DNA of 64,000 nt, taken from NCBI GenBank assembly GCA_944322255.1, contig CALUOK010000003.1:1-64000 (forward strand), given 5' to 3'. Made by a program: the position numbers and the translations under genes. The stretch is from Candidatus Methanomethylophilaceae archaeon. GTDB lineage: Archaea > Thermoplasmatota > Thermoplasmata > Methanomassiliicoccales > Methanomethylophilaceae. Shown here piece after piece: positions 1-64,000 of this stretch. Position 1 is the first letter of the stretch. Every line of letters starts with the position of its first letter. Under the pieces are notes generated by a model. That model saw nothing but the letters and a program-made list of their open reading frames with translations. It did no database searches and was not told the origin of the DNA.

Positions 1-75
1 TCTCTTGCCCATCTTATCACAGATAAGCAATGTGAGTATAAATATAAAATATCAACTAAAAAATATCACATTACC

Positions 76-122
76 TTGTGTCATTTTCTGATACAAATTT
101 TCTTTGTGTCATTTTTTGACAC
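76..122. promoter_or_regulatory. Tandem operator-like repeats with internal dyads
   Basis: Two 19-bp direct repeats (76-94 and 104-122) start 28 bp apart and differ at only two positions. The second is a perfect inverted repeat, GTGTCA-TTTTT-TGACAC; the first matches in 5 of 6 arm positions. The surroundings are very AT-rich. This looks like a pair of binding sites for a dimeric regulator, acting either on the small ORF at 292 or on a gene left of the window. No regulator is assigned. Confidence 0.5.
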
Positions 123-142
123 GAAATACATTGTCTGGAAAA

Positions 143-161
143 TTCTACGAATTTCGTAGAA
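143..161. promoter_or_regulatory. Perfect 19-bp palindrome
   Basis: TTCTACGAA-T-TTCGTAGAA has perfect 9-bp arms around one central base, inside AT-rich non-coding DNA. Three related ACGAAAT or TTCGAAA words follow at about 186-230. The shape is that of a transcription factor site and the spacer is too short for a stable hairpin. It may act together with the repeats at 76-122. Confidence 0.5.
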
Positions 162-244
162 ATACTGCATCTTCCACAGACAGTATTACGAAATCGATGG
201 TATTCGAAAAGATTTACACATAATTCGAAATCACAAACGGCATC

Positions 245-255
245 TTTTAAATATT
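245..255 (+). promoter_or_regulatory. TATA box upstream of the small ORF at 292
   Basis: The sequence ttttaaatatt fits an archaeal TATA element. It predicts initiation near 275-277, just at the AAGGAGG ribosome-binding sequence (276-282). The resulting transcript would be very short and would end near the palindrome at 437-450. Confidence 0.45.
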
Positions 256-291
256 AGCAACACGTACTTCCTCTCAAGGAGGTAAGCAGCT

Positions 292-396
292 ATCAGTAAA
301 CGGCAAGTAACAAGGATCTGCGGCGAGACCGGCATGTATCACAGCGTCTCGAAGAAAGACTGGTCGTTGGACACTTATCTCCCGACGACGCTCTGA
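292..396 (+). CDS. Possible 34-residue small protein with ATC start
   Basis: An open frame of 34 codons plus TGA follows a strong ribosome-binding sequence (AAGGAGG, 276-282), with 9 nt before an ATC codon. An in-frame TAA at 283-285 excludes an upstream start, and the only ATG in frame (334) would leave 20 residues. The peptide is basic, starting (M)SKRQVTRIC and ending DTYLPTTL. A TATA box lies at 245-255 and a palindrome followed by pyrimidines at 437-450 could end the transcript. I do not recognise the product. It could instead be an untranslated RNA. A second frame with the same SD-ATC layout lies at 62908. Confidence 0.3.
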   Translation: MSKRQVTRICGETGMYHSVSKKDWSLDTYLPTTL

Positions 397-436
397 TTCA
401 GCCGGTTGCAAGACTCGACTGATGACCGCAACAAAC

Positions 437-450
437 GGGCGACGTCGCCC
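437..450. terminator. Short palindrome with pyrimidine tract
   Basis: GGGCGACGTCGCCC is a perfect 14-nt palindrome followed by a pyrimidine-rich stretch. It could end transcription from the TATA box at 245. It may equally be a protein-binding site in the upstream region of the phosphoribosyltransferase gene. Confidence 0.3.
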
Positions 451-478
451 TTACCCTCCTCTAGGGGCCGATCACTCA

Positions 479-501
479 GGACAGGGTTCAGAGACCTGTC
501 C
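479..501. promoter_or_regulatory. Inverted repeat upstream of apt
   Basis: GGACAGG and CCTGTCC form perfect 7-bp arms around a 9-bp spacer, ending about 30 bp before the TATA box of the APRT gene (ttttaaatg, 531-539). Its position suits an upstream activator or repressor site for purine salvage. Confidence 0.4.
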
Positions 502-559
502 TTTCTCCGGTTGTTCTCCCGTCCACATGTTTTTAAATGCCTCTTTTCTACCACGGCTC

Positions 560-1084
560 ATGAGTTCATTGAAAGACTACGTGACGGAGATCCCCGACTT
601 CCCCAAGAAGGGAATCCTGTTCAGGGACATCACCACGATCCTCAGCAGCCCCGACGGCTTCAGGATGGCCATCGACGGCCTCGTGGACCTCCTGAAGGAT
701 GTGGACTTCGACCTCGTGGTCGGAACCGAGTCCAGGGGATTCATCTTCGGAGCCCCCGTCGCCTACGCCCTCAACAAGGGATTCATCCTCGTGCGCAAGA
801 AGGGCAAGCTCCCGAGGGAGACCGTCTCCGAGTCCTACGACCTCGAGTACGGGCAGGCCGAGATCGAGATGCACACCGACGCCATCAAGCCCGGCCAGAG
901 GGTCGTCCTCATCGACGACCTGATCGCCACCGGCGGTACCACCGAGGCCGTCGTCAAGCTCGTCGAGAAGGAGGGAGGGGTCGTCGTCAAGGCCCTCTTC
1001 GTGATGGAGCTGGCCGGACTCAAGGGAAGGGAGAAGCTCGACGGGATCGACGTCGAGTCCCTCATCGTCTACGAGGGAGCCTGA
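560..1084 (+). CDS. apt: Adenine phosphoribosyltransferase
   Basis: This cytoplasmic enzyme converts adenine and PRPP to AMP in purine salvage. The 174-residue protein has the family layout: FPKKGILFRDIT near residues 14-25, an ESRG motif at 57-60, and the PRPP-binding segment VVLIDDLIATGGT at 115-127. The start at 560 is chosen because a TATA box (531-539) lies 25 bp upstream, fitting a leaderless mRNA, and because the family sequence begins there. A longer frame to 422 adds residues unlike the family. The gene is convergent with glutamate synthase; a GC-rich hairpin (1123-1136) separates them. Confidence 0.93.
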   Translation: MSSLKDYVTEIPDFPKKGILFRDITTILSSPDGFRMAIDGLVDLLKDVDFDLVVGTESRGFIFGAPVAYALNKGFILVRKKGKLPRETVSESYDLEYGQAEIEMHTDAIKPGQRVVLIDDLIATGGTTEAVVKLVEKEGGVVVKALFVMELAGLKGREKLDGIDVESLIVYEGA

Positions 1085-1122
1085 GCTCCTCCGACGGACC
1101 TCAAACGTTACACCCCTGCGCG

Positions 1123-1136
1123 GGTCCCGGCGGACC
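1123..1136. terminator. GC-rich hairpin between apt and gltB
   Basis: GGTCC-CGGC-GGACC lies between two convergent genes, with a pyrimidine-rich tract on the plus side at 1151-1158. It is a plausible shared terminator. Confidence 0.4.
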
Positions 1137-1170
1137 GGGGCCTGCGCTCACCCTTTTCACATCCGGGGAC

Positions 1171-4100
1171 TCACTCGGACTCCTGCTCCAGGAGCAGCTT
1201 GTACCCCACCGGCATGACCTTCAGGAACATGGGCAGGTACTCGTCCCACGACCCGAGGATCTCCGCGGCCCTGGGGCTGCCCGTCTCCGCCAGATGGCGC
1301 TCGACGATCGACCTCAGCTCGGACACGTCCTGCTCGGACTCGACCAGGGTGAGCTCCACCATGTCCATGTTGCAGTGCCTGTCGAAGTCGCCGTCCTCGT
1401 CCAGAACGTAGGCGATGCCCGCGGACATGCCCGCGGCGAAGTTCCTCCCGCACCTGCCGAGGATCACTACGCGGCCCCCGGTCATGTACTCGCAGCAGTG
1501 GTCCCCGGCGCCCTCGGCGACGGCGACCGCCCCGCTGTTGCGGACGCAGAACCTCTCCCCCACGGAGCCGGCCACGTACAGCTCCCCGGACGTGGCGCCG
1601 TAGAGGAGCGTGTTCCCGGCGATGACGTTGCCCTCGGGCACGTCCTCTCCCGTAGTGACTACGATCCTGCCTCCGGACAGCCCCTTGCCGACGAAGTCGT
1701 TGGCCAGCCCGACCATCCTGAAGGTCACGCCCTTCGTCAGGAACGCCCCGAAGCTCTGCCCAGCGGTCCCGACGAAGGTCACGTCGATGGCCCCGTCCTC
1801 CAGGTCGGCGCCCCTGCGGACAACCTCCCCGGACAGCATCGCGCCGACCGAACGGTCGACGTTGGTGAGCCTGTACTTCAGCGAGACCTTCCTCCTGCCG
1901 TCGAGCGCGTCGCCGCAGTCCTCCACGATCCTGCGGTCGAACACCCTCGAGAGGATGTCCTCCTGCCCGGTCGTGCAGGTGTCGTCCCCGTCCAGATGCG
2001 CCAGCATCCTGGACATGTCCAGGGAGGCGGCCTTCCCGCCCACGCCCCTGGGGACCAGCAGGTCGGAGCGTCCGACCGCCTCGTCCAGGCTCCTGAGGCC
2101 CATCTCGGAGAGCATCCTGCGGACGTCCTCCGCCATGAACCTCCAGTAGTTGATCACTTGGCTGGGGTTCGAGTCGAACCTGGCCCTGCGCTCCGGGTCC
2201 TGGGTGGCGATGCCCACGGGACAGGTGTTGGTCTGGCACCTCCTGCACATGACGCATCCCATCGCGACCATCGGTGCGGTGGCGAAGCCGAAGTCCTCGG
2301 CGCCCAGCAGCGCGGCGACGACCACGTCCCTGGCGGTCTTGAGCTGTCCGTCCACCTGCAGGCGGACGCGGCCGCGGAGGCCGTTGATCTTGAGCGTCTG
2401 CTGCACCTCGGCGAGGCCGGTCTCCCACGGGGACCCGGCATACCTGATGGACGACAGGGGGCTGGCACCGGTTCCTCCGTCCCCTCCCGAGATGAGGATC
2501 GTGTCCGCGCCGGCCTTGGCCACGCCCGCGGCGACTGTCCCCACGCCGGACTCGGACACCAGCTTGACGCTGACCCTCGCCCTCGGGTTGATGCACTTCA
2601 GGTCGAATATGAGCTGCTTCAGGTCCTCTATGGAGTAGATGTCGTGATGCGGCGGAGGGGAGATCAGCGTGATGCCCGGGATCGTGTGCCTGGTGGCGGC
2701 AATCACCTTGTCCACCTTGAAGCCCATCAGCTGCCCGCCCTCTCCGGGCTTGGCGCCCTGGGCCACCTTGATCTGCAGCTCGTCGGCGTTGACCAGGTAC
2801 TCGGCTGTGACGCCGAACCTTCCGGATGCGACCTGCTTGATCGCGGACCTGGTGTTCCTTCCGTCCGGACCGGGGACGAACCTGGCCGGGTCCTCCCCTC
2901 CCTCACCGGTGTTGCTCTTGGAACCTATGAGGTTCATCGCCTCGGCGAGTGTCTCGTGGGCCTCCCTGCTGATGGCGCCGAATGATATGGCGCCGACCTC
3001 GAACCTCCTCATTATCGATTCGACGGACTCCACCTCGTCGATGGGGACGGGCTCCCCCTTCCTGACCTCCAGGAGGTCGCGGAGGAAGAACATGCCCCCG
3101 TCCTCCATTGCGGAGAAGCGGTCGTAGTCCTCGCGGCTGCCGTTGACGGCGGCGGACCTCAGGGCCTTGACGGAGTCGGGGGTCCAACTGTGGCGCTCCC
3201 CGCCCTTCCTGTAGGTGTACTCGCCCTTGTCCCCGATACCGTCCCCGACGGGTGTGCGGTGCATCGCGATGTACTCCGCGGCGATGCCGTCCAGGCCGAT
3301 GCCCCCCACTGCGGACGAGGTGCCGCCGAAGTAGCGGTCGACCACGTCGGAACCGAGGCCCACGGCGTCGAAGAGCCTGGATCCGCGGTACGACCTGATG
3401 GTGGCCACACCCATCTTCGACATTATCTTGAGCAGACCCTTGTCGACGGCCTTGAGGTAGTTGGCCTCGGCGGTGTCCGCGTCCATCTTGATCCTCCCGG
3501 AGTCGACCATGTCCTGCACGGCGGCGAACGCCATGTAGGGGTTGACCGCGTTGGCGCCGTATCCGATGAGCAGGGCGAAGTGCATGACCTCCCTGGGCTC
3601 CCCGGACTCCACCACCAGCGCCGTCTGGAGACGCCTCTTGGCGGCCACCAGATGCTGGTGGACCGCGGACAGAGCCAGCAGAGACGGGATCGCGACCCTG
3701 TCGTCGGAGACCCCGCGGTCGGAGAGCACGATGAATGACGCTCCCGACTCCACGGCGAAGTCGGCCTCGGAGCATATCCTGCCGATCTCCCTCTCCAGGA
3801 CCCCGGGCGAATCATCGAGCGGGAACGTCGTGTCTATGGTGACAGCGTCGAAGCCCCTGTACCTGAGGTTCCTCAGGAGGTCCAGCTCCCTGTTCGTGAT
3901 CACCGGGCGCCTGGACTTCACCACCCTGCACAGCTTCGGCGTCGGGTCCAGGATGTTCTGCTGCACCGACCCGATGTAGCCGGTGATGGACATCACCAGC
4001 TCCTCCCTTATGGGGTCGATCGGGGGGTTGGTGACCTGGGCGAACTGCTGGCGGAAGTAGCTGAACAGCGACTGGGGCCTCTCGGACAGGACGGCCAGCG

Positions 4101-5592
4101 GCGCGTCGTATCCCGCGGACCCGACCGCCTCCTTACCGGTGGTGGCCATGGGCTCCATGATCCTGCCGAAGTCCTCGGCTGAGTACCCGAACCAGCGGAG
4201 CCTCCTGTCGTACCCGTCGACGCCGCGCCCCACCTGCCTGCCCGAGGACAGGGACCCCAGGTCCAGGCGGTTCCTCTCCAGCCAGTCGCGGTAGGGGTAC
4301 GCGGAGGCGAGGCGCTCCTTGATCTCGGCGTCGCCGATGACGCGGCCCTCCTGCGTGTCGACCATGAGCATCTTCCCGGGCCTGAGGCGCCCGGTCTCGA
4401 CGACTCTGACGGAATCCAGCGGGATGACTCCGGCCTCGGAGGCCAGGATCATCATGCCGTCGTCGGTGACGCAATACCTGGCCGGACGGAGCCCGTTCCT
4501 GTCCAGCATGCCTCCGGCCAGCCTGCCGTCGCAGAACAGGACCGCGGCGGGGCCGTCCCACGGCTCCATCAGTATGGAGTGGTACTCGTAGTACGCCTTG
4601 AGGCTGTCCGGGATGGGGTTCCTGTCGTTCCAGGACTCCGGGATCATGATGGACAGGGCGTTGGGCATGTCCTTTCCGGCCATCACCATGAACTCGAACA
4701 CGTTGTCCAGTGTGGCGCTGTCGCTCATGCCCAGCTGCATGACCGGGTAGATCTCCTCCACGTCCGGGATCAGGTCCGACCGCATGACGCTCTCGCGGGC
4801 CTGCATCCAGGACCTGTTGGACCTGATGGTGTTTATCTCCCCGTTGTGGCACAGCATCCTGAACGGCTGCGCCAGCTTCCATGCGGGGAGGGTGTTGGTG
4901 CTGAACCTGGAATGGACCATGGCGACCGCCGACTCGAACAGCGGGTCGCTCAGGTCGGGGTAGTACGCGCGGAGCTGCTCCGGCGTGAGCATGCCCTTGT
5001 ACACCATGCATCTGGTGGACAGGCTGCATATGTAGAAGTCGCCGGACCCTTCCTCTCCGGAGGCGGCCACGGCGTTACCGACGATCTTCCTGACCCTGTA
5101 CAGCTTGCGCTCCAGGACCTCTGGGCTGTCGTACGACGTGACGAAGACCTGCACGATGCGGGGCTCCCCCTCCAGGGCCATCCTGCCGGGCGCGGAGTGG
5201 TCCACCGGGACCTCCCTCTCGGCGATGACGTACATGGCGCGGCGGGCGCATTCGTCCCTGAGCATCCCCATGAACCTCTCGGCCGCGACCGGGTCCCTCG
5301 GGAGGAACACCAGACCGGTTCCGTACCTTCCGGCCTCCGGAACCGGGATTCCCAGGGACTCGATGAACCTGTGCGGGACCTGCACCAGTATGCCGGCCCC
5401 GTCGCCGCTGCGGCCGTCGCCGTTCTCGGCGCCCCTGTGGGCCATGTTCTCCAGCAGCTCGAGCCCGTACTCCACGATGCGGTGCTCCTTCCTGCCGTCT
5501 ATGTTCACGGCCATGCCGACGCCGCAGGCGTCGTGCTCGTTCGCAGGGTCATAGAGTCCTCTGGAGGATGTGATCTCGGATGAGGGATTCAG
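1171..5592 (-). CDS. gltB: Glutamate synthase, large subunit
   Basis: GOGAT transfers the glutamine amide nitrogen to 2-oxoglutarate, giving two glutamates. The protein carries an N-terminal class II amidotransferase domain, the FMN-binding synthase domain, the 3Fe-4S cysteine motif MGCVMCRRCQTNTCPVG (about residues 1110-1125), and a C-terminal GXGXG beta-helix domain. The first ATG is at 5514, but the frame continues upstream with GLYDPANEHDACGVG, which contains the catalytic N-terminal Cys (codon 5526-5524). No ATG, GTG or TTG precedes it in frame before a stop. A CTG at 5592 is the best start (1473 aa); an ATC at 5574 or a frameshift is possible. The glutamine synthetase gene ends 17 bp upstream. 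No small subunit lies nearby. Confidence 0.9.
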   Translation of the reverse strand: MNPSSEITSSRGLYDPANEHDACGVGMAVNIDGRKEHRIVEYGLELLENMAHRGAENGDGRSGDGAGILVQVPHRFIESLGIPVPEAGRYGTGLVFLPRDPVAAERFMGMLRDECARRAMYVIAEREVPVDHSAPGRMALEGEPRIVQVFVTSYDSPEVLERKLYRVRKIVGNAVAASGEEGSGDFYICSLSTRCMVYKGMLTPEQLRAYYPDLSDPLFESAVAMVHSRFSTNTLPAWKLAQPFRMLCHNGEINTIRSNRSWMQARESVMRSDLIPDVEEIYPVMQLGMSDSATLDNVFEFMVMAGKDMPNALSIMIPESWNDRNPIPDSLKAYYEYHSILMEPWDGPAAVLFCDGRLAGGMLDRNGLRPARYCVTDDGMMILASEAGVIPLDSVRVVETGRLRPGKMLMVDTQEGRVIGDAEIKERLASAYPYRDWLERNRLDLGSLSSGRQVGRGVDGYDRRLRWFGYSAEDFGRIMEPMATTGKEAVGSAGYDAPLAVLSERPQSLFSYFRQQFAQVTNPPIDPIREELVMSITGYIGSVQQNILDPTPKLCRVVKSRRPVITNRELDLLRNLRYRGFDAVTIDTTFPLDDSPGVLEREIGRICSEADFAVESGASFIVLSDRGVSDDRVAIPSLLALSAVHQHLVAAKRRLQTALVVESGEPREVMHFALLIGYGANAVNPYMAFAAVQDMVDSGRIKMDADTAEANYLKAVDKGLLKIMSKMGVATIRSYRGSRLFDAVGLGSDVVDRYFGGTSSAVGGIGLDGIAAEYIAMHRTPVGDGIGDKGEYTYRKGGERHSWTPDSVKALRSAAVNGSREDYDRFSAMEDGGMFFLRDLLEVRKGEPVPIDEVESVESIMRRFEVGAISFGAISREAHETLAEAMNLIGSKSNTGEGGEDPARFVPGPDGRNTRSAIKQVASGRFGVTAEYLVNADELQIKVAQGAKPGEGGQLMGFKVDKVIAATRHTIPGITLISPPPHHDIYSIEDLKQLIFDLKCINPRARVSVKLVSESGVGTVAAGVAKAGADTILISGGDGGTGASPLSSIRYAGSPWETGLAEVQQTLKINGLRGRVRLQVDGQLKTARDVVVAALLGAEDFGFATAPMVAMGCVMCRRCQTNTCPVGIATQDPERRARFDSNPSQVINYWRFMAEDVRRMLSEMGLRSLDEAVGRSDLLVPRGVGGKAASLDMSRMLAHLDGDDTCTTGQEDILSRVFDRRIVEDCGDALDGRRKVSLKYRLTNVDRSVGAMLSGEVVRRGADLEDGAIDVTFVGTAGQSFGAFLTKGVTFRMVGLANDFVGKGLSGGRIVVTTGEDVPEGNVIAGNTLLYGATSGELYVAGSVGERFCVRNSGAVAVAEGAGDHCCEYMTGGRVVILGRCGRNFAAGMSAGIAYVLDEDGDFDRHCNMDMVELTLVESEQDVSELRSIVERHLAETGSPRAAEILGSWDEYLPMFLKVMPVGYKLLLEQESE

Positions 5593-5608
5593 GGTACCAC
5601 CGGCCGGA

Positions 5609-7792
5609 TCAGCGGATGAACAGGAGTTCGCGGTACTTGGGGAGCGGCCACATGTCGTCGTCGACGATCATCTCGAGGGCGTCGAGGTGCTCCCTGATGG
5701 ACTCCAGGTAGGGGACGACGATGTCGTGGAACTGGACGGCCTTCTCCCTCTCGCAGTCGAGGGCGTTGATCCTGTCGCACTCCTCCTCCATGGCCACGGC
5801 CTGGGCGCGGGCCTCGCTGGTGTGCATCGCGATGTCCTTGATGATCTGGATCTCGCCAGCGGCCACCTGCTGGAACTCCTTCTCCTCGGTGAATATCTCC
5901 TTCATCTTGGACACGTTGTCCAGGAGGATGGACTGGTACCTGGTGGATACGGGGAGGATGTGGTTGGCGGTGAGGTCTGCGAGGACCCTGGCCTCGATCT
6001 CGATCTTCTTGCTGTAGATCTCCCAGTTGATCTCGGTCCTGGCCTTCAGCTCGACCTCGTTCATGACCCCGACGGCCTCGTAGGTCCTGACGGTGTTCTC
6101 GCTGAGGAAGGCGTCGTAGCAGAGCGGGGCGGAGGTCTCGCAGTCGAGACCGCGCCTCTTGGCCTCCTCCTTCCACTCGTCGGAGTATCCGTTGCCGTCG
6201 AAGCAGATGTCCCTGCACGCCCTGTATGTCTCCCTGGTCTCGTCCAGGAGGGCCTGGACCACGGACGCTCCGTCGGCGATCCTGGAGTCCACGGCGTCCT
6301 TGAACCTCATGAGCTGGTTGGCCACGATGGTGTTGAGGACGGTCACGGCGGAGGAGCAGTTCGCGGAGGACCCGACGGCCCTGAACTCGAACCTGTTCCC
6401 GGTGAACGCGAACGGGGAGGTCCTGTTCCTGTCGGTGTTGTCGATCAGGAGCTCCGGGACCTGGGGGATGCCGAGGCTGTAGCTGCTCTTACCGCCGATC
6501 CTGACCATGTCGTTGGTGTTCAGGAGCTCCTCGAAGGCGCTGGACACCTGGGTTCCGAGGAACGAGGAGATGATCGCCGGGGGAGCCTCGTTGGCACCGA
6601 GCCTGTGCGAGTTGGAGGCGGTCATGACGGACGCCTTCAGGAGAGCGTTGTTGTCGTAGACGGCCTTGAGGATGTTGGCTGTGAACGTGAGGAACCTGAG
6701 ATTCTCCATCTCGGTCTTGCCGGGGGAGAGCAGACCGATGTCGGCGGTACCGATGGACCAGTTGCAGTGCTTTCCGGATCCGTTGATGCCGGCGAAGGGC
6801 TTCTCGTGGAGCAGCACCTTGAAACCGTGCTTCTCGGCGACGGTCTTCATGACAGCCATGAGCTCCAGGTTGTGGTCGATGGCCAGGTTGGCCTGCTCGT
6901 AGACCGGTGCGATCTCGAACTGGTTGGGGGCGACCTCGTTGTGCCTGGTCTTGATGGGGATGCCGAGCTTGTAGCACTCGAACTCCAGGTCCTTCATGAA
7001 CTCCAGGACCCTGCCGGGGATGCATCCGAAGTAGTGGTCCTCCAGCTGCTGGTTCCTGGCGGAGTTGTGGCCCACAAGGGTCCTCTCGGCCATGATTATG
7101 TCCGGGCGCATGGCATAGAGGGAGGCGTCGACGAGGAAGTACTCCTGCTCCCAGCCCAGGAAGGAGTAGACGAACTCGTTCTCGATCCCGAAGTACTTCA
7201 GGACCTCGGAGGTGGCCTTGGCGATGGCGGCCTCGGACTTCAGGAGGGGCGCCTTGTAGTCCAGGGCCTCCCCGGTGTACGAGATGAAGACGGTGGGGAT
7301 GCACAGCGTGTCCCCCATGATGAACGCGGGCGAGGAGGGATCCCATGCGGTGTATCCCCTCGCCTCGAAGGTGTTCCTAAGTCCCCCGCTGGGGAACGAG
7401 GACGCGTCGGGCTCCTGCTGGCACAGCAGCTTCCCGGTAAACTCCTCCAGGCTCTCGCCCTTCCCGTAGGGCTCCGCGAAGGAGTCGTGCTTCTCGGCGG
7501 TGCCGCCCGTCAGGGGCTGGAACCAGTGGGTGTAGTGCGTGGCGCCCATGTCCATGGCCCAGCGCTTCATTCCGGCCGCCACCTGCTCGGCGACGTCCCT
7601 GTTGAGGGTGACGCCCTGCTCGATGGACTCGTACACCTTCTGCCTGGTGTCCGAGGAGAGGTACTTCCTCATGGTCTTCCTGTTGAAAACATAGCAGCCG
7701 AAGTAGTCGGAGGTAGCCGGCGCCGGGGGGACCGCCTTGACAGGGGGCCTTGCGAACGCCTCTTCCACAGCGTCGAACCTTGTGTAGGACAT
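5609..7792 (-). CDS. glnN: Glutamine synthetase, type III
   Basis: It makes glutamine from glutamate, ammonia and ATP and feeds the glutamate synthase encoded directly downstream. At 727 aa it has the size of GSIII, not of the ~450-aa GSI. It shows the GSIII start FGCYVFNRKTMRKYL and the catalytic segment AGINGSGKHCNWSIG, plus EVAPNQFEIAP. The ATG at 7792 is preferred over 7813 because a TATA box (minus strand of 7815-7824) is centred 28 bp upstream, predicting a leaderless transcript. Two palindromes further upstream (7869-7928) may give nitrogen control. The transcript probably continues into gltB. Confidence 0.93.
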   Translation of the reverse strand: MSYTRFDAVEEAFARPPVKAVPPAPATSDYFGCYVFNRKTMRKYLSSDTRQKVYESIEQGVTLNRDVAEQVAAGMKRWAMDMGATHYTHWFQPLTGGTAEKHDSFAEPYGKGESLEEFTGKLLCQQEPDASSFPSGGLRNTFEARGYTAWDPSSPAFIMGDTLCIPTVFISYTGEALDYKAPLLKSEAAIAKATSEVLKYFGIENEFVYSFLGWEQEYFLVDASLYAMRPDIIMAERTLVGHNSARNQQLEDHYFGCIPGRVLEFMKDLEFECYKLGIPIKTRHNEVAPNQFEIAPVYEQANLAIDHNLELMAVMKTVAEKHGFKVLLHEKPFAGINGSGKHCNWSIGTADIGLLSPGKTEMENLRFLTFTANILKAVYDNNALLKASVMTASNSHRLGANEAPPAIISSFLGTQVSSAFEELLNTNDMVRIGGKSSYSLGIPQVPELLIDNTDRNRTSPFAFTGNRFEFRAVGSSANCSSAVTVLNTIVANQLMRFKDAVDSRIADGASVVQALLDETRETYRACRDICFDGNGYSDEWKEEAKRRGLDCETSAPLCYDAFLSENTVRTYEAVGVMNEVELKARTEINWEIYSKKIEIEARVLADLTANHILPVSTRYQSILLDNVSKMKEIFTEEKEFQQVAAGEIQIIKDIAMHTSEARAQAVAMEEECDRINALDCEREKAVQFHDIVVPYLESIREHLDALEMIVDDDMWPLPKYRELLFIR

Positions 7793-7814
7793 GGGACGGC
7801 ATTCAGCATCCAAT

Positions 7815-7824
7815 CTTAATAAAC
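7815..7824 (-). promoter_or_regulatory. TATA box of the glutamine synthetase operon
   Basis: On the minus strand the sequence reads gtttattaag. It is centred 28 bp before the ATG at 7792, as expected for a leaderless archaeal transcript. Confidence 0.6.
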
Positions 7825-7868
7825 CTTTCGTATTGGCCGAGATAAAAAATCAATGATTTGAGGAATAA

Positions 7869-7884
7869 TTAGACAAATGTCTAA
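7869..7884. promoter_or_regulatory. Palindrome upstream of glutamine synthetase
   Basis: TTAGACA-AA-TGTCTAA is a perfect inverted repeat with 7-bp arms, about 50 bp upstream of the GSIII TATA box. It does not match the GGAA-N6-TTCC NrpR operator known from other methanogens, so any nitrogen regulator binding here would be a different one. Confidence 0.5.
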
Positions 7885-7908
7885 ACAAATATCGCATTCA
7901 CAGAACGA

Positions 7909-7928
7909 ATCTGTACGTTTGTACAGAT
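7909..7928. promoter_or_regulatory. Second palindrome in the glnN/8084 divergent region
   Basis: ATCTGTAC-GTTT-GTACAGAT has perfect 8-bp arms and a 4-base spacer. It sits between the divergent glutamine synthetase and SPFH-associated operons and could control either. Confidence 0.5.
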
Positions 7929-7994
7929 CATCGGTACGGATGTGCACATGCGTCGGACGAACGCGGGAAGCGTGCATTATTGAGGTTTTTCTTT

Positions 7995-8019
7995 ACGCGC
8001 ACACGCGCACCACGCGCGT
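7995..8019. promoter_or_regulatory. Triple ACGCGC repeat upstream of the five-gene unit
   Basis: ACGCGC occurs at 7995, 8003 and 8012, in a CG-alternating block about 65 bp before the first gene of the 8084-12615 unit. Similar CG-alternating blocks sit beside the TATA boxes of several other genes in this window. Confidence 0.45.
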
Positions 8020-8083
8020 CCTCCGAACGTTCCGGGATAGCGTTCATATCCCCAGTCCGACATACGTACCGCAGGGAAGGGAC

Positions 8084-9016
8084 ATGGTTTTCAAGCTGTT
8101 CAAGAACGCAGACGAGCTCTACGACGAGGGCAAGGAGCTCCTCAAGAGGGGCGAGTACGACAAGGCCCGCGACTACCTGCAGAAGTCCATAGACAAGGAC
8201 GGGGGTCCGGACGACGCGGCGGCCGTGAAGGTCGCCCTGATCGACCTCAAGGACAGGCTCACCAACGTGAACGCCTACCAGAACCTGCTGGCGAAGCTGG
8301 AGGCCTTCAACGAGGACAGGTTCGAGTTCGGACTGTCCGAGGTCAGCCGCAGCGAGCTCATCACCGAGTGCCAGCTCACGATAAGGAAGATACAGCTGCT
8401 GTCCAGCGGGGGCGAGGGCCAGCAGCTCATGGACAAGGCCCAGAAGCTCCAGCAGCTGGCGCAGGACTACCAGGCCCAGATCGGCGACAGGCACCTCATT
8501 GTCCTGGAGCTGTTCAAGAACGACACCTCCGTCACGGGAATGTCGGAGTTCTTCAACCTCATGGCGGTCTCCTACGAGTGCATGTCGGACGCCGTCGTCT
8601 GGGAAAACCCGGCGCAGGCCGCCGAGTACGAGCAGGTGGCCATGGGATACCGCCAGCAGAACGGACAGAGCGGCGACACCAACATGGCCAAGGTGAAGGC
8701 CTACTCCACCACCTGCACGTGCTGGCTGTGCGGCAGGATAGCCACCGGCGAGGGGATCCACTTCTACACCGCCCCGGCGGACGTGTCCCCCGCGCTGGAC
8801 GACAAGGACAAACCCACCGCCAGGTCCAGACCGGACGCACCGGGCCACATCTACATCTGTCGCGCCTGCTACTCCGCGGTCTCCAACCGCTCGGACGAGA
8901 TCTCCAGGGAGTACTACAACCAGGCCGTGCAGGAGATGCGCGCCATGGAGATGAGGCTGCAGGCGCAGATAGCCGCCCTGCAGAGCCAGATCGCATTCGC
9001 AAGGATGAGTAGATGA
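8084..9016 (+). CDS. TPR-like protein with zinc-binding cysteines, first gene of SPFH unit
   Basis: The 310-residue protein starts with a TPR-like helical pair (residues 9-36: ELYDEGKELLKRGEYDKARDYL). A helical middle follows, then a split cysteine cluster (C211, C213, C216 and C259, C262) that probably binds zinc, and a C-terminal amphipathic or coiled-coil helix (275-310). No signal peptide or TM segment is seen, so it is probably a cytoplasmic scaffold. The start at 8084 follows a purine-rich stretch (gggaaggg) and matches the first TPR-like helix; the frame to 7877 adds low-complexity residues. It is separated by 1 base from the next gene, which argues for co-translation. Function is unknown; context points to a membrane-associated complex. 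Confidence 0.8.
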   Translation: MVFKLFKNADELYDEGKELLKRGEYDKARDYLQKSIDKDGGPDDAAAVKVALIDLKDRLTNVNAYQNLLAKLEAFNEDRFEFGLSEVSRSELITECQLTIRKIQLLSSGGEGQQLMDKAQKLQQLAQDYQAQIGDRHLIVLELFKNDTSVTGMSEFFNLMAVSYECMSDAVVWENPAQAAEYEQVAMGYRQQNGQSGDTNMAKVKAYSTTCTCWLCGRIATGEGIHFYTAPADVSPALDDKDKPTARSRPDAPGHIYICRACYSAVSNRSDEISREYYNQAVQEMRAMEMRLQAQIAALQSQIAFARMSR

Positions 9017-9017
9017 C

Positions 9018-10562
9018 ATGGACCAGATGGTAGAGCTGAGATGCAAGTACTGCGGAGCCCCGCTCGACCGCGACAGCGTGGAGTCCGAGGCCCAGTACGT
9101 GACCTGCCCGTACTGCGGGACCACCCAGCAGAGGGTGGACGCCAAGGCGTACATGGACCAGATGATGGCCCAGATCAAGTCGTGGATCGGCAAGGCCATC
9201 CCCGGCGGGTTCTCGATGACCCAGACGGACAACGTGGACCCCATAGCCAGGCACAACATATTCGTGAACAATGTCAAGCCCATGCTGGACGTGGAGCTCA
9301 CCGAGTACAGGCTCGCCCTGAACTCCGTCATTTCCTCTCCGCTGATCGTCCTGCCGTTCACCAAGGGGGAGCCGGCCAAGTCCAACCACACATCCGCCCA
9401 GGCCTTCGAGTTCAACGCCAAGCTGAAGAGCATCGAGCCGCTGGCCGTGGACCAGGACAGCCGGGCCTCCATAACCGACGGCGAGAACATGTCGTCTGCC
9501 TACGCCATGATAGTGAACAACTCTAAGCTGCTCACCGACACAACCCCCGGAAGATTCGCGATGATGTCCAACAACTTTAAGGACTCGGCCGAATCGGTCA
9601 GGAAATGCAAGGGGTACGAGCCGCTGGCCGCCAGACTGGACGCCCTGTCGGAGGTGTGCACCGCATCCGACATGGTCCTGAACGGCGACGCCCTCGGATG
9701 CTCCGCCAAGGCCGAATCCGCCATAAACAAGCTGGAGGCGGCCAAGAAGGAGATCCTGATGAACCCGCGCATGGCGGTGATGATCAGGGCGGTGGACATC
9801 GAGCTCGCCCAGTGCAGGACGCTGAAGAACGTGGCGGACATGGTCACCAGCGGGACCACGAAGGACCCGCTCAAGGTTCTGGAGCTCGTCAACGGGCTGA
9901 CCAGCATAGAGTACCCGCGGGTCCGCGGATGGGACCAGCTGCTGGGGAGGCAGGAGAGGGACCGCGAGCTGTACGGCTACGTGGAGGCCATCGTCTCCGC
10001 CAAGAGCGGCGGGACCCTCCCCATATGCCCCGGCTCCGGGGAGGTCCTGTTCCCGTTCTGGGACGTGGACCTGAAGTACAGCTTCACCACGGGCGCGTTC
10101 TTCTCCAAGAAGACCGTGGAGGTCACCGAGGACCTGCTGGTCCCGGCAACGTTCACCGTCCACCAGGAGGCCCTGACCAACCCGCGCTCCGGGCTCACGG
10201 ACATCTTCTCGATGGCGCCGGAGAGCTCGATCATGGACAGGATCAAGGGCGACGAGGACAGCATCAGCGGCGGCGCCGGGATCGGAAGGCTCGCCGACTC
10301 CGCCGCGGAGAACGGCCCCGGCTCCAGGGAGGTCGTCGTGCCCCTCAGCACGAGGACGGAGGCCGCCAGACTGGTGGAGTGCTACCTGGACCAGTGCACC
10401 AAAACCCATTCGAAGCTCAGGCTCAGCAAACCGAACGTCAAGAGGCTCGTGTACGTGCCCTGCGGCAGGAGCGCCGACGGCGTGGTCCTGCCCAAGGAGT
10501 TCGGCGGCCTGGAGCCGGCGATAATCAGAAGGACCAACCTGGAGAACACACTCAAGATATGA
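9018..10562 (+). CDS. Zinc-ribbon protein of unknown function, SPFH unit
   Basis: This 514-residue protein opens with a rubredoxin-like zinc ribbon (C9, C12, C30, C33: CKYC and CPYC). A long region without TM segments follows that I do not recognise, with predicted mixed alpha/beta character and a conserved-looking C-terminus (RLVYVPCGRSADGVV). The ribbon resembles those of the neighbouring TPR and SPFH proteins, so they may assemble through similar zinc modules. It is translated 1 base after the first gene and 13 bases before the third. In Bacillus ydjFGHI, zinc-ribbon proteins also accompany an SPFH protein; orthology is inferred from layout only. Confidence 0.78.
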   Translation: MDQMVELRCKYCGAPLDRDSVESEAQYVTCPYCGTTQQRVDAKAYMDQMMAQIKSWIGKAIPGGFSMTQTDNVDPIARHNIFVNNVKPMLDVELTEYRLALNSVISSPLIVLPFTKGEPAKSNHTSAQAFEFNAKLKSIEPLAVDQDSRASITDGENMSSAYAMIVNNSKLLTDTTPGRFAMMSNNFKDSAESVRKCKGYEPLAARLDALSEVCTASDMVLNGDALGCSAKAESAINKLEAAKKEILMNPRMAVMIRAVDIELAQCRTLKNVADMVTSGTTKDPLKVLELVNGLTSIEYPRVRGWDQLLGRQERDRELYGYVEAIVSAKSGGTLPICPGSGEVLFPFWDVDLKYSFTTGAFFSKKTVEVTEDLLVPATFTVHQEALTNPRSGLTDIFSMAPESSIMDRIKGDEDSISGGAGIGRLADSAAENGPGSREVVVPLSTRTEAARLVECYLDQCTKTHSKLRLSKPNVKRLVYVPCGRSADGVVLPKEFGGLEPAIIRRTNLENTLKI

Positions 10563-10575
10563 GGAGGGATGGAAC

Positions 10576-10947
10576 ATGAGCGAGGAATCCAAAGGACTCA
10601 ACGCCAGGACGTGGAACGCCATTTCGGTCGGCGTCCTCCTGCTGGCAGTGGCCCTGGGCATCATCCTGTACGTCGTGACGGAGGACATCCTGAGCACCTT
10701 CGCGACCATACTGCTGGCGTACGGCGTGTACATGGCGGCGATGAGCTTCGCGAAGAAGGGAGGGGAGAACAACTTCGGACCCTCCGAGTCCGATGCGGCC
10801 CTGGCCGCCGGAGCGGTGATCGCCGGCATCGGCGCGGCCTGCTTCGCGTACACCTTCAGCGACAGCGTATACATCACCGTCGCGGTGCTGATAATCGTGC
10901 TCGCCGTGGTGGGCATCACCATGGCCGTGAAGAACAGGAACGTGTGA
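10576..10947 (+). CDS. Small four-TM membrane protein, SPFH unit
   Basis: The 123-residue protein has four predicted membrane helices (about 12-34, 40-58, 76-93 and 97-117), short loops, and a positively charged C-terminus (KNRNV). It is the only integral membrane protein of the unit and is a candidate membrane anchor for the soluble zinc-ribbon, coiled-coil and SPFH partners. An SD-like GAGGAGGG lies just before the ATG at 10576. No known transporter family is evident. Confidence 0.78.
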   Translation: MSEESKGLNARTWNAISVGVLLLAVALGIILYVVTEDILSTFATILLAYGVYMAAMSFAKKGGENNFGPSESDAALAAGAVIAGIGAACFAYTFSDSVYITVAVLIIVLAVVGITMAVKNRNV

Positions 10948-10952
10948 GAGAT

Positions 10953-11495
10953 ATGACACTGGATCAGACAGTCAAGAGCGAGATGAAGAGCGAGATGTCC
11001 CTCACCGAGAGGGTCGCCATGTACATCCCCATCTACAGGGGGTACAGGGAGAAGAACCTCCGCAGGGAGGAGGACAGGGCCGTCAGGGGCGAGCTGTCCC
11101 GCGCCCTGCAGGGCACCAAGGCCGAGCTGGCCACCATCCAGAGGGAGCTGGCGTCCCAGCCCGAGCTGATGATGGACATGGAGAGGATCAGGACCAAGGT
11201 CGACAGGTACGACATCAGCGTGAAGAAGGCCGTGAACGGGTACTCCGGGTTCCACACCGCCGTGAAGATCCTGGAGGACGACCTGGACGCCCTCGTGCAG
11301 TGGGACGCCAAACTGATCGAGGACATCAGACTGCTGAGGGAGGGCACCGCCGACCTCCTGGACAGCATAGACCGCGGAATGGAGGTCAAGGCGGAGATCC
11401 GCAACCTCGAGAGGGGCGTGGACTCCATGATGGAGGACTACAACCAGAGGGAGACCATCATGAAGGGATTCGGCGGCGAGCCGGAGGGAGAGTGA
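10953..11495 (+). CDS. Coiled-coil protein, PspA-like in shape, SPFH unit
   Basis: The 180-residue protein is almost wholly helical and highly charged, with long heptad-like stretches at about 28-75 and 90-170, and no cysteines. Its size and helical content recall PspA/IM30/ESCRT-III proteins (usually about 220 aa), which accompany SPFH-zinc-ribbon proteins in Bacillus ydjFGHI. Sequence identity to PspA is not obvious by eye, so this is a structural analogy. The ATG at 10953 lies 5 bases after the preceding stop, and the stop is 4 bases before the SPFH gene. Confidence 0.75.
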   Translation: MTLDQTVKSEMKSEMSLTERVAMYIPIYRGYREKNLRREEDRAVRGELSRALQGTKAELATIQRELASQPELMMDMERIRTKVDRYDISVKKAVNGYSGFHTAVKILEDDLDALVQWDAKLIEDIRLLREGTADLLDSIDRGMEVKAEIRNLERGVDSMMEDYNQRETIMKGFGGEPEGE

Positions 11496-11499
11496 TCGA

Positions 11500-12615
11500 A
11501 TGGCATCGAAAACCAACGTCGTGACCTGGGACAACCAGGGTCCGGACGACATCATCTACGCGTGCGAGCACGACGACCTCAGGACACTCACGTCCGTGAC
11601 CGTCCCCGAGCACGCCGTGGCGATCTTCGTCAGAGACGGGCAGCTGACCGGTGTGCTGGAGCCGGGAAGGCACCTCATCACCAGCAGCAACATCCCCTGG
11701 CTGACCAAGCTGTACAACCTGGCCCTGGGGTACAAGGAGACCCCGTTCAAGGTGCAGATCATCTTCGTGTCCCAGAAGATGTTCAACGGCAAGTGGGGCA
11801 TCCGCGGGATGATCAAGGCCGCCCCCGGCTACGAGGTCCCCATCACCCTGATGGCCAACGGGGACTACCAGTTCAGGATCAACGACATCCCGGTGTTCTA
11901 CACCCAGGTGCTCGGAGGCCTGCAGAGCTACACCACCGGCGACCTGAACGCGTTCATGCGCGGGTTCATAAACGAGCAGGTGACCCAGCAGCTCACCAAG
12001 CAGTTCTACATGGACGTGCTGAACAACCTGGAGAAGGCCTCCACCACCACGAAGGTCATGGTGGAGCAGTACTTCCAGCAGAGGGGCATCGAGCTCCTGG
12101 CCCTGAAGATCGCCGAGGTCAGGACCACCGAGGAGGACCAGCAGAAGGTCTTCGAGTTCCTGCAGTTCAACAGCGCCAACGGAGAGGCGTTCAGGAGGTA
12201 CGAGATCATGGAGAGCATGGCCAACGCCATCGGCACCTCCGAGGGAGGGGCCGCCATGGGAACCGGGATGCTCCTGTTCCCCCAGATGTACCAGCAGCTC
12301 CAGCAGCAGCCGGTCCAGGGCATCCAGGGCGGCCAGGCCGCGCAGCAGCCCACCACCATGTGCCCGTACTGCGGCAGCCCGAACCCGTATCCGTACAAGT
12401 TCTGCAACAACTGCGGCAAGCCGTCGCCCCAGATGCAGATGCAGCAGGCTCCGCAGGCGCAGCCCCAGCCGGCCCCCGCACAGCCCGCACCCGCCCAGAC
12501 TGCTCCGGCGGGAGACGCGCCCAGGTTCAACAACTGCCCGTACTGCGGACAGAACATCTCCGGCCTCCCCAAGACGCCGAAGTTCTGCCCGTACTGCTCC
12601 GAGCAGCTGTACTGA
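11500..12615 (+). CDS. SPFH/Band 7 domain protein with C-terminal double zinc ribbon (YdjI type)
   Basis: The 371-residue protein has an N-terminal SPFH (virion-core-like) domain of about 230 residues with landmarks VPEHAVAIFVRDGQ, VLEPGRHLI and IIFVSQKMFNGKWG. A Gln/Pro-rich linker and two zinc ribbons follow (CPYC...CNNC about 287-305; CPYC...CPYC about 347-368). This is the arrangement of the YdjI/virion-core family, which forms membrane-associated scaffolds without an N-terminal TM segment. It is the last gene of the unit; a GC hairpin with a GCGA loop (12627-12644) follows. A role in membrane stress or phage defence is inference from family associations. Confidence 0.88.
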   Translation: MASKTNVVTWDNQGPDDIIYACEHDDLRTLTSVTVPEHAVAIFVRDGQLTGVLEPGRHLITSSNIPWLTKLYNLALGYKETPFKVQIIFVSQKMFNGKWGIRGMIKAAPGYEVPITLMANGDYQFRINDIPVFYTQVLGGLQSYTTGDLNAFMRGFINEQVTQQLTKQFYMDVLNNLEKASTTTKVMVEQYFQQRGIELLALKIAEVRTTEEDQQKVFEFLQFNSANGEAFRRYEIMESMANAIGTSEGGAAMGTGMLLFPQMYQQLQQQPVQGIQGGQAAQQPTTMCPYCGSPNPYPYKFCNNCGKPSPQMQMQQAPQAQPQPAPAQPAPAQTAPAGDAPRFNNCPYCGQNISGLPKTPKFCPYCSEQLY

Positions 12616-12626
12616 CAACCACCTTA

Positions 12627-12644
12627 CCGGCGGGCGACCGCCGG
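12627..12644 (+). terminator. Terminator of the SPFH unit
   Basis: CCGGCGG-GCGA-CCGCCGG forms a perfect 7-bp stem with a GNRA-type loop, followed by a pyrimidine-rich tract. It lies 12 bp after the SPFH stop codon and before the convergent HD gene. Confidence 0.55.
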
Positions 12645-12680
12645 ATCTCCTCTTCTGTACTTCGATTACGGGATGACGGC

Positions 12681-13115
12681 TCAAGACTCCAGGATCTCCC
12701 TCGCCTTGGCATACTTCCTGCGCCAGTGCTCCCTCTTCTTCTCCGTGACGTCGGCCAGCGCGTTGCGGGACTCGTCGGAGTTGTGGGCCAGGTCCCCCAG
12801 CTTCACCGCCCTGGCTATCGGGTTCCCCTTGAGCGCACGGACGTAGTCGAAGTAATCCACGTCGTCATCGTGGGTCATCAGGCGGAGGGCCTCCATGACC
12901 TCCTCAGGGAACTCCCCCTCCAGGTCCTCGAAGGTCACGTCGGTGTCCTCGACCACGTCGTGGAGGAGCGCCACGCACGTGGTGTACTCGTCGGTCATCT
13001 GCTCCGCGACATGGAACGGGTGGAACACGTACGGCATCCCACATACGTCGAACTGTCCGTGATGCGCCTCGTAGGCGATCCTCGCTGCCTTCACTGTGAG
13101 CGGTGTGTAGATCAT
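12681..13115 (-). CDS. HD-domain hydrolase, MESH1/(p)ppGpp-hydrolase type
   Basis: The 144-residue protein matches the stand-alone RelA/SpoT hydrolase (MESH1, small alarmone hydrolase) pattern: AxxxHxGQ near 17-21, HP at 32-33, HDVVEDT at 52-58 and the VKLGDLAHN segment at 104-112. Together they provide the metal ligands H32, H52, D53 and D108. It has no synthetase or TGS domain. Likely substrates are (p)ppGpp, or NADPH as shown for metazoan MESH1; which one is unknown. The ATG at 13115 is preferred to 13145 because the family starts close to it. It is divergent from the ATPase gene. Confidence 0.82.
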   Translation of the reverse strand: MIYTPLTVKAARIAYEAHHGQFDVCGMPYVFHPFHVAEQMTDEYTTCVALLHDVVEDTDVTFEDLEGEFPEEVMEALRLMTHDDDVDYFDYVRALKGNPIARAVKLGDLAHNSDESRNALADVTEKKREHWRRKYAKAREILES

Positions 13116-13316
13116 GCTTATCCCTGAATTCCAATCGGATACCACGGTTATGAACTATACTGGCCACTTTTTGATGAAACAGCCGTCGTAACGTCTGGAT
13201 TGATCACAGTTTCCAAAACTTCATCAAAAATTGAAAATTATTTTTTCTAAAATAATTTAATAAAATTTATTTTTCAAAAAGATAAATTAAAATAATCAAA
13301 TACCATTTGACAAATC

Positions 13317-14729
13317 ATGGTGTTTGTCGGAAGAAAGTATGAGTTAGAGCGTCTAGAAGATCTGAGAAAGAGAGAAGGTGTGAAGACCTGCTTGATCTAC
13401 GGAAAAAGACGCGTCGGAAAGTCCGAACTCATCAGCCAGTTCTGCAAAGACAAACGCAGCATATACTTCGAATACACCACAGGGTCACTGTCCAGTCAGC
13501 TTAAGTACATGGCTGATGTGTTCAGTGAGACGACTGGCGAGTACAGAGACGACTACGACATGCTGTATCTGAGTCTCAAGGATATAGCGGACTATTGCAA
13601 AGAATCCGAAACCGTAGTCGTGTTCGACGAATTCCAGTATCTTGTCGGCGATGATGAAGAGGGAGAAATATCCTCTGAGTTCCAAAGGTTCGTGGACACA
13701 CTCCTGAAAGATACGAACACCATGGTGATACTGTGCGGCTCGTACGCATCCATGATGATCGAGATTACTTCCGACCCTAACCGCCCACTGTACGGAAGGT
13801 TCCCGAACAGTATAGAGATTGAACCGCTGTCATTGAGAGAGTGCTCAGAGCTCCACCCCAGCCTGTGCGATTTGGATGTCCTCAAACTGTATCTGACAAT
13901 AGGTGGATTCCCGGGATTCCATGTTGAAGCTACTGGAGACACATACGAGGAATGCATCTGGAACGCGTTCTTCAAGAAACAGGCCCCCCTTCAGAAAGAT
14001 GTTCAACTGCTGATAGGATGCGGAATGTCTAATGTGGAGGAGTACCGCTCCATCCTGCGTGTGATATCCGAGGGGTCCGTCACGAACAAAACCATTGCCG
14101 AGAAGGCGGGAATGGAGAGGATGACCTGCAGGAACCAACTGCAGAGATTGGTGGACTCTGACATCCTTGGGATTCACAATCCGATGTACGGTGCTCCGAA
14201 GCACCCCAGATATTACATAAAAGAGGATGCAGTGGCATTCTACTACGGAGTTTACGAAACGAACAGGATGAGGATAGACAGCAAAAGGCCTGTCGAGACC
14301 CTGAACAAACTGGCTCCGAGCATATCGACATACCTCGGACTGAGATTTGAATTCGCATGCATGAATTATCTCAAGAACAACTACTACTGCACCGAGATCG
14401 GACGCTGGTGGGGAGCTTCGAAAACCATCGGAGATGATGGAAAACCGATCATCGTGGACATCGATGTTACAGCCAAGGTGGAAAGCGGGGGTGCCACATA
14501 CTACGTTTTCGGGGAATGTAAAATGCGCAACCGCCTGACGGGATTCCACGAACTCAACGAGCTCGTAGCGAGAACGGAACTGACGAAGACCGAAGTAAAT
14601 CCCACATACATGCTGTTCTCGACATCTGGATTCGACGATGACCTGTTGGACTATGCGGACGTCAGCAACAATGTGAAACTGGTCACCCTGGACCAGATAA
14701 TGGGGAAGACTCCTGCGGAACCTTTCTGA
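13317..14729 (+). CDS. Archaeal AAA+ ATPase with DUF234-type nuclease-like C-terminus
   Basis: This 470-residue protein belongs to the archaeal ATPase family: FVGRKYEL at 3-10, Walker A GKRRVGKS (29-36), Walker B VVVFDE (100-105), a winged-helix region near 245-290, and a DUF234-like C-terminal domain with IDVTAK and GECK, consistent with a PD-(D/E)XK fold. Base composition is clearly more AT-rich than the neighbours and the 5' flank is nearly all A/T, suggesting transfer. Members are often linked to mobile elements or defence, but no function is established for this one. A TATA-like stretch within 13245-13290 could drive it. Confidence 0.85.
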   Translation: MVFVGRKYELERLEDLRKREGVKTCLIYGKRRVGKSELISQFCKDKRSIYFEYTTGSLSSQLKYMADVFSETTGEYRDDYDMLYLSLKDIADYCKESETVVVFDEFQYLVGDDEEGEISSEFQRFVDTLLKDTNTMVILCGSYASMMIEITSDPNRPLYGRFPNSIEIEPLSLRECSELHPSLCDLDVLKLYLTIGGFPGFHVEATGDTYEECIWNAFFKKQAPLQKDVQLLIGCGMSNVEEYRSILRVISEGSVTNKTIAEKAGMERMTCRNQLQRLVDSDILGIHNPMYGAPKHPRYYIKEDAVAFYYGVYETNRMRIDSKRPVETLNKLAPSISTYLGLRFEFACMNYLKNNYYCTEIGRWWGASKTIGDDGKPIIVDIDVTAKVESGGATYYVFGECKMRNRLTGFHELNELVARTELTKTEVNPTYMLFSTSGFDDDLLDYADVSNNVKLVTLDQIMGKTPAEPF

Positions 14730-14790
14730 CTACCCCGCTTCCGAAAGACCGTGCAAAACCCTCTTTTACGAACACCCCCTTCACCGCCAC

Positions 14791-16293
14791 ATGGCCGGCA
14801 AGAGACGTCTCAGAATGAGGGGTGTGAAGCATTCGTCCAAGAGGCTGGAGGACGACCTCCTGGACCGCGCGAGGACTCTCGCGGACAACCCCGGGCTGCT
14901 CAGGCCCCAGTGCGCTGGGAACTGCAGGAAATGCGTTTTCGACAAGACGTTCAAGAACATCGACTCCCTCCAGAAGATCCGCAACAACAAGGACGCCCTC
15001 GTCAAGGAGGCGTCCAGACTCGGAGGGGACGACATCGTCAGGGCCTACGCCGGCACCATCTCGCTCGCCGCAGAGGGGGCGATCCCCATGCTTGCCAGCG
15101 GCACGCTCGGCGGAGAGAAGATCTCGTACGCCGTCCGCGGCACCGTGAACCCCGCGTTCCTCATCGGATGCCAGTACTACGACGACCCCCGCAAGAGGCT
15201 CCTCCTCTACAACGGCGTCGTGAAGAAGAACAAGCTCCACCTCTACTCCTTCGGGGAGGACCTGGTGTGCTCCGACACCCCCAACATGCCGGAGGACTAC
15301 CTGTACGACACCTTCTGGGAGACCCCCTACGAGTTCCCCGACGACGGGCTGGACTGCGGCCATCAGTCCTCCGCCGTGCTGGAGATCCGCATCAAGTCCC
15401 TGGGCGAGACGGTCAGGATCTGCGACGGATGCGCCAAGGACGTCTCCACGCTGATGTACATCGTGTCCAGGCTCGCCGCCGTGGACCCCCTGGACGACAT
15501 CACCGTGTCCGTCAGGCACAAGTACCACGCCGCAGGCGAGAGCGACCTGGAACCCATCGAGGGGGACAGACTCAAGGAGTACATGGTAGGGAAGGTCACC
15601 GACTCTGCGCTCATCTCCTCGGTCAAGAGGTCCAGGATGGGCAGCCTTAGGGACGGCGCCACCGCCACGTACATCATCGGCACAAAGAACTACGGCTCCG
15701 ACCTCGACGGCTTCATCGCCGACCTCTCCGGAGAGGAGAGGGAGAAGGGCTCCCTGAAGAGGTTCCTGTCCGAGAACAGCAGGGCGGTCATCCTCAAGAC
15801 CAACAAGGTATCCGAGGCTTACGCCACGCTGTGGGAGCTGGACTGGAGGGAGCTCATCGCCGCCCACACCGATGCGAAGACCGCGGAGGCCATGGGCAAC
15901 ATGTCCAAGGGCCAGCCTATGACGGTGCTCGCCGACGCGTACAGCATCTTCGTGTCCGCCGACGTCGTGGCGTCCCTGCCGGAGTTCAAGAAGCCCGGCC
16001 AGATCACCATGGTCGCCGACAAGATGGCCAAGGCCGCCAAGGTCGGCGGAGGAAACATGGTCGTGGAGACCGTCGGCAAGACCCCGCTCAAGGACGGGAA
16101 GTCCCGTGTCGTCGCAGCCGCCTTCGCACTGGCCACAGGGATGGATGCGCCTGTCAAGCTGTCCGCCGACGAGTTGGACTTCGCCCAGTACCTCGTGCCG
16201 TTCGCCAGGAGCGTCATAGACGCCCAGGGCGAGAAGTACAGGGACGCCATGAACACGTTGCTCACTGCGAGCAGCGCCGGCGAGAAGGTGTGA
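14791..16293 (+). CDS. Conserved-looking cysteine-containing protein of unknown function
   Basis: I do not recognise this 500-residue protein. It starts with a basic segment, has a possible zinc site in the first 50 residues (CAGNCRKC, 42-49), and a second cysteine group near 200-230 (CGH ... CDGCAKD). The C-terminal third is Ala-rich and soluble. There are no TM segments. Cys pairs and a basic start suggest nucleic-acid binding, but this is inference. A TATA-like tcttttac about 28 bp before the ATG suggests its own leaderless transcript. It overlaps the convergent Taw2 gene by 32 bp. Confidence 0.75.
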   Translation: MAGKRRLRMRGVKHSSKRLEDDLLDRARTLADNPGLLRPQCAGNCRKCVFDKTFKNIDSLQKIRNNKDALVKEASRLGGDDIVRAYAGTISLAAEGAIPMLASGTLGGEKISYAVRGTVNPAFLIGCQYYDDPRKRLLLYNGVVKKNKLHLYSFGEDLVCSDTPNMPEDYLYDTFWETPYEFPDDGLDCGHQSSAVLEIRIKSLGETVRICDGCAKDVSTLMYIVSRLAAVDPLDDITVSVRHKYHAAGESDLEPIEGDRLKEYMVGKVTDSALISSVKRSRMGSLRDGATATYIIGTKNYGSDLDGFIADLSGEEREKGSLKRFLSENSRAVILKTNKVSEAYATLWELDWRELIAAHTDAKTAEAMGNMSKGQPMTVLADAYSIFVSADVVASLPEFKKPGQITMVADKMAKAAKVGGGNMVVETVGKTPLKDGKSRVVAAAFALATGMDAPVKLSADELDFAQYLVPFARSVIDAQGEKYRDAMNTLLTASSAGEKV

Positions 16294-17305
16294 TCCTCAC
16301 ATCCGCCACGTAGTGGGAGACCGACGGGGCGAAGGACTTCACCTCGCGGATCCCCAGGATCTCGTATCCGTCGCCGCAGTGCTCCCTGAATATCGAGTCG
16401 ATCCTCTCGCGGTACTCGCTGACGTAGAACGTGTCGTGGTAGTGGATCACCCCGCCGGGCTTTATCATCCTGAGCGCCGCCGGCAGGAAGTCCGCCGTCG
16501 TCTGGACATAGCCCATCAGGATCCTGTCCGCGAACCCCCTCCCCAGGAGGTCCCTGTTGTCGGCCAGGATGGGGATGACGACGTCCGAGACGTCGTTGTC
16601 ACGGACGTTCCTCACCAGGAACCTGTAGGATTCCGGGTTCTTCTCGCAGGCGAACACCCTTCTGGCTCCTGAGAACTTAGCGAGGGGCAGAGTGAAGTAC
16701 CCTATCCCAGCGAACATGTCCACAACGGTCTCGCCGGTGCAGTCCAGGTTCCTCATGCGCATGCGCTCGTCGGTGTTCCCGGAGGCGTACATCACCTTGG
16801 TCACATCGAAGCCGTACCTTATCCCGTTCTCCAGGCGCACGGACTCGGTGTCGCTGCCGTAGAGGATCTCCATGCTGGGCCTGCGGAACTCCCCGGACAC
16901 ACCGCGGACGTCCGCGCACACAGTCTTGGCGCCGAGCACCCTGGCGTAGATCTCCCCGATGAGCTTCCCGTAGGGGATGCACCGGGGATCCAGCTTGACT
17001 ATCACGATGTCCCCCACGAACTCCCAGTGGTCCGGGAGCAGCCCGACTATGTCCGGATGGTCGGACAGGGCCTCGCGTATCCTCTCCTGGGGGCTCCTGC
17101 GGTCGAGGGTGTGGGCCTCGCCCTCCACCGTCTCGTAGCCCTCGGCCTCGATGGCCCCGACGTGCTCCGGGAGTATGGGGACGTAGCGGAACCTGTCGTC
17201 CTTCGATATCTTTGCATGGAGGTCGATGACCCCGCGGTCCATGAGACCTCTGATGACCAGGCCGGCCTCATCCGAGGGAATCCTTGCGAAAACAACCTTC
17301 TTCAT
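16262..17305 (-). CDS. taw2: tRNA(Phe) wyosine aminocarboxypropyltransferase (TYW2/Taw2 family)
   Basis: The 347-residue protein has the Trm5/TYW2 layout: an N-terminal domain, then a Rossmann class I SAM-binding domain with VVDMFAGIGYFTLPLAK and FACEKNP. The segment ILMGYVQTTADFLPAALRMIKPGGVIHYHDTF resembles Taw2 rather than Trm5 m1G methyltransferase (which has an NLP-type motif). The predicted reaction adds the aminocarboxypropyl group of SAM to 4-demethylwyosine at position 37. The ATG at 17305 overlaps the stop of the upstream reductase gene (ATGA), so it is preferred to the GTG at 17314. Trm5 remains an alternative. Confidence 0.82.
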   Translation of the reverse strand: MKKVVFARIPSDEAGLVIRGLMDRGVIDLHAKISKDDRFRYVPILPEHVGAIEAEGYETVEGEAHTLDRRSPQERIREALSDHPDIVGLLPDHWEFVGDIVIVKLDPRCIPYGKLIGEIYARVLGAKTVCADVRGVSGEFRRPSMEILYGSDTESVRLENGIRYGFDVTKVMYASGNTDERMRMRNLDCTGETVVDMFAGIGYFTLPLAKFSGARRVFACEKNPESYRFLVRNVRDNDVSDVVIPILADNRDLLGRGFADRILMGYVQTTADFLPAALRMIKPGGVIHYHDTFYVSEYRERIDSIFREHCGDGYEILGIREVKSFAPSVSHYVADVRITPSRRRCSQ

Positions 17306-18444
17306 ACGATGCACCTCAGCATCAGTGGAATGGCGGACAGCACGGTGGAAGGATGCCTCATCACATCGGCCACGACGCCTGACGGATGGTCAATGTCTAT
17401 ACCATCCAGCGCCGCGCGCACGTCCTCGCGCGATGCGTACCTTCCGGCCGCGTTCAGGTCCTCATCGGACATGCGCACGAACATCCTCCTCAACCTCCAT
17501 CCCTTCCTCAGTTCGGAGCCGAATGCCTTGTCGCAATCGTTTGCATATGCGGACAGACGCTTCTTTGTGAAATCGCCATCGCGTATCGAATCGGAAAGCA
17601 CATCCGAAAGCAGACCAGCGGCCGTCAATCCCAGGTACAGCCCGCCGCCGGATACCGGCTTGACCTGACAGGCCGCATCACCCACCAGGGCCGTGCGGTC
17701 GGCGACTGTGTCGCCCCGCTGATGCAGCGGAATCTTCCCGCTGTGGAGCCCGACGACCCTGTCCTCCGCCCCGACCTTCCTCAGAAGCGCCTTGAGGTTG
17801 TCCATGGGCGGTCCCGCGGACCATGACGTGCAGAGGCCGACGCGAGTGAAGTCCCCGCAGGGGATCTCCCATGTGAAGAATCCTGGAGCCAGCGCGCTCC
17901 CCAGATAGACCCTGAACCTGTCCTGGTGCTCCATCCTCACCGACACATCCGCCTGTATCCCGCGCAGGTACTCGGCGGGACGGCTCCCCGGGATCGACCT
18001 GGCGACCGCCGAGGAGTGGCCGTCGGCACCGACGATCAGCTCCGATTCGACTGTGCCTGACGACGTTGTCATCGAGACCCTGTCCGACACCGTATGGGAG
18101 ATGTATTTGGTGCCGTACATGAACTCAGCCCCGGCGTCCATGGCCGACCCCGCGATCTTCGAGTCGAGGTCCTCGCGGTCGATGGCCCTGGCGATGGGTC
18201 CCTTGGAACGGACGGGGACGACGGTGCCGTCGGGGAAGACGACATCGGCGCCGAGAATGGTGGAAAGGATGTCCGGCTTCACGCCGGAGAGTTTGATGAC
18301 GTCGTCGGTGACCAGGCCCGCGCACTGCATGGGGGTCCCCGAGCGACGATGCTCCTCGACCACCACCACATCGTGGTCGCGGGCGAGGAGGGCCGCCGTG
18401 CGGCTTCCGGCAGGACCGCCGCCGACGACCGCAACATCGTGCAT
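17302..18444 (-). CDS. Geranylgeranyl reductase family FAD protein
   Basis: This 380-residue flavoprotein starts with a dinucleotide-binding motif (VVGGGPAGSRTAALLAR, about 6-22), followed by the CAGL motif near residue 41 and GDAA typical of the GGR family. Family members saturate the isoprenoid chains of archaeal phospholipids or related quinone side chains at the membrane surface; the exact substrate cannot be read from sequence. Two or more copies are usual in archaea, so it may be the lipid enzyme or a paralogue. It overlaps taw2 by ATGA, and the transaldolase stop lies 4 bp upstream, giving a long minus-strand operon. Confidence 0.87.
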   Translation of the reverse strand: MHDVAVVGGGPAGSRTAALLARDHDVVVVEEHRRSGTPMQCAGLVTDDVIKLSGVKPDILSTILGADVVFPDGTVVPVRSKGPIARAIDREDLDSKIAGSAMDAGAEFMYGTKYISHTVSDRVSMTTSSGTVESELIVGADGHSSAVARSIPGSRPAEYLRGIQADVSVRMEHQDRFRVYLGSALAPGFFTWEIPCGDFTRVGLCTSWSAGPPMDNLKALLRKVGAEDRVVGLHSGKIPLHQRGDTVADRTALVGDAACQVKPVSGGGLYLGLTAAGLLSDVLSDSIRDGDFTKKRLSAYANDCDKAFGSELRKGWRLRRMFVRMSDEDLNAAGRYASREDVRAALDGIDIDHPSGVVADVMRHPSTVLSAIPLMLRCIV

Positions 18445-18448
18445 CTGC

Positions 18449-19096
18449 TCAGCTCTTCTTGGACTTCTCGTAGTCCGCGATGAACTTCTGGATACCCTCG
18501 TCGGTCTTGGGGTGCTTGACCATCAGCTTGAGGGTGTCGTAGGGGATGGTGGCGATATCCGCACCGACCATGGCGGCGTCCAGCACGTGGACGGGGCCGC
18601 GGATGGATGCGGCGATGATCTCGGTGTCGAAGCCGTAGTTGTCGAAGATCGTCCTGATCTGCGAGACGAGGTCGATACCGTGCTCGCCGATGTCGTCGAG
18701 ACGGCCGATGAACGGGGACACGAACGCGGCTCCGGCCTTGGCGGCGAGCAGCGCCTGCAGCGGGGAGAAGATGAGGGTGACGTTCACCCTGATCCCCTCG
18801 GAGGACAGGATCTTCGTGGCCTTCAGGGTCTCGATGCACATGGGCAGCTTGACGTTGATGTTGGGGTGGATGGAGGCGAGCTCGCGGCCCTCCTTCACCA
18901 TCTCGTCGCAGGTCATGGACATGGCCTCGGCGGAGATGGGGCCGTCGACGATTTCGGCGATCTCCTTCACGCGGGTCCTGACGTCAACGCCCTCCTTGGC
19001 GATGAGGCTCGGGTTGGTGGTGACCCCGTCCAGGATCCCCCAGCTGTTGATCTCCTTGATCATGTCAAGGTTAGCGGTGTCGATGAATACCTTCAT
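18449..19096 (-). CDS. tal: Transaldolase / fructose-6-phosphate aldolase family
   Basis: The 215-residue TIM-barrel protein shows the short transaldolase (TalC/FSA) signatures [10 protein letters not shown] (25-34) and NVKLPM (81-86), with K83 as Schiff-base lysine. Length fits the ~215-aa subfamily. It transfers or cleaves dihydroxyacetone units in the non-oxidative pentose phosphate route. It begins 1 bp after the transketolase C-subunit stop, so it forms an operon with both transketolase halves. Together they can make pentose and erythrose phosphates in an archaeon lacking the oxidative branch. The start at 19096 coincides with the family N-terminus [10 protein letters not shown]. Confidence 0.92.
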
Positions 19097-19097
19097 G

Positions 19098-20039
19098 TCA
19101 TTTCCTCCTCGAAATGGATTTCCTGGCCGCCTCTGCGATGTGCGCGGCCGTGAGCCCGTATTTCTCCATGAGCTCGTCGGGTTTTCCGGACTCGCCGAAC
19201 GTGTCGCGGGTGCCAACCCTCTCCAGGGGGACCGTGACGCTCTCCGAGAGCGCCTCCGCGACCGCGGAGCCCAGGCCACCGATGATGCTGTGCTCCTCGG
19301 CGGTCACGCAGCAGCCCGTCTTGGACACCGACGCGACGAGCGTCTCCGTGTCCAGGGGCTTGATGGTGGACATGTTTATGACCTCGGCCTCGACGCCCTC
19401 GGAGGCCAACTTCTCCGCCGCCTCCAGGCAGAACGAGACCATCTGGCCGCATCCGACCAGGGTGACGTCCTTCCCCTCCCTGAGGACCGTCGCCCTGCCG
19501 ATGACGAACCCGGCGTCGGGGGACGTGATGGTGGGGAACTCGGCGCGGCCCATCCTCATATAGACGGGTCCGTCGTACTCGGCGATAGCCTTCGTCGCGG
19601 CGTAGGCCTCGTAGGCGTCCGCCGGCGAGATAACGGTCATGTTGGGCAGGGCGCGCATGACGGCCATGTCCTCCAGTGCCTGGTGGGACGCACCGTCCTC
19701 GCCCACGCTGATGCCGCAGTGGGTGGCGACGACCTTCACGTTGAGCCTGGGGTACGCCACCGCGAGCCTGATCTGCTCCCAGCACCTGCCGGTTGCGAAG
19801 ACCCCGAACGTGGAGGCGAATGCGACCTTGCCAGAGGCTGCGAGCCCGGCCGCGATGCCGATCATGTTCTGCTCCGCGATCCCGACCTCGACGAACCTCT
19901 CCGGACACACCTTCTGGAAGTCCGAGGTCTTCGTGGATCCCGCCAGGTCGGCGTCCAGGACGACGGCGTTGGGGTTCTCCCTGGCCAGTTCGGCCAGTGC
20001 CTTGCCGTAGTAGTTGCGCTGTGCGAGCTTCTCGCTCAT
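19098..20039 (-). CDS. Transketolase, C-terminal subunit
   Basis: This 313-residue half contains the pyrimidine-binding domain ([18 protein letters not shown], with the catalytic Glu) and the C-terminal Rossmann-like domain ([10 protein letters not shown]). In archaea transketolase is commonly split in two genes, and here the N-half lies directly upstream with an ATGA overlap at 20036-20039, ensuring equal translation. The complex uses thiamine diphosphate to move two-carbon units between sugar phosphates. Its start at 20039 gives the family N-terminus [18 protein letters not shown]. Confidence 0.93.
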
Positions 20040-20866
20040 TCGGACACCCCCTTGAGCTCGGACATGGCCTTCTCGTACTCCTCGTGGTTGCAGGCCTTCC
20101 CATGGAATCCCGCGTTGTTCTCCATGAACGAGACTCCCTTGCCCTTGATCGTGTTCATGATGATGACCGTGGGCCTCCTCTTGGACTCGGCGGCCTTGTC
20201 CAGGGCCTCCTCGATCTGGCGGATGTTGTGGCCGTTGATGATCAGGACGTTCCATCCGAACGCCTTCCACTTCTCGGGGAGCGGCTCGAGGCCGACCGCG
20301 TTCTCGGTGTTGCCCGTGATCTGGAGCCTGTTCCTGTCGACGATGGCGATCAGGTTGCTGAGACCGTTGTGGCTGGCGAACATGGCGGCCTCCCAGTTCT
20401 GGCCGCTCTGCAGCTCCCCGTCGCCGAGGAGGCAGTAGGTCTTGTAGTCCCTGCCGTCCATCCTGCCGGCGAGGGATATGCCGCAGGACATGCTGAGCCC
20501 CTGTCCCAGGGACCCGGTGGACATCTCGACTCCGGGGACCTTCCCGCGGACGGGGTGCCCCTGCAGCTTGGACCCCATCTTCCTGAGGGTGACGAGGTCC
20601 TCGACGGGGAAGTACCCGGACTCCGCCAGGGCGGCGTAGAGCACCGGCGCGACATGCCCCTTGGAGAGGACGAATCTGTCCCTGTCCTCCCACTGGGGGT
20701 TGGACGGGTCGTGGTTGAGGTTGCGGAAGTACAGGACCGCCATCAGGTCTGCGGCTGACAGGGACCCTCCGGGATGTCCGGAACCCGCGGCGGTGGTCAT
20801 CTCCACCACGTGGATCCTCAGCCTGTTGGCGATCTGCTCGAGCTCGGCCACGCTGATGTCCTTCAT
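20036..20866 (-). CDS. Transketolase, N-terminal subunit
   Basis: The 276-residue protein carries the thiamine diphosphate and magnesium binding half: GHPGGSLSAADLMAVLYF near 29-46, GSLGQGLS, and GDGELQSGQNWEA near 147-159. It pairs with the C-terminal subunit encoded next, overlapping it by 4 bp. PCNA lies immediately upstream (stop 20868), so a carbohydrate module is joined to a replication gene in one likely transcript. A deoxyxylulose-phosphate synthase role is less likely, since archaea make isoprenoids by the mevalonate route. Confidence 0.93.
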   Translation of the reverse strand: MKDISVAELEQIANRLRIHVVEMTTAAGSGHPGGSLSAADLMAVLYFRNLNHDPSNPQWEDRDRFVLSKGHVAPVLYAALAESGYFPVEDLVTLRKMGSKLQGHPVRGKVPGVEMSTGSLGQGLSMSCGISLAGRMDGRDYKTYCLLGDGELQSGQNWEAAMFASHNGLSNLIAIVDRNRLQITGNTENAVGLEPLPEKWKAFGWNVLIINGHNIRQIEEALDKAAESKRRPTVIIMNTIKGKGVSFMENNAGFHGKACNHEEYEKAMSELKGVSE

Positions 20867-20867
20867 G

Positions 20868-21602
20868 TCACTCGCTCTCGATCCTGGGAGCCAGAAGATA
20901 GTTCACCCTGGCGTTTCCGTCGGCCAGTGCGAACACGAGCTTGACGGGGTAGTCGTTGTCGAGCTCCACCCTCACCGTCGTGCCGGCCGGGATCGCCTTG
21001 ATTATGTTGGAGAAGTAGTCCAGCGGGAACATGCTGCTGACCTCCGAGTCGGCGTCGACCTCGACGGACGCGCCGTCCAGGTGGAGGTTCACGGAGTCCG
21101 TGTCCCCCTCGCAGGACATGTCGAAGTAGCCTGGACCGGCCCTGAGGGTGATGTGGTCCGAGATCTTGTCCGCCGCGCGGATCCCCTTCTGGAGCTCGTC
21201 CACGGGCAGGCTGATCTTGGCCAGGAGGGACAGCTGGGGCACCTTGGGGTCGCTCATGGTGGTGGTGTCCACAAGGTTCATGCGCCTGGTGATGTTGCCC
21301 ACCTTGAACACGAGCCTGCCGTGGGTGTCGTCCTGCTCCATTCCGATGACGTCGCCGGAGGAGGCGAGCTTCAGGACGTCCTTGACCTTGTCCAGGTCGA
21401 GTCCGATCTCGCTGTTCTCGGCCTCGTACTTGTCGAACGCGCACTTCTCGATCTCCATCTCGATCATGGCGACATGGGCGGCGTCGACGGCTTTGAGGGT
21501 CATGCCCTCGGATGTGATTGTGAACTTGACCTCGTCGATGAGCGTGGAGATGATGTTGACAAGACCCTTCAGGGTGTCGGACTTGAGGTCCGCACTGAAC
21601 AT
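20868..21602 (-). CDS. pcn: DNA polymerase sliding clamp (PCNA)
   Basis: The 244-residue protein is full length for archaeal PCNA. It shows the N-terminal MFSADLKSDTLKGLVN, VDAAHVAMIEM, the interdomain region and a C-terminal YLLAPRIE(SE) stretch that forms part of the PIP-box pocket. It forms a trimeric ring that tethers polymerases, ligase and FEN1. The ATG at 21602 overlaps the TFS stop (TGATG) and gives the family N-terminus; a longer frame to 21638 has no support. Coupling to TFS is seen in other Thermoplasmatota and Euryarchaeota. Confidence 0.95.
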   Translation of the reverse strand: MFSADLKSDTLKGLVNIISTLIDEVKFTITSEGMTLKAVDAAHVAMIEMEIEKCAFDKYEAENSEIGLDLDKVKDVLKLASSGDVIGMEQDDTHGRLVFKVGNITRRMNLVDTTTMSDPKVPQLSLLAKISLPVDELQKGIRAADKISDHITLRAGPGYFDMSCEGDTDSVNLHLDGASVEVDADSEVSSMFPLDYFSNIIKAIPAGTTVRVELDNDYPVKLVFALADGNARVNYLLAPRIESE

Positions 21603-21901
21603 CAGTACTCCCTCCAGGAGTGGTTGCACTTGCAGCAACGGTAGATCCTGGTCTCAGGCTCATCCGCGGCGCGGGTCTGCCTGATCACGAAGAACGCCTC
21701 GGTGTGCCCGCACTCCGGACAGGGGATGCGCGTCTTGGGGAGGGTCGCGACATCCTCTTCGATTACCTTCATCATCCTGTCCCTTGAGTCAGTGACGATG
21801 ACCTCCGCCTTCCCTCCGATGTCCTTGGTGGCACCACAGGAGTTGCAGACGTACTTCCCTTCCTTCGGGAACATCATCGATCCGCATGATGGACAAAACA
21901 T
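21602..21901 (-). CDS. tfs: Transcription factor S (TFS, TFIIS-like)
   Basis: The 99-residue protein has two zinc ribbons: N-terminal CPSCGSMMFPKEGKYVCNSC (C3, C6, C19, C22) and C-terminal CPECGHTEAFFV...CCKC, with the acidic loop ADEPET that enters the polymerase active site to stimulate transcript cleavage. Length fits TFS (~105 aa). A TATA-like element on the minus strand (21936-21947) precedes it, with a CG palindrome at 21949-21970 directly upstream. It leads the likely operon TFS-PCNA-transketolase-transaldolase. Confidence 0.94.
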   Translation of the reverse strand: MFCPSCGSMMFPKEGKYVCNSCGATKDIGGKAEVIVTDSRDRMMKVIEEDVATLPKTRIPCPECGHTEAFFVIRQTRAADEPETRIYRCCKCNHSWREY

Positions 21902-21948
21902 TTTATCAGCCTCTGTCGGGGGGATTGAATGTCCCTATAAAGATATAG

Positions 21949-21970
21949 CGCACGTCCGTGTACGCGTGCG
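21949..21970. promoter_or_regulatory. CG-alternating palindrome beside the TFS TATA box
   Basis: CGCACG and CGTGCG are perfect arms around a 10-bp spacer. The block lies just upstream, in transcription direction, of the TFS TATA-like stretch (21936-21947). The same placement recurs at 37096, 38397 and 54033. Confidence 0.5.
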
Positions 21971-21973
21971 TTA

Positions 21974-22014
21974 GAAGGGGTAAAGGGTTGGGGAAAACGG
22001 GGGGTGCCCCCGTT
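21974..22014 (-). terminator. Terminator of the 22022 gene: hairpin plus C-rich tract
   Basis: In the sense of the upstream gene, a hairpin CCCCCGTT/AACGGGGG with 3-nt loop (21996-22014) is followed by a C/T-rich stretch of the type TTCCCAACCCTTTACCCCTTC (21974-21997). Near copies of this stretch follow the stop codons at 44586 and 63211, suggesting a shared 3' element. Confidence 0.5.
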
Positions 22015-22021
22015 GTTTGGA

Positions 22022-24199
22022 TCACTTCCTGGACTTCTTCTTGGTGGCGGCCTTGGAGGCGCGCATGTTGGCCTTGACCGCTGCCGCGATCTCGTCGCCC
22101 TGCGCCTTGCCGTCGGTGATCGTGGACGCGTCGTACCTGAGGACGGTCCATCCCTCCTCGGCGAGCTTCGCGTCGATGGACGTGTCGGCGTCCGCCGAAT
22201 CGACGAACACGGCGACCTTGCCCTTGACGAAGGCCACAGGGATGTTGTGCTCGCCGTATCCGCGCCTGCATCTCAGGCCCTTGTTCCAGGCGGCCCTGCG
22301 GACGACGGCCTCCGGGGAGTAGTCGGTGTACAGGTCCTCTCCCAGCTCCTCCTCCGCCTGCTCGGGCTCCGCTGCCTGCGGGGCTGCGTCCGCGACAACG
22401 GCCTCTGGCACTCCGGGGACAGCGTCCTCTGCGGGAGCGGGCTCCTCGGCCGTCTCGACTGGTGGCTCCGCGGGCTCCTCGGGGATCGCCGCCTCGGCGG
22501 CCTCCTCGGCAGGGGCCGGCTCCGTTACGGGCTCAGGCACCTCCTCGACGGGTTCGACGGTCTCCTGCACATCGTCTGCAGGCTCCTCGGTCTGGACAGG
22601 GGCCTCGGTGAAGGGCTCGTCTGCGACCGGCTCTTCCGGAACGGGCTCCTCGACGGGCTCCGACTGGGAGGCGTCGTGACTCACCATCGACCAGTCCGGT
22701 TCGGGTTCTGGCTCCTCCCAGACGGCCTCTTCCACGGGAGCGGGCTCCTCGACGGCTGTCTCCTCGACAGGCTCCTCGACGACCTCCTGAGATTCCTCCT
22801 TCGTCACCGCGTCCTCGGGCACCTCGACGATGTCCTCGACAGGCTCCTCGACGGGTTCGACAACATCCTGCACGTCGTCCTCGGGCACGGGCTCGGGTTC
22901 ATCCGCCGCCGCGTCCTCGGGCTCCTCCGGGACAGGTTCCTCGACGACCTCCTCGACGGGTTCGTCCTCGATCTCGGAGACCGGCTCCTCGAACTGCAGC
23001 TCCCCAGTCTCGACCGGGGCCTCGGGCTCGATGACGTCAGGCTCCTCGGCAGGCTTCTTCTCCGGCATCTGGGACACGGGCTCGGGCACATGTTCCGGGA
23101 CCGGCTCGGGCTGCTCGGGGACCTCCGGCTCCGCATGGGTCTCGATCTTGGGCTCCTCGGCCTTGGGCTCCTCGGCCTTGGGGGCCTCCCTGGGCTCCTC
23201 CTTGACGGCCGGCGCCTCCCTCTTCGCCCTGTTGGCGTTCTCGGAGGACATCAGCTTCTTCATGAAGTCGTCCATGGATTTCGCGGGGGGCTTCTGAGGT
23301 TCGGCCGGCTTGGACGCCTCGGCCTTGGGCTCCTCCGCCTTGGGGGCATCGACCTTGGGGGCCTCCTTGGGCTCCTCCCTGGGTGCGGGCGACTCGACTT
23401 TCTTCTCGGGCTTCTTGGGGAGCTCCACGGGCCTGGGGGCAGCCTTGGACTTGGGCTTCTCGGCCTGGACCGCCTCTCCAGATCCGTCCGCGGGCGCCTC
23501 GGCCTTGGGCTCCTCCGCCTTCGGCACCTCCTTCGGTGCCTCTTTGGTTGCGGGCGACTCGACTTTCTTCTCGGGCTTCTTGGCCTTCTTGGTGGCCTTC
23601 CTGTTCTGTGCCTGGGGCTTGTCGGCCTTCTTTGCCTGGGGGTCCGCCTTGACCTCCCTGGTCTTCACGGCGGCCTCGACGTTGACGAACCCGAAGACGT
23701 ACGCGGACATGGCGAGCCAGACTCCGAACGCGATCAGAGCTATGGCGTGATACGTCGCCTGCGTGGATCCGGCGAAGTACAGTATGCCCATGGCGATGTC
23801 GACGGCCGCGAGGGCCGCCGCGACGTACATGGCGCCGTACACGCGTGACACCCACAGGGCCAGCATGTCTGCGATGATCGTCACGGCCGCGATGACGGAC
23901 GCCACGGCCAGGACGGTCCCGGCGCTCCCGCCCATGAAGGGCACGACCATGAACACGAGTCCCGTGATGGCGGCGAAGACGCCGCTCAGCGTCTTGACGA
24001 AACTGGGACGGTCCATGATGACGCCGACCGCGTACACGATGGACAGTATTCCGGATACGATCAGGATGTACAGTGCGATTCCGCTGCCGTCCGCGGACAC
24101 CTCGCCTCCGTCGGCGAACAGCATCAGCGCGGACACAACGAAGAGAAGGGCGGACACGATAGCCACACCGCTGAATATTCTCTTGTCGAGTGCTCCCAT
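22022..24199 (-). CDS. Membrane protein with Pro/Glu/Lys-rich tether and Vsr-like C-terminal domain
   Basis: This 725-residue protein has six predicted TM helices in residues 9-170, a roughly 450-residue low-complexity Pro/Glu/Ala/Lys segment with repeated modules (KKPEKKVESPA occurs twice, AEEPKAE several times), and a compact C-terminal domain of about 100 residues. That domain reads SPEAVVRRAAWNKGLRCRR, then KVAVFVDS and EEGWTVLRY, the order of conserved blocks in Vsr/DUF559 endonuclease-like folds. The expected PD and WHG catalytic residues are absent, so it may be inactive. The end is Lys-rich (KKKSRK). The start at 24199 is chosen because a TATA box (24223-24231, minus) is 28 bp upstream. 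Function unknown. Confidence 0.8.
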   Translation of the reverse strand: MGALDKRIFSGVAIVSALLFVVSALMLFADGGEVSADGSGIALYILIVSGILSIVYAVGVIMDRPSFVKTLSGVFAAITGLVFMVVPFMGGSAGTVLAVASVIAAVTIIADMLALWVSRVYGAMYVAAALAAVDIAMGILYFAGSTQATYHAIALIAFGVWLAMSAYVFGFVNVEAAVKTREVKADPQAKKADKPQAQNRKATKKAKKPEKKVESPATKEAPKEVPKAEEPKAEAPADGSGEAVQAEKPKSKAAPRPVELPKKPEKKVESPAPREEPKEAPKVDAPKAEEPKAEASKPAEPQKPPAKSMDDFMKKLMSSENANRAKREAPAVKEEPREAPKAEEPKAEEPKIETHAEPEVPEQPEPVPEHVPEPVSQMPEKKPAEEPDVIEPEAPVETGELQFEEPVSEIEDEPVEEVVEEPVPEEPEDAAADEPEPVPEDDVQDVVEPVEEPVEDIVEVPEDAVTKEESQEVVEEPVEETAVEEPAPVEEAVWEEPEPEPDWSMVSHDASQSEPVEEPVPEEPVADEPFTEAPVQTEEPADDVQETVEPVEEVPEPVTEPAPAEEAAEAAIPEEPAEPPVETAEEPAPAEDAVPGVPEAVVADAAPQAAEPEQAEEELGEDLYTDYSPEAVVRRAAWNKGLRCRRGYGEHNIPVAFVKGKVAVFVDSADADTSIDAKLAEEGWTVLRYDASTITDGKAQGDEIAAAVKANMRASKAATKKKSRK

Positions 24200-24262
24200 G
24201 CCGTAGTATAACTGTGATGGCACATTTAATGATTGGCACTTGAGCGACGTGGTTTTCTCCGA

Positions 24263-24363
24263 GTCTGGCTATGTGCATGTTAGGCGGGACTAACTCATCC
24301 GGGGAGCGGTCCGACGTCGGCACAGCAGCCGGAAACCGCCCGAAATCGGATGTCTGGCTATGT
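24263..24363. repeat. 12-bp direct repeat in the 24200-24542 intergenic region
   Basis: gtctggctatgt occurs at 24263-24274 and 24352-24363, 89 bp apart. The 343-bp interval also holds a TATA box at 24436 and a structured leader. I see no gene in 24200-24435; a small RNA cannot be excluded. Confidence 0.4.
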
Positions 24364-24435
24364 TGGAAGATGGTACGTCGGGCACGAAGTCTCGTACCCA
24401 AAGTTGAAATATGGCATCCCTCTACCCTTATTATC

Positions 24436-24533
24436 CTTATAATATGGGACGCTAGGTCCTGTATCATCATCACAGTCAAGGGGGGTTCGGCCCCCTTTCA
24501 CAAAGCCCTCCTCGGAGGCATTACGAAAAGGAG
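24436..24533 (+). promoter_or_regulatory. TATA box and structured 5' leader of the beta-CASP nuclease gene
   Basis: cttataata (24436-24444) predicts initiation near 24466-24470, giving a leader of about 75 nt, unusual here because many genes are leaderless. The leader holds a hairpin AAGGGGG/CCCCCTT (24478-24497), a second CCTC/GAGG hairpin near 24509-24520, and the ribosome site AAAAGGAG (24526-24533). The hairpins could be cleavage or binding targets for autoregulation by the encoded nuclease; this is inference. Confidence 0.45.
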
Positions 24534-24542
24534 TTGAGACGA

Positions 24543-25778
24543 ATGAAAATGAAATTCAAATTCCTGGGTGGCGCGGACATGGTCGGCCGCATGGGAATGA
24601 CTATGGAAGGAGACGGCATGACGGTACTGGTCGAGTACGGCCTCAGCCCCACCAAGCCGCCGGAGTTCCCCCTCACCGCGCCGAAGATCGACTACATGTT
24701 CCTCACCCACTCGCACCTCGACCACTGCGGGATGGTCCCGCAGGTCGTGGGCAGGGACAGGTGCGACCTGTTCACCACGCCCCTGACGGCCGAGATCTCC
24801 GAGCTCATGATGAAGGACACCCTCAAGATCGCCAAGGCGGAGGACTACGTGCAGCCCTACTCCATGGACGACATCGAGAAGACCATGCAGAGCGTGGTCC
24901 CCATGACCTACGGCGACGACATCACGATCAACCACATCGACGTCAGCATGCTCGACGCCGGGCACATCCCCGGAGCCGCGATGTTCGAGTTCAGCCGCGA
25001 CTGCAGCACGATCTACTCCGGAGACATCCACACCGAGGTCCAGAGGCTCGTCGGGGGCGCCAAGCCCAAGGACTGCACCAACCTGTTCATCGAGGGTACC
25101 TACGGCGGACGCAACCACCCGCCGAGGAAGCAGACCGAGGAGGACTTCATCGCCAAGATCGACGAGGTCATCGACCGCGGAGGAACCGTCCTCATCCCCT
25201 GCTTCGCCGTCGGAAGGACCCAGGAGATCATGCTCCTCCTGAAGGACCTCGGCTACGAGATGTGGGTCGACGGAATGGGAAGGGCTGTGACCCGCCTGTT
25301 CCTCGACTACCCCGAGTACCTCAGGGACGCCAGGCAGCTCAGGAACGCCAAGAAGAGGTTCCACGAGGTCAGGAGGCCCGCCAACAGGGACGCTGCCATC
25401 AAGGGACAGATCATCGTGACCACCGGCGGTATGCTGGACGGCGGACCCGTCCTCAGGTACCTGAACCAGCTCAGGAACGACCCCAAGAGCGCCATCCTCC
25501 TGGTCGGATACCAGGCGGAGGACACCAACGGCAGGATGCTGATGGAGCAGGGCTGCGTCAGCATCGACGGAGAGATCGTCAAGATCGAGTGCGAGCTCCA
25601 GAAGTACGACTTCTCGGCCCACGCCGACCACCAGCAGATCGTGGACTTCGTCAAGGCCTGCGACCCGGACAACGTCATCATCATGCACTCCGAGGCCAGG
25701 GAGGCGTTCCTGGACGACCTCAGCGACTACAAGGTCATCCTCCCGAAGACCGGCGAGGAGTTCGAGCTGGACGTGTGA
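24543..25778 (+). CDS. Metallo-beta-lactamase/beta-CASP ribonuclease (aCPSF2-like)
   Basis: The 411-residue protein has the MBL motif HSHLDHCG near 52-59, further histidine and aspartate ligands (AGHIPGA, YSGDIH), and beta-CASP motifs including PCFAVGRTQE and SAHADH near the C-terminus. It lacks the N-terminal KH domains of aCPSF1, matching aCPSF2. Such enzymes act as 5'-3' exo- and/or endoribonucleases in mRNA turnover. The ATG at 24543 has an SD (GGAG) 9 nt upstream; a TTG at 24534 is less likely. The NadC gene follows after 2 bp. Confidence 0.9.
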   Translation: MKMKFKFLGGADMVGRMGMTMEGDGMTVLVEYGLSPTKPPEFPLTAPKIDYMFLTHSHLDHCGMVPQVVGRDRCDLFTTPLTAEISELMMKDTLKIAKAEDYVQPYSMDDIEKTMQSVVPMTYGDDITINHIDVSMLDAGHIPGAAMFEFSRDCSTIYSGDIHTEVQRLVGGAKPKDCTNLFIEGTYGGRNHPPRKQTEEDFIAKIDEVIDRGGTVLIPCFAVGRTQEIMLLLKDLGYEMWVDGMGRAVTRLFLDYPEYLRDARQLRNAKKRFHEVRRPANRDAAIKGQIIVTTGGMLDGGPVLRYLNQLRNDPKSAILLVGYQAEDTNGRMLMEQGCVSIDGEIVKIECELQKYDFSAHADHQQIVDFVKACDPDNVIIMHSEAREAFLDDLSDYKVILPKTGEEFELDV

Positions 25779-25780
25779 GC

Positions 25781-26581
25781 ATGGACCTTTCCGCGTTCCT
25801 CAAGGCCGATGTCGGCAAGGGCGATGTGACCACCAGACTGACCGTTCCCGACACCGACGGCACCGCGTACATCACCTGTGAGGCGGACGCGGTCGTCGCC
25901 GGGATCGAGGAGGCGGAGGAGGTGTTCGCCCTCGTCGGCGCGGACGCCACATCCCTGGTGAAGGACGGCGACCGCGTCAGGGCGGGAGCACGCATCATGT
26001 CCATCTCCGGTCCGCTCGCCGGGATGATAACCGCGGAGAGGACCGCCCTCAACGTCCTCATGAACATGAGCGGTGTGGCCACCAAGACCGCCGAGGCCGT
26101 GGAGAAGGCCGACGGGAAGATCATCGTCGCCGCGACCCGCAAGACCGTCCCGGGCTTCGGACCGCTCCAGAAGAAGGCCGTGGCCGTCGCCGGGGGAGAC
26201 CCTCACAGGGCCGACCTGGACTCGATGATCCTCATCAAGGACAACCACATCCGCGCCTGCGGATCCGTCAAGACCGCCATGGAGAAGGTCGCGAAGGCCT
26301 CTTTCTCCCTCAAGGTCGAGGTGGAGGTGGACAACGTCGCCGACGCCGTGGTCGCCGCTCAGATGGGCGCCGACATAATCATGGCCGACAACGTAGGACC
26401 CGAGCTCACTGGCGAGATCAGCAGGGCCGTCAAAGCTGTCAACGAGCGCATCCTCGTGGAGGCGTCCGGGGACATCACCGTCGACCTCATCCCGGAGTAC
26501 ATCGGCAAGGCCGACATCGTGTCCATGGGGTGCCTCACCCATTCCGCCACAGCGGTCCAGTTCTCGATGGACATAAACTGA
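25781..26581 (+). CDS. nadC: Nicotinate-nucleotide pyrophosphorylase (carboxylating)
   Basis: The 266-residue enzyme converts quinolinate and PRPP to nicotinate mononucleotide, CO2 and PPi in NAD synthesis. Diagnostic segments are EADAVVAGIEEA, ERTALNVLMNMSGVAT, ATRKTVPGF and KDNHI, which build the quinolinate/PRPP pocket. Length is that of the family (~270-290). The ATG at 25781 follows the nuclease stop by 2 bp, so the two are cotranscribed. No NadA or NadB gene is in the window. Confidence 0.94.
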   Translation: MDLSAFLKADVGKGDVTTRLTVPDTDGTAYITCEADAVVAGIEEAEEVFALVGADATSLVKDGDRVRAGARIMSISGPLAGMITAERTALNVLMNMSGVATKTAEAVEKADGKIIVAATRKTVPGFGPLQKKAVAVAGGDPHRADLDSMILIKDNHIRACGSVKTAMEKVAKASFSLKVEVEVDNVADAVVAAQMGADIIMADNVGPELTGEISRAVKAVNERILVEASGDITVDLIPEYIGKADIVSMGCLTHSATAVQFSMDIN

Positions 26582-26621
26582 CGGAGACAGGACTAAATCC
26601 GAGCAGGAGGATTAGCGGCAC

Positions 26622-26834
26622 ATGGTACTGAACCTGGAAGACTACGTGTGCGAGTACTGCGGGAAGCCCTGCAAGAACATCGTGTACGCCGCGTTCGTCT
26701 GCGACGACCCGGAGTGCCTGGAGAAGGCCAGGATCGACCGTGGCGGACCCGGAGGCCACATGAAGAGGAAGGCCGAGGGCAAGCCCATTATCCCCGAGGA
26801 CCTCGAGGAAGAGGCGAAGAACTTCCACAACTGA
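26622..26834 (+). CDS. Small zinc-binding protein
   Basis: The 70-residue protein has a C-X2-C-X3-C cluster (C10, C13, C17) and two more Cys in VCDDPEC (about 27-32), compatible with one zinc site, followed by a basic and then acidic tail (EDLEEEAKNFHN). A clear SD (AGGAGG, 26605-26610) supports the ATG at 26622. It follows NadC by 40 bp and may share its transcript. I do not recognise a family; a nucleic-acid or protein-binding adaptor is plausible. Confidence 0.7.
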   Translation: MVLNLEDYVCEYCGKPCKNIVYAAFVCDDPECLEKARIDRGGPGGHMKRKAEGKPIIPEDLEEEAKNFHN

Positions 26835-26876
26835 TTTTCGTCCGCCCCGGCGGGAGAACCCGCCGGGATGCGGAAC

Positions 26877-27890
26877 TCACCCCTTGTACACCGAATTCTC
26901 TGGGATGCTTGTCGCGTCCCCGCTCATGAACATGGACACGTAGGCGTCGACGTCGTCCCGCATGCTCTGGATCAGTGCCGTCGCCTCGCTCCTAGTGCTC
27001 TTGGACGCGTTCTTGAAGCTTATCTCGGCACCCTTCGCCACGGCCTTGCTGAGCCTGTCGGTGAACCCGGCGCTGCCGTCGTCCGGCTGTAGCGCCGCCA
27101 GCTTGGAGAGCGTGTCGTCGTCCGATGACGAGACTGCCTCCTCGACCTTGGCAAGTGCCAGACGGTACGGTGCGGCCAGCTCGTCGGTGTACTCGGACGA
27201 CCTCTTGGCAATCGCCTTCTTCAGCGGGTTCATCGTCTTGGGGAGGCTGGCGGCGTATCCGTCAGCGTCCTCCACAATGCGCCTCATGAGGGGTATGTGG
27301 TCCCTGATGTCCGGGAGCAGCTCGATCCTCTGCAACATGACCAGCGAGGCCATGTTCCTCAGTGCGAAGGCGTCGCGGGGGACGGCCTTTGACTGCCCCT
27401 CGGCTATGCGCCCGTATAGCTCCTCGCAGAAGGACACCCTGCTACCCAGACGGTGGGAGCAGACGTACTCCAGTCCGTAGGCGTACGGGACGTTGCACCT
27501 GCCGCCCGCGATGGTCACCCTGACGATGCAGTCGGCCATCGTGGATATACAGCGGTTCACGAACCTCTCTAGGACGCCCTCGTCGGAGACCATGTACGCG
27601 ACCTTGGTCCAGATGTACCCGGCCTGCAGGACGTTGCCCCTGGCGGCGTAGGTGGCACCCAGGGCGTACCAGGCCTCCCAGGCGTCCGGATGGGCCCTCA
27701 CGGACGCGTCGGCGTGCGTTGCGAACTCCGTGGCCTCCCTGACAAGCTCGTCGACCCTGTCCGGTTCGAGGACGTCGCTCTTCGTGCCCCCGAGGGACCC
27801 GGAGTCGTTCATGGTCTTGCACTTGTGGCAGACCCAATGGCCGATCGGCTCGAAGCCGTACTCGTTACCGCACTGGCATTTGCAACCCAT
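26877..27890 (-). CDS. Zinc-ribbon and TPR-like protein of unknown function
   Basis: The 337-residue protein begins with a zinc ribbon (MGCKCQCGNEY ... WVCHKCK, residues 3-24), followed by a helical TPR-like region (AWEAWYALGATYAARGNVLQAGYIW, about 68-92) and a long helical C-terminal part. No TM segments are seen. Its ribbon-plus-TPR make-up resembles the first gene of the 8084-12615 unit, though it is encoded alone. The ATG at 27890 is preferred because it starts the ribbon and a TATA box (minus strand, 27912-27918) is about 26 bp upstream. Function unknown. Confidence 0.75.
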   Translation of the reverse strand: MGCKCQCGNEYGFEPIGHWVCHKCKTMNDSGSLGGTKSDVLEPDRVDELVREATEFATHADASVRAHPDAWEAWYALGATYAARGNVLQAGYIWTKVAYMVSDEGVLERFVNRCISTMADCIVRVTIAGGRCNVPYAYGLEYVCSHRLGSRVSFCEELYGRIAEGQSKAVPRDAFALRNMASLVMLQRIELLPDIRDHIPLMRRIVEDADGYAASLPKTMNPLKKAIAKRSSEYTDELAAPYRLALAKVEEAVSSSDDDTLSKLAALQPDDGSAGFTDRLSKAVAKGAEISFKNASKSTRSEATALIQSMRDDVDAYVSMFMSGDATSIPENSVYKG

Positions 27891-27926
27891 GCTCACGGGA
27901 TGCACTTTGACATAAAAATGGGATAT

Positions 27927-27945
27927 GACGGGGATGGCCCCCGTC
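27927..27945 (-). terminator. Terminator downstream of purH
   Basis: GACGGGG-ATGGC-CCCCGTC forms a 7-bp GC stem 8 bp past the purH stop. On the minus strand it is followed, after about 10 bases, by a T run (catttttatg) that also overlaps the TATA box of the next gene. Confidence 0.5.
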
Positions 27946-27952
27946 TTGGTTT

Positions 27953-29506
27953 TCAGTGCCTGAACACACGGCAGCCGGTGAAGACCATGGCCATGTTGTG
28001 CTCGTTGGCGGCGTCGATGACCTCCTGGTCCCTGATGCTGCCTCCGGGCTGGATGATGGCCGTGACGCCGGCCTTGGCGGCCTCGTCGACACCGTCCCTG
28101 AAGGGGAAGAAGGCGTCGGACGCCATGACGCAGCCCTCGGTGGGCTCGTTGGCCTTCATGGTGGCGATCTTGGCGGAGTCCACACGGCTCATCTGCCCGG
28201 CTCCGATTCCGACCGCGCGCTCGCCCCTGACGTAGACGACAGCGTTGGACGTGACGTGCTTCGCCAGCTTCCACGCGAACAGGAGCGAGTGGACCTCCTC
28301 CTCTGTGGGGGCACGGTTGGTCACGACCTTGAGGTTCTTCGGGTCGATGACGACGTCCTCGTCGGTCTGCACGAGCATTCCGCCCTGGACCTTCTTCATC
28401 TTGTACTCCCTGACCCTCTCGGAGGGTCCGATGGGACAGTTGGTCCTCAGCAGGCGGATGTTCTTCTTGACCTCCATAATGTCGACGGCGCCCTCCTCAT
28501 AGTCGGGACAGATGACGGCCTCGACGAAGTGCTGGGAGATCTCCTTGGCGACCTCCACGGTGCAGGGCCTGTTGAGGCATATGACGCAGCCGAAGGCCGA
28601 GAGGGGGTCGACGTTGTAAGCGGTCATGAACGCGTCGTAGATGTTGTCGGCGGACGCCAGGCCACAGGGGTTGGTGTGCTTCATGACCACCGCGGTGGGC
28701 CTCTCGAAGTCCATGCAGATGTCCATGGCCTTGTCCAGGTCCAGGATGTTGTTGTAGGACAGCTGCTTACCGTGCTGCAGGTGCTCCGCCCTGGCGACGG
28801 TGGGTCCTGGGGTGAAGGGGTCCTTGTAGAACGCGGCCTTCTGGTTGGGGTTCTCACCGTACCTGAGGTCCTCGATCTTCTCCAGGGGGATGGGGAAGGA
28901 CTCGGGGAATCCCTCGCAGAACCTCTTGTACATCTGGGAGGCGATCATGCTGTCGTAGTTGGCGGTGTTGACGAAGGCCTCGGCCATGAGCTTGCCGTGG
29001 AGTTCTTCGGAGATCTCGCCCTTCCCCTTCAGCTCGGCGAGGATCTCGTCGTACTGGCGGGGCTCCGTGACGACCGCCACGGACTTGTAGTTCTTGGCGG
29101 CGGCGCGGATCATGCTGGGGCCGCCGATGTCGATGTTCTCGACGACCTCGTCGAAGGTCACGCCCTCCTTGAGGACGGTCTGCTTGAAGGGGTACAGGTT
29201 GACGACCACCATGTCGATGGGCTTGATGCCCTTGGCGGCGATGGCATCCATGTGGTCCTTCAGGTCCCTGCGGGCCAGGATGCCCGCGTGGATCATGGGG
29301 TGGAGGGTCTTTACACGGCCGTCCAGCATCTCGGGGAAGCCGGTGACCTCCTCGACCTCCTTGACGTCGATGCCGTTCTCTTTCAGAAGCCTGTACGTCC
29401 CGCCGGTGGAGATGATCTCGACACCCATGGCGGCCAGCTCTTTGGAGAAGTCTACTATGCCGCTCTTATCCGAGACACTGATGATTGCTCTGCTGATCTT
29501 TGACAG
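27953..29506 (-). CDS. purH: Bifunctional AICAR transformylase / IMP cyclohydrolase
   Basis: PurH catalyses the last two steps of IMP synthesis: folate-dependent formylation of AICAR and ring closure. The cyclohydrolase half (STGGTYRLLKENG, GFPEMLDGRVKTLHP) and transformylase half (VVMKHTNPCG) are both complete. The first ATG, 29428, would remove the conserved strand RAIISVSDKSGIVDF, which is encoded upstream in frame. The only upstream candidates after an in-frame TGA are ATT (29512) and CTG (29506). CTG gives MSKISRAIISVSDKSG, a normal N-terminus, a total of 517 aa (E. coli 529), and lies 6 nt after GGGGGT. The organism also encodes PurP at 39599, so this step is duplicated. Confidence 0.9.
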   Translation of the reverse strand: MSKISRAIISVSDKSGIVDFSKELAAMGVEIISTGGTYRLLKENGIDVKEVEEVTGFPEMLDGRVKTLHPMIHAGILARRDLKDHMDAIAAKGIKPIDMVVVNLYPFKQTVLKEGVTFDEVVENIDIGGPSMIRAAAKNYKSVAVVTEPRQYDEILAELKGKGEISEELHGKLMAEAFVNTANYDSMIASQMYKRFCEGFPESFPIPLEKIEDLRYGENPNQKAAFYKDPFTPGPTVARAEHLQHGKQLSYNNILDLDKAMDICMDFERPTAVVMKHTNPCGLASADNIYDAFMTAYNVDPLSAFGCVICLNRPCTVEVAKEISQHFVEAVICPDYEEGAVDIMEVKKNIRLLRTNCPIGPSERVREYKMKKVQGGMLVQTDEDVVIDPKNLKVVTNRAPTEEEVHSLLFAWKLAKHVTSNAVVYVRGERAVGIGAGQMSRVDSAKIATMKANEPTEGCVMASDAFFPFRDGVDEAAKAGVTAIIQPGGSIRDQEVIDAANEHNMAMVFTGCRVFRH

Positions 29507-29530
29507 TGGAATACCCCCTCAAAATCGAGG

Positions 29531-29552
29531 CGCGCATATCCATGTATGCGTG
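29531..29552. promoter_or_regulatory. Imperfect CG/TA palindrome at the purH transcription start
   Basis: cgcgcata and tatgcgtg match in 7 of 8 arm positions around a 6-bp spacer. A TATA box for purH on the minus strand (29570-29578) predicts initiation near 29550, so the palindrome overlaps the start region, where a repressor would act. Confidence 0.45.
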
Positions 29553-29975
29553 ATTCAAATCGGATACCTGTTAATAAATATGTCATCGGCCGGCTGCGAA
29601 TACCGTTCGAACGGCAACGAAAAACGTAGTTCTCTCAATGGCGCGATCTGGAAAAGATGGAGCGCTGACGCTGTCTTGCGGGAACGATGGGAATTTTCCG
29701 GAAGCGCCGAAGCGGTTCCGGTAAAACGTTTGTAAGGGTCGAACGCGCCTACCTTCGACATCTGAACCCAGTAGGCACTTCTGAACTACCGTTAGTTTTG
29801 CATTATATTTAACAGTTTAGACAGGACGTATAATAATTGAGCGACAGGGTCCCCTGAAGCAATGAGCCAGACGCTCGAAAACCGATCGTTGGATGGAACC
29901 AGCTTCCATCCCTGTGCATCCCGATGGGGCACCGACGCGAATCGGATATAAACCTATCTCCCATGTTCCCGGACG
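29553..29975. other. Intergenic region between purH and the METTL5-like gene
   Basis: About 420 bp without a convincing gene. It holds the 12-bp palindrome CCGTTCGAACGG (29603-29614), a hairpin GGATGGAA-CCAGC-TTCCATCC (29891-29911), and a TATA-like ggatataaac (29949-29956) about 25 bp before the start at 29976. A 68-codon minus-strand frame (29555-29761) has an unremarkable, Arg- and Ser-rich product and no SD, so I do not call it. A small RNA is possible. Confidence 0.4.
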
Positions 29976-30569
29976 ATGAGGAAGAGAGACCTGGAGATCC
30001 GTCTGCAGTCCGTCCGCAACTTCGCGGACCCCGATCCGGCGCTGGAGCAGTACATGACACCGGCGACGATGGCGGCCGACATCCTCTTCACAGCGTACTC
30101 CAACGGGGACGTGGAGGGCATGAAGGTCCTCGACCTGGGGTGCGGGACGGGCATGTTCTCGATAGGGGCCTGGCTGCTCGGAGCCGGCATGGTCGTCGGG
30201 TACGACGTCTCAGAATCCGCGCTGGAGGTGGCCAGGGCCAACGCGCAGTCCTTCGGCGCCGAGGTGGAGTTCCATGAAAGCGACATCAGGGACGTGGAGG
30301 AGGGGGCGGACACGGTGTTCATGAACCCCCCGTTCGGTTGCCAGAACCGCAACGCGGACAGGGCGTTCCTAGAGAAGGCGATGTCGTGCGCCGAATGCGT
30401 GTACTCCATCCACATGGCCGAGACGCTGGACTTCGTGGAGGGCTTCTGCGCCGAGCGCGGGCGTTCGGTGACGTGGCGTAAAACCTATAAGTACGAAATC
30501 CCGCATACGTTTTCATTCCATAAGAAGGCGAAGATGAGCGTTGACGTCGCGGTCGTCAACATAAGGTGA
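29976..30569 (+). CDS. METTL5-like RNA N6-adenine methyltransferase
   Basis: The 197-residue protein has the SAM motif VLDLGCGTGMFSIGA (about 50-64) and the adenine N6-methyltransferase motif NPPFG (about 116-120). The C-terminal pattern YSIHMAE ... YKYEIPHTFSFHKKAKMSVDVAVV resembles METTL5 (YSLHK ... FHKKKSVDIEV). Human METTL5 modifies 18S rRNA; archaeal relatives are likely small-subunit rRNA methyltransferases. The ATG at 29976 is about 25 bp after a TATA box. It is followed by Csl4 after 3 bp and a ThiI-like gene, giving an RNA-processing operon. Confidence 0.87.
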   Translation: MRKRDLEIRLQSVRNFADPDPALEQYMTPATMAADILFTAYSNGDVEGMKVLDLGCGTGMFSIGAWLLGAGMVVGYDVSESALEVARANAQSFGAEVEFHESDIRDVEEGADTVFMNPPFGCQNRNADRAFLEKAMSCAECVYSIHMAETLDFVEGFCAERGRSVTWRKTYKYEIPHTFSFHKKAKMSVDVAVVNIR

Positions 30570-30572
30570 TTC

Positions 30573-31133
30573 ATGATGAGTTCAGAACTGGTTTTTCCCG
30601 GAGACGAGATTGCGATCGAGGAGGAGTACATGGGAGGGGAGGGAACCTTCTCCGAAGACGGCACGGTCTACGCCGCCCAGGTCGGCACCCCCGAGTTCGA
30701 CGACGAGGAGTGCGTCGTCAGGATAGTCTCGCCCAACCCCCCGAACATCCTCAAGGAGGGCGACATCGTCTACGCCGTGGTGGCGGACATCAGGAACACC
30801 ATGGCCACCGCCGACGTCGTCGGCAAGGACGGCAGCGACAGGACCCTCGGAGGCGAGACCTACGCCACCATCCATGTGTCCAAGATCTCCCCCAAGTACA
30901 CCGACGACGTGTCCAAGGAGCTGAGGAAGGGAGACATGATCAGGGCCAGGGTCACCGGCGTCAAGCCGTCCCTGCAGCTGACCACCAAGGACGACCACCT
31001 CGGATGCATCAGGGCCCTGTGCTCCAAGTGCAAGACGGAGATGGTCAGGAAGGGCGCGGGACTGTTCTGCCCCGAGTGCAAGTACAGCATGCCCAGGAAG
31101 CTGGCCGACGACTACGGCGACGTGAAGCTCTGA
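30573..31133 (+). CDS. csl4: Exosome complex RNA-binding subunit Csl4
   Basis: The 186-residue protein has the three Csl4 parts: an N-terminal beta domain (FPGDEIAIEEEYMGGEGTF), a central S1 domain (GDIVYAVVADIRNTMATADVV ... IHVSKISPKY), and a C-terminal zinc ribbon (C149, C152, C166, C169 approximately: CSKC ... CPEC). It caps the archaeal RNA exosome and recruits DnaG and substrates. Two adjacent ATGs (30573, 30576) are possible starts. It overlaps the ThiI-like gene by TGATG. Confidence 0.93.
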   Translation: MMSSELVFPGDEIAIEEEYMGGEGTFSEDGTVYAAQVGTPEFDDEECVVRIVSPNPPNILKEGDIVYAVVADIRNTMATADVVGKDGSDRTLGGETYATIHVSKISPKYTDDVSKELRKGDMIRARVTGVKPSLQLTTKDDHLGCIRALCSKCKTEMVRKGAGLFCPECKYSMPRKLADDYGDVKL

Positions 31134-31762
31134 TGAAGCTCATCGCCCTGATCTCGAGCGGGATAGACTCCCCGGTTGCCGCGTACAAGATGGCCATGCA
31201 GGGTGCAGACATCGTCCTCCTCCACATGGACAACCGCCCCTACGCAGAGGACGCCAGCACCGACGACGCCGTCGCGCTGGCGGAGCAGCTCAAGAAGGCC
31301 ACGGGAAAGGAGATGCCGCTGTACTTCGCACCCCACGGCCCGTCCCAGGACGCCATCGCCCACGGGTGCGACCGCCCTTACCAGTGCGTCATGTGCAAGT
31401 GCGTTATGCAGAGGACCGCCAGGGAGCTCGGGAAGAAGCTGGGATGCTCCGGGATCGTCATGGGGGACTCCCTTGGACAGGTGGCGTCGCAGACGCTCAG
31501 GAACATAAGGTCGGAGAACCTGGATCTGGACTTCCCCGTGGTGAGGCCGCTCATCGGCATGGACAAGATCGAGATCGAGGCCGTCGCCAAGGAGATCGGC
31601 ACCTACGACATCTCGATAAGACCCGGACACGGATGCAGCATCGTGCCGGTAAAGCCCATCACCGAGGCCAACCCCGAGAAGGTGCTGGCCTTCAGCGGGA
31701 AGATCGACGTCGACGCCCTCGCCAGGGCCTCGGCGGATGCGGCGACTCTTATATCTCAGTAA
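31133..31762 (+). CDS. ThiI-like PP-loop sulfurtransferase domain protein (no THUMP)
   Basis: The 209-residue protein begins at the PP-loop ATP-pyrophosphatase motif SSGIDSPVAA (7-16) and matches only the C-terminal AANH domain of ThiI, including MGDSLGQVASQT and IGMDKIEIE. The N-terminal ferredoxin-like and THUMP domains that bind tRNA are absent. A CVMCKC cluster (about 85-90) could carry sulfur or bind a cluster. Likely role: adenylation and thiolation of tRNA uridine (s4U8) with a separate tRNA-binding partner, or another thiolation. It overlaps Csl4 by 1 bp. Confidence 0.82.
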   Translation: MKLIALISSGIDSPVAAYKMAMQGADIVLLHMDNRPYAEDASTDDAVALAEQLKKATGKEMPLYFAPHGPSQDAIAHGCDRPYQCVMCKCVMQRTARELGKKLGCSGIVMGDSLGQVASQTLRNIRSENLDLDFPVVRPLIGMDKIEIEAVAKEIGTYDISIRPGHGCSIVPVKPITEANPEKVLAFSGKIDVDALARASADAATLISQ

Positions 31763-32025
31763 TAACGCCTGACGTAGAACGCGGGACAGGCGTCGATCTC
31801 GTCATCGTCGTAGATCATGTCCATGGACACGCGGTCGACGTACCTGGCCTGGAGCCTGGATATGTAGAGGGTCTGGTTCCCCACCGGAATCTGGATGTCG
31901 GTCGGCTTGGGCGCCTTAACAGTCACGGGCACCAGAGCTGGTCCCATGCAGGCGGTGCAGATGCGGAAATCGCATCCCTGCGACATTATGTACTGTCTGA
32001 CATCCTCGTCGATCGGTATCTCCAT
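31756..32025 (-). CDS. Small conserved-looking protein of unknown function
   Basis: The 89-residue protein has CDFRICTACMGP near residues 18-29 (three Cys) and one more Cys near the C-terminus (CPAFYVRRYY), suggesting metal binding or a redox role. The middle is beta-rich. A TATA box on the minus strand (about 32047-32056) lies 27 bp upstream of the ATG, supporting a real leaderless gene. It overlaps the convergent ThiI-like gene by 7 bp. No family recognised. Confidence 0.65.
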   Translation of the reverse strand: MEIPIDEDVRQYIMSQGCDFRICTACMGPALVPVTVKAPKPTDIQIPVGNQTLYISRLQARYVDRVSMDMIYDDDEIDACPAFYVRRYY

Positions 32026-32098
32026 GTCCGGCCGTTATGATTAGTCCTTTATTATACTGACGCTGGACGTCTATCCTCTTTGTACAGAAGATGCACCG

Positions 32099-33982
32099 TT
32101 AGAAACCGTCTTGAGAGAAGAACGCGGCGACCGCCGAAGGTATGTCGCCGCACAGCATGGCGTCCAGCTCCCTCATGGTCGCGGCCCTGCGGTCCAGGAT
32201 GACCGCGACTCCCCTGTCCGTCTCCGACCTTATCAGACGCCCGATGGACTGCCTCATCTTCCTGGAGGCGGGGATGATCGACACATGGAGCCTCCCGTCT
32301 CCGAACTTCGCATCGTAGTAGCGGGTCATGGCCCTCATCTTGGCGGTGGGCTTCGGATACGGTATGCCGATGAGCACGGCCAGCTCCAGGCTCTTGTCCG
32401 GGAAGTCCAGGCCCTCGCTGATCCTGCCTCCCGTGACGCAGAACAGGACGCTCCCCTCGGATGTGCGGAAGCCCTCGAAGACCTCCATCAGCTCCCCCTG
32501 GGGCATGTCGCGGCGCTCGTACCATATCTCCCTGCCCAGGTCCGAGGCGACCCCGTCCGACAGCATCCTGTCCATGAACTGGTACGACGGGAAGAACACG
32601 GCGGTGTTCACACGCACCGAGTTCACGGTGTCCCGCAGCAGCTCCCTGAGCCTCCTGTAGTTGGACTCGATGTTGCGGTCCTCGTACCTCATGGACACCT
32701 CGTCCGTGTACAGCGTCAGGAGGTTCTCCCGGGGGAAGAAGCCGTCGAGCCGGGTGGGCACCGCCCTCTCCAGGCCTATGTCCCTGATGTAGGCGTCGAT
32801 CGGCTCCAGGGTGCCGGACATGTGGACCGACGCGAAGCAGTCGTTCAGCGGGCCGACGGCCCCGGACGGGTCCATGCAGTACGACTGGAAGCACGGGTTG
32901 TCTCCGCCGATCACCAGCCTCACGTGGCAGTCCTCGGCGTCGGTTATCCACGCGCGCACGAACCTGCCCATGCTGCCTATGTACGAACGGGGGAGCTTGC
33001 GCCTCTGCTTCCTCCTCTCGGCTATGCCGTCGCCGATGTCCTCCAGCGCCTGGGCTATGCGCATGACGTTGACGCTGGTCGTCCCCAGGCGCCCCATCAG
33101 CTCCTCCTCCAGGAAGTACGGCGGCAGGATCCCGTCGTCCTCGATCAGGTACTCCTTCACCGCGTACCCCAGGATCTCCCTGAGCACCCCGACTATGTCC
33201 GTGACGGTCAGCCCGTCGTGGACCTCGTTGTCCCCGTTCTCCCGGGCCTCCTTCTCAGCCAGGTCCAGGGCGGCGCGGCTGTACTCGAACGTCTGCACCT
33301 CGCGCAGGTAGTCCGGGAGGTTGTGGGCCTCGTCCACCACGATGATGGTCCTGTGGATCGGGACCCCCATCCAGTCTATGAGCCTGGCCAGGATCTGGGG
33401 CATGAACACGAAGGGGTACGAGGCGGCGATGACGTCCGCATGGGGCAGGGCGTACTTCAGCATCTCGTAGGGGCACAGCTCCGCCTCCTCGCACATGCGG
33501 GCGAAGTCCTCCGGCTCCGGGTGCTCGGTCCTTATCCGCTCCACCCACTCGCCGATGTCGGCGTGCTCGATGTTGGCGTAGAACCTGCACCTGCACTCCC
33601 CGTTGTCCCTGCGCTTGTACTCCGAGCATAGCTTGGAGATCTCCTCCGAGGTGCCGGAGGCCAGGTCGGGGTCGTCCCTCATCATGGGGCAGGATGCGGC
33701 GGTGCGGCCCTGGAGCGCGACGCACAGCACGCCGTGGCCGATGGCCGCCGACTCACGTATGACCTGCTTCTGCTGGGACTTGGTGCGGGTCAGGTAGATG
33801 ACCTTCATGGTCCGCTCGAGGGCGGTGGGCAGCGTCGCGGACAGCGCGGAGACGGTCTTCCCTGTGCCTGTGCCCGCCTCAACGACGGGGTTCATCCCGT
33901 CGTCGACGGTTGAAGAAATGAAACGGACCAGCTCCCCCTGTCCAGGGCGGAACCTGTAGGGGAAGAGGTCCGTGGAATGCAT
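32099..33982 (-). CDS. xpd: XPD/Rad3-family DNA helicase
   Basis: The 627-residue superfamily 2 helicase shows Walker A EAGTGTGKT (35-43), DEAH box VVDEAHNLPDYLRE, and the iron-sulfur domain cysteines between them (SCPMM ... LCSEYK ... ECRCRFY). Motif VI is QSIGRLIRSETD near the C-terminus. It unwinds DNA 5'-3' and in archaea probably serves repair. The ATG at 33982 follows the stop of the upstream gene by 7 bp. Length is typical of archaeal XPD (550-650). Confidence 0.93.
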   Translation of the reverse strand: MHSTDLFPYRFRPGQGELVRFISSTVDDGMNPVVEAGTGTGKTVSALSATLPTALERTMKVIYLTRTKSQQKQVIRESAAIGHGVLCVALQGRTAASCPMMRDDPDLASGTSEEISKLCSEYKRRDNGECRCRFYANIEHADIGEWVERIRTEHPEPEDFARMCEEAELCPYEMLKYALPHADVIAASYPFVFMPQILARLIDWMGVPIHRTIIVVDEAHNLPDYLREVQTFEYSRAALDLAEKEARENGDNEVHDGLTVTDIVGVLREILGYAVKEYLIEDDGILPPYFLEEELMGRLGTTSVNVMRIAQALEDIGDGIAERRKQRRKLPRSYIGSMGRFVRAWITDAEDCHVRLVIGGDNPCFQSYCMDPSGAVGPLNDCFASVHMSGTLEPIDAYIRDIGLERAVPTRLDGFFPRENLLTLYTDEVSMRYEDRNIESNYRRLRELLRDTVNSVRVNTAVFFPSYQFMDRMLSDGVASDLGREIWYERRDMPQGELMEVFEGFRTSEGSVLFCVTGGRISEGLDFPDKSLELAVLIGIPYPKPTAKMRAMTRYYDAKFGDGRLHVSIIPASRKMRQSIGRLIRSETDRGVAVILDRRAATMRELDAMLCGDIPSAVAAFFSQDGF

Positions 33983-33989
33983 GTTTCGT

Positions 33990-34382
33990 TCACTCGGCGG
34001 AGCCGCCGCGCTGCCAGATGTCGTCCGGCAGGTCCGCGTAAACGGACTCCTCCTGCTGGGTCTCGCTGGTGTCGACGGAGGACCTGACCATCATGGTGGC
34101 GATCTTGTCCCTCCTGAAGAGCCAGTAGTGGATCCTCCACTCCCTGCCGTCGTAGAGGGTGGTCTCCTCCCTCTCGGTGGTCAGGATGCCGGCGTCCTCC
34201 AGCATGTAGAACGCGTCGCGGTCCTCGGGCTCCAGGATGTTGTCGATGATCCTGTCGGAGTACCCGAAGAAGTTCAGCACGTGGTGGGCGAGCATGTAGG
34301 CCTGCTCCTCCACCATCCCGTGGGACGAGTCGATGCTGTTCTTGATCGCGAGTGTCAGCTCGTCTACGGTCACTACGCCCAT
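33990..34382 (-). CDS. Predicted winged-helix-like protein, DUF6015 type
   Basis: The 130-residue protein is helical in its first 80 residues (HHVLNFFGYSDRIIDNIL ... MLEDAGILTTEREETTLYDGREWRIHYW), a pattern compatible with a winged helix followed by a beta wing. The C-terminal 35 residues are acidic and probably disordered. I associate it with the DUF6015 family of Thermoplasmatota from memory and cannot confirm it. The ATG at 34382 lies 2 bp after the SerA stop; it sits between SerA and XPD helicase in one likely transcript. Confidence 0.68.
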   Translation of the reverse strand: MGVVTVDELTLAIKNSIDSSHGMVEEQAYMLAHHVLNFFGYSDRIIDNILEPEDRDAFYMLEDAGILTTEREETTLYDGREWRIHYWLFRRDKIATMMVRSSVDTSETQQEESVYADLPDDIWQRGGSAE

Positions 34383-34384
34383 GC

Positions 34385-35965
34385 TCACTCCACCAGGTCG
34401 ATAAACTTGATGTCATCGGTCCCGACGTCCGCCGCGACCTTGGCCACGATGTCCTCGGGGATGCTCTGGTCGACGGTCAGGAACATGAGGGCGCGGTCGC
34501 CGCTCCTTCCCACGGACATCTGCGCGACGTTGATGCCGGCGGACCCGAGGGTGTTGCCCACGATGCCGATGACCCCGGGCTCGTCCCTGTAACTCAGGTA
34601 CATCATGTCCCCGCTCATGGGGATGTCGAAGGAGAATCCGTCCACACCCACCAGCCTGGGCTGTCCGCCGATGACGGTGCCCCTGATGGAGCGGGTCTTC
34701 CCCTGGGACGTGAACCTGATCTCGACGATGCTGGCGTAGTCCTTTGCGGTGTCGTTGTTGGTCTCGGCGATCTCGATTCCCTTGGCCTTGGCCACGGGGA
34801 GGGCGTTGATGATGTTGGCGGCGCCGATGATCTTCCTCAGGTACCCGATGACGGCGGAGATGGTGAGGAGCTTGGTCTGCTTGCCGGCCAGCCCTCCGCA
34901 GTAGATGAACTCGACCTTCTCCAGGGGGTGGTTGCCGACCATCTGCTGGATCAGGTTGCCCATCCTGTCGGCGAGGGGCATGAAGGGCTCGGTCTCGGCG
35001 TCGAGCTTTCCGCGAGGCGCGTTGATGGCGTTGGACACGATGCCGTCCTTCAGGTACATCACGGCGTGCTCGGCGATCTCCACGGCGACCCTCTCCTGGG
35101 CCTCGACGGTGGAGGCGCCCAGGTGGGGGGTGGTGACCAGGTTGTCCAGCTCCAGGAGCTTCTTCTCGTTCTCGTTCAGGGGCTCGTCGCACCAGACGTC
35201 GAAGGCGGCCCCGGCGATAATCTTCTCCTTGAGGGCGGTGTACAGGTCGTCCTCGTTGACGATGCCCCCGCGGGCCACGTTGGCCAGCCTGGCGTTGGGC
35301 TTCATCATCTTGAACTGGGGCAGGGAGATCATGTTCCTGGTCTCGGGCAGGAGCGGGGTGTGGATGGTCATGAAGTCGGCGGTCGTGATGACATCCTCCA
35401 GGGTGGTCAGCCTGACGCCGAGGCTGTCGGCGACCTCCTTCGGGAGGAAGGGGTCGTATCCGATCATGGTCATGTTGAAGGCCTTCATGCGCTTGGCGAC
35501 CTCGCCTCCCACACGGCCGACGCCGATGATTCCCAGGACCTTGCCGTTGAGCTCGACGCCGGTGTACTTGGACCTTTTCCACTCGCCCCTGTGCATGGAC
35601 TCGTGGGCGAAGGGGATGTTCCTGGCCATGGCGAGCAGCATCGCGCAGGAGTGCTCGGCGGCGGACAGGATGTTGGCGGACGGGGTGTTCATCACCAGGA
35701 TCCCCTTGTCGGTGGCCGCGGAGACGTCGATGTTGTCCACGCCGACCCCGGCGCGTCCGATGACCTTCAGGTTCTTCCCGGCCTCGATCACCTTGGGGGT
35801 GACCTTGGTGCCGGACCTGATGATGAGGCAGTCGTAGTCGCCGATGATGGCGCAGAGCTCGTCCTCGGAGAGCCCGGGTTTCACGTCGACCGGGAAACCG
35901 GAGTTCTTGAGGATCTCGATACCCTCGTCGGAGAGGGGGTCGGAAACCAGAATCTTGGATGTCAT
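34385..35965 (-). CDS. serA: D-3-phosphoglycerate dehydrogenase
   Basis: The 526-residue enzyme oxidises 3-phosphoglycerate in the first step of serine synthesis. It has the substrate domain, the NAD-binding motif GIIGVGRVGGEVAKR, catalytic Arg/Glu/His motifs (RGGIVNEDDL, PHLGASTVEAQ), an allosteric substrate-binding domain (about 320-450) and a C-terminal ACT domain (MMYLSYRDEPGVIGIVG) for feedback by serine. This long form is the type I enzyme. The ATG at 35965 lies 2 bp after the aminotransferase stop. Confidence 0.95.
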   Translation of the reverse strand: MTSKILVSDPLSDEGIEILKNSGFPVDVKPGLSEDELCAIIGDYDCLIIRSGTKVTPKVIEAGKNLKVIGRAGVGVDNIDVSAATDKGILVMNTPSANILSAAEHSCAMLLAMARNIPFAHESMHRGEWKRSKYTGVELNGKVLGIIGVGRVGGEVAKRMKAFNMTMIGYDPFLPKEVADSLGVRLTTLEDVITTADFMTIHTPLLPETRNMISLPQFKMMKPNARLANVARGGIVNEDDLYTALKEKIIAGAAFDVWCDEPLNENEKKLLELDNLVTTPHLGASTVEAQERVAVEIAEHAVMYLKDGIVSNAINAPRGKLDAETEPFMPLADRMGNLIQQMVGNHPLEKVEFIYCGGLAGKQTKLLTISAVIGYLRKIIGAANIINALPVAKAKGIEIAETNNDTAKDYASIVEIRFTSQGKTRSIRGTVIGGQPRLVGVDGFSFDIPMSGDMMYLSYRDEPGVIGIVGNTLGSAGINVAQMSVGRSGDRALMFLTVDQSIPEDIVAKVAADVGTDDIKFIDLVE

Positions 35966-35967
35966 TT

Positions 35968-37035
35968 TCACTCCTCCATGATGTCGTCCATGACGGACAG
36001 GAGCTCGGCCATCATCTCGGGGGTGGTGTCGCCCATGTGCCCGATCCTGAAGGTCTTCTCCTTGATGTCGCCGTAGCCGTTGGAGATCTCGTATCCCCTG
36101 GCCTTCAGCTTGGAATGGAAGTCGTCGAAGTCGAAGCCGGCACCGCGGTTGATGACGGCGAGGGAGTTCGACTGGTAGCCCGCCTCGGGGAACATGCCGT
36201 CCATCCTCTTCGCGGCCCAGTCCCTGACCATGTCGGCCATCTTCTGGTGCCTGGCGTAGCGGGCGGACATCCCCTCCCTCAGGGCCTTGTCGAGCTGGTA
36301 GTCGAGGCCGTACATGAGGGACACGGGCGGGGTGGTGAGGGCGTAGTTGCTGTCGCTCTGCTTCTTGATCTTCAGCAGGTCGGTGTAGAAGCCGCGGTTG
36401 GGGACGGTCTTGGCCTTCTCCAGGAGCCTCTCAGAGCAGAGCATGATGGCGAGTCCCGGCGGGAGGGCGAGGGCCTTCTGGGTTCCGAAGACGACCGCGT
36501 CCACGTCCATGTCCTTGACCTTGATGTCCATGGCGTACGCCGCGGTCACGGCGTCGACCATCATCAGCGCGTCGGGGTTCTGCTCCCTGACAGCCTTGGC
36601 GATGGCGACCGAGTCGCTGAAGACGCCGGTGGAGGACTCGTTGCTGACCCAGTGGACCATCTCGGTGTCCTTGCCGACCTTTCCCTCGATGTGCTCGGGT
36701 CTGATGGCCTTGCCCCACTCGACCTGGACCTTGTCCACGGTCTTGCCGTTGAGCTCGGCGATCTCGATGGACCTGTTGCCGAACGACCCGTTGGTGATGC
36801 CGAGAGACTTCTGGTTGATTCCGTTCCTGATCGCTCCCTCCAGGAACGCTGTGGCGGAACCGGCGACGAGGAACACCTCCATGTCGGTGTCCAGAGTCTT
36901 CTTGATCTTCTCGACGATGTTGCCGTGGAGCTCCTTGTACTCCTTGCACCTGTGCGTGATCATGGGCCTGTTCATCGAATCGAGAGTGTCGGGCGCGACG
37001 TAAACCGGGCCCACCGTGAAAAGAGTCCTGCTCAA
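35968..37035 (-). CDS. Class V aminotransferase (serine-pathway, AGT-like)
   Basis: The 355-residue PLP enzyme matches the alanine-glyoxylate/serine-pyruvate branch of class V: FTVGPVYVAP at the start, VAGSATAFLEGAI, VDAVTAAYAMDI and the PLP-lysine segment FGTQKALALPPG. Immediately upstream of serA, it probably supplies the aminotransferase step of serine synthesis, as proposed for methanogens lacking SerC; a phosphohydroxypyruvate substrate is inference. A TATA box on the minus strand (37084-37090) and a CG palindrome precede it. Confidence 0.88.
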   Translation of the reverse strand: MSRTLFTVGPVYVAPDTLDSMNRPMITHRCKEYKELHGNIVEKIKKTLDTDMEVFLVAGSATAFLEGAIRNGINQKSLGITNGSFGNRSIEIAELNGKTVDKVQVEWGKAIRPEHIEGKVGKDTEMVHWVSNESSTGVFSDSVAIAKAVREQNPDALMMVDAVTAAYAMDIKVKDMDVDAVVFGTQKALALPPGLAIMLCSERLLEKAKTVPNRGFYTDLLKIKKQSDSNYALTTPPVSLMYGLDYQLDKALREGMSARYARHQKMADMVRDWAAKRMDGMFPEAGYQSNSLAVINRGAGFDFDDFHSKLKARGYEISNGYGDIKEKTFRIGHMGDTTPEMMAELLSVMDDIMEE

Positions 37036-37086
37036 GATAATCCCTCTATGCCCTGAGGCTTGTGAGGGGTAATCCTACTCGTCCTA

Positions 37087-37127
37087 TATAGTCGTGCGCG
37101 CCTGCGTGTACTGGCGCGCGCCCTATA
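37087..37127. promoter_or_regulatory. Large CG palindrome flanked by TATA-like sequences
   Basis: GCGCGCC (37096-37102) and GGCGCGC (37113-37119) are perfect arms around 10 bp; outer arms TATAG (37087-37091) and CTATA (37123-37127) extend the symmetry. The left TATA element serves the aminotransferase-serA operon. This is the most extensive member of the CG-palindrome family in the window. Confidence 0.55.
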
Positions 37128-37192
37128 TTGAAGAACACCTGAAAGGGAAGATGTTGCGCGGACACATGCCGCGTCCGCGCATTGGATTGAAA

Positions 37193-38347
37193 TCAGAGCT
37201 GTGCCAGCGTCCTCTTTATCCTGTCCAGCCCCTCGCGGATCTGCTCCTCGGAGGCGGCGTAGGACACCCTGAAGTGCCCCTCTCCCGCGGGTCCGAAGGC
37301 GGTTCCGGGTGTGACGGCCACATGGCCCTCCCTGAGCAGGACCTCTGCGAGCTTCGCGGAGGGCATGTCCACGGAGTACTTGGGGAACAGGTAGAACGCG
37401 CCGTTGGGAACGTTGCACTCCATGCCGGGGATCTCGGAGATCAGGTCCAGAGCCAGGTCGCGGCGCTTCCTGAACTCCTTCACCATGGCGACCTTGGCGT
37501 CCTGGGGCCCGGTGATGGCCTCGACGGCGGCCTCCTGGGTGAAGGAGACGCAGCAGGATATGGAGTGGGACTGGAGCTTGTTGATGTTGGCGATGTCCTC
37601 CTTGGGGGCGACGGCCCATCCCAGCCTCCAGCCGGTCATGGCGTAGCTCTTGGAGAGTCCGGACACGATGATGGTGTTCTCGAACATGCCGGGGAAGGAG
37701 GCGATGGACGTGTGCCTCCCCTCGTACACGATGGCCTCGTAGATCTCGTCGGAGAACACCTTGATGTTGTGCTTCATGGCGATGTCCGCGATCTGCTTCA
37801 GGACGTCCGCGGGGAACACGGCCCCGGTGGGGTTGGACGGCGTGTTGAGGATGATCATCTTGGTCCTCGGAGTGATGGCCGCCTCGACGAGCGCGGGGTC
37901 CAGGACGAAATTGTCCTCGAACCTGGTGGGGACGTACACAGGCACTCCTCCGGCCAGGCGGACGCAGGCCTCGTAGGAGACCCAGGAGGGGTCGGCGAGG
38001 ATGACCTCGTCGCCGGGATCGATGTATGCCAGCATGGTCATGAAGATGGCCTGCTTGCACGGGGTGACCAGGACGTTGGAGGCGTCGCACGGGACGTTGT
38101 TGTTCTCGCGGGTCATGTCGGCGATGGCCTTCCTGAGCTCCGGGATGCCCATGGACGGTGTGTAGTGGGTGAATCCCCTGTGGAGGGAGTCGCAGCACGC
38201 GTCGATGATGTTCTCGGGCGTGGTGAAGTCGGGCTCCCCCATGGAGAACGAGACAATGTCGACTCCATCTGCTTTCATCTGGCTGACAAGGTTCGAAATC
38301 GCGATTGTACCTGATGCGGGGATCTCCTGAAGCCTCTTTGACACCAT
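37193..38347 (-). CDS. Class I aminotransferase (aspartate-type)
   Basis: The 384-residue PLP enzyme belongs to the aspartate aminotransferase I-gamma group: SFSMGEPDFTTPENI, HYTPSMGIPELR, NTPSNPTGAVF, the PLP-lysine segment SGLSKSYAMTGWRLGW and FRVSYAASEEQI with the carboxylate-binding Arg. It likely exchanges amino groups among aspartate, glutamate and related 2-oxo acids; specificity is not certain. TATA (minus strand of 38381-38390) and a CG palindrome (38397-38412) lie upstream. Confidence 0.92.
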   Translation of the reverse strand: MVSKRLQEIPASGTIAISNLVSQMKADGVDIVSFSMGEPDFTTPENIIDACCDSLHRGFTHYTPSMGIPELRKAIADMTRENNNVPCDASNVLVTPCKQAIFMTMLAYIDPGDEVILADPSWVSYEACVRLAGGVPVYVPTRFEDNFVLDPALVEAAITPRTKMIILNTPSNPTGAVFPADVLKQIADIAMKHNIKVFSDEIYEAIVYEGRHTSIASFPGMFENTIIVSGLSKSYAMTGWRLGWAVAPKEDIANINKLQSHSISCCVSFTQEAAVEAITGPQDAKVAMVKEFRKRRDLALDLISEIPGMECNVPNGAFYLFPKYSVDMPSAKLAEVLLREGHVAVTPGTAFGPAGEGHFRVSYAASEEQIREGLDRIKRTLAQL

Positions 38348-38396
38348 TCAATTCGCCTCTGTGACGGTACAAACGCATCCCAATAAAAGCGTTGTC

Positions 38397-38412
38397 GTGC
38401 GCGCGTGCGCAC
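38397..38412. promoter_or_regulatory. CG palindrome beside the aminotransferase TATA box
   Basis: GTGCGC-GCGT-GCGCAC is a perfect inverted repeat, 7 bp upstream of the minus-strand TATA element gcttttattg (38390-38381). It also lies about 30 bp before the TATA box of the plus-strand transporter gene, so it could affect both. Confidence 0.5.
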
Positions 38413-38469
38413 ACGGCTGGGACTATTCAGAGCCGAGAAGGACTTATAGTCAGCCCGGAATCAGGGCGC

Positions 38470-39387
38470 ATGGCGGACGGACCCAGGACACTCGGACATC
38501 TGGCTGCGCTCTTCTCGGCCATCGTCTGGGGAGTCACGTTCGTTTCGACGAAGGCCCTTCTGGAGGACTTCGAACCGGTCGAGATCCTGGTCATCCGCAT
38601 GACCATCGGGTTCCTCGTGCTGTGCGTCCTGTGCCCCCGGCTTCTGCACGTGACCGACAGAAGACAGGAGCTGTGGTTCGCCGGCGCCGGACTCTGCGGG
38701 ATTTGCCTGTACTACCTGATGGAGAACATCGCGCTGACCTACACCATGGCGTCCAACGTCGGGGTCATCGTCGCCGTTGCGCCGTTCTTCACCGCCATAC
38801 TGACCCGCCTGATCTACGGCGACGGCCTCGGCAGGGGCTTCCTGCTGGGATTCGTCATCGCCATGGCCGGGATCTGCATAATCATGTTCAACGGGCAGGA
38901 GCTCCACGTAGACCCCCTGGGAGACGCCCTGGCGTTCCTGGCCGCACTGGTGTGGGCGTTCTACTCCATGATCCTCAGGAAGATTGGGACCTTCGGGTAC
39001 GGGACCATCCAGACCACCCGCAGGACGTTCATGTACGGCATACTGTTCATGGTCCCCGCCGCTCTGGCACTCGGGTTCGACCCGGACTTAGGCGCGCTGG
39101 CGGAACCCGCGATGCTGGGCCACATGCTGTTCCTCGGAGTGGTCGCCTCGGCCATGTGCTTCGTCACGTGGGGCTTCGCCACCAGGAGGCTGGGAGCTGT
39201 CGAGACCAGCGCCTACATCTACCTCATCCCGGTGATGACCGTGCTGTCCGCGGCGGCGTTCCTCGGAGAGGAGATAACGGCGCTTGCGGTGGTCGGGACC
39301 GCCATGACCCTCGCGGGGCTGATCATCTCCGAGTTCGTCGGGCTGAGGAGGATCAGGGCCCTAGACAGCCGATCGGGACGATCCTGA
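38470..39387 (+). CDS. EamA/DMT-family transporter
   Basis: The 305-residue membrane protein has ten predicted TM helices in two five-helix EamA repeats; the first shows FSAIVWGVTFVSTKALL and the second LAALVWAFYSMILRKIG, with a typical YIYLIPVMTVLSAAAFLGE near the C-terminus. Family members export amino acids or metabolites; substrate unknown. The ATG at 38470 lies about 26 bp after a TATA-like acttatag (38438-38447), so the mRNA is probably leaderless. A frame to 38392 adds hydrophilic residues and is not preferred. Confidence 0.9.
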   Translation: MADGPRTLGHLAALFSAIVWGVTFVSTKALLEDFEPVEILVIRMTIGFLVLCVLCPRLLHVTDRRQELWFAGAGLCGICLYYLMENIALTYTMASNVGVIVAVAPFFTAILTRLIYGDGLGRGFLLGFVIAMAGICIIMFNGQELHVDPLGDALAFLAALVWAFYSMILRKIGTFGYGTIQTTRRTFMYGILFMVPAALALGFDPDLGALAEPAMLGHMLFLGVVASAMCFVTWGFATRRLGAVETSAYIYLIPVMTVLSAAAFLGEEITALAVVGTAMTLAGLIISEFVGLRRIRALDSRSGRS

Positions 39388-39404
39388 CACCGCTCTCAAT
39401 CAGA

Positions 39405-39473
39405 CAATTGTGAAATAACAATTTTATGAAATCCGCAGACAAAATTTTATGAAATCCGCAAATGACACAATTG
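39405..39473. repeat. Nested direct and inverted repeats between convergent genes
   Basis: An 18-bp direct repeat, aattttatgaaatccgca, occurs at 39420-39437 and 39443-39460 (period 23 bp). It is flanked by inverted repeats CAATTGTG (39405-39412) and CACAATTG (39466-39473). The 211-bp interval is far more AT-rich than its surroundings. It lies between two gene ends, where promoters are not expected. No gene is seen. Confidence 0.55.
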
Positions 39474-39598
39474 AGAATCATTAACTGTTTAACAATCAAA
39501 TAAAGTTCAATGAAAAGTAGTCGATTGGAAAAAAGAAAGCAAAGGGCCCGAGACCGCGCAGGCCTGCGGACCACATCGCTTGAAGATGTTGTCGGTCA

Positions 39599-40672
39599 TC
39601 AGGACATGATGTCCTTGAAGTGGCCCTGCTGGATCGAGTCCCTGATCTCCATGGCCATCCTGGCGCCGGTGCTGAGGCCGGGGTAGATCAGGTCGGCGTA
39701 CGGGGAACCGGAGATGAACGGGTTCGTACCGGCGACGATCCTGGTGGAGATCTCGAAGACCTTGAACTGCAGCTTGTCGTTGACGACGGTCTCCAGGCAG
39801 AACGGGCCCCACATGCCGCCGAACAGCTCGTAGGACTTGTTGACGATCTTCTCCGCCATCTCGAAGGCCTTCGGAAGGAGGGACTCCCTCAGGACGACCG
39901 GGGTGTTGCCCGTGACCACGAACGAGGGGTAGAGGCCGTGCCTCTTGGACTCCTCGATGGAGCCCAGTTTGTACATCTCGTCGATGTTGGACTCGTCGCG
40001 CCTGTCCATGGACAGCAGCTCCAGGGAACCGCCCTGCTCGCACCTGTACCCGTCGGTCTTGTACGGGTCGTAGAAGAAGTGCATGTAGTACCTGGTACCG
40101 AGGCAGTACTCCTGGATGGTGTACGGCTGGGTGGGGTCGATTGACATCTTGAAGTCGGGGTAGTCCATGGCGATGAAGTACCCCCTTCCGCCCTTGGCGC
40201 CGTGGTACTTGACCATGACGGGCTCGTCGATCTCCCTGGCGTCGGTGATCAGGCGGGGCATGGGCACGCCGGCGGACGTGATCCACTGCCTCTGCATGTC
40301 CCTGTCGGACTCCCAGTTCAGGACGGCGCGGTTGCCGTAGGAGGGGACCTCCATGTCCGAGAACCTGCGGGACCCCATGTACTCCACGAAGGAGCCGTGG
40401 GGGATGATGACGACGTTCCTGTCCAGGAGCTCTCCGGTGCGGTCGTCGAAGTCGTCGAAGTCCTGGTACCTGATGATCTCGTCCGGCTTGGCCAGCGGGA
40501 ACGCGTCGTAGTACTTGGTGCTGTGAGTGATGGTGAGCCCAAGGGTCTTGAAGCCCATCTTCCTCGCGCCGTGGAAGATCTGAAGGGACGAGTGGGAGCA
40601 CAGCGTGGCGATGGTGATGTCGCTGGTGTCGTACCCGTCCAGAATCTCTTCGATTTTGCTCTTGGGAACCAT
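39599..40672 (-). CDS. purP: Formate-dependent AICAR ligase (PurP)
   Basis: The 357-residue ATP-grasp enzyme formylates AICAR to FAICAR with formate and ATP, replacing the folate-dependent step. It has the N-terminal segment ATLCSHSSLQIFHGARKMGF, the ATP-grasp core VMVKYHGAKGGRGYF, and the family C-terminal FEISTRIVAGTNPF. Length fits the archaeal family (~360). A TATA box (minus strand of 40692-40700) lies about 24-28 bp upstream of the ATG. It is divergent from the RPA gene. PurH at 27953 would overlap in function. Confidence 0.94.
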   Translation of the reverse strand: MVPKSKIEEILDGYDTSDITIATLCSHSSLQIFHGARKMGFKTLGLTITHSTKYYDAFPLAKPDEIIRYQDFDDFDDRTGELLDRNVVIIPHGSFVEYMGSRRFSDMEVPSYGNRAVLNWESDRDMQRQWITSAGVPMPRLITDAREIDEPVMVKYHGAKGGRGYFIAMDYPDFKMSIDPTQPYTIQEYCLGTRYYMHFFYDPYKTDGYRCEQGGSLELLSMDRRDESNIDEMYKLGSIEESKRHGLYPSFVVTGNTPVVLRESLLPKAFEMAEKIVNKSYELFGGMWGPFCLETVVNDKLQFKVFEISTRIVAGTNPFISGSPYADLIYPGLSTGARMAMEIRDSIQQGHFKDIMS

Positions 40673-40738
40673 ATCCAGGGATTGCTTTTCCCCATTTAAC
40701 TATATTGGCACAGAGGACGTCCTGAGCCGGAGTACCCA

Positions 40739-40772
40739 GAGGGGGTTTTCGGTCATCCGAGGGGGTTTTCGG
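40739..40772. promoter_or_regulatory. Tandem 14-bp repeats between purP and rpa
   Basis: gagggggttttcgg occurs at 40739-40752 and 40759-40772, exactly 20 bp apart, i.e. on nearly the same DNA face. The pair ends 17 bp before the RPA TATA box (gttaaatag, 40789-40797). A palindrome AGGACGTCCT (40714-40723) lies next to it, towards purP. These look like operator sites. Confidence 0.5.
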
Positions 40773-40842
40773 CGACCCCCCAGTCCCGGTTAAATAGGTG
40801 CTAGGCCATGGGACGTCATCCCCTTCCGGGGAGGTCGATACA

Positions 40843-42165
40843 TTGGACAGGACAGAACTAACACCCCATATTGAAGAGATGAAAAGGGTGCTCGGAGACA
40901 AGATCGACGAAGAACAGCTCGTGGCCGAGCTGAACAAGTACCTCAACGACTACCATGTGAACATCGACTCCGCCAAGCGCGGGATCATCAGGAAGTACGG
41001 CGGATCGGACAGCTCCTCCTTCGTCACCGCGTCCTCGGTCGTGAAGAAGATCGCGGACCTGTCGGGAACGGAGCAGAACGTCGACGTCCTGGCCAAGGTG
41101 GTGTACGTCGAGAGCAAGAACATCACGGTGAAGGGCCTGAACAAGACCATCGTGTCCGGGATCCTCGGGGACGAGACGTCCACCGCGTCCTTCACACTCT
41201 GGGAGCCCGGCAGCGTCATGCTGGAGAAGGGCTCCGCATACTACTTCAGGAACTGCTACTGCAAGCTCTGGAACGACAGGGTCCAGATCAACCTGGGCAA
41301 CCGCGGGAGGGTCGAGCCCGCTCCCGGCGTGACACTGAACGTCCCGGACCGCACCATATCCCTCTCGTCCCAGGAGTGCAAGATAGGGGACATCCGCGAG
41401 GGCATGGGCAACGTCACCGTGACCGGGAGGATCGTCTCCACAGAGGCCAGGAAGATCACCGTGAAGGGCGAGCCCAAGACCGTGTACTCCGGCCTCATCG
41501 CCGACGACACCGGCAAGATCCAGTACTCCGCCTGGCACGACTTCGAGCTCAAGGTGGGCGAGACGATCTGCGCCAAGAACGCGTACATCCGCGCCTGGAA
41601 GGGCATACCCCAGCTCAACATGGGCGACCGCTGCGAGGTCAGCCGCGTCGACGCCGTGTTCGACATCGTCGACTCCGGCGCCACGAAGAAGACCGTGGCC
41701 GAGATCGCCAGGATCGGGGGCGGACTGGACATCACCCTCGAGGGGCTGGTAGTGGACATGAAGAGCGGCAGCGGGCTCATCAAGAGGTGCCCCCAGTGCA
41801 ACCGCTCCATCCTGAACGGCGTCTGCACCGCCCACGGACAGGTGGAGGGCGTGCCCGACCTCAGGATGAAGGTCGTCATCGACGACGGCACCGGCGCCAT
41901 CGGCGCCATAATCAACAGGGCGGACACCGAGAAGCTCACCGGCGTGTCCATGAAGGCCGCCGAGGGCCTCGCCGCCGCCAAGGGCGAGGGCATCGTGGCC
42001 AGGGAGATCATGGGCAGGATCCTGATGCACAGGATCACCGTGACCGGCAACGTCATGAGCGACGACTACGGGCCCAGCATGATCGTCAGGTCTGCGGACC
42101 CTGTCGAGGTGAACGTGCAGGAAGAAGCTGAGAAGCTCCTCGAGGAAGTGGAGGCGGCGATATGA
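40843..42165 (+). CDS. rpa: Replication protein A, multi-OB single-stranded DNA-binding protein
   Basis: The 440-residue protein has an N-terminal helical part, at least three OB folds (about 75-165, 185-280 and 300-425) and a zinc finger (CPQC ... GVCTAHG) in the last, as in euryarchaeal RPA. It coats ssDNA in replication and repair. The start is TTG at 40843: GGGGAGGT ends 7 nt upstream, while the alternative GTG at 40798 lies inside the promoter region next to the TATA box. The gene for its partner overlaps its stop by 4 bp (ATGA). Confidence 0.92.
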   Translation: MDRTELTPHIEEMKRVLGDKIDEEQLVAELNKYLNDYHVNIDSAKRGIIRKYGGSDSSSFVTASSVVKKIADLSGTEQNVDVLAKVVYVESKNITVKGLNKTIVSGILGDETSTASFTLWEPGSVMLEKGSAYYFRNCYCKLWNDRVQINLGNRGRVEPAPGVTLNVPDRTISLSSQECKIGDIREGMGNVTVTGRIVSTEARKITVKGEPKTVYSGLIADDTGKIQYSAWHDFELKVGETICAKNAYIRAWKGIPQLNMGDRCEVSRVDAVFDIVDSGATKKTVAEIARIGGGLDITLEGLVVDMKSGSGLIKRCPQCNRSILNGVCTAHGQVEGVPDLRMKVVIDDGTGAIGAIINRADTEKLTGVSMKAAEGLAAAKGEGIVAREIMGRILMHRITVTGNVMSDDYGPSMIVRSADPVEVNVQEEAEKLLEEVEAAI

Positions 42166-43067
42166 ACGCCAGAGAGACCGCATGGAGGGTCTTCGCGGCG
42201 GAGCTGAACAGCTCCACCCTGGAGATCAAGGCCACCGAGGAGAAGATGCCGTCGTACGTCGTGTCGCCCCTGGGCGCCAAGATGAACAGGGTGCTCATCG
42301 CCGGCGTGATGACGGAGAAGGAGAACATCGGCTCGCCGGACGAGCCCATGTGGAAGGTCAGGATCCAGGACGTGAGCGGGAACTACTTCGTGAACGTCGG
42401 AAGGTACCAGCCCGAGGCCTCGGCCGCCATGGCCGACCTGGAGGCTCCCTGCTTCGTGGCCGCCGTCGGGAGGGTCAGGACGTACACCACCGACGACCAG
42501 AGGGTGTTCGTGTCCGTCAGGCCTGAGCACGTTGTCAGGATCGACGAGCAGACCCGCAACGAGTGGCTCCTGGAGACCGCCAAGTCCACCTGGAGGAGGC
42601 TCAAGAACGCCAAGACCGTGCTGGGCATGCCGGACGCCAAGGTCCCGGACCTCCTGGCCATGGGCATGACCGAGGCCGAGGCGGAGGGGCTGCTGTACGC
42701 GCTCGACAACTATGGGCAGCTGCCGGACTCCGCGATGTACCTGAAGACCATCCAGAACGCGCTGCGCATGCTCCTCCCGGAGAGGGACGTGGACTTCGGG
42801 TTCCCCGAGGACCTGTCCAACGAGCCGGACGAGATCGACATCGGCGAGGGCGGCTCCGACGAGCACAACCACGGCCAGCTGGAGGACATCATCCTCAACA
42901 TGCTGGAGGAGCTGGACACCGACGGCAAGGGCGCCCCCAGGGACGAGCTGGAGAGACGCGCCGAGGCAGAGGGCATCAGCAGCATCGAGCTCGAGGAGAT
43001 CTCCAACGTCCTGATGGACAAGGGACTGGTCTACGAGCCCAACCTCAGGTACCTGAAGCGCATCTGA
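42162..43067 (+). CDS. RPA-associated protein (RPAP, COG3390)
   Basis: The 301-residue protein contains an OB fold (about 35-130: RVLIAGVMTEKEN ... WKVRIQDVSGNYFVNVGRY), a helical middle and a C-terminal winged-helix region (EDIILNMLEELDTDGKGAPRDEL ... GLVYEPNLRYLKRI). This is the RPA-associated protein that forms a complex with archaeal RPA and is always encoded beside it. The 4-bp overlap with rpa supports stoichiometric expression. A strong palindrome (43079-43098) follows. Confidence 0.9.
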   Translation: MNARETAWRVFAAELNSSTLEIKATEEKMPSYVVSPLGAKMNRVLIAGVMTEKENIGSPDEPMWKVRIQDVSGNYFVNVGRYQPEASAAMADLEAPCFVAAVGRVRTYTTDDQRVFVSVRPEHVVRIDEQTRNEWLLETAKSTWRRLKNAKTVLGMPDAKVPDLLAMGMTEAEAEGLLYALDNYGQLPDSAMYLKTIQNALRMLLPERDVDFGFPEDLSNEPDEIDIGEGGSDEHNHGQLEDIILNMLEELDTDGKGAPRDELERRAEAEGISSIELEEISNVLMDKGLVYEPNLRYLKRI

Positions 43068-43078
43068 AGAACCAAAAC

Positions 43079-43098
43079 GGGGGAGGGGCCCCTCCCCC
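43079..43098. terminator. Perfect GC palindrome between convergent genes
   Basis: GGGGGAGGGG-CCCCTCCCCC is a 20-nt perfect palindrome, 12 bp past the RPAP stop and 27 bp from the stop of the convergent membrane protein gene. It probably works as a two-way terminator; a T-rich stretch follows on the plus side near 43118. Confidence 0.55.
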
Positions 43099-43124
43099 TC
43101 AAACGGTTTACCCTGATTTTACGG

Positions 43125-43688
43125 TCACTGGATCCTGCTGAGCTCGTCCTCGAACTGCTCGCTGTACTCGTTGAAGGCGAGCTTGCTGGTGAGGATGGTC
43201 CAGAAGGCGAACATGCCCATGAACAGGGCGAAGAGGCCCATCGCTCCGGTGAACATGGATACGATGCAGAGGATCAGGGCGACCCAGTACATTGTCCTCT
43301 TCCAGCACAGGACGGAGGCGACGATGCCGCACAGGGACGACAGTATGTACGCGTATCCCGCTACCTGGAACACGTCGTGGACCTGGTCGTATGTCAGCTC
43401 GTAGTAGTCGACGATGTCGGCGTAGAGCGGGTCGGTCATGATCATGTTCGCGAGTCCGTCGAGGTCGACGGAGATGTAGATCCCGATGATGAGGAATGGG
43501 ACCGAGTAGATCAGCATCAGCGCGATGGCCCAGTTGAGACGGGCCTTCATCACATCGCGGACCGCCTGCTTCTCGGCCTCCACCTGCTCCGGGTTCCTGC
43601 CGGGGACCCTGGTGCCGCATGCCGGACAGAACCTGGCCTCGGGGGCCAGGAGCTCCCCGCACTGAACGCAGAAGTTCTGGTTGTCCAT
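43125..43688 (-). CDS. Zinc-ribbon membrane protein
   Basis: The 187-residue protein starts with a double-CxxC zinc ribbon (FCVQCGELL ... FCPACGTR, residues 7-27), a charged linker, then four predicted TM helices (about 52-72, 110-128, 130-148, 150-168) and a short acidic tail. Such ribbon-TM proteins are common in archaea and mostly uncharacterised. A TATA box on the minus strand (cttataaac region, 43705-43720) precedes it. It is transcribed apart from MEMO. Confidence 0.75.
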   Translation of the reverse strand: MDNQNFCVQCGELLAPEARFCPACGTRVPGRNPEQVEAEKQAVRDVMKARLNWAIALMLIYSVPFLIIGIYISVDLDGLANMIMTDPLYADIVDYYELTYDQVHDVFQVAGYAYILSSLCGIVASVLCWKRTMYWVALILCIVSMFTGAMGLFALFMGMFAFWTILTSKLAFNEYSEQFEDELSRIQ

Positions 43689-43718
43689 GCTTAAGAATCT
43701 GATGAAGATGTATAAAGT

Positions 43719-44540
43719 TTATAGCTGTCCGAACACCGCCGATGAGTACCCGACGACGGCCCCGGGATCCATACCCAGGGAGTCGTACGAGTCCGTGTGC
43801 CCGAGCATCCTCGCCCTGCCATCGCCTGCGAAGAGCATGGCCACGGCCGTGGGCCCGTACCCGCACATGGACACCCTGTTCTCGTACACGGTGCGGTACA
43901 TGCCTGGCACGTCCATGTCCGCGACCCTGTCCAGAACCATGCCGTCGAGACGGGACGCCTCCTCCTTCAGGATGTAGTGGGACATGTCCGTGGACGCTAT
44001 GACGATGGCGTCGCGGCCGGCGCAGGCCTCCCGCAGGGCGTCCGCCAGCTCCGCCGCAGACCGGGGCGACTGGTCCCCCATGGTGATGGCGACGATGGAC
44101 GGGTCCGGGTCGATGTACTGTATGAACGGCAGCTGCACCTCGACCGCGTGCTCCCTGGCATGGGCCCGGGGGCTGTCGGGGAACCTCTCGGCCAGCTTAG
44201 AGCAGACCTCCCTGTCGCTCCTGCATACGCCCAGAGGGGTCATGAAATCGTCCGAGCACAGGACCGTCCTGCCCATGGCGGTGCCGTAGTGGTCCGGACC
44301 GACAACCACGTACAGGTCCGGGAGCCCGTCCTCGGCTATGGCGCGGTAGGTGCGGGCGGCGGTCATCCCCGAGCACACGTAACCGGCGTGGGGCGCCATG
44401 GCCGACACGATCCTCCTAGAACCGTCGACGTCACCGGGCCTGCCCGGTCCGAGCGGATGGTCGAAGCACCACTCGATCATGTCACGAAGATCTTCGGCAT
44501 CCCCGGGGTAGAAGCGTCCCGCCACTGCAGGTGGTCTCAT
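43719..44540 (-). CDS. MEMO1 family protein (AmmeMemoRadiSam system protein B)
   Basis: The 273-residue protein starts MRPPAVAGRFYPGD and contains the MEMO motifs APHAGYVCSG, VVGPDHYG and STDMSHY, with histidines resembling those of extradiol dioxygenases. Human MEMO binds copper; the archaeal role is not settled. In archaea the gene lies in the conserved RpoK-enolase-uS2-MEMO cluster, matched here except that enolase is absent. It is the last of three minus-strand genes, 45 bp after uS2. Confidence 0.93.
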   Translation of the reverse strand: MRPPAVAGRFYPGDAEDLRDMIEWCFDHPLGPGRPGDVDGSRRIVSAMAPHAGYVCSGMTAARTYRAIAEDGLPDLYVVVGPDHYGTAMGRTVLCSDDFMTPLGVCRSDREVCSKLAERFPDSPRAHAREHAVEVQLPFIQYIDPDPSIVAITMGDQSPRSAAELADALREACAGRDAIVIASTDMSHYILKEEASRLDGMVLDRVADMDVPGMYRTVYENRVSMCGYGPTAVAMLFAGDGRARMLGHTDSYDSLGMDPGAVVGYSSAVFGQL

Positions 44541-44542
44541 GA

Positions 44543-44566
44543 GAAGGGGGTAAGGGGTTTGGGAAG
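44543..44566 (-). terminator. C/T-rich element after the uS2 gene
   Basis: In the sense of uS2 the spacer reads as a C/T-rich element with core TTCCCAAACCCCTTAC. Near copies follow the stop codons at 22022 and 63211. No hairpin is seen, so it may be a pyrimidine-type archaeal terminator. Confidence 0.35.
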
Positions 44567-44585
44567 AAGTTTGTTTGTACTGTTA

Positions 44586-45215
44586 TCAGACCAGCTTGGC
44601 CTCGAAGTCCTCGATCTCCATGTTGAAGTCGTTGGGGTCCTTGAGGTCTCCCCTCTCGAAGAGCACCTGCCTGGACAGGAGCCAGTAGATGCAGGCCAGG
44701 GCGCGCCTTCCCTTGTTGTTGGTGGGGATGACGAGGTCGACGTTGCGGGTCTCGTTGTTGGCGTCGCACATGGCGATGATCGGGATTCCCAGGTTCAGGG
44801 CCTCGTTGAGGGCCTGCTTGTCGGCGGCGGGATCGGTGATGACGATGATCTCGGGCTCGATGAACGCGGGGTTGGTGGGGTTGGTCAGGGTTCCGGGGAC
44901 GAAACGTCCGGCGAAGGCGGGGGCTCCGATAGCCTTGGAGAACTCCCTGGCGGGCTTCTGTCCGTACTGCCTGGCGGAGACCACGAGGATCCTCTTGGGG
45001 TCGTAGCGGCTCAGGAAGGAGGCGGCGGCCCTGATCCTCTCGTCGGTCTTCTTGACGTCGAGAACGTACAGTCCGTCCTGCCTGACCTTGTAGATGAAGT
45101 CCTTCATGTCGGCGGACTTCTGCTGGGTACCGATGTGCACTCCAGAGGTCAGGTAGATGTCTTCTGCGACCAGAAGGTCGCCGTTGTTCACAGGTTGGAT
45201 TTCCTCGTCGGTCAT
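44586..45215 (-). CDS. rps2: 30S ribosomal protein uS2
   Basis: The 209-residue protein matches archaeal uS2: [33 protein letters not shown], the [11 protein letters not shown] segment and [18 protein letters not shown] near the C-terminus. It binds the small subunit between head and platform. It lies 13 bp after RpoK and upstream of MEMO in a cluster conserved across archaea. Confidence 0.96.
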
Positions 45216-45228
45216 CTGAAAGTCTCCT

Positions 45229-45399
45229 TTAGTTTCTTACGACAGTGATAGGAATGAGATCCTTGTCAAACTCCAGCATGGCGATGTCGATGGGGTCCAG
45301 CATGTCCTCGGGATAGTCCACGAGCACGGGGGCTCCATAAGAGATCTGCAGCGCCCTGGCGCCGATGATCCTTGCCTTCTCGAATCTTGTGTACTTCAT
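45229..45399 (-). CDS. rpoK: DNA-directed RNA polymerase subunit K (Rpb6/omega)
   Basis: The 56-residue subunit shows the core of the RpoK/Rpb6 family, [24 protein letters not shown], which clamps the C-terminal part of the largest polymerase subunit. The ATG at 45399 is preferred over upstream starts at 45411 and 45429: it gives the family length (~57 aa) and has GGTGA 5 nt upstream. A TATA element on the minus strand (about 45437-45445) serves the RpoK-uS2-MEMO operon. Confidence 0.95.
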
Positions 45400-45551
45400 A
45401 TGGGTCACCATACGGGATGCCCGCCCCATTAGGGATGGTGCATATAAACCTATCCCTACCTGTTAGTAGGAATAACTAATAACGCTCGCGCGTAATAAAG
45501 GAGAGTCGGCTCCCGACAAGTGTTTTCAACCAGTACGGCATCCCAGCGAAC

Positions 45552-46067
45552 ATGGCAGAGGAGCTAGCAGTCTGCGCCGCGGCATACTTCCGCAGCATCG
45601 GAAAGGACGTCACCACACCCGAGGAGTTCGTGATGGGCACCTCGCTGGAGCTGAAATGGATGTCCCCCTCCGACTCGAAGCTCCTGCTGGCCGCCATGAC
45701 CGGGGCGGGGATCGTCTCGCAGAAGGACGGCTATGTCCGCCCGGCGACTGACCTGGGCGCCATCGACGTCCCGCTGGCATACCGCCCGCCGAAGGACCTG
45801 GTGGAGTCCCTCCACGCAAAGAGCCAGACATCCGAAAAACAGGCTCCCCCTAAGGCCGCCGACGCCCCCGCCGACGTGTTCCCCATGCTCATGGAGAAGG
45901 CCGTGGAGTCGGGGATGCAGCGCAGGGACTTCATCCAGAACTGCAACAGGATACAGAAGAGGTTGGACATCGAGATAGGGGTCGCGGCCCTCATCGTCCT
46001 TAGGGACGCGGGGACTGATGTGACACCCTACCTCGACGCCGTTTACGATTCGGTCAGGGCGAGCTGA
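45552..46067 (+). CDS. DUF2240-type archaeal protein
   Basis: The 171-residue protein resembles DUF2240: EELAVCAAAYFRSIGKDVTTPEEFVMGTSLELKWMSPSDSKLLLAAMTGAGIVSQKDGYVRP, likely a winged-helix-like domain, then a Lys/Pro linker and a helical C-terminal domain (about 110-170). Family function is unknown. It is convergent with MBF1 (2 bp between stops). A TATA-like taataaag lies at 45493-45500, leaving a leader of about 30 nt. Confidence 0.75.
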   Translation: MAEELAVCAAAYFRSIGKDVTTPEEFVMGTSLELKWMSPSDSKLLLAAMTGAGIVSQKDGYVRPATDLGAIDVPLAYRPPKDLVESLHAKSQTSEKQAPPKAADAPADVFPMLMEKAVESGMQRRDFIQNCNRIQKRLDIEIGVAALIVLRDAGTDVTPYLDAVYDSVRAS

Positions 46068-46069
46068 GC

Positions 46070-46558
46070 TCACTCCTTCCTGATGAAGTTGGCCAGGGTC
46101 ATCTTGTCGGACCTGGACCCGCCGACGGTCGTCCCGGACTGGACGGTCTCCATCAGCTTGATGTCGAGGGCCTTCTCGATCTTCTTGATGAGCTTGTCAT
46201 CGGGGATCTGGTTGTTGGCCTCGACCTTCGCGAGCAGTCCCTTCTTCTCCTGGATGGAGGCGGCGAACTGCTCGAGGTCCATTCCCTTCGCCTCGCGGGC
46301 GGCCCTGATGGCGCCGCCGTAGTCGTCGATGAGCTCGACGGAGGTGGTGCCGGCGTAGATGTCCTTGGACTTCATCCTCCTCTCGCGCCTCTCCAGCCTC
46401 TGGTCGATGACCGTCTGGCTGACGGGGGCTCCTCCGGAGGACTGCGCCCTGTAGTCCTCCCCGAACTTGGCGCATCCGGGACAGACGTTGAGCTTGGTAC
46501 CCTCGACGATGACCGCACGTGTCTGCGGAACGTCCTTGCCGCACATCTCGCAAATCAT
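46070..46558 (-). CDS. mbf1: Multiprotein bridging factor 1 (MBF1)
   Basis: The 162-residue protein has the archaeal MBF1 layout: an N-terminal zinc ribbon (CEMCGKDV ... CPGC, C3, C6, C26, C29), a linker, and a Cro-type HTH (YGGAIRAAREAKGMDLEQFAASIQEKKGLLAKVE). In archaea it associates with ribosomes and may bridge TBP. The TATA box (minus strand of 46581-46590) lies 27 bp upstream of the ATG, with PAN diverging from the same region. Confidence 0.94.
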   Translation of the reverse strand: MICEMCGKDVPQTRAVIVEGTKLNVCPGCAKFGEDYRAQSSGGAPVSQTVIDQRLERRERRMKSKDIYAGTTSVELIDDYGGAIRAAREAKGMDLEQFAASIQEKKGLLAKVEANNQIPDDKLIKKIEKALDIKLMETVQSGTTVGGSRSDKMTLANFIRKE

Positions 46559-46580
46559 GGACCTCCGATACCCGCGCCCT

Positions 46581-46630
46581 TATTTAATTCTGGTACCGGG
46601 CACGCGCGGTGTTACCAAACGGTTTTAATG
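46581..46630. promoter_or_regulatory. Divergent mbf1/pan promoter with CG core
   Basis: TATA boxes point outward: gaattaaata for mbf1 (46590-46581, minus) and ttttaatg for pan (46623-46630). Between them lies CACGCGCGGTG (46601-46611) inside a wider imperfect palindrome with outer GGTACC and TTACC words. The layout copies that of the purS/cdc48 region. Confidence 0.5.
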
Positions 46631-46659
46631 TACGTGCTCGTTGCCCCGGGGGAGGACAC

Positions 46660-47865
46660 ATGACGGATATGAACGACGAGGTCGCCGAGCTGAAGGCGAA
46701 GATTGTCACACTCGAGGAGAGGAACGTCAGGCTCATGGAGGACCTCCAGAACGCCGAGACCGAGAAGCGCTACTCCGAGAGCGAGCTCTTCAGGCTGCAG
46801 AAGGACATCTCCAGACTCAGGAACGAGCTCGAGAGGCTCAAGAGCCCCCCGCTCATCATCGGAGCCGTCAAGGACGTGCTGCCCAACAACCGCGTCGTCG
46901 TCAAGAGCTCCACCGGACCCGATTTCGTGGTCTCCGTGTCGGAGTACGTGCCCGAGGCGGACCTGGTCCCCGGATGCAGGGTGTCCCTCAACAAGCAGAC
47001 CCTGTCCGTCATGGACGTTCTGCCCGCCCCCATCGACCCCGTGGTCTCGGGAGCGGAGATCATCGACAAGCCCGACGTCACCTACGACGACATCGGAGGC
47101 CTGAAGCAGCAGATGCTGGAGCTCCGCGAGGCCGTCGAGGACCCGCTGCTGAGACCCGAGCTCTACGCCAAGGTCGGTATCGAACCTCCCAAGGGAGTCC
47201 TCCTCGTGGGTCCGCCCGGAACCGGCAAGACCCTCATGGCCAAGGCAGTCGCTAACGCGACCCAAGCCACATTCATCAGGCTCGTCGGGTCCGAACTGGT
47301 CCAGAAGTACATCGGAGAGGGCGCCAGGCTCGTTCGCGAGCTCTTCCAGCTCGCCAAGGAGAAGGCTCCCAGCATCATCTTCATAGACGAGCTCGACTCC
47401 GTCGGCGCCAGGAGACTGGACGTAGCCACGTCCGGGGACAGGGAGGTCCAGAGGACCCTCATGCAGCTCCTGGCCGAGCTGGACGGGTTCACGCCCACCA
47501 GCGACGTCAAGATCATCGGAGCCACCAACAGGCCCGACATCCTGGACGACGCCCTCCTCAGGCCCGGCAGGTTCGACAGGATCATCGACGTGGGACTGCC
47601 CGACGTGGACGGCAGGAAGCAGATCTTCGAGATCCACCTGGCCCACATGAACGTCGACAAGAAGATCTCCGCGAAGACGCTCGCCGAGATCACCGACGGC
47701 GTGTCCGGAGCCGAGATCAAGAGCATCTGCACCGAGGCGGGAATGCTCGCGATCAGGAACGACCGCGACCACATCACCGAGAAGGACTTCCTCAACGCGA
47801 AGGACAAGGTCCTCGAGGCCGGAAGGAACAAGGCTAAGCCCGCACCGGCCTACATGTTCGGATAA
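46660..47865 (+). CDS. pan: Proteasome-activating nucleotidase (PAN)
   Basis: The 401-residue AAA+ ATPase unfolds substrates for the 20S proteasome. It has an N-terminal coiled coil (about 5-60), an OB domain (65-125), Walker A GPPGTGKT (184-191), Walker B IIFIDELDS, the SRH ATNRPD and the arginine finger region RPGRFDR. The C-terminal MFG fits the HbYX motif (hydrophobic, aromatic, any) that opens the proteasome gate. The ATG at 46660 has GGGGGAGG 5 nt upstream. Confidence 0.96.
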   Translation: MTDMNDEVAELKAKIVTLEERNVRLMEDLQNAETEKRYSESELFRLQKDISRLRNELERLKSPPLIIGAVKDVLPNNRVVVKSSTGPDFVVSVSEYVPEADLVPGCRVSLNKQTLSVMDVLPAPIDPVVSGAEIIDKPDVTYDDIGGLKQQMLELREAVEDPLLRPELYAKVGIEPPKGVLLVGPPGTGKTLMAKAVANATQATFIRLVGSELVQKYIGEGARLVRELFQLAKEKAPSIIFIDELDSVGARRLDVATSGDREVQRTLMQLLAELDGFTPTSDVKIIGATNRPDILDDALLRPGRFDRIIDVGLPDVDGRKQIFEIHLAHMNVDKKISAKTLAEITDGVSGAEIKSICTEAGMLAIRNDRDHITEKDFLNAKDKVLEAGRNKAKPAPAYMFG

Positions 47866-47884
47866 ACATTCAAAAAAAATAAGA

Positions 47885-47917
47885 GGGGACGGACGGGGAG
47901 ATGTCCCGTCCGTCCCC
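47885..47917 (+). terminator. Strong hairpin terminator after pan
   Basis: GGGGACGGACGGG and CCCGTCCGTCCCC are perfect 13-bp arms around a 7-nt loop, followed by gttctttt. It lies between the convergent pan and GPN-GTPase genes. Confidence 0.7.
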
Positions 47918-47936
47918 GTTCTTTTCTACGGGAGTC

Positions 47937-48701
47937 TCACTCCCTCTCGTTATCCTCCCCGCCGAAGAACGTGAGCTGGGAGGCGGCGTAGATCTCCTCC
48001 AGGCCGATGAAGTCCTGCGCGGAGACCGCCCTTATCTCGCCGAAGACGCCTGTGTTCTCCATCGCCTTGAACAGCTCCATGCCCACGACGGTCTGGGGGA
48101 TGGCGTCGGAGTCCAGGAGATCGCCGTAGAGCACGTCCGGCACGGAGTACCAGTCAAGCATCCTCTGCTCGTCGTCCTCGGAGAGGGCGTCGCACTTGGA
48201 CAGCAGGTTCAGCATCGGGAGCTGGAGCCTGAACTGCACCAGGGCGCCGAGCGTCATGGCGGAGATGAACCCGTTGGGCGTCCTGCACAGGGACGGGTCG
48301 GACAGGTAGACGACCATGGAGTCCTCCCTCCCGAACGCCTTGACCGTGACCTCCGAGGACTCCCTGAAGGCGAAGAGCTCCAGCTGGCCCGGGGTGTCGA
48401 TCAGGGCGTAGTCGGTCTTGTACGTGTTCACGACCTCCATCATCTTGCCGATGTTCACGGCCATCAGGTCGGCCGCCACGATCTGGGCGCCGTTGGGTCC
48501 CAGGGAGTACTCCTGCATGACCTCGTCCAGTGAGATCCACTCGCGGATGTCCACGTCGGGCTCGTAGGGCAGTGTGTCCGCACCCGGATCCATGTTCACG
48601 ATGATGGAGTCCACAGCGGCGTCGTCCATCCACTCCCTGTACGCTCCGACCAGTGTGCTCTTCCCGCTGCCAGCGGTCCCGACAAAGAACAGGTTCTTCA
48701 C
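47937..48701 (-). CDS. GPN-loop GTPase
   Basis: The 254-residue GTPase has Walker A GTAGSGKST (8-16), the diagnostic GPN motif (68-70) and DTPGQLELF. Archaeal and eukaryotic members work as dimers; eukaryotic GPN1-3 help assemble or import RNA polymerase II, while the archaeal role is less clear. A TATA-like stretch near 48741-48755 lies between it and the divergent membrane protein gene. The C-terminal tail is acidic. Confidence 0.92.
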   Translation of the reverse strand: MKNLFFVGTAGSGKSTLVGAYREWMDDAAVDSIIVNMDPGADTLPYEPDVDIREWISLDEVMQEYSLGPNGAQIVAADLMAVNIGKMMEVVNTYKTDYALIDTPGQLELFAFRESSEVTVKAFGREDSMVVYLSDPSLCRTPNGFISAMTLGALVQFRLQLPMLNLLSKCDALSEDDEQRMLDWYSVPDVLYGDLLDSDAIPQTVVGMELFKAMENTGVFGEIRAVSAQDFIGLEEIYAASQLTFFGGEDNERE

Positions 48702-48780
48702 TTAATCCACGCTCCGTGGCATGAGCCACACACCCCAAGGGACGAAATCAATATAAAAATTGGACTTCTACACACCCTCC

Positions 48781-49362
48781 ATGAATGTGAGTTATCGCCA
48801 CCCCGGGCCGTTCGCGGTCGTCGGGCTCATCGCGGCGTTCGTGTTCGCTCTCGTCCTCGTGATCGCGAGCAACGGCGACCCCGCCTGGGTCTACGGGGAG
48901 AACACACTTGTCGATCTGGGCAACTCCAGCGTCCAGATCACAGCCGACGTCTTCAACTACGGCTGCATGGTCGTCGGCCTCCTGACCTTCGTCTTCGGAA
49001 TCGGAAAATCCCTGTGCGAGACCGGATGCAACCGCGCCAGCGGGTGCCTCGCCGCCATCGCCGGAATCTTCCTCATCGCCCTCGGATACCTCGGACCCGA
49101 ATTCGGCAACGAGAACACCGAGACCACGATCACCGTCCTGATCTTCCTCTTCATGTTCATCGCCATGGTGGTCTCCGCCATCGGTGACTCCAGGGACGGA
49201 TACAGGCTCAACTCCGCACTGTCCGTCATCCTGCTCCTCGTCATCATGGGGAGCATGGTCGGTGGGAACGCTGCCATGATCGGCGTCGTGTTCCTCGCCT
49301 GCGCCATCGTCTGGATGATCGGCGTCAGCGTCAAGATGATCTTCGCCATGAGGAAGTGCTAA
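48781..49362 (+). CDS. Six-TM membrane protein of unknown function
   Basis: The 193-residue protein has about six predicted TM helices (11-32, 60-78, 88-107, 115-134, 145-164, 166-188). One Cys-containing loop, CETGCNRASGC, lies at about 74-84. The ATG at 48781 is preferred because a TATA box (atataaaa, 48750-48757) lies 27 bp upstream; the TTG at 48760 would sit at the TATA box. It is followed after 15 bp by another small membrane protein with an SD (GGAGG), so the two form an operon. Family not recognised. Confidence 0.75.
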   Translation: MNVSYRHPGPFAVVGLIAAFVFALVLVIASNGDPAWVYGENTLVDLGNSSVQITADVFNYGCMVVGLLTFVFGIGKSLCETGCNRASGCLAAIAGIFLIALGYLGPEFGNENTETTITVLIFLFMFIAMVVSAIGDSRDGYRLNSALSVILLLVIMGSMVGGNAAMIGVVFLACAIVWMIGVSVKMIFAMRKC

Positions 49363-49377
49363 ACGGGAGGAAATGAA

Positions 49378-49743
49378 ATGACCGCAACCCCCAAGAAAAT
49401 GGTATTCGGAGCGGCACTGGGCCTCATCGGAGGTATCATCGCCATCGCGGCGATGGCCGCCTCCTGGAACGGCACAGTGGACTCCATGTACGACGTCGGC
49501 CTCAACATGCTCATCGCGTGCATGTTCTTCGCCGTCGCAGGATCCTTCAGCAGATTCACCCCCGTCGAGGGGCGCACCATCCTGGTCCTCGCAGCCGTCT
49601 GCGAGGCCGTTGTCCTCCTGGGCATCTTCTACAGCGCCTTCGACTTCGTCCTGTACCTGGTCCTGGCCGTCATCGGAGCCGTCAACATCCTGTTCGCCGC
49701 CTGCCCCACGGTAACATCCTGGGTCGACACCAACAGGATCTGA
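49378..49743 (+). CDS. Small four-TM membrane protein
   Basis: The 121-residue protein has four predicted TM helices (about 8-28, 38-56, 64-84, 88-108). An SD (GGGAGG) lies 7 nt before the ATG. It is probably co-expressed and complexed with the product of the preceding gene. A hairpin with a TTCG loop (49753-49770) ends the operon. Function unknown. Confidence 0.75.
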   Translation: MTATPKKMVFGAALGLIGGIIAIAAMAASWNGTVDSMYDVGLNMLIACMFFAVAGSFSRFTPVEGRTILVLAAVCEAVVLLGIFYSAFDFVLYLVLAVIGAVNILFAACPTVTSWVDTNRI

Positions 49744-49752
49744 TCTTCAAAC

Positions 49753-49770
49753 CGGCCCCTTCGGGGGCCG
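49753..49770 (+). terminator. TTCG-loop hairpin terminator
   Basis: CGGCCCC-TTCG-GGGGCCG is a perfect 7-bp stem with a UUCG tetraloop, followed by a C/T-rich tract, 10 bp after the stop at 49743. Confidence 0.65.
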
Positions 49771-49852
49771 TCCCTTCCCTTTCTCTACAATCTGGAACGA
49801 TACCTACCCTGTTCTCGGTACGTTTAAATCGGCGCAAACGTTCTCCCCGCCC

Positions 49853-50509
49853 ATGGATGAGAAGTACTCCTTTGCACTCAGGAAACTCGCCCTGCTGGGG
49901 GCGATGGACGACTACATCGCCATATCCTCCAGAGAGCTCGGCGAAGCCCTCGAGATGAGTCAGCAGTCCGCGTCCAAGAGGATCCTGGAGCTGCTGGACG
50001 AGAAGTACATCGTCCGCGACCTGGGAGCCCGCAGGCAGCGCATCAAGCTCACCCAGAAGGGCATCGACGACCTGAAGAAGGAGTACAACGAGTACCGCAG
50101 GATCTTCGAGCTCACCGACCACATCACCATCCACGGGAACGTCGTGTCCGGGATGGGCGAGGGCGGGTACTACATCTGCCAGGACGGTTACAAGGCCCAG
50201 TTCCAGTCCAAGCTGGGATTCACACCGTTCGAGGGGACCCTCAACATCCAGGTGGACCCGGAGGACGTCGGGAAGCTGGACGTGGTCCGCAGCACCGCGG
50301 GCATCATGATCAGCGGGTTCTCCAACGACGGCAGGAGCTTCGGGGACGTCATCGCCTACAAGGCCAAGATCCGCAACATCGACTGCGCCATCGTGGTCCC
50401 GGAGAGGTCCCACTACGTCGACACCATCGAGATCATCTGCCAGTACCACCTCAGGAGGACCCTGAGCCTGGAGGACGGCGACCACATCGACGTGAAGGTC
50501 AACATCTGA
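49853..50509 (+). CDS. rbkR: RbkR: HTH regulator fused to CTP-dependent riboflavin kinase
   Basis: The 218-residue protein joins an N-terminal winged HTH (about 1-85: ISSRELGEALEMSQQSASKRILELLDEKYIV) to an archaeal CTP-dependent riboflavin kinase domain (about 90-218: HITIHGNVVSGMGEGGYYICQDGYKAQFQSKLGFTPFEGTLNI). RbkR makes FMN with CTP and controls riboflavin genes. A TATA-like cgtttaaatc lies about 27 bp upstream (49819-49828), preceded by possible half-sites for self-regulation. A hairpin (50580-50599) follows. Confidence 0.93.
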   Translation: MDEKYSFALRKLALLGAMDDYIAISSRELGEALEMSQQSASKRILELLDEKYIVRDLGARRQRIKLTQKGIDDLKKEYNEYRRIFELTDHITIHGNVVSGMGEGGYYICQDGYKAQFQSKLGFTPFEGTLNIQVDPEDVGKLDVVRSTAGIMISGFSNDGRSFGDVIAYKAKIRNIDCAIVVPERSHYVDTIEIICQYHLRRTLSLEDGDHIDVKVNI

Positions 50510-50579
50510 TCGTCGCATAACCGGACAGCATCCGGGAACTACGTCACATCCAGTTATTGGAAGAACAGCGATAAGCCCG

Positions 50580-50599
50580 CTCCCCGGTTCCCCGGGGAG
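50580..50599. terminator. Hairpin between rbkR and purQ
   Basis: CTCCCCGG-TTCC-CCGGGGAG forms a perfect 8-bp stem between convergent genes, 12 bp beyond the purQ stop. A T run (ggatttt) follows on the plus side. Confidence 0.55.
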
Positions 50600-50610
50600 G
50601 GGATTTTGAA

Positions 50611-51426
50611 TCAGTTTGTGAGGCTGGAGATCACCGAGCGGAAGATGACCTTCCCGTCACCCTCCTCGTCGGTGTAGCCCCTGGTCCAGTCGGGATGCGT
50701 GAACCTGGTAATCACACGCTCCGGATGGGGCATCATGCCCAGGACATTTCCCGCAGGGTTGCATATGCCCGCGATGTCCGAGGGGGACCCGTTGGGGTTC
50801 CAGGGGTAGACGGCGTCCGACCCGTCGGGGCAGACGTACCTGAACACGACCTGGTCGTTGTCCTCCAGCTTCTGGACGAAGTCGAGGTCCATGCTCATCA
50901 GCTTGCCCTCCGCGTGGGCGGACGGGATCATGAGCATCCTCTTCTCCGGGATCTCGCTGGTGAACATGCACTTGCCGCGGTTGTCGTTGCGGAGAACGGT
51001 GGGGCGGCACTCGAACCTCCCCGAGTCGTTGGTGTACAGGGCGGCGGTGGGCTGCTCCGTCATCGTCTCCTCGATCGCGGGGAGGAGTCCCATCTCCACC
51101 AGGATCTGGAACCCGTTGCACACACCCAGCACGGGCTTCTCGGCCTCCACGAACCTGCGGACCTCGGTACCTATGGCGGCCTTGATCCTGGCTGCGAAGA
51201 TCGCACCTGCGCGCACGTAGTCTCCGGCGGAGAACCCTCCGGGGAAGGCGAGTATGTCGTAGTCCTCCAGGTCGCGGCACATGTCGGCGGGGGCCTGCTT
51301 TATCAGCTGCTTGAGGTGGACCTCCTCAGCCTGGGCGCCCACGGACCTGAACGCCATGGCCATCTCGTCCTCGCAGTTCGTACCCTCGATCCTGATGACG
51401 CACACCTTCACGTCTTCCGGCTTCAT
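50611..51426 (-). CDS. purQ: Phosphoribosylformylglycinamidine synthase, glutaminase subunit
   Basis: The 271-residue class I amidotransferase releases ammonia from glutamine for PurL. It shows the nucleophile motif GVCNGFQ (C103), FPGGFSAGDYVRAG and the catalytic His/Glu in PHPERV near the C-terminus. At 271 aa it is of the longer PurQ type. The ATG at 51426 overlaps the PurL stop (ATGA), so PurS, PurL and PurQ are one operon encoding the three-part FGAM synthase. Confidence 0.95.
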   Translation of the reverse strand: MKPEDVKVCVIRIEGTNCEDEMAMAFRSVGAQAEEVHLKQLIKQAPADMCRDLEDYDILAFPGGFSAGDYVRAGAIFAARIKAAIGTEVRRFVEAEKPVLGVCNGFQILVEMGLLPAIEETMTEQPTAALYTNDSGRFECRPTVLRNDNRGKCMFTSEIPEKRMLMIPSAHAEGKLMSMDLDFVQKLEDNDQVVFRYVCPDGSDAVYPWNPNGSPSDIAGICNPAGNVLGMMPHPERVITRFTHPDWTRGYTDEEGDGKVIFRSVISSLTN

Positions 51427-53753
51427 TCCGCAGCACCTCCCATGATGTTCCAGATGGGGTCGTTCCATGCACGCCTCATCTCCTCCAGCGGCACGAAGGT
51501 GCCGTTGTCCTTGATCCTCAGGCCGTCGCCCTTGGTGATGCCCAGCAGGACGGCGTCGTCTCCCATGATCTCCGTGAACCTGGTGACGTCCATGCCGTCG
51601 ACCTCGACGATCCAGCGGCTGTTGCTCTCGGAGTACAGCTTCCTCCTGAGGTCCATGCCGTCGATGCCCTCCAGGGTGATCTCGGCCCCGACGTGGCCGG
51701 ATATGCACATCTCGGCCACGGCCACGGCGATCCCGCCGTCGGAACAGTCGTGGCAGCTCAGGACGATGCCCTCGTCCATGGCCTGCAGGAGCTCGTCCAT
51801 GTACCTCTTGAGCGCGGGGATGTCCACTCCCGGGACCGCCCCCTGCTCCCCGCCGAACTTCCTGAACAGCAGGGACATGCCCATCTCGTCGCGGGTCTTC
51901 CCGACCACGAAGATGCAGCTGCCGAACTTCTTGAAGTCGGCTGTCACCGCCTTCCTGACGTCGTCGATCAGCCCGCATCCCAGGATCATGGGTGTGGGCA
52001 GGATGTGGTGCCCTCCGGGGGCCTCGTTGTACAGGCTCACGTTTCCGGAGGGGATCGGGATGTTCAGCTCCCTGGCGATCTCGCCGAGGCCCCTGACGGC
52101 CTCCCTGAACTCGCCCAGCCTCTCGGGCTTCTCCGGGTTACCGAAGTTCAGGCAGTCCGTGAACGCGTTGGGCCTGGCGCCCACGGCGACCAGGTTCCTG
52201 CAGGTCTCGTCGATGCACGCCATGCCGCCCTTGTAGGGGTCGCCCTCGGTGAACCAGGGGTTGCAGCCGATGGCGGCGGCGAGGCCCTTCATCCTGCCGG
52301 GTACGGGCATGAGCACCGACGCGTCCCCGGGACCGGTCTCGTTCATCGGACCGACCATAGGGTGGATGACTGTGGACGCCCTGACCTCGTGGTCGTACTG
52401 CCTGATGGCCCACTCCTTGGACGCCACGTTGGGGTCGGACAGGAGCTTCAGGATGACCTCCCTGTCGTCGGGCAGCTCGGGGAACCTCTCCCTCTCCTTG
52501 GTGTACACGTCGGGGAGGGCGTAGGGCCTGTTGTAGACCGGTCCGCCGGTCAGGAACTCCAGGTCCATGTCGAATATCATCTCGCCGTTCCAGAACAGGC
52601 GGGTGCGCTTCTCGCTGGTGGTCCTGGCGATGGGCGTGGCCAGCACATCCCACATCTCGAATATCTCCAGCACCTTCTCCACGTTCTCGGGCTTGCAGGT
52701 GCACATCATGCGCTCCTGGGACTCGGACACCCATATCTCCCAGGGTGCGAGTCCGGGCTCCTTCAGCGGGACGTTCTCGAGGTCGACGTCTGCTCCGCAT
52801 CCGGCGTCCAGGGCCATCTCGCCCACGACGCAGCTGAGTCCGCCGCCTCCCAGGTCCTTCATCCCGGTGATGAGGTGCCTGGCGTTGACCTCGAAGCAGG
52901 CGTGCATGACGGGCTCCTTGGTGATCGGGTCGCCCAGCTGGACGGCTCCCCTGGAGTCCTCGTCGGAGGTCGCCGTGAGGTCCGCGGAGGCGAAGTTCAC
53001 CCCGTGGATGCCGTCGCGACCGGTGCGCCCGCCGATGAGGATCATGACCTCGCCGGGGCCCCCGGCGTAGTTCCTGGCCAGGTCGGCGCGCTTCACGATG
53101 CCGAGGCAGGCCACGTTGACCAGGCAGTTGCCGGTGTACTTCTCGTCGAAGAAGAACCCGCCCGTGATCGTGGGTATGCCCACGCGGTTGCCGTAGTCCC
53201 TGATGCCGGACACGACCCCGTTGACCAGGTACCTGGGATGCTTCACGCCCGGGGGGAGGTCCCCCTTCCTGTCGATGGGGCCGAAGCACAGGGGGTCGGC
53301 CAGTCCGATGGGCTGCGCGCCCATGCAGACCACGTCCCTCAGGATGCCGCCGATGCCTGTCGCGGCGCCGCCGTACGGCTCGATCGCGGAGGGATGGTTG
53401 TGGCTCTCGATCCTCAGGGCGTAGCCGTAGTCGTCGTCGAACACCATGACGCCGGCGTCGCCCCTGGAGAGGATGTCGTCCCTGTCCAGCCCGAACACGA
53501 ACTCCTTCAGGATGGGCTTGGAGCTCTTGTAGCAGCAGTGCTCGCTCCACGCCTGCCCCAGGGCCTGCAGCTCCACGTCGGTGGGGTTCCTGCCCTCGGC
53601 CTTGAAGTAGTCTCTGATCCTCTTCATCTCGTCGAGGGACAGCCCGAGGCTCATGTCCTTCGAGACGGATTCCAGGACGTCGTCCGAGGCCGACAGGATG
53701 TCCACGTCGTACAGCTCGAACGGAACGTCGCGTTTGATCATCGGTCCGGCCAT
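51423..53753 (-). CDS. purL: Phosphoribosylformylglycinamidine synthase, PurL subunit
   Basis: The 776-residue small-type PurL forms FGAM from FGAR, ATP and ammonia. Landmarks are LGQAWSEHCCYKSSKP, the ATP site SHNHPSAIEPYGGAATGIGGI and PLGLA-like DPLCFG. It works with PurS and PurQ encoded on either side. The ATG at 53753 lies 4 bp after the PurS stop. Confidence 0.95.
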   Translation of the reverse strand: MAGPMIKRDVPFELYDVDILSASDDVLESVSKDMSLGLSLDEMKRIRDYFKAEGRNPTDVELQALGQAWSEHCCYKSSKPILKEFVFGLDRDDILSRGDAGVMVFDDDYGYALRIESHNHPSAIEPYGGAATGIGGILRDVVCMGAQPIGLADPLCFGPIDRKGDLPPGVKHPRYLVNGVVSGIRDYGNRVGIPTITGGFFFDEKYTGNCLVNVACLGIVKRADLARNYAGGPGEVMILIGGRTGRDGIHGVNFASADLTATSDEDSRGAVQLGDPITKEPVMHACFEVNARHLITGMKDLGGGGLSCVVGEMALDAGCGADVDLENVPLKEPGLAPWEIWVSESQERMMCTCKPENVEKVLEIFEMWDVLATPIARTTSEKRTRLFWNGEMIFDMDLEFLTGGPVYNRPYALPDVYTKERERFPELPDDREVILKLLSDPNVASKEWAIRQYDHEVRASTVIHPMVGPMNETGPGDASVLMPVPGRMKGLAAAIGCNPWFTEGDPYKGGMACIDETCRNLVAVGARPNAFTDCLNFGNPEKPERLGEFREAVRGLGEIARELNIPIPSGNVSLYNEAPGGHHILPTPMILGCGLIDDVRKAVTADFKKFGSCIFVVGKTRDEMGMSLLFRKFGGEQGAVPGVDIPALKRYMDELLQAMDEGIVLSCHDCSDGGIAVAVAEMCISGHVGAEITLEGIDGMDLRRKLYSESNSRWIVEVDGMDVTRFTEIMGDDAVLLGITKGDGLRIKDNGTFVPLEEMRRAWNDPIWNIMGGAAE

Positions 53754-53757
53754 CGTA

Positions 53758-53997
53758 TCATCTCACGGTGACGCGGTAGTTCTGGATCACGGGGTTGGCC
53801 AGAAGCTTCCTGCACATCTCCTCCGCCTCGGCCTGGGCCTTGTCGGCGGGAGCGTCAAGCTCCACCTCGAAGAGTTTCACGGTCTTGACCCCGGAGATCC
53901 CCTGGAAGCCAAGGGACTGGAGGGTCTTCATGGTGTTCTTGCCCTCGGGGTCCGCGACCCCCTTCTTGAGCTCGATTCTGATCTCGACGATCGTCAT
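53758..53997 (-). CDS. purS: Phosphoribosylformylglycinamidine synthase, PurS subunit
   Basis: The 79-residue protein has the PurS pattern: VEIRIELKKGVADPEGKNTMKTLQSLGF near the start and CRKLLANPVIQNYRV at the end. PurS dimers hold PurL and PurQ together and channel ammonia. It heads the purSLQ operon; its TATA box (minus strand of 54021-54030) is about 27 bp upstream, giving a leaderless mRNA. Confidence 0.95.
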   Translation of the reverse strand: MTIVEIRIELKKGVADPEGKNTMKTLQSLGFQGISGVKTVKLFEVELDAPADKAQAEAEEMCRKLLANPVIQNYRVTVR

Positions 53998-54020
53998 GTT
54001 GAAGCCATGGTTCCCCTCTC

Positions 54021-54061
54021 TTATTAATCCTGCGCGCGGGTACGCGCGTGTGCTTTATGAT
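54021..54061. promoter_or_regulatory. Divergent purS/cdc48 promoter with central CG palindrome
   Basis: A perfect palindrome CGCGCG-GGTA-CGCGCG (54033-54048) lies between outward-facing TATA boxes: ggattaataa for purS (54030-54021) and gctttatgat for cdc48 (54052-54061). Each TATA box is 27-29 bp from its start codon, so both mRNAs should be leaderless. The palindrome occupies the BRE/upstream position of both. Confidence 0.6.
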
Positions 54062-54084
54062 GTGCCAGACCAATACGGCGGACG

Positions 54085-56283
54085 ATGACAGACTCCATCG
54101 TCCTCAGGGTCGCCATGGCCCAGAGGCAGTCGGAGGCCGGATACGGCCGCGCGCGCATAGACACGGAGTCCCGCAGGCAGCTGGGACTGGACATCGGCGA
54201 CACCATAGAGATAGTCGGCAAGAGGCCGGTGGTCGCCAAGGTCTTCAAGTGCGACCCGGAGGACGAGGGGAAGGGCATGATCTTCATAGACGGCCTCACC
54301 AGGACCAGCGCCGGGGTCAGCGTCGACGAGAACGTGACCGTCAGGAAGTGCGAGCCCCTCATGGCGGAGCAGGTGGTCCTGGCCCCCAACATCCCGGACG
54401 GGAAGAAGATCAGGTTCGAGAAGGGCATCGAGGACATCTTCCTCAGGGGGCTCCTGGCGAGGCCCCTGGTGGCAGGCATAGACATCATCGTCCCCAATAT
54501 CGCGCTCATGGGGAACAGGTCCACGTTCACGGTGGTCTCCACCGTCCCGTCCGGCCCGGTGCTCGTGACCAGCGGGACGCAGATCGTGGTGAAGGACTCT
54601 CCGAAGAAACAGAAGGTCAAGGGGACCTCCGGACAGCAGATCACCTACGACGACGTCGGGGGCCTGGACGAGGAGCTGAGGCGCATCAGGGAGATGGTCG
54701 AGCTCCCGCTGAAACACCCGGAGCTGTTCGACAGGCTCGGCATCGGCGCGCCCCGGGGCGTGCTGCTCTACGGCCCGCCGGGCACCGGCAAGACGCTGAT
54801 AGCCGAGGCGGTGGCCAACGAGTCCGGGGCCACACTGTACTCGGTGCGGGGACCCGAGATCATGGGCCAGTACTACGGCCAGAGCGAGGAGAGGCTCAGG
54901 GACATCTTCAAGGAGGCCTCCGAGAACACCCCCAGCATCGTCTTCCTGGACGAGATCGACTCCATCGCCCCCAACCGCGACTCGGTCTACGGCGAGGTGG
55001 AGAGGAGGGTCGTGGCGCAGCTGCTGACCCTCATGGACGGCCTGGGCGACAGGGGCAACGTCATAGTCATCGGGGCCACCAACAGGGAGGACTCCATAGA
55101 CCCGGCGCTCAGGAGACCGGGGAGGTTCGACAGGGAGATCGAGATCGGCGTGCCCGGCAGGAAGGCCAGGACAGACATCCTCAGCGTCCACATGAGGGAC
55201 ATGCCCCTCACCGACGACGTGGATGTGGACGCCCTGGCCGGCATGACCCAGGGCTTCGTGGGCGCTGACCTGGCGGCGCTGTGCAGGGAGGCGGCCATGC
55301 GCTGCCTGAGCTCCCGCATGAGCGCCCTGGACCTGGACAAGCCCGTGCCTTCGCAGGTCCTGGAGGGGATGAGGGTGTCCATGGACGACTTCCACCAGGC
55401 CCTCAACGACGTGGAGCCCAGCGGCATGAGGGAGGTCCTGGTGGAGATCCCGAAGGTCACATGGGACGACGTGGGCGGCATGGACGACGTCCGCAGGGAG
55501 ATCGAGGAGATCTTCGTGCCCGAGGAGGGCAACAGGGCGTACGACAGGCTGGGGATCGAGCCCGGCCGCGGCATACTCCTCTACGGTCCGCCTGGCACCG
55601 GCAAGACCCTGATAGCCAAGGCCATAGCCAACGAGTCGGGCACCAACTTCATCTCCGTGAACGGGCCGGAGGTCGCCAGCAAGTGGATGGGCGAGAGCGA
55701 GCGCGCCATCCGCCAGATCTTCAAGAGGGCCAAGCAGATGGCCCCGTGCATCATATTCTTCGACGAGATAGACTCCATGGCGCCGATACGCGGCATGGGG
55801 GACGGCTCCGCCTGGGAGAGGGTCGTGGCTCAGCTGCTGACCTCCATGGACGGGGTCGAGAGCATGAAGAACGTGACCGTCATGGCGGCGACCAACCGCC
55901 CGGACATGATAGACCCGGCCCTGCTGAGGCCCGGGAGGTTCGACAGACTGGTCCTCGTGGGGAAGCCCGACGGGGAGGCCCGCCTCAAGATACTGAGGGT
56001 CCACACCAGGAGGATGCCCCTGGACGGGGTGGACCTGAGCTGGCTGGCCGCGTCCACCGACGGGTACGTGGGGGCGGACCTGGCGGCGCTGTGCAGGGAG
56101 GCCGCGCTCTGCGCCTACCGCGAGGACAGGGACGCTGAGCGCGTCACGACCGAGCACTTCGTGAAGGCACTGGAGAGGGTGGCCCCGTCCGTGGACCAGA
56201 CCACCTTCGACAGCTATCAGAAGATGGGGCGCGACATCAAGAAGCGCCGCACCGGGTGGGACACCGTCCCGTTCTACGGCTGA
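54085..56283 (+). CDS. cdc48: CDC48/VAT-type AAA+ ATPase
   Basis: The 732-residue protein has the N-terminal double-psi-barrel domain (about 5-190) and two AAA modules, each with Walker A GPPGTGKT (D1 near residues 231-238, D2 near 504-511), Walker B (VFLDEID and IFFDEID) and an SRH (ATNRED, ATNRPD). It unfolds or extracts proteins and cooperates with the proteasome. The C-terminal GWDTVPFYG ends with FYG, a fit to the HbYX motif. It abuts the convergent ArsR-NifX gene with no spacer. Confidence 0.96.
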
Positions 56284-57072
56284 TCAGTGCCTGCCGCAGG
56301 TGCACTCGTGGTCGCCCTCGCCGTGATGGTTGCAGGTCACCGCCGAGCTCGTGTCCAGGGTGCCATCCGCGAAGCTCCTCACCACCGCGTCCGCATCGCC
56401 CTCGTTGCCGGAGCAGACCCTTATTCCGGAGGCTTCGAGACCCTGCCTGGCACCGGCTCCGAGGCCGCCGCAGATCAGGACCGAGACGCCGAGGTTCCTC
56501 AGGACGCCGACAAGTTCGCCGTGGCCCCTGCCCTCGTTGCCCACGACCTCGGAGGACACCACCCTGCCGTCCTCGATCTCGTAGACCTTGAACTGCTGGG
56601 TCCTGCCGAAGTGCTGGAAGATCTCACCGTTCTCGTATGTGACTGCTACCTTCATCGTCTCATCTCTGCGCTTTTCCATGACAACCGTGCATCCAGGGCA
56701 TCTCCCGCCGCCGGCGCGGGGGCAGCCGCTCCGGCACTTGTCCGCCGGACACCTCCCGCGCCTGACGGCGGTGCACCCCTCCAGATCCGGATCGCAGGGT
56801 CCGCGCTCCCATCCGGACATTGTCTGGAGGAAGTCTGCGAGCTCCCGGATGGCGTCCCTGTCGACGGAGAAGTGGGTGAAGTACCCGTGCCTCTCCGAGG
56901 TCACGAGGCCCGCCTCGCGGAGGACCCTCATGTGCTGGGACACTGCGGCGTCTGAGATCCCGAGCCTTCTGGCGATCGCACCGGCGCATATGTCGTGGTT
57001 CAGCAGTATGGTGACTATCCTGAACCTGGTCTCGTCGGAGATGGCCTTCAGGGTCTCTGTGGGGTCGCCCAT
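56284..57072 (-). CDS. Fusion of ArsR-type HTH with NifX/NifB-like FeMo-cofactor domain
   Basis: The 262-residue protein joins an ArsR winged helix (about 1-85: LKAISDETRFRIVTILLNHDICAGAIARRLGISDAAVSQHMRVL) to a cysteine-rich linker (seven Cys at 93, 100, 108, 113, 117, 125, 128) and a dinitrogenase iron-molybdenum cofactor-type domain from residue 140 (MKVAVTYENGEIFQHFGR ... GGLGAGA). It ends with His/Cys (CNHHGEGDHECTCGRH). It may sense metal or Fe-S status. An internal ATG at residue 140 could start a separate short product. An operator palindrome (57084-57105) precedes it. Confidence 0.85.
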   Translation of the reverse strand: MGDPTETLKAISDETRFRIVTILLNHDICAGAIARRLGISDAAVSQHMRVLREAGLVTSERHGYFTHFSVDRDAIRELADFLQTMSGWERGPCDPDLEGCTAVRRGRCPADKCRSGCPRAGGGRCPGCTVVMEKRRDETMKVAVTYENGEIFQHFGRTQQFKVYEIEDGRVVSSEVVGNEGRGHGELVGVLRNLGVSVLICGGLGAGARQGLEASGIRVCSGNEGDADAVVRSFADGTLDTSSAVTCNHHGEGDHECTCGRH

Positions 57073-57083
57073 GTTCGCACCTT

Positions 57084-57105
57084 TGTTTAAGCAATCACTT
57101 AAACA
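57084..57105. promoter_or_regulatory. ArsR-type operator overlapping the promoter
   Basis: TGTTTAAG-CAATCA-CTTAAACA has perfect 8-bp arms. The minus-strand TATA box (gtttatatacc, 57123-57113) predicts initiation inside it, 12-33 bp before the ATG of the ArsR-fusion gene. This is the layout of ArsR/SmtB autorepression. Confidence 0.65.
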
Positions 57106-57150
57106 GAATCCCGGTATATAAACGGTCCTGCCATGGATGTAGAATGACGG

Positions 57151-58713
57151 TCAGAGGTCCTTCGCCACGTAGGGCAGGTCGTAGTCGAACCCCAGGGACC
57201 TGTAGTATCCCCTGACGCCGACCCCGCTGGTCACGCGGATCCTGCTGCGCCCGGACTCCCTGGCTATGCGTTCGGCCTCCGCCACCAGCTCCCTGCCGAA
57301 GCCCCTGTGCTGCCAGTCCTCGCCCTCGTCCCCTATTGAGGCGACCTTGCCGAACACCTTCAGCTCCCTGATGGTCGCTGCCGGGTCCGAGTCCAGCCTG
57401 AGCCTCACATACCCGACGATCGAGTCCTCGTACTCCAGCGCTATGAAGTGCTCCGTGCCCCCGCAGGATTCGTAGACGGTGTCCTTCATCACGACCTTCG
57501 ACGGGTCCTCCAGCACGGTGCCCGTGTGCCCGACTTCCCTGCAGCGGATGCACCTGCACCTCATGCCGTGCTCCGACATGTAGTCCGCCACCAGCTGGCG
57601 GATGTTGCTCTTGCGGATCCCCGCGGAGATCTCCGTAACCGGGATGTCCCTCTGTATGCGCTGTATGCGGACGTACTCGGGAACGGTCTCCTTCATATGT
57701 GCCAGCAGCTCCGTGGCCGTGTCCTCAAGGTAGGGCCGGTACTCGCCGTCGCGCCACATGTCGTACAGCTTGGTGCCGGCGACGACCAGGACCGGGTAGA
57801 ACTTCAGCATGTCCGGCCTGTAGTCCGGATCGTCGAAGACCTTCCTGAAGCAGCGGAGGTCGTTCTCCGGCGAGGACCCCGGCAGCCCGGGCATGATGTG
57901 GTAGCAGACCTTGAGACCGTGCTCCTTGCACTCCCTGGTGCACCTGCGGACCTCGGCCGTCCCGTGGCCCCTGTCCACCCCGGCCAGCACCTCGTCGTCC
58001 AGGATCTGGACGCCCAGCTCCACCCTGGTGGCCCCGAATGCCATCGCCCTCTCGATCTGCTCCGACGTGAACACGTCCGGACGGGTCTCGACGGTAAGCC
58101 CCACGCACCTGTGCTCCGAGGTCTCGTTGAGCCTCTGGGCCTCCTCCAGAGTCTCGGAGTCGACGCCGTTCAGGGCGTCGAAGCACCTGCGAACGAACCA
58201 CTCCTGGTACTCCGGCTCGCGGCTGGTGAACGTCCCGCCCATGATTATGAGGTCGATCTTGTCCGTCTTGTGGCCGATCTCGGTGAGCTGCGTGACCCTG
58301 TCGGTCACCTGCATCCAAGGGTCGAACCTGTTCCTGCCGGCCCTCCTGGCCGCCGGCTCCTTGCCGGTGTACGACTGAGGGGAGTCGTTCTGGACGCCCC
58401 CTGGGCAGAATGAGCAGCGCCCGTGGGGACAGTCGTGTGGAGAGGTCATGACGGCGACCACCGCCACCCCGCTGATGGTGCGGGTGGGCTTCTTGACAAG
58501 GAACGGCGTGAGGAGCCTCCTGTCGTCCGGCTCCACGTTGGCCAGGATGTCGGAGTTCGGGGGGACGTCCCCGAAGCCGTAGGCCTTGCACAGCTTCAGC
58601 TTGAGGTTCTGCAGCTGGTCGCGGTCGGTGACCCTGCCGGTCTTGACCGCGTCTATGATCTCGCGGGAGAACCTGACTATGTCGGGCTCATCCGTAGAAG
58701 ACGCTGCCGGCAT
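57151..58713 (-). CDS. elp3: Elp3 tRNA uridine(34) acetyltransferase
   Basis: The 520-residue protein has a radical SAM domain with C95-X4-C100-X2-C103 (HDCPHGRCSFCPGG) and a C-terminal GNAT acetyltransferase domain (about 390-520: HRGFGRELVAEAERIA). It starts the carboxymethylation of wobble uridine, using acetyl-CoA and SAM. Length fits archaeal Elp3. The ATG at 58713 overlaps the previous small gene by 26 bp. Confidence 0.95.
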   Translation of the reverse strand: MPAASSTDEPDIVRFSREIIDAVKTGRVTDRDQLQNLKLKLCKAYGFGDVPPNSDILANVEPDDRRLLTPFLVKKPTRTISGVAVVAVMTSPHDCPHGRCSFCPGGVQNDSPQSYTGKEPAARRAGRNRFDPWMQVTDRVTQLTEIGHKTDKIDLIIMGGTFTSREPEYQEWFVRRCFDALNGVDSETLEEAQRLNETSEHRCVGLTVETRPDVFTSEQIERAMAFGATRVELGVQILDDEVLAGVDRGHGTAEVRRCTRECKEHGLKVCYHIMPGLPGSSPENDLRCFRKVFDDPDYRPDMLKFYPVLVVAGTKLYDMWRDGEYRPYLEDTATELLAHMKETVPEYVRIQRIQRDIPVTEISAGIRKSNIRQLVADYMSEHGMRCRCIRCREVGHTGTVLEDPSKVVMKDTVYESCGGTEHFIALEYEDSIVGYVRLRLDSDPAATIRELKVFGKVASIGDEGEDWQHRGFGRELVAEAERIARESGRSRIRVTSGVGVRGYYRSLGFDYDLPYVAKDL

Positions 58714-58942
58714 CGGACTTCTTCTCCGCCTTCTCGGGGGCAGCCTCGAGCTGGTCCATGCAGACTATCGAGGATGCGGCGATGTACCTCAGGGTCCCGT
58801 CGACGTCGAAGACCATGGCGGTCTCCGTGCCTATGGCGGACAGCCCCTTGTATACGCCTTCGAACTCCCTGCACTCGTCGCGGGAGTACCTCCAGGAAAC
58901 ACCGAACCTCGCGCCGGGCGCGACCGTGTACTCGTTCTCCAC
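58688..58942 (-). CDS. Small beta-rich protein, possibly Sm-like
   Basis: The 84-residue protein has a beta-rich core (FEGVYKGLSAIGTETAMVFDVDGTLRYIAASSIVCMDQL) that recalls an Sm/Lsm strand pattern, and an acidic-basic tail. The GTG at 58942 is chosen because GAGGTGAT ends 4 nt upstream, overlapping the stop of the preceding regulator gene. It overlaps elp3 by 26 bp, so the three genes are co-transcribed. RNA binding is inference from the fold pattern only. Confidence 0.65.
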   Translation of the reverse strand: MENEYTVAPGARFGVSWRYSRDECREFEGVYKGLSAIGTETAMVFDVDGTLRYIAASSIVCMDQLEAAPEKAEKKSDAGSVFYG

Positions 58943-58947
58943 TGAAA

Positions 58948-59397
58948 TCACCTCTTCTGCGCAAGCTCCTGGAAATGGACGATGGTCTTGCGGTAGTTCT
59001 CCATGGCCATGTTCACGTTGGCCTCGGTGAAGCTCCAGGCCTTGGCGAGGTCGCCGAACCTTATGCGGTACCCCTTGCGGACCTGGCCGTCGTACTCGAC
59101 GTCCATGGCCTCCAGGAGATCCATCGACTTGAGCTTGTTGATGTGCCTGTAGATGGTGGGCTTGGTGGTCCCGAGGAGGGCTGCAAGCTCCTCGACGGTC
59201 CATGCCTTGGAGGGGTGGGCCATCAGATGATCCATGAACAGACGGTAGGGCACGCTGTCCCTGACGGTTATCGCGCCAGTCTTCGGGTCGTACCCTTTGG
59301 GCAGGTAGCCGATCTGCACCAGAAGCGTCTCCGCCACGACGTTGACATCGTCGACCCCGGTCATCGGGGTGTTGCTTACGACCTGCAGTTCGAACAA
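58948..59397 (-). CDS. Winged-helix transcriptional regulator
   Basis: The 149-residue protein has a central winged HTH (about 66-105: AWTVEELAALLGTTKPTIYRHINKLKSMDLLEA) and a wing with DGQVRKGYRIRFGDLAK. The N-terminal 60 residues are not assigned; the C-terminal helix may dimerise. The TATA region upstream (59429-59436) is flanked by inverted GTTAA/TTAAC words, suggesting autoregulation. It leads the small-protein and Elp3 genes. Confidence 0.82.
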   Translation of the reverse strand: MFELQVVSNTPMTGVDDVNVVAETLLVQIGYLPKGYDPKTGAITVRDSVPYRLFMDHLMAHPSKAWTVEELAALLGTTKPTIYRHINKLKSMDLLEAMDVEYDGQVRKGYRIRFGDLAKAWSFTEANVNMAMENYRKTIVHFQELAQKR

Positions 59398-59420
59398 CCT
59401 ACCAGCCTCGGGTGTTCACT

Positions 59421-59439
59421 GTTAAGCTGATATATTAAC
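59421..59439. promoter_or_regulatory. Inverted repeat around a TATA box
   Basis: GTTAA (59421-59425) and TTAAC (59435-59439) flank the minus-strand TATA sequence of the winged-helix regulator gene. A bound protein would block TBP, consistent with autorepression. Confidence 0.35.
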
Positions 59440-59471
59440 TTTGTATCGGTTTGACATTTACCGATGGAGTC

Positions 59472-59984
59472 TCAGACCATGTCCTTGAGCCTGTCTATGG
59501 CCAGCAGCACGCTGGTGGTGGGGATGACACGGGACACCGGGATCGACAGGATCTTCTCGATGGTGGGCGCGACTATCGGGGCGCACACCACGGCCAGGGC
59601 ACCGTCGCGCTCGGCGCGGACGGCGGCGATGATCGCGTCCTCGACCGTGGAGACGGGATACTCCCTCACGTTGACGGTCAACCCGTCCATGTCGATGGAC
59701 TTGGGGAGGTTCTCGAGGACGGCGGTGAAAGCTATGACGCCGATGAAATGGGAGTCCTCCGGCTCCATCAGGACCTTCAGCGACTTGATGACCTGGCGCA
59801 CCGTGCGCAGGTTCGGCTCGCGCTTGTCCTCCAGGATCTTGTACATCGTGCTCTGGGAAATCCCAGAGAGCTGGCAGAACTCGTTGAGGGACATGTTGAG
59901 TTCGTCGTCGAGTATGCTGCGGAACGCCTTTTGGAACCCACCGTCCTCCCTGAGCATTCCGGATATGAGGTCTGCTACCGTCAT
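59472..59984 (-). CDS. HTH regulator with C-terminal sensor-like domain, in the thioredoxin operon
   Basis: The 170-residue protein has a Cro/XRE-type HTH (about 30-60: SLNEFCQLSGISQSTMYKILEDKREPNLRTV) and a C-terminal alpha/beta domain (about 80-170: VNVREYPVSTVEDAIIAAVRAERDGALAVVCAPIVAPTIEKIL), similar in shape to PrpR-N-like sensor domains. The ATG at 59984 overlaps the TrxB stop (ATGA), so it is co-translated with the thioredoxin system and may control it in response to redox state. Confidence 0.8.
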   Translation of the reverse strand: MTVADLISGMLREDGGFQKAFRSILDDELNMSLNEFCQLSGISQSTMYKILEDKREPNLRTVRQVIKSLKVLMEPEDSHFIGVIAFTAVLENLPKSIDMDGLTVNVREYPVSTVEDAIIAAVRAERDGALAVVCAPIVAPTIEKILSIPVSRVIPTTSVLLAIDRLKDMV

Positions 59985-60865
59985 CTCTCTCCCTTCACAT
60001 AGTTCGCGGCGTTCGTCCCCGCGACGCAGCCCTGCCCCACGGCCTTGGCGACCTGCCACGGCCTGCCGGTTACGTCCCCGCAGGCGAAAACGCCGGGGAC
60101 CCCGGTGGCGCAGTCCGCCCCCACCTTGATGGTGTCGTCCATCTCCGGCATCACGTCCAGGTCCATGGCGATGTCCGCCGCGGACTTCGCGCCAAGCTCG
60201 ATGAACACGCCGTCGGTCGGTATGGCCGTGCCGTCCTCCAGCTCCAGCGCCTCCACCTTGGCATCCCCCAGGATCGCCTTCGGCTTGGACCCGTAGAACC
60301 TCACCCCTGCGGCCTCGGCCTTGGACACCAGCACCGGGTTCGCCTGCATGTCCCATGCGACCCAGGACGTCTCCGACGCGTATCCGGTCATCATCTCCGC
60401 CGAGACGGCGGCCTCGGACTCGTTGCCGACTATGACCGCCCTGCGGCCCTTGTAGAAGTTGCAGTCGCAGACCGCGCAGTAGCTGACGCCCTTCCCGAAG
60501 AGCTCCTTCTCCCCGGGGATGCCCAGCTTCCGCCTGGAGATGCCGGTGGCTATGACCACCGCCTTCGAGACGACCTCCGTGCCGTCCTCCAGGACGAACC
60601 GGAACGAGTCCCCCGCCCTGGCGGATGATATGACGTTCTGGCCGAGGAAAACGGCACCGGTGGACTCCGCCTGGGAGATCCCCTCCGCTATGAGACGGTC
60701 CCCCGAGACCCTGCCGGTCCCGAAGTAGTTGTCCATCTCCGTGCCGGCGGCCGCGCTGGCGGCGGGCTTCCCGGCCACGGCCACGGAGACCTTGCGCCTC
60801 GAGGCGTGGATGGCGGCCTGTATCCCGGCCGGCCCGGACCCGATGATGAGGATATCCGCGTCCAT
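59981..60865 (-). CDS. trxB: Thioredoxin reductase
   Basis: The 294-residue flavoenzyme has the FAD motif IIGSGPAGIQAAIHA (7-21), the redox-active C130-AV-C133, and the C-terminal FAD motif GVFACGDVTG. The second dinucleotide-binding motif (VIVGNESEAAVSAEMM) lacks the usual GGGNSA pattern, so the electron donor may not be NADPH; some archaeal enzymes use F420H2. The ATG at 60865 overlaps the thioredoxin stop (TGATG). Confidence 0.92.
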   Translation of the reverse strand: MDADILIIGSGPAGIQAAIHASRRKVSVAVAGKPAASAAAGTEMDNYFGTGRVSGDRLIAEGISQAESTGAVFLGQNVISSARAGDSFRFVLEDGTEVVSKAVVIATGISRRKLGIPGEKELFGKGVSYCAVCDCNFYKGRRAVIVGNESEAAVSAEMMTGYASETSWVAWDMQANPVLVSKAEAAGVRFYGSKPKAILGDAKVEALELEDGTAIPTDGVFIELGAKSAADIAMDLDVMPEMDDTIKVGADCATGVPGVFACGDVTGRPWQVAKAVGQGCVAGTNAANYVKGER

Positions 60866-61176
60866 CAGAGGGTGCTCACGTACTGGAGGATGTCCTCCTT
60901 GGGCCTCAGTCCGACCAGCGCGTCGACCAGCACCTTGTCCTTGAACACGAGGAGGGTGGGGATGGCGTTGATGTTGAACCTGATGGCGATGGCCTGGTTC
61001 TCGTCGGTGTTGAGCTTGGCCACTCCGGCCTTTCCGTCGAGATCGGCGGCGACCTCCTCGATGATGGGTCCCATGCGCCTGCAGGGTCCGCACCAGGGGG
61101 CCCAGCAGTCGATGATGGCGATGTGGTTGGACTCCACGAAGGAGTCGAAGTTGGACTCGTTCAGTTCGGTGACCAT
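60865..61176 (-). CDS. trxA: Thioredoxin
   Basis: The 103-residue protein has the active site WAPWCGPCRR (C29, C32), the buried Asp, and cis-Pro segment INAIPTLLVF. It reduces protein disulfides and is regenerated by the adjacent reductase. It is the first gene of the trxA-trxB-HTH operon; a minus-strand stretch near 61198-61215 may contain its promoter. Confidence 0.95.
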   Translation of the reverse strand: MVTELNESNFDSFVESNHIAIIDCWAPWCGPCRRMGPIIEEVAADLDGKAGVAKLNTDENQAIAIRFNINAIPTLLVFKDKVLVDALVGLRPKEDILQYVSTL

Positions 61177-61240
61177 GTTTATCGGACACTCCGTATCGTT
61201 TTCGACTTTAAGAATGGATAAGGTAAGGCGTTTGTCCGCT

Positions 61241-61822
61241 TCAGACGAGGTCGAACCGCCTCGCGAGGGGCAGGTCCGGGTACTGGCCTATGCGGTCGGG
61301 GATCACGTCGAGGTCCTCGCCGTAGAGCTCGGAGAGCTCGGCGTGAAGCGCGTCTATCCTGTCGGCGCCGCGCTCCGCACCCTTGTTCCTGAGCTTGTCC
61401 GAGGAGTGGTCGTGCTTCACCACCCTGTTGTCGCTGACCATGTTGTCCGCGTGGGCGACGATCTTCTCCTCCAGCGTGCGGGGCATGTAGTCCGCCGGCG
61501 GCAGACCCAGCTCCTCCACGTCCTGCTCGTCGAGCCCGGCCCCGGTGTGCTTGCGGACGATGTCCACGATCTCCTTCGGGAGCCCGTGGGCCTGCACGAT
61601 CTGCGACCCGATGTACGCGTGCATTATCGAGTGGTCGACGGAACGGCCGATGTCATGGAGCAACGCACCCGCGGTCACGAGCCTGTGGTCCGCTCCCCTG
61701 ATGCGGGACACCATCTCCTCGGCCACCGCGTTGACGGTGCAGCAGTGTATGATGACCCTGCGCTTGCATCCGGCCTCGATGAGGAGCTCGACGCACTCGA
61801 CGTCACTGGGTATGCTCGACAA
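61241..61822 (-). CDS. HD-domain phosphohydrolase (TIGR00295-like)
   Basis: The 193-residue protein has HD-domain ligands: H of VIIHCCTVNAVAEEM, GALLHDIGRSVDHSIMHAYIGSQIV with HD and the following His residues, and AHADNM. This resembles the archaeal HDIG family of unknown substrate. The start is TTG at 61822: GAGGGGG ends 7 nt upstream, and no in-frame ATG lies between. It overlaps trm56 by 20 bp, which suggests translational coupling. Confidence 0.82.
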   Translation of the reverse strand: MSSIPSDVECVELLIEAGCKRRVIIHCCTVNAVAEEMVSRIRGADHRLVTAGALLHDIGRSVDHSIMHAYIGSQIVQAHGLPKEIVDIVRKHTGAGLDEQDVEELGLPPADYMPRTLEEKIVAHADNMVSDNRVVKHDHSSDKLRNKGAERGADRIDALHAELSELYGEDLDVIPDRIGQYPDLPLARRFDLV

Positions 61823-62321
61823 CCGTCTTCCCCCTCTCGTTGGGAACGACCTCAAGCTCCCCTCCGCGGTCGGCGTAGAGGGCCTTCCCCTCGGTGAACC
61901 TGTCCAGGAATATCGCCAGCGCGGCTATCTCGGAGTGCGGCTGGTTGCCCACGGAGACGTTGAAGTCGGCGCGCTGGTAGACCTCCGCCGGGACCTTCTC
62001 CGCCCCGACGACGATCATGATGTCCTCGTCGCGGGGGATCTTGGGCAGGGCCTCGTCGACCCTCTGGCCGTACATGGTGAGGTGCACGACCTTGCCGTCG
62101 AAGTCCCTGATGGCCTCCTTCCAGCTGACGCCCGTCTTTATGGAGTAGTCCCCTCCGAACCTCTGCACGACGCTGCGGATGTTCTCCTCCAGCACGGGGT
62201 CCTCCGTGTCCACGTAGATGCCTTTCGCTCCGAGGGCTCTGGAGGAGAGCGCCACGTGGGTGGTCACCCTCTTGTCCCTCTGCGGGCGATGGCCGATTCT
62301 CATTATCCAGATATCGGGCAT
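61803..62321 (-). CDS. trm56: tRNA (cytidine(56)-2'-O)-methyltransferase
   Basis: The 172-residue SPOUT enzyme methylates C56 in the T-loop of archaeal tRNAs. It shows the family start RIGHRPQRDKRVTTHVALSSRALGAKGI and the knot region VVGAEKVPAEVYQRADFNVSVGNQPHSEIAALAIFLDRF. The ATG at 62321 is 5 bp after the stop of the upstream regulator, so they share a transcript. Confidence 0.95.
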   Translation of the reverse strand: MPDIWIMRIGHRPQRDKRVTTHVALSSRALGAKGIYVDTEDPVLEENIRSVVQRFGGDYSIKTGVSWKEAIRDFDGKVVHLTMYGQRVDEALPKIPRDEDIMIVVGAEKVPAEVYQRADFNVSVGNQPHSEIAALAIFLDRFTEGKALYADRGGELEVVPNERGKTVVEHTQ

Positions 62322-62326
62322 CGCAA

Positions 62327-62827
62327 TTACTCTTCGTGGATCAGTTCGATTCTGTGCCCGCGATAGTCCATCTTGACGGACCTGCGGACCAGGCTTTTGA
62401 GCATCGTGGACGAGAGTCCCAGGGACTCCGCGATGTCTCCGGAGAACCTTCCGTCCTTCCCGACCTCGGCCAGGATCTTGGCTTCGATGTCCGCGTACTC
62501 CTCGTCGCTCATCATCGCGGCCGTGAGGACATCGCTGATCTCGTACACGGGCCATTGCGCGTTGATGCTGAAAGACGTGTAGTAGGTGTGGTACGATTTC
62601 TCGGGGTACCCGCCATCCTTGGACAGCCAGCGTGTCTCGACCAGTTTCATCTTCTCGAAGAAGATGATCGCATCCCTTCCCTCGGGACCGAACTTCTGCT
62701 CGATCTCGTCCGCTGTTCTCCATTCCAAGGTCACCTCCTTCAAAACGTCTCTTTTGACGGGTGTATCAACGGACCTCAACATCGGCACGAGTTCCGACGG
62801 CTCGTTGATGACCTTGATTCTATTCAT
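62327..62827 (-). CDS. Archaeal HTH regulator (COG1318-like)
   Basis: The 166-residue protein begins with an ArsR-like winged helix (SVDTPVKRDVLKEVTLEWRTADEIEQKFGPEGRDAIIFFEKMKLVETRW) followed by a second HTH-like part (GRFSGDIAESLGLSSTMLKSLVRRSVKMDY). Its place beside trm56 is common in archaea. The ATG at 62827 is preferred to 62833 because the TATA box (62852-62857) is centred 27 bp upstream. Confidence 0.82.
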   Translation of the reverse strand: MNRIKVINEPSELVPMLRSVDTPVKRDVLKEVTLEWRTADEIEQKFGPEGRDAIIFFEKMKLVETRWLSKDGGYPEKSYHTYYTSFSINAQWPVYEISDVLTAAMMSDEEYADIEAKILAEVGKDGRFSGDIAESLGLSSTMLKSLVRRSVKMDYRGHRIELIHEE

Positions 62828-62850
62828 GGTCATACTTCATACGTTCGAAA

Positions 62851-62860
62851 GTATATAATG
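62851..62860. promoter_or_regulatory. Bidirectional TATA element
   Basis: gtatataatg contains the symmetric core TATATA. It suits the minus-strand regulator at 62827 and also a plus-strand transcript beginning near 62882, ahead of the ribosome site at 62894. Confidence 0.45.
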
Positions 62861-62907
62861 AATTTTTTAGCCAACATCGTTGCCAGTCCATAGAAGGAGG
62901 ATGACTC

Positions 62908-63018
62908 ATCGACAACCATATATGGGAATTTGTGTCCGGGTCCCGACAGCCCCCCGATGACCATTGGGAGACGGCCGCGGAAGCCTTAGCCAGAGGTTCC
63001 GACGGCGCGAACCTTTAA
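62908..63018 (+). CDS. Possible 36-residue small protein with ATC start
   Basis: An open frame of 36 codons follows AAGGAGG (62894-62900), with 7 nt before an ATC codon. An in-frame TGA (62902-62904) excludes longer starts. An ATG directly touches the SD and its frame stops after 19 codons. The peptide is acidic ((M)DNHIWEFVSG ... ALARGSDGANL). A TATA element at 62851 fits a start of transcription near 62882. The stop lies in the promoter of the next gene. Product unknown; compare 292-396. Confidence 0.3.
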   Translation: MDNHIWEFVSGSRQPPDDHWETAAEALARGSDGANL

Positions 63019-63043
63019 TACAGACCTCCCTCATTCAACGTCA

Positions 63044-63211
63044 ATGAAAGCTGAGAAACAGCCCGAACTTAGGTGGCAGTGCCTTAACTGCTACAAGACC
63101 TACAAGGGCCCGGATGCCGAGCAGAAGGCTCTGGACTGCTGCGGTTCCATCGTCCAGGGATGGTGGGCAAACTACAACAAGTGGGGCAGACAGAAGTGGT
63201 ACGGCCGCTGA
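63044..63211 (+). CDS. Small zinc-finger-like protein (55 aa)
   Basis: The 55-residue protein has C-X2-C (CLNC, C13 and C16) and a CC pair (C32, C33), then a Trp/Tyr-rich basic end (GWWANYNKWGRQKWYGR). A TATA box (ctttaata, 63013-63020) lies 27 bp before the ATG, so it is probably a leaderless, well-expressed gene. It is followed by a C/T-rich 3' element shared with two other genes. I do not recognise the family; the basic aromatic end suggests nucleic-acid binding. Confidence 0.7.
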   Translation: MKAEKQPELRWQCLNCYKTYKGPDAEQKALDCCGSIVQGWWANYNKWGRQKWYGR

Positions 63212-63218
63212 GCCGGCA

Positions 63219-63241
63219 CCCTTCCCAAACCCTTACCTTTT
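63219..63241 (+). terminator. C/T-rich 3' element after the 55-aa gene
   Basis: A C/T-rich element with core TTCCCAAACCCTTACC begins 8 bp after the stop. Related sequences in the same sense follow the genes ending at 44586 and 22022. Confidence 0.35.
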
Positions 63242-63285
63242 CAATCGTTTATCGGAGATTACGCCTTCAGGAGGGATGACGTCGC

Positions 63286-63591
63286 ATGGCTGGGAACAGG
63301 GACCCCGTGGGATCGGTCAGCGAGGACATGGAGCTCCTGGAGAGGCACATCTCCATCCTGAAGACCGTCAAGGGCAACCAGCCGGTGGGCCTCATAAGGC
63401 TTTCCGAGATGACGGGCATCCCGAAGCACAGGGTGAGGTACTCCCTGAAGCTGCTGGAGCAGCAGGGCATCATCGTCGCCACCCCCGACGGCGCCACGGT
63501 GTCGGACAAGTACGACGGGTTCATGCGGGAGATCGCGGACTACATCGACGAGCTGTCCGTGAAGGTGGAGGAGCTCAGGGGGCTCCTTTGA
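63286..63591 (+). CDS. Small winged-helix protein
   Basis: The 101-residue protein has a winged HTH (about 22-75: ISILKTVKGNQPVGLIRLSEMTGIPKHRVRYSLKLLEQQGIIVATPDGATVSDKY) and a C-terminal helix (EIADYIDELSVKVEELRGL) likely used for dimerisation. It resembles archaeal predicted regulators of the COG3432 kind. AGGAGGG lies about 10 nt before the ATG. It is convergent with the last gene, 2 bp between stops. Confidence 0.8.
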   Translation: MAGNRDPVGSVSEDMELLERHISILKTVKGNQPVGLIRLSEMTGIPKHRVRYSLKLLEQQGIIVATPDGATVSDKYDGFMREIADYIDELSVKVEELRGLL

Positions 63592-63593
63592 GA

Positions 63594-64000
63594 TCATTCC
63601 TTAGGCAACGTGTCCGGATCTATGCCCGAACGTTCGATCAATTCCTTCTCCCATGCGGCGAGATACTCGTCGGCCATCCTGTCGATGGTCTTGAGCACGG
63701 GGATCGAGACGCCCATGGTTTCGCTGAGGACGTTGAGCCTGTCCGCGATCCATGTGATCCACACATCGTTCCCTTCCGAGATCTGCACCATCACCTCGCT
63801 GAGGACGATGTCCCAATCCACCTGATTGAGCTCTATGAGACGGCCGCAGTCCTCGATGTCCCCATCCCTCTCCGTGATGCTCTTGAAAATCAGAATGTCG
63901 CTGCCCGAGCATGAGAAGAGCCTGAGATTTCCGTTCTGATAGCGCAGAGTTGCGCGGGACGCCATCCCTTCCATCAGCTTCAGTTTGCTGCACACCCTTG
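63594..64000 (-). CDS. Partial gene: nucleotidyltransferase-like C-terminus (DUF6036/AbiEii type)
   Basis: The frame runs off the window; a GTG at 63995 is the first visible start but is unlikely to be the true one. The visible 133 residues contain LRLFSCSGSDILIFKSITERDGDIEDCGRLI, a pattern found in DUF6036 or AbiEii-like nucleotidyltransferases after their catalytic part, followed by a helical end. Such proteins often belong to toxin-antitoxin or phage-defence pairs. The N-terminal catalytic GS-x-DxD motif lies outside the window, so the assignment is weak. Confidence 0.55.
   Translation of the reverse strand, partial: RVCSKLKLMEGMASRATLRYQNGNLRLFSCSGSDILIFKSITERDGDIEDCGRLIELNQVDWDIVLSEVMVQISEGNDVWITWIADRLNVLSETMGVSIPVLKTIDRMADEYLAAWEKELIERSGIDPDTLPKE

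Follow-up and report, generated by a model that had tools for sequence, protein, structure and literature searches.

PspA and ESCRT-III are thought to represent an ancient, near-universal principle of membrane repair, often working with SPFH partners. What, then, should be made of an operon that resembles the bacterial PspA-SPFH membrane-stress systems without PspA? The question is raised by an archaeon of the Methanomethylophilaceae (GenBank assembly GCA_944322255.1), of which we analysed a stretch of 64,000 nucleotides (contig CALUOK010000003.1, positions 1 to 64,000 of the forward strand; hereafter the window). A first-pass annotation, made from the letters alone, had described five adjacent plus-strand genes, here called A to E, as a candidate membrane-stress or defence system mirroring Bacillus ydjFGHI.

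The open reading frames were present where the annotation had placed them, and the measured gaps, which in order from A to E are 1, 13, 5 and 4 bp, agree with its spacing of 1-13 bp (Table 1). Domain searches, hydrophobicity and AF2 models likewise agreed with the protein types it had assigned. For gene A the start at 8084 was preferred to the in-frame upstream ATG at 7877, because its methionine is invariant in 29 orthologues. The terminator said to follow the five genes did not hold up: the terminator scan gave no plus-strand match after E, and since the hairpin located there is missing a T-run, its role as a terminator is only putative. Searches with PADLOC, PHROGs and Rfam returned nothing for the operon.

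Table 1. Features of the five-gene operon, in positions of the window.
Feature	Position	Strand	Description
Gene A	8084..9016	+	310 aa; soluble; N-terminal TPR, helical middle, four-Cys site, C-terminal helix
Gene B	9018..10562	+	514 aa; soluble; N-terminal zinc ribbon, helical region, C-terminal alpha/beta region
Gene C	10576..10947	+	123 aa; four-TM protein
Gene D	10953..11495	+	180 aa; all-helical (AF2); related to NCBIfam NF047596
Gene E	11500..12615	+	371 aa; Band_7_1 (YdjI) SPFH, Gln/Pro-rich linker, two C-terminal zinc ribbons
Hairpin 3' of E	12627..12644	+	perfect 7-bp G+C stem, GCGA loop; T-run absent

When the loci of relatives with room on both sides were inspected, the order A-B-C-D-E was found at 37 of 43 (34 plain, two with overlapping ORF starts and one with broken frames), which places the five genes together far beyond chance. 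The same order occurs in two further families of Thermoplasmatota, at about 30-48% identity where measured; outside the family of the window it was complete in G277 (L166, 30-43% identity by blastp), in G320, where it is divided over two contigs (L167/L168), and in G573 (L243). Genomic context thus bears out the claim that the five genes form a unit, and indicates that A-E are a genuine, widely conserved operon. In several genera the operon keeps a stable place beside glutamate synthase (gltB, nitrogen assimilation). Within the same genus, three genomes that are nearly complete (G073, G077 and G078) lack it, suggesting that its role is conditional.

E matched PF13421 (Band_7_1) with an E-value of 2.7e-23 and 83 bits against a cut-off of 24, and its two C-terminal CxxC...CxxC zinc ribbons contain eight invariant cysteines. 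Such ribbons or CxxC...CxxC sites are common to A, B and E, and their cysteines are invariant throughout (4/4 in 29 A proteins, 4/4 in 55 B proteins and 8/8 in 30 E proteins), while no cysteine-pair site was found in C. No hydrophobic or transmembrane segment was found in E or D; C, with four hydrophobic segments, is the only membrane-spanning product among the five, and its sequence therefore makes it the likely membrane anchor of the assembly. Some other families also have a C homologue or a similar small multi-TM protein encoded immediately before D.

The annotation had regarded D as PspA-like, in which case D would be a very divergent PspA or ESCRT-III protein and the operon a disguised PspA-SPFH system. 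D does sit in the position of PspA beside a YdjI-type SPFH protein, it is a soluble, entirely helical protein close to PspA in size, and the Meth_adaptin ESCRT loci of methanogens join an SPFH-zinc-ribbon protein to ESCRT-III (PMC10936438). However, HHalign comparisons of D with PspA gave probabilities of 2.4%, 0.3% and 3.2%, whereas the PspA positive control reached 94.9%. A comparison of 48 D proteins with Pfam placed neither PspA_IM30 nor Snf7 in the 25 families with the most frequent matches, D itself having no Pfam match. In the AF2 model (pLDDT 83, from a 48-sequence alignment, with a low-confidence break at 99-103) the helices at 38-65, 70-95, 108-140 and 146-172 form two short hairpins, in contrast to the single long hairpin of PspA; they are 26-33 residues long, and as far as the fold could be tested, the top 50 structural matches in the PDB included no PspA, Vipp1 or ESCRT-III. 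HHalign, Pfam and the fold search thus speak against the assignment of D to PspA/ESCRT-III, and we consider a disguised PspA-SPFH system very unlikely. Of the two outcomes that the annotation had named as refuting its reading, a lack of joint conservation was not observed; the other, the lack of a PspA or ESCRT-III fold in D, was observed as far as the fold could be tested. The PspA_IM30 model (PF04012) had no match in the genome of the window and passed its cut-off in 3 of the 390 genomes of the phylum, among which the D family was found in 143.

What D does resemble, over nearly its full length, is the LIMLP_15305 family of Leptospira (NF047596; E 3e-7, 30.6 bits), a family without assigned function whose namesake is listed in one paper only as the neighbour of a non-coding RNA. 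Two relatives of D matched the same model with E-values of 1e-12 and 1e-14. The scores of D and its relatives (30-54 bits) remain far under the equivalog cut-off (210), so D counts as homologous to the family but does not belong to it. The closest structural match of the D model was the soluble domain of Chlamydia IncA (6e6a and 6e7e; E 3e-3, TM 0.51-0.54). Both are helical bundles, but identity is only 13-16% and D has no TM segments; the likeness is probably one of bundle shape, not of homology. A plasmid search with a relative of D (from L189) gave no match.

The TPR of A covers residues about 8-44 (Pfam TPR_2, E 2e-5; profile against PDB consensus TPRs, E 3e-7) and is followed by the four-cysteine site C213-x2-C216 ... 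C259-x2-C262, while B (AF2 mean pLDDT 86) has its CxxC...CxxC ribbon at C9, C12, C30 and C33, a helical region at 75-330 and an alpha/beta region at 334-490. Beyond the TPR and the zinc ribbons neither protein matched a known family in Pfam, NCBIfam, PADLOC or PHROGs, in keeping with the earlier view that both are undescribed. A adjoins B in every genome tested, and the two co-occur in all genomes checked for both, including five reached via A alone. On sequence evidence, A and B represent two undescribed, strictly linked protein families without relatives of known function.

Three candidate relationships of B were rejected. A CTLH/CRA (GID8) domain, suggested at E 4e-4 by a family-level profile, disappeared with the phylum-level alignment (A7, from which the out-of-frame L175 row was left out), and CTLH was absent among the Pfam families listed for B. 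Several matches to the Bro1 domain of HD-PTP reached a Foldseek probability of up to 0.96 (178 columns, rmsd 4.2), but with an E-value of about 1 and TM scores of 0.25/0.35 they were not counted. With Z1-Z3, zinc-ribbon proteins encoded in related operons, B has only the N-terminal zinc ribbon in common (29-33 residues). A plasmid search with B gave no match.

The distribution of these genes shows that the operon combines two modules, A-B on the one hand and D-E plus a small membrane protein on the other. At 32 of 34 further loci in other Thermoplasmatota the gene for D immediately precedes the SPFH gene, and the D proteins encoded there align with that of the window at an HHalign probability of 99.9%. 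Over most of the phylum D-E occurs without A-B and with partners that vary among families: in some the pair is followed by genes for Z1-Z3, LemA and TPM, the last of these occurring in other Methanomassiliicoccales within the D-E operon (L189, E 2e-30). Conversely, in the family of the window two loci (L122 and L125) have A-B without C, D or E nearby, and A-B stands alone in f7, f11, f65 and f67; G184 and G575 have A-B and no D. A-B can therefore act alone or with other partners. Outside the family D is present in 12 of 14 A-B genomes, often at another locus. The co-occurrence figure is 8/9 versus 108/342 (Fisher p 8e-4, kinship not corrected).

This separability could mean that the cytosolic A-B and an SPFH scaffold of C-D-E are separate systems, brought into one operon by nothing more than co-regulation. 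Against that, the order A-B-C-D-E recurs in three families, A, B and E all bear zinc ribbons, and a short subtype, A-B-E-T, retains A, B, a divergent E and a 4-TM protein though D is absent, and so we judge two unconnected systems improbable. The helical tail of the T protein of this subtype was tried as a D homologue and rejected (HHalign 0.9%).

How far does the operon correspond to known systems? The Bacillus parallel held in part. As in pspA-ydjGHI, a YdjI-type (Band_7_1) SPFH protein that carries a zinc ribbon at its C-terminus and lacks TM segments is encoded together with helical soluble, membrane and zinc-ribbon proteins, YdjI itself depending on TM partners (PMC8581546); the SPFH-zinc-ribbon protein and its membrane partner thus stand. 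The proposed PspA-like protein and zinc-ribbon/TM protein do not: PspA is missing, with D in its place, and whereas YdjG combines zinc ribbons, an NTF2-like domain and TM segments (PMC8581546, PMC11237479), C spans the membrane without a ribbon and B has a ribbon without TM segments. TPM, the YdjH domain, which with the SPFH-zinc-ribbon protein makes up ydjGHI (PMC11237479), is absent from the five products but present in related operons of other Methanomassiliicoccales. For A and B the ydj operon offers no equivalent.

Bacterial SPFH operons with TelA ('toxic anion resistance') or with DUF4178, DUF350 and polyamine synthase encode SPFH proteins 27-31% identical to the archaeal E family, with zinc-ribbon or DUF4178 proteins after the SPFH gene; their annotated neighbours, however, are TelA or polyamine-metabolism enzymes instead of A, B, C or D. 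In methanogens, the Meth_adaptin ESCRT loci encode a single protein with SPFH, coiled-coil and zinc-ribbon parts next to helical proteins that remodel membranes (PMC10936438). Those loci carry Vps4, ESCRT-III and adaptin appendage domains, in contrast to the operon of the window, among whose products none of the three was found; in the order, none of the 147 genomes had a Snf7 match over the cut-off, the model being weak on archaeal ESCRT-III. Among the papers searched, none named SPFH together with Methanomassiliicoccales or Thermoplasmatota.

The annotation had also offered defence as a role, and an anti-viral or abortive-infection module would fit the patchy presence within the genus. A short-subtype copy (L049) adjoins a type II restriction-modification and Vsr cluster, and the ATPase_2/DUF234 gene downstream of the operon matches the PADLOC candidate PDC-S27 (E 2e-39). 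ATPase_2/DUF234 genes are, however, common in archaea, and the five products themselves gave nothing above noise against PADLOC (best E 0.004-0.03, to parts of unrelated models). Nor was a nuclease, protease, NADase or pore-forming domain recognised, and the place near gltB, kept in several genera, is not that of a shifting island. We therefore regard a defence function as highly improbable.

From the parts and their linkage, which are observed directly, we infer a function at the membrane. The chances are about even, in our estimate, that the five genes specify one membrane-associated SPFH-type assembly independent of PspA, and a single complex at the membrane, as first suggested from the shared zinc ribbons, is plausible. 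On the cytoplasmic side of the membrane, E would form oligomers by way of its SPFH domain and, having no anchor of its own, would be held there by C. D would fill the position of the Bacillus PspA, as a rod or coat on the SPFH ring, while A, with its TPR, and B, as a helical adaptor, would remain cytosolic, contact E via zinc ribbons and recruit client proteins or detect damage. The function that agrees best with the relatives would be to maintain the membrane, along with its protein complexes, under stress.

The same parts might instead serve assembly or quality control, in the manner of prohibitin or HflK/C, in which case E and D would corral an enzyme of the membrane whose subunits are delivered or held by A and B. 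TPR and zinc-ribbon proteins are commonly adaptors, and the stable place next to nitrogen-assimilation genes is in line with such a scaffold. So are LemA and TPM as partners in related operons; for TPM, links to the repair of photosystem II and the assembly of complex III have been described (PMC11237479). But no client gene is constantly linked to the operon, the partners of D-E differ by family and close relatives do without it, and we consider an assembly scaffold rather unlikely.

Returning to the membrane-stress assembly, the operon is a concrete candidate for a membrane complex of this kind, to which A-B adds its two families. In Thermoplasmatota, which include host-gut methanogens, PspA is all but absent (3/390) and an SPFH-zinc-ribbon protein is paired with D (143/390). 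Tentatively, then, SPFH rings in this PspA-poor phylum may be linked to a distinct family of helical coat or remodelling proteins, D, which has a Leptospira relative, and to this the Methanomethylophilaceae and some relatives may have added the zinc-ribbon adaptor pair A-B; the resulting five-part membrane machine would be a stand-in for PspA/ESCRT-III-SPFH systems without the ESCRT-III fold. This raises a clean question: does another helical protein do the job of PspA with an SPFH ring?

The five plus-strand genes A to E lie where the first-pass annotation had placed them, separated from A to E by gaps of only 1, 13, 5 and 4 bp. C has four membrane segments and no other product of the operon has any, while the SPFH domain of E belongs to the Band_7_1 type (E = 2.7e-23). 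The predicted zinc-site cysteines were all invariant among the relatives compared (4 in 55 B, 4 in 29 A and 8 in 30 E proteins). The terminator that the annotation had described after the operon was not confirmed: the hairpin 3' of E is present, but the T-run is absent.

Features of the operon and its 3' neighbours in the window
Feature	Position	Strand	Description
A	8084-9016	+	TPR at start, four-cysteine site
B	9018-10562	+	N-terminal zinc ribbon
C	10576-10947	+	four membrane segments
D	10953-11495	+	wholly helical
E	11500-12615	+	SPFH domain, two C-terminal zinc ribbons
Hairpin	12627-12644		perfect, 7 bp, G+C
HD_4 domain protein	12681-13145	-	convergent with operon
ATPase_2/DUF234 protein	13317-14729		PADLOC candidate PDC-S27, E = 2e-39
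500-aa protein	14791-16293		several cysteine pairs; no Pfam match at E = 0.001

Within the order, B was present in 72 of the 102 genomes counted from the window's own family (f1). The five genes are conserved together: among 43 loci with enough flanking sequence on each side, the order A-B-C-D-E was plain in 34 and disturbed only by overlapping ORF starts in 2, the remainder having broken frames (1), no C (2), only A-B (2) or a short A-B-E subtype (2). The closest named relative locus, from a Candidatus Methanomethylophilaceae MAG, shared 82% identity in B, and others came from Methanomethylophilaceae, Methanoplasma and 'Methanomassiliicoccaceae' MAGs; judged by these neighbours, the window probably belongs to Methanomethylophilaceae (Methanomassiliicoccales, Thermoplasmatota). 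The same order was found in two genomes of family f34, G277 (L166; A, B, D and E 30-43% identical to the window's by blastp) and G320 (spread over two contigs, L167 and L168), and in G573 of family f7 (L243). Since gene order is kept this far outside f1, the comparison gives strong evidence that A to E form one functional unit. The operon can be dispensed with, because the near-complete genomes G073, G077 and G078, of the same genus, lack both B and D. One genome, G095, has it in two copies (L058/L090 and L065/L087), one of them without C. The short subtype (L049-L052, L128, L134) reads A-B-E-T, with a divergent SPFH protein and T, a four-TM protein with a helical tail; both subtypes can occur in one genome (G079, G093).

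Across the phylum the D family is spread far wider than A-B, occurring in 143 of the 390 genomes sampled, with a long B match in about 39. Of 34 more D loci from many families, 32 had an SPFH gene 3' of D, usually within 60 bp, and L213, one of the two exceptions, has after D an ORF that is SPFH-like by eye and below the model's reach. Directly 5' of D, a small multi-TM protein was encoded in 16 of 37 loci (the window's included); that of L200 is related to C (HHalign, 93%), the relation of the others to C not being demonstrable. In other Methanomassiliicoccales families three genes for zinc-ribbon proteins, Z1-Z3, come after D-E, and at some of these loci there are also LemA (PF04011, E = 3e-31) and TPM-domain (PF04536, E = 2e-30) proteins; L188, L189 and L192 have the operon D-E-Z1-Z2-Z3-LemA-TPM. 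This arrangement shares an SPFH-zinc-ribbon protein and TPM with the Bacillus ydj operon, D replacing PspA. At L210, L211 and L217 (f7), an N-terminal zinc ribbon is fused to D itself.

Wherever both A and B were looked for, the two were found in the same genome, also in five genomes reached via A alone, and A-B is a second module, distinct from D-E: in families f7, f11, f65 and f67 it usually stands by itself, with D-E at other sites in most of the same genomes. D was found in 12 of the 14 A-B genomes outside f1 and, for the first nine of these, in 8 versus 108 of 342 other non-f1 genomes (Fisher p = 8e-4, kinship ignored). A less likely rival explanation is that the operon holds two unrelated modules.

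The annotation had modelled the operon on Bacillus ydjFGHI and read D as PspA-like, and a disguised PspA system is the corresponding rival. No test used here identified D as PspA. Profile-profile comparison of D with PspA gave 2.4%, where one half of the PspA set compared with the other reached 94.9% and D compared with its relatives from other families 99.9%; PspA, Vipp1 and ESCRT-III were absent among the best 50 PDB matches of its model. That AF2 model (48 sequences, mean pLDDT 83) has two helical hairpins (38-65/70-95 and 108-140/146-172), preceded by a conserved 'P-Y-GY...RR..D' segment, and its best match was Chlamydia IncA (E = 3e-3, TM about 0.5). D matched NCBIfam NF047596, the Leptospira LIMLP_15305 family, over nearly its full length (E = 3e-7; relatives 1e-12 and 1e-14), all scores lying far under the equivalog cut-off; in the literature searched, a single paper mentions LIMLP_15305, and it gives no function. 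Across the phylum, 3 of 390 genomes had a PspA_IM30 match above the cut-off, and in the order 2 of 147 did; the window's genome is in neither set. Snf7 passed its cut-off nowhere in the order, although its model performs poorly on archaeal ESCRT-III and only just registers in Sulfolobus. No PspA-like genes occur in the order except at L220 and L221 (genomes G019 and G021), where they lie just downstream of a gene for a helical protein of 476 aa with a Ser/Gly-rich tail at its end. D nevertheless occupies the position of PspA in the Bacillus operon.

The TPR of A (Pfam TPR_2, E = 2e-5) was also recovered when the family profile was compared with the PDB, matching consensus TPR proteins (E = 3e-7); the usual TPR ligands are peptides or proteins. 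Searches of Pfam, NCBIfam, PADLOC and PHROGs recognised nothing in B beyond its zinc ribbon. In its predicted model (mean pLDDT 86) the ribbon is followed by a helical region (about 75-330) and then, at the C terminus, by an alpha/beta region whose long strands span 343-376 and 473-485; no PDB structure matched it significantly. Matches to a Bro1 domain (only E about 1) and to CTLH/GID8 (E = 4e-4) were dropped on scrutiny. Since the columns invariant phylum-wide (four Cys, P62, D74, R78, R206, W348, Y354, F356, G359, T394, F397 and others) look mostly structural, B is more likely an adaptor than an enzyme.

Bacillus YdjI has no TM segment, it and PspA are found at the membrane only when YdjG and YdjH are present, and the proteins interact (PMC8581546). 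On membranes, SPFH proteins assemble into rings or vaults, and PMC10936438 cites a 24-mer. By the same logic of recruitment and ring formation, E would assemble into an SPFH ring on the cytoplasmic side, anchored by C; D would bind E and serve as a rod, coat or lid; and A and B would join via zinc-ribbon contacts, bringing clients or signals. Under stress, such a scaffold would likely maintain the membrane or its complexes; the rival here is an assembly scaffold for particular complexes.

Support for a defence system, the other role first proposed, is only circumstantial: a PADLOC candidate is matched by the downstream ATPase_2/DUF234 gene, and one copy of the short subtype (L049, which has four extra zinc-ribbon ORFs 5') is adjoined on the 3' side by a type II RM/Vsr cluster. 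What speaks against defence is that several genera have glutamate synthase close to the operon, which indicates a stable chromosomal locus. A gene similar to the ATPase_2/DUF234 one is found near the short subtype at L051, and at L053, L055 and L056, from close relatives, the 500-aa protein (79-89% identical) is likewise conserved near the operon. The HD_4 protein is probably a (p)ppGpp-hydrolase-like enzyme.

Of known systems, pspA-ydjGHI comes nearest: it too has an SPFH-zinc-ribbon protein and a similar general make-up, but its PspA, YdjG and YdjH are missing from A to E, which resemble it in design at most and are not a member. No prior description of the operon was found in the literature searched, which took in few subscription journals. 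Bacterial relatives of E lie within TelA and DUF4178/polyamine operons, and the Meth_adaptin ESCRT loci of methanogens have an SPFH-zinc-ribbon protein too (PMC10936438). Because they recur in these contexts as well as in ydj and here, SPFH-zinc-ribbon proteins look like a hub that recurs while its helical partners are exchanged. A to E would be a new archaeal version of it that lacks PspA and includes the undescribed pair A-B.
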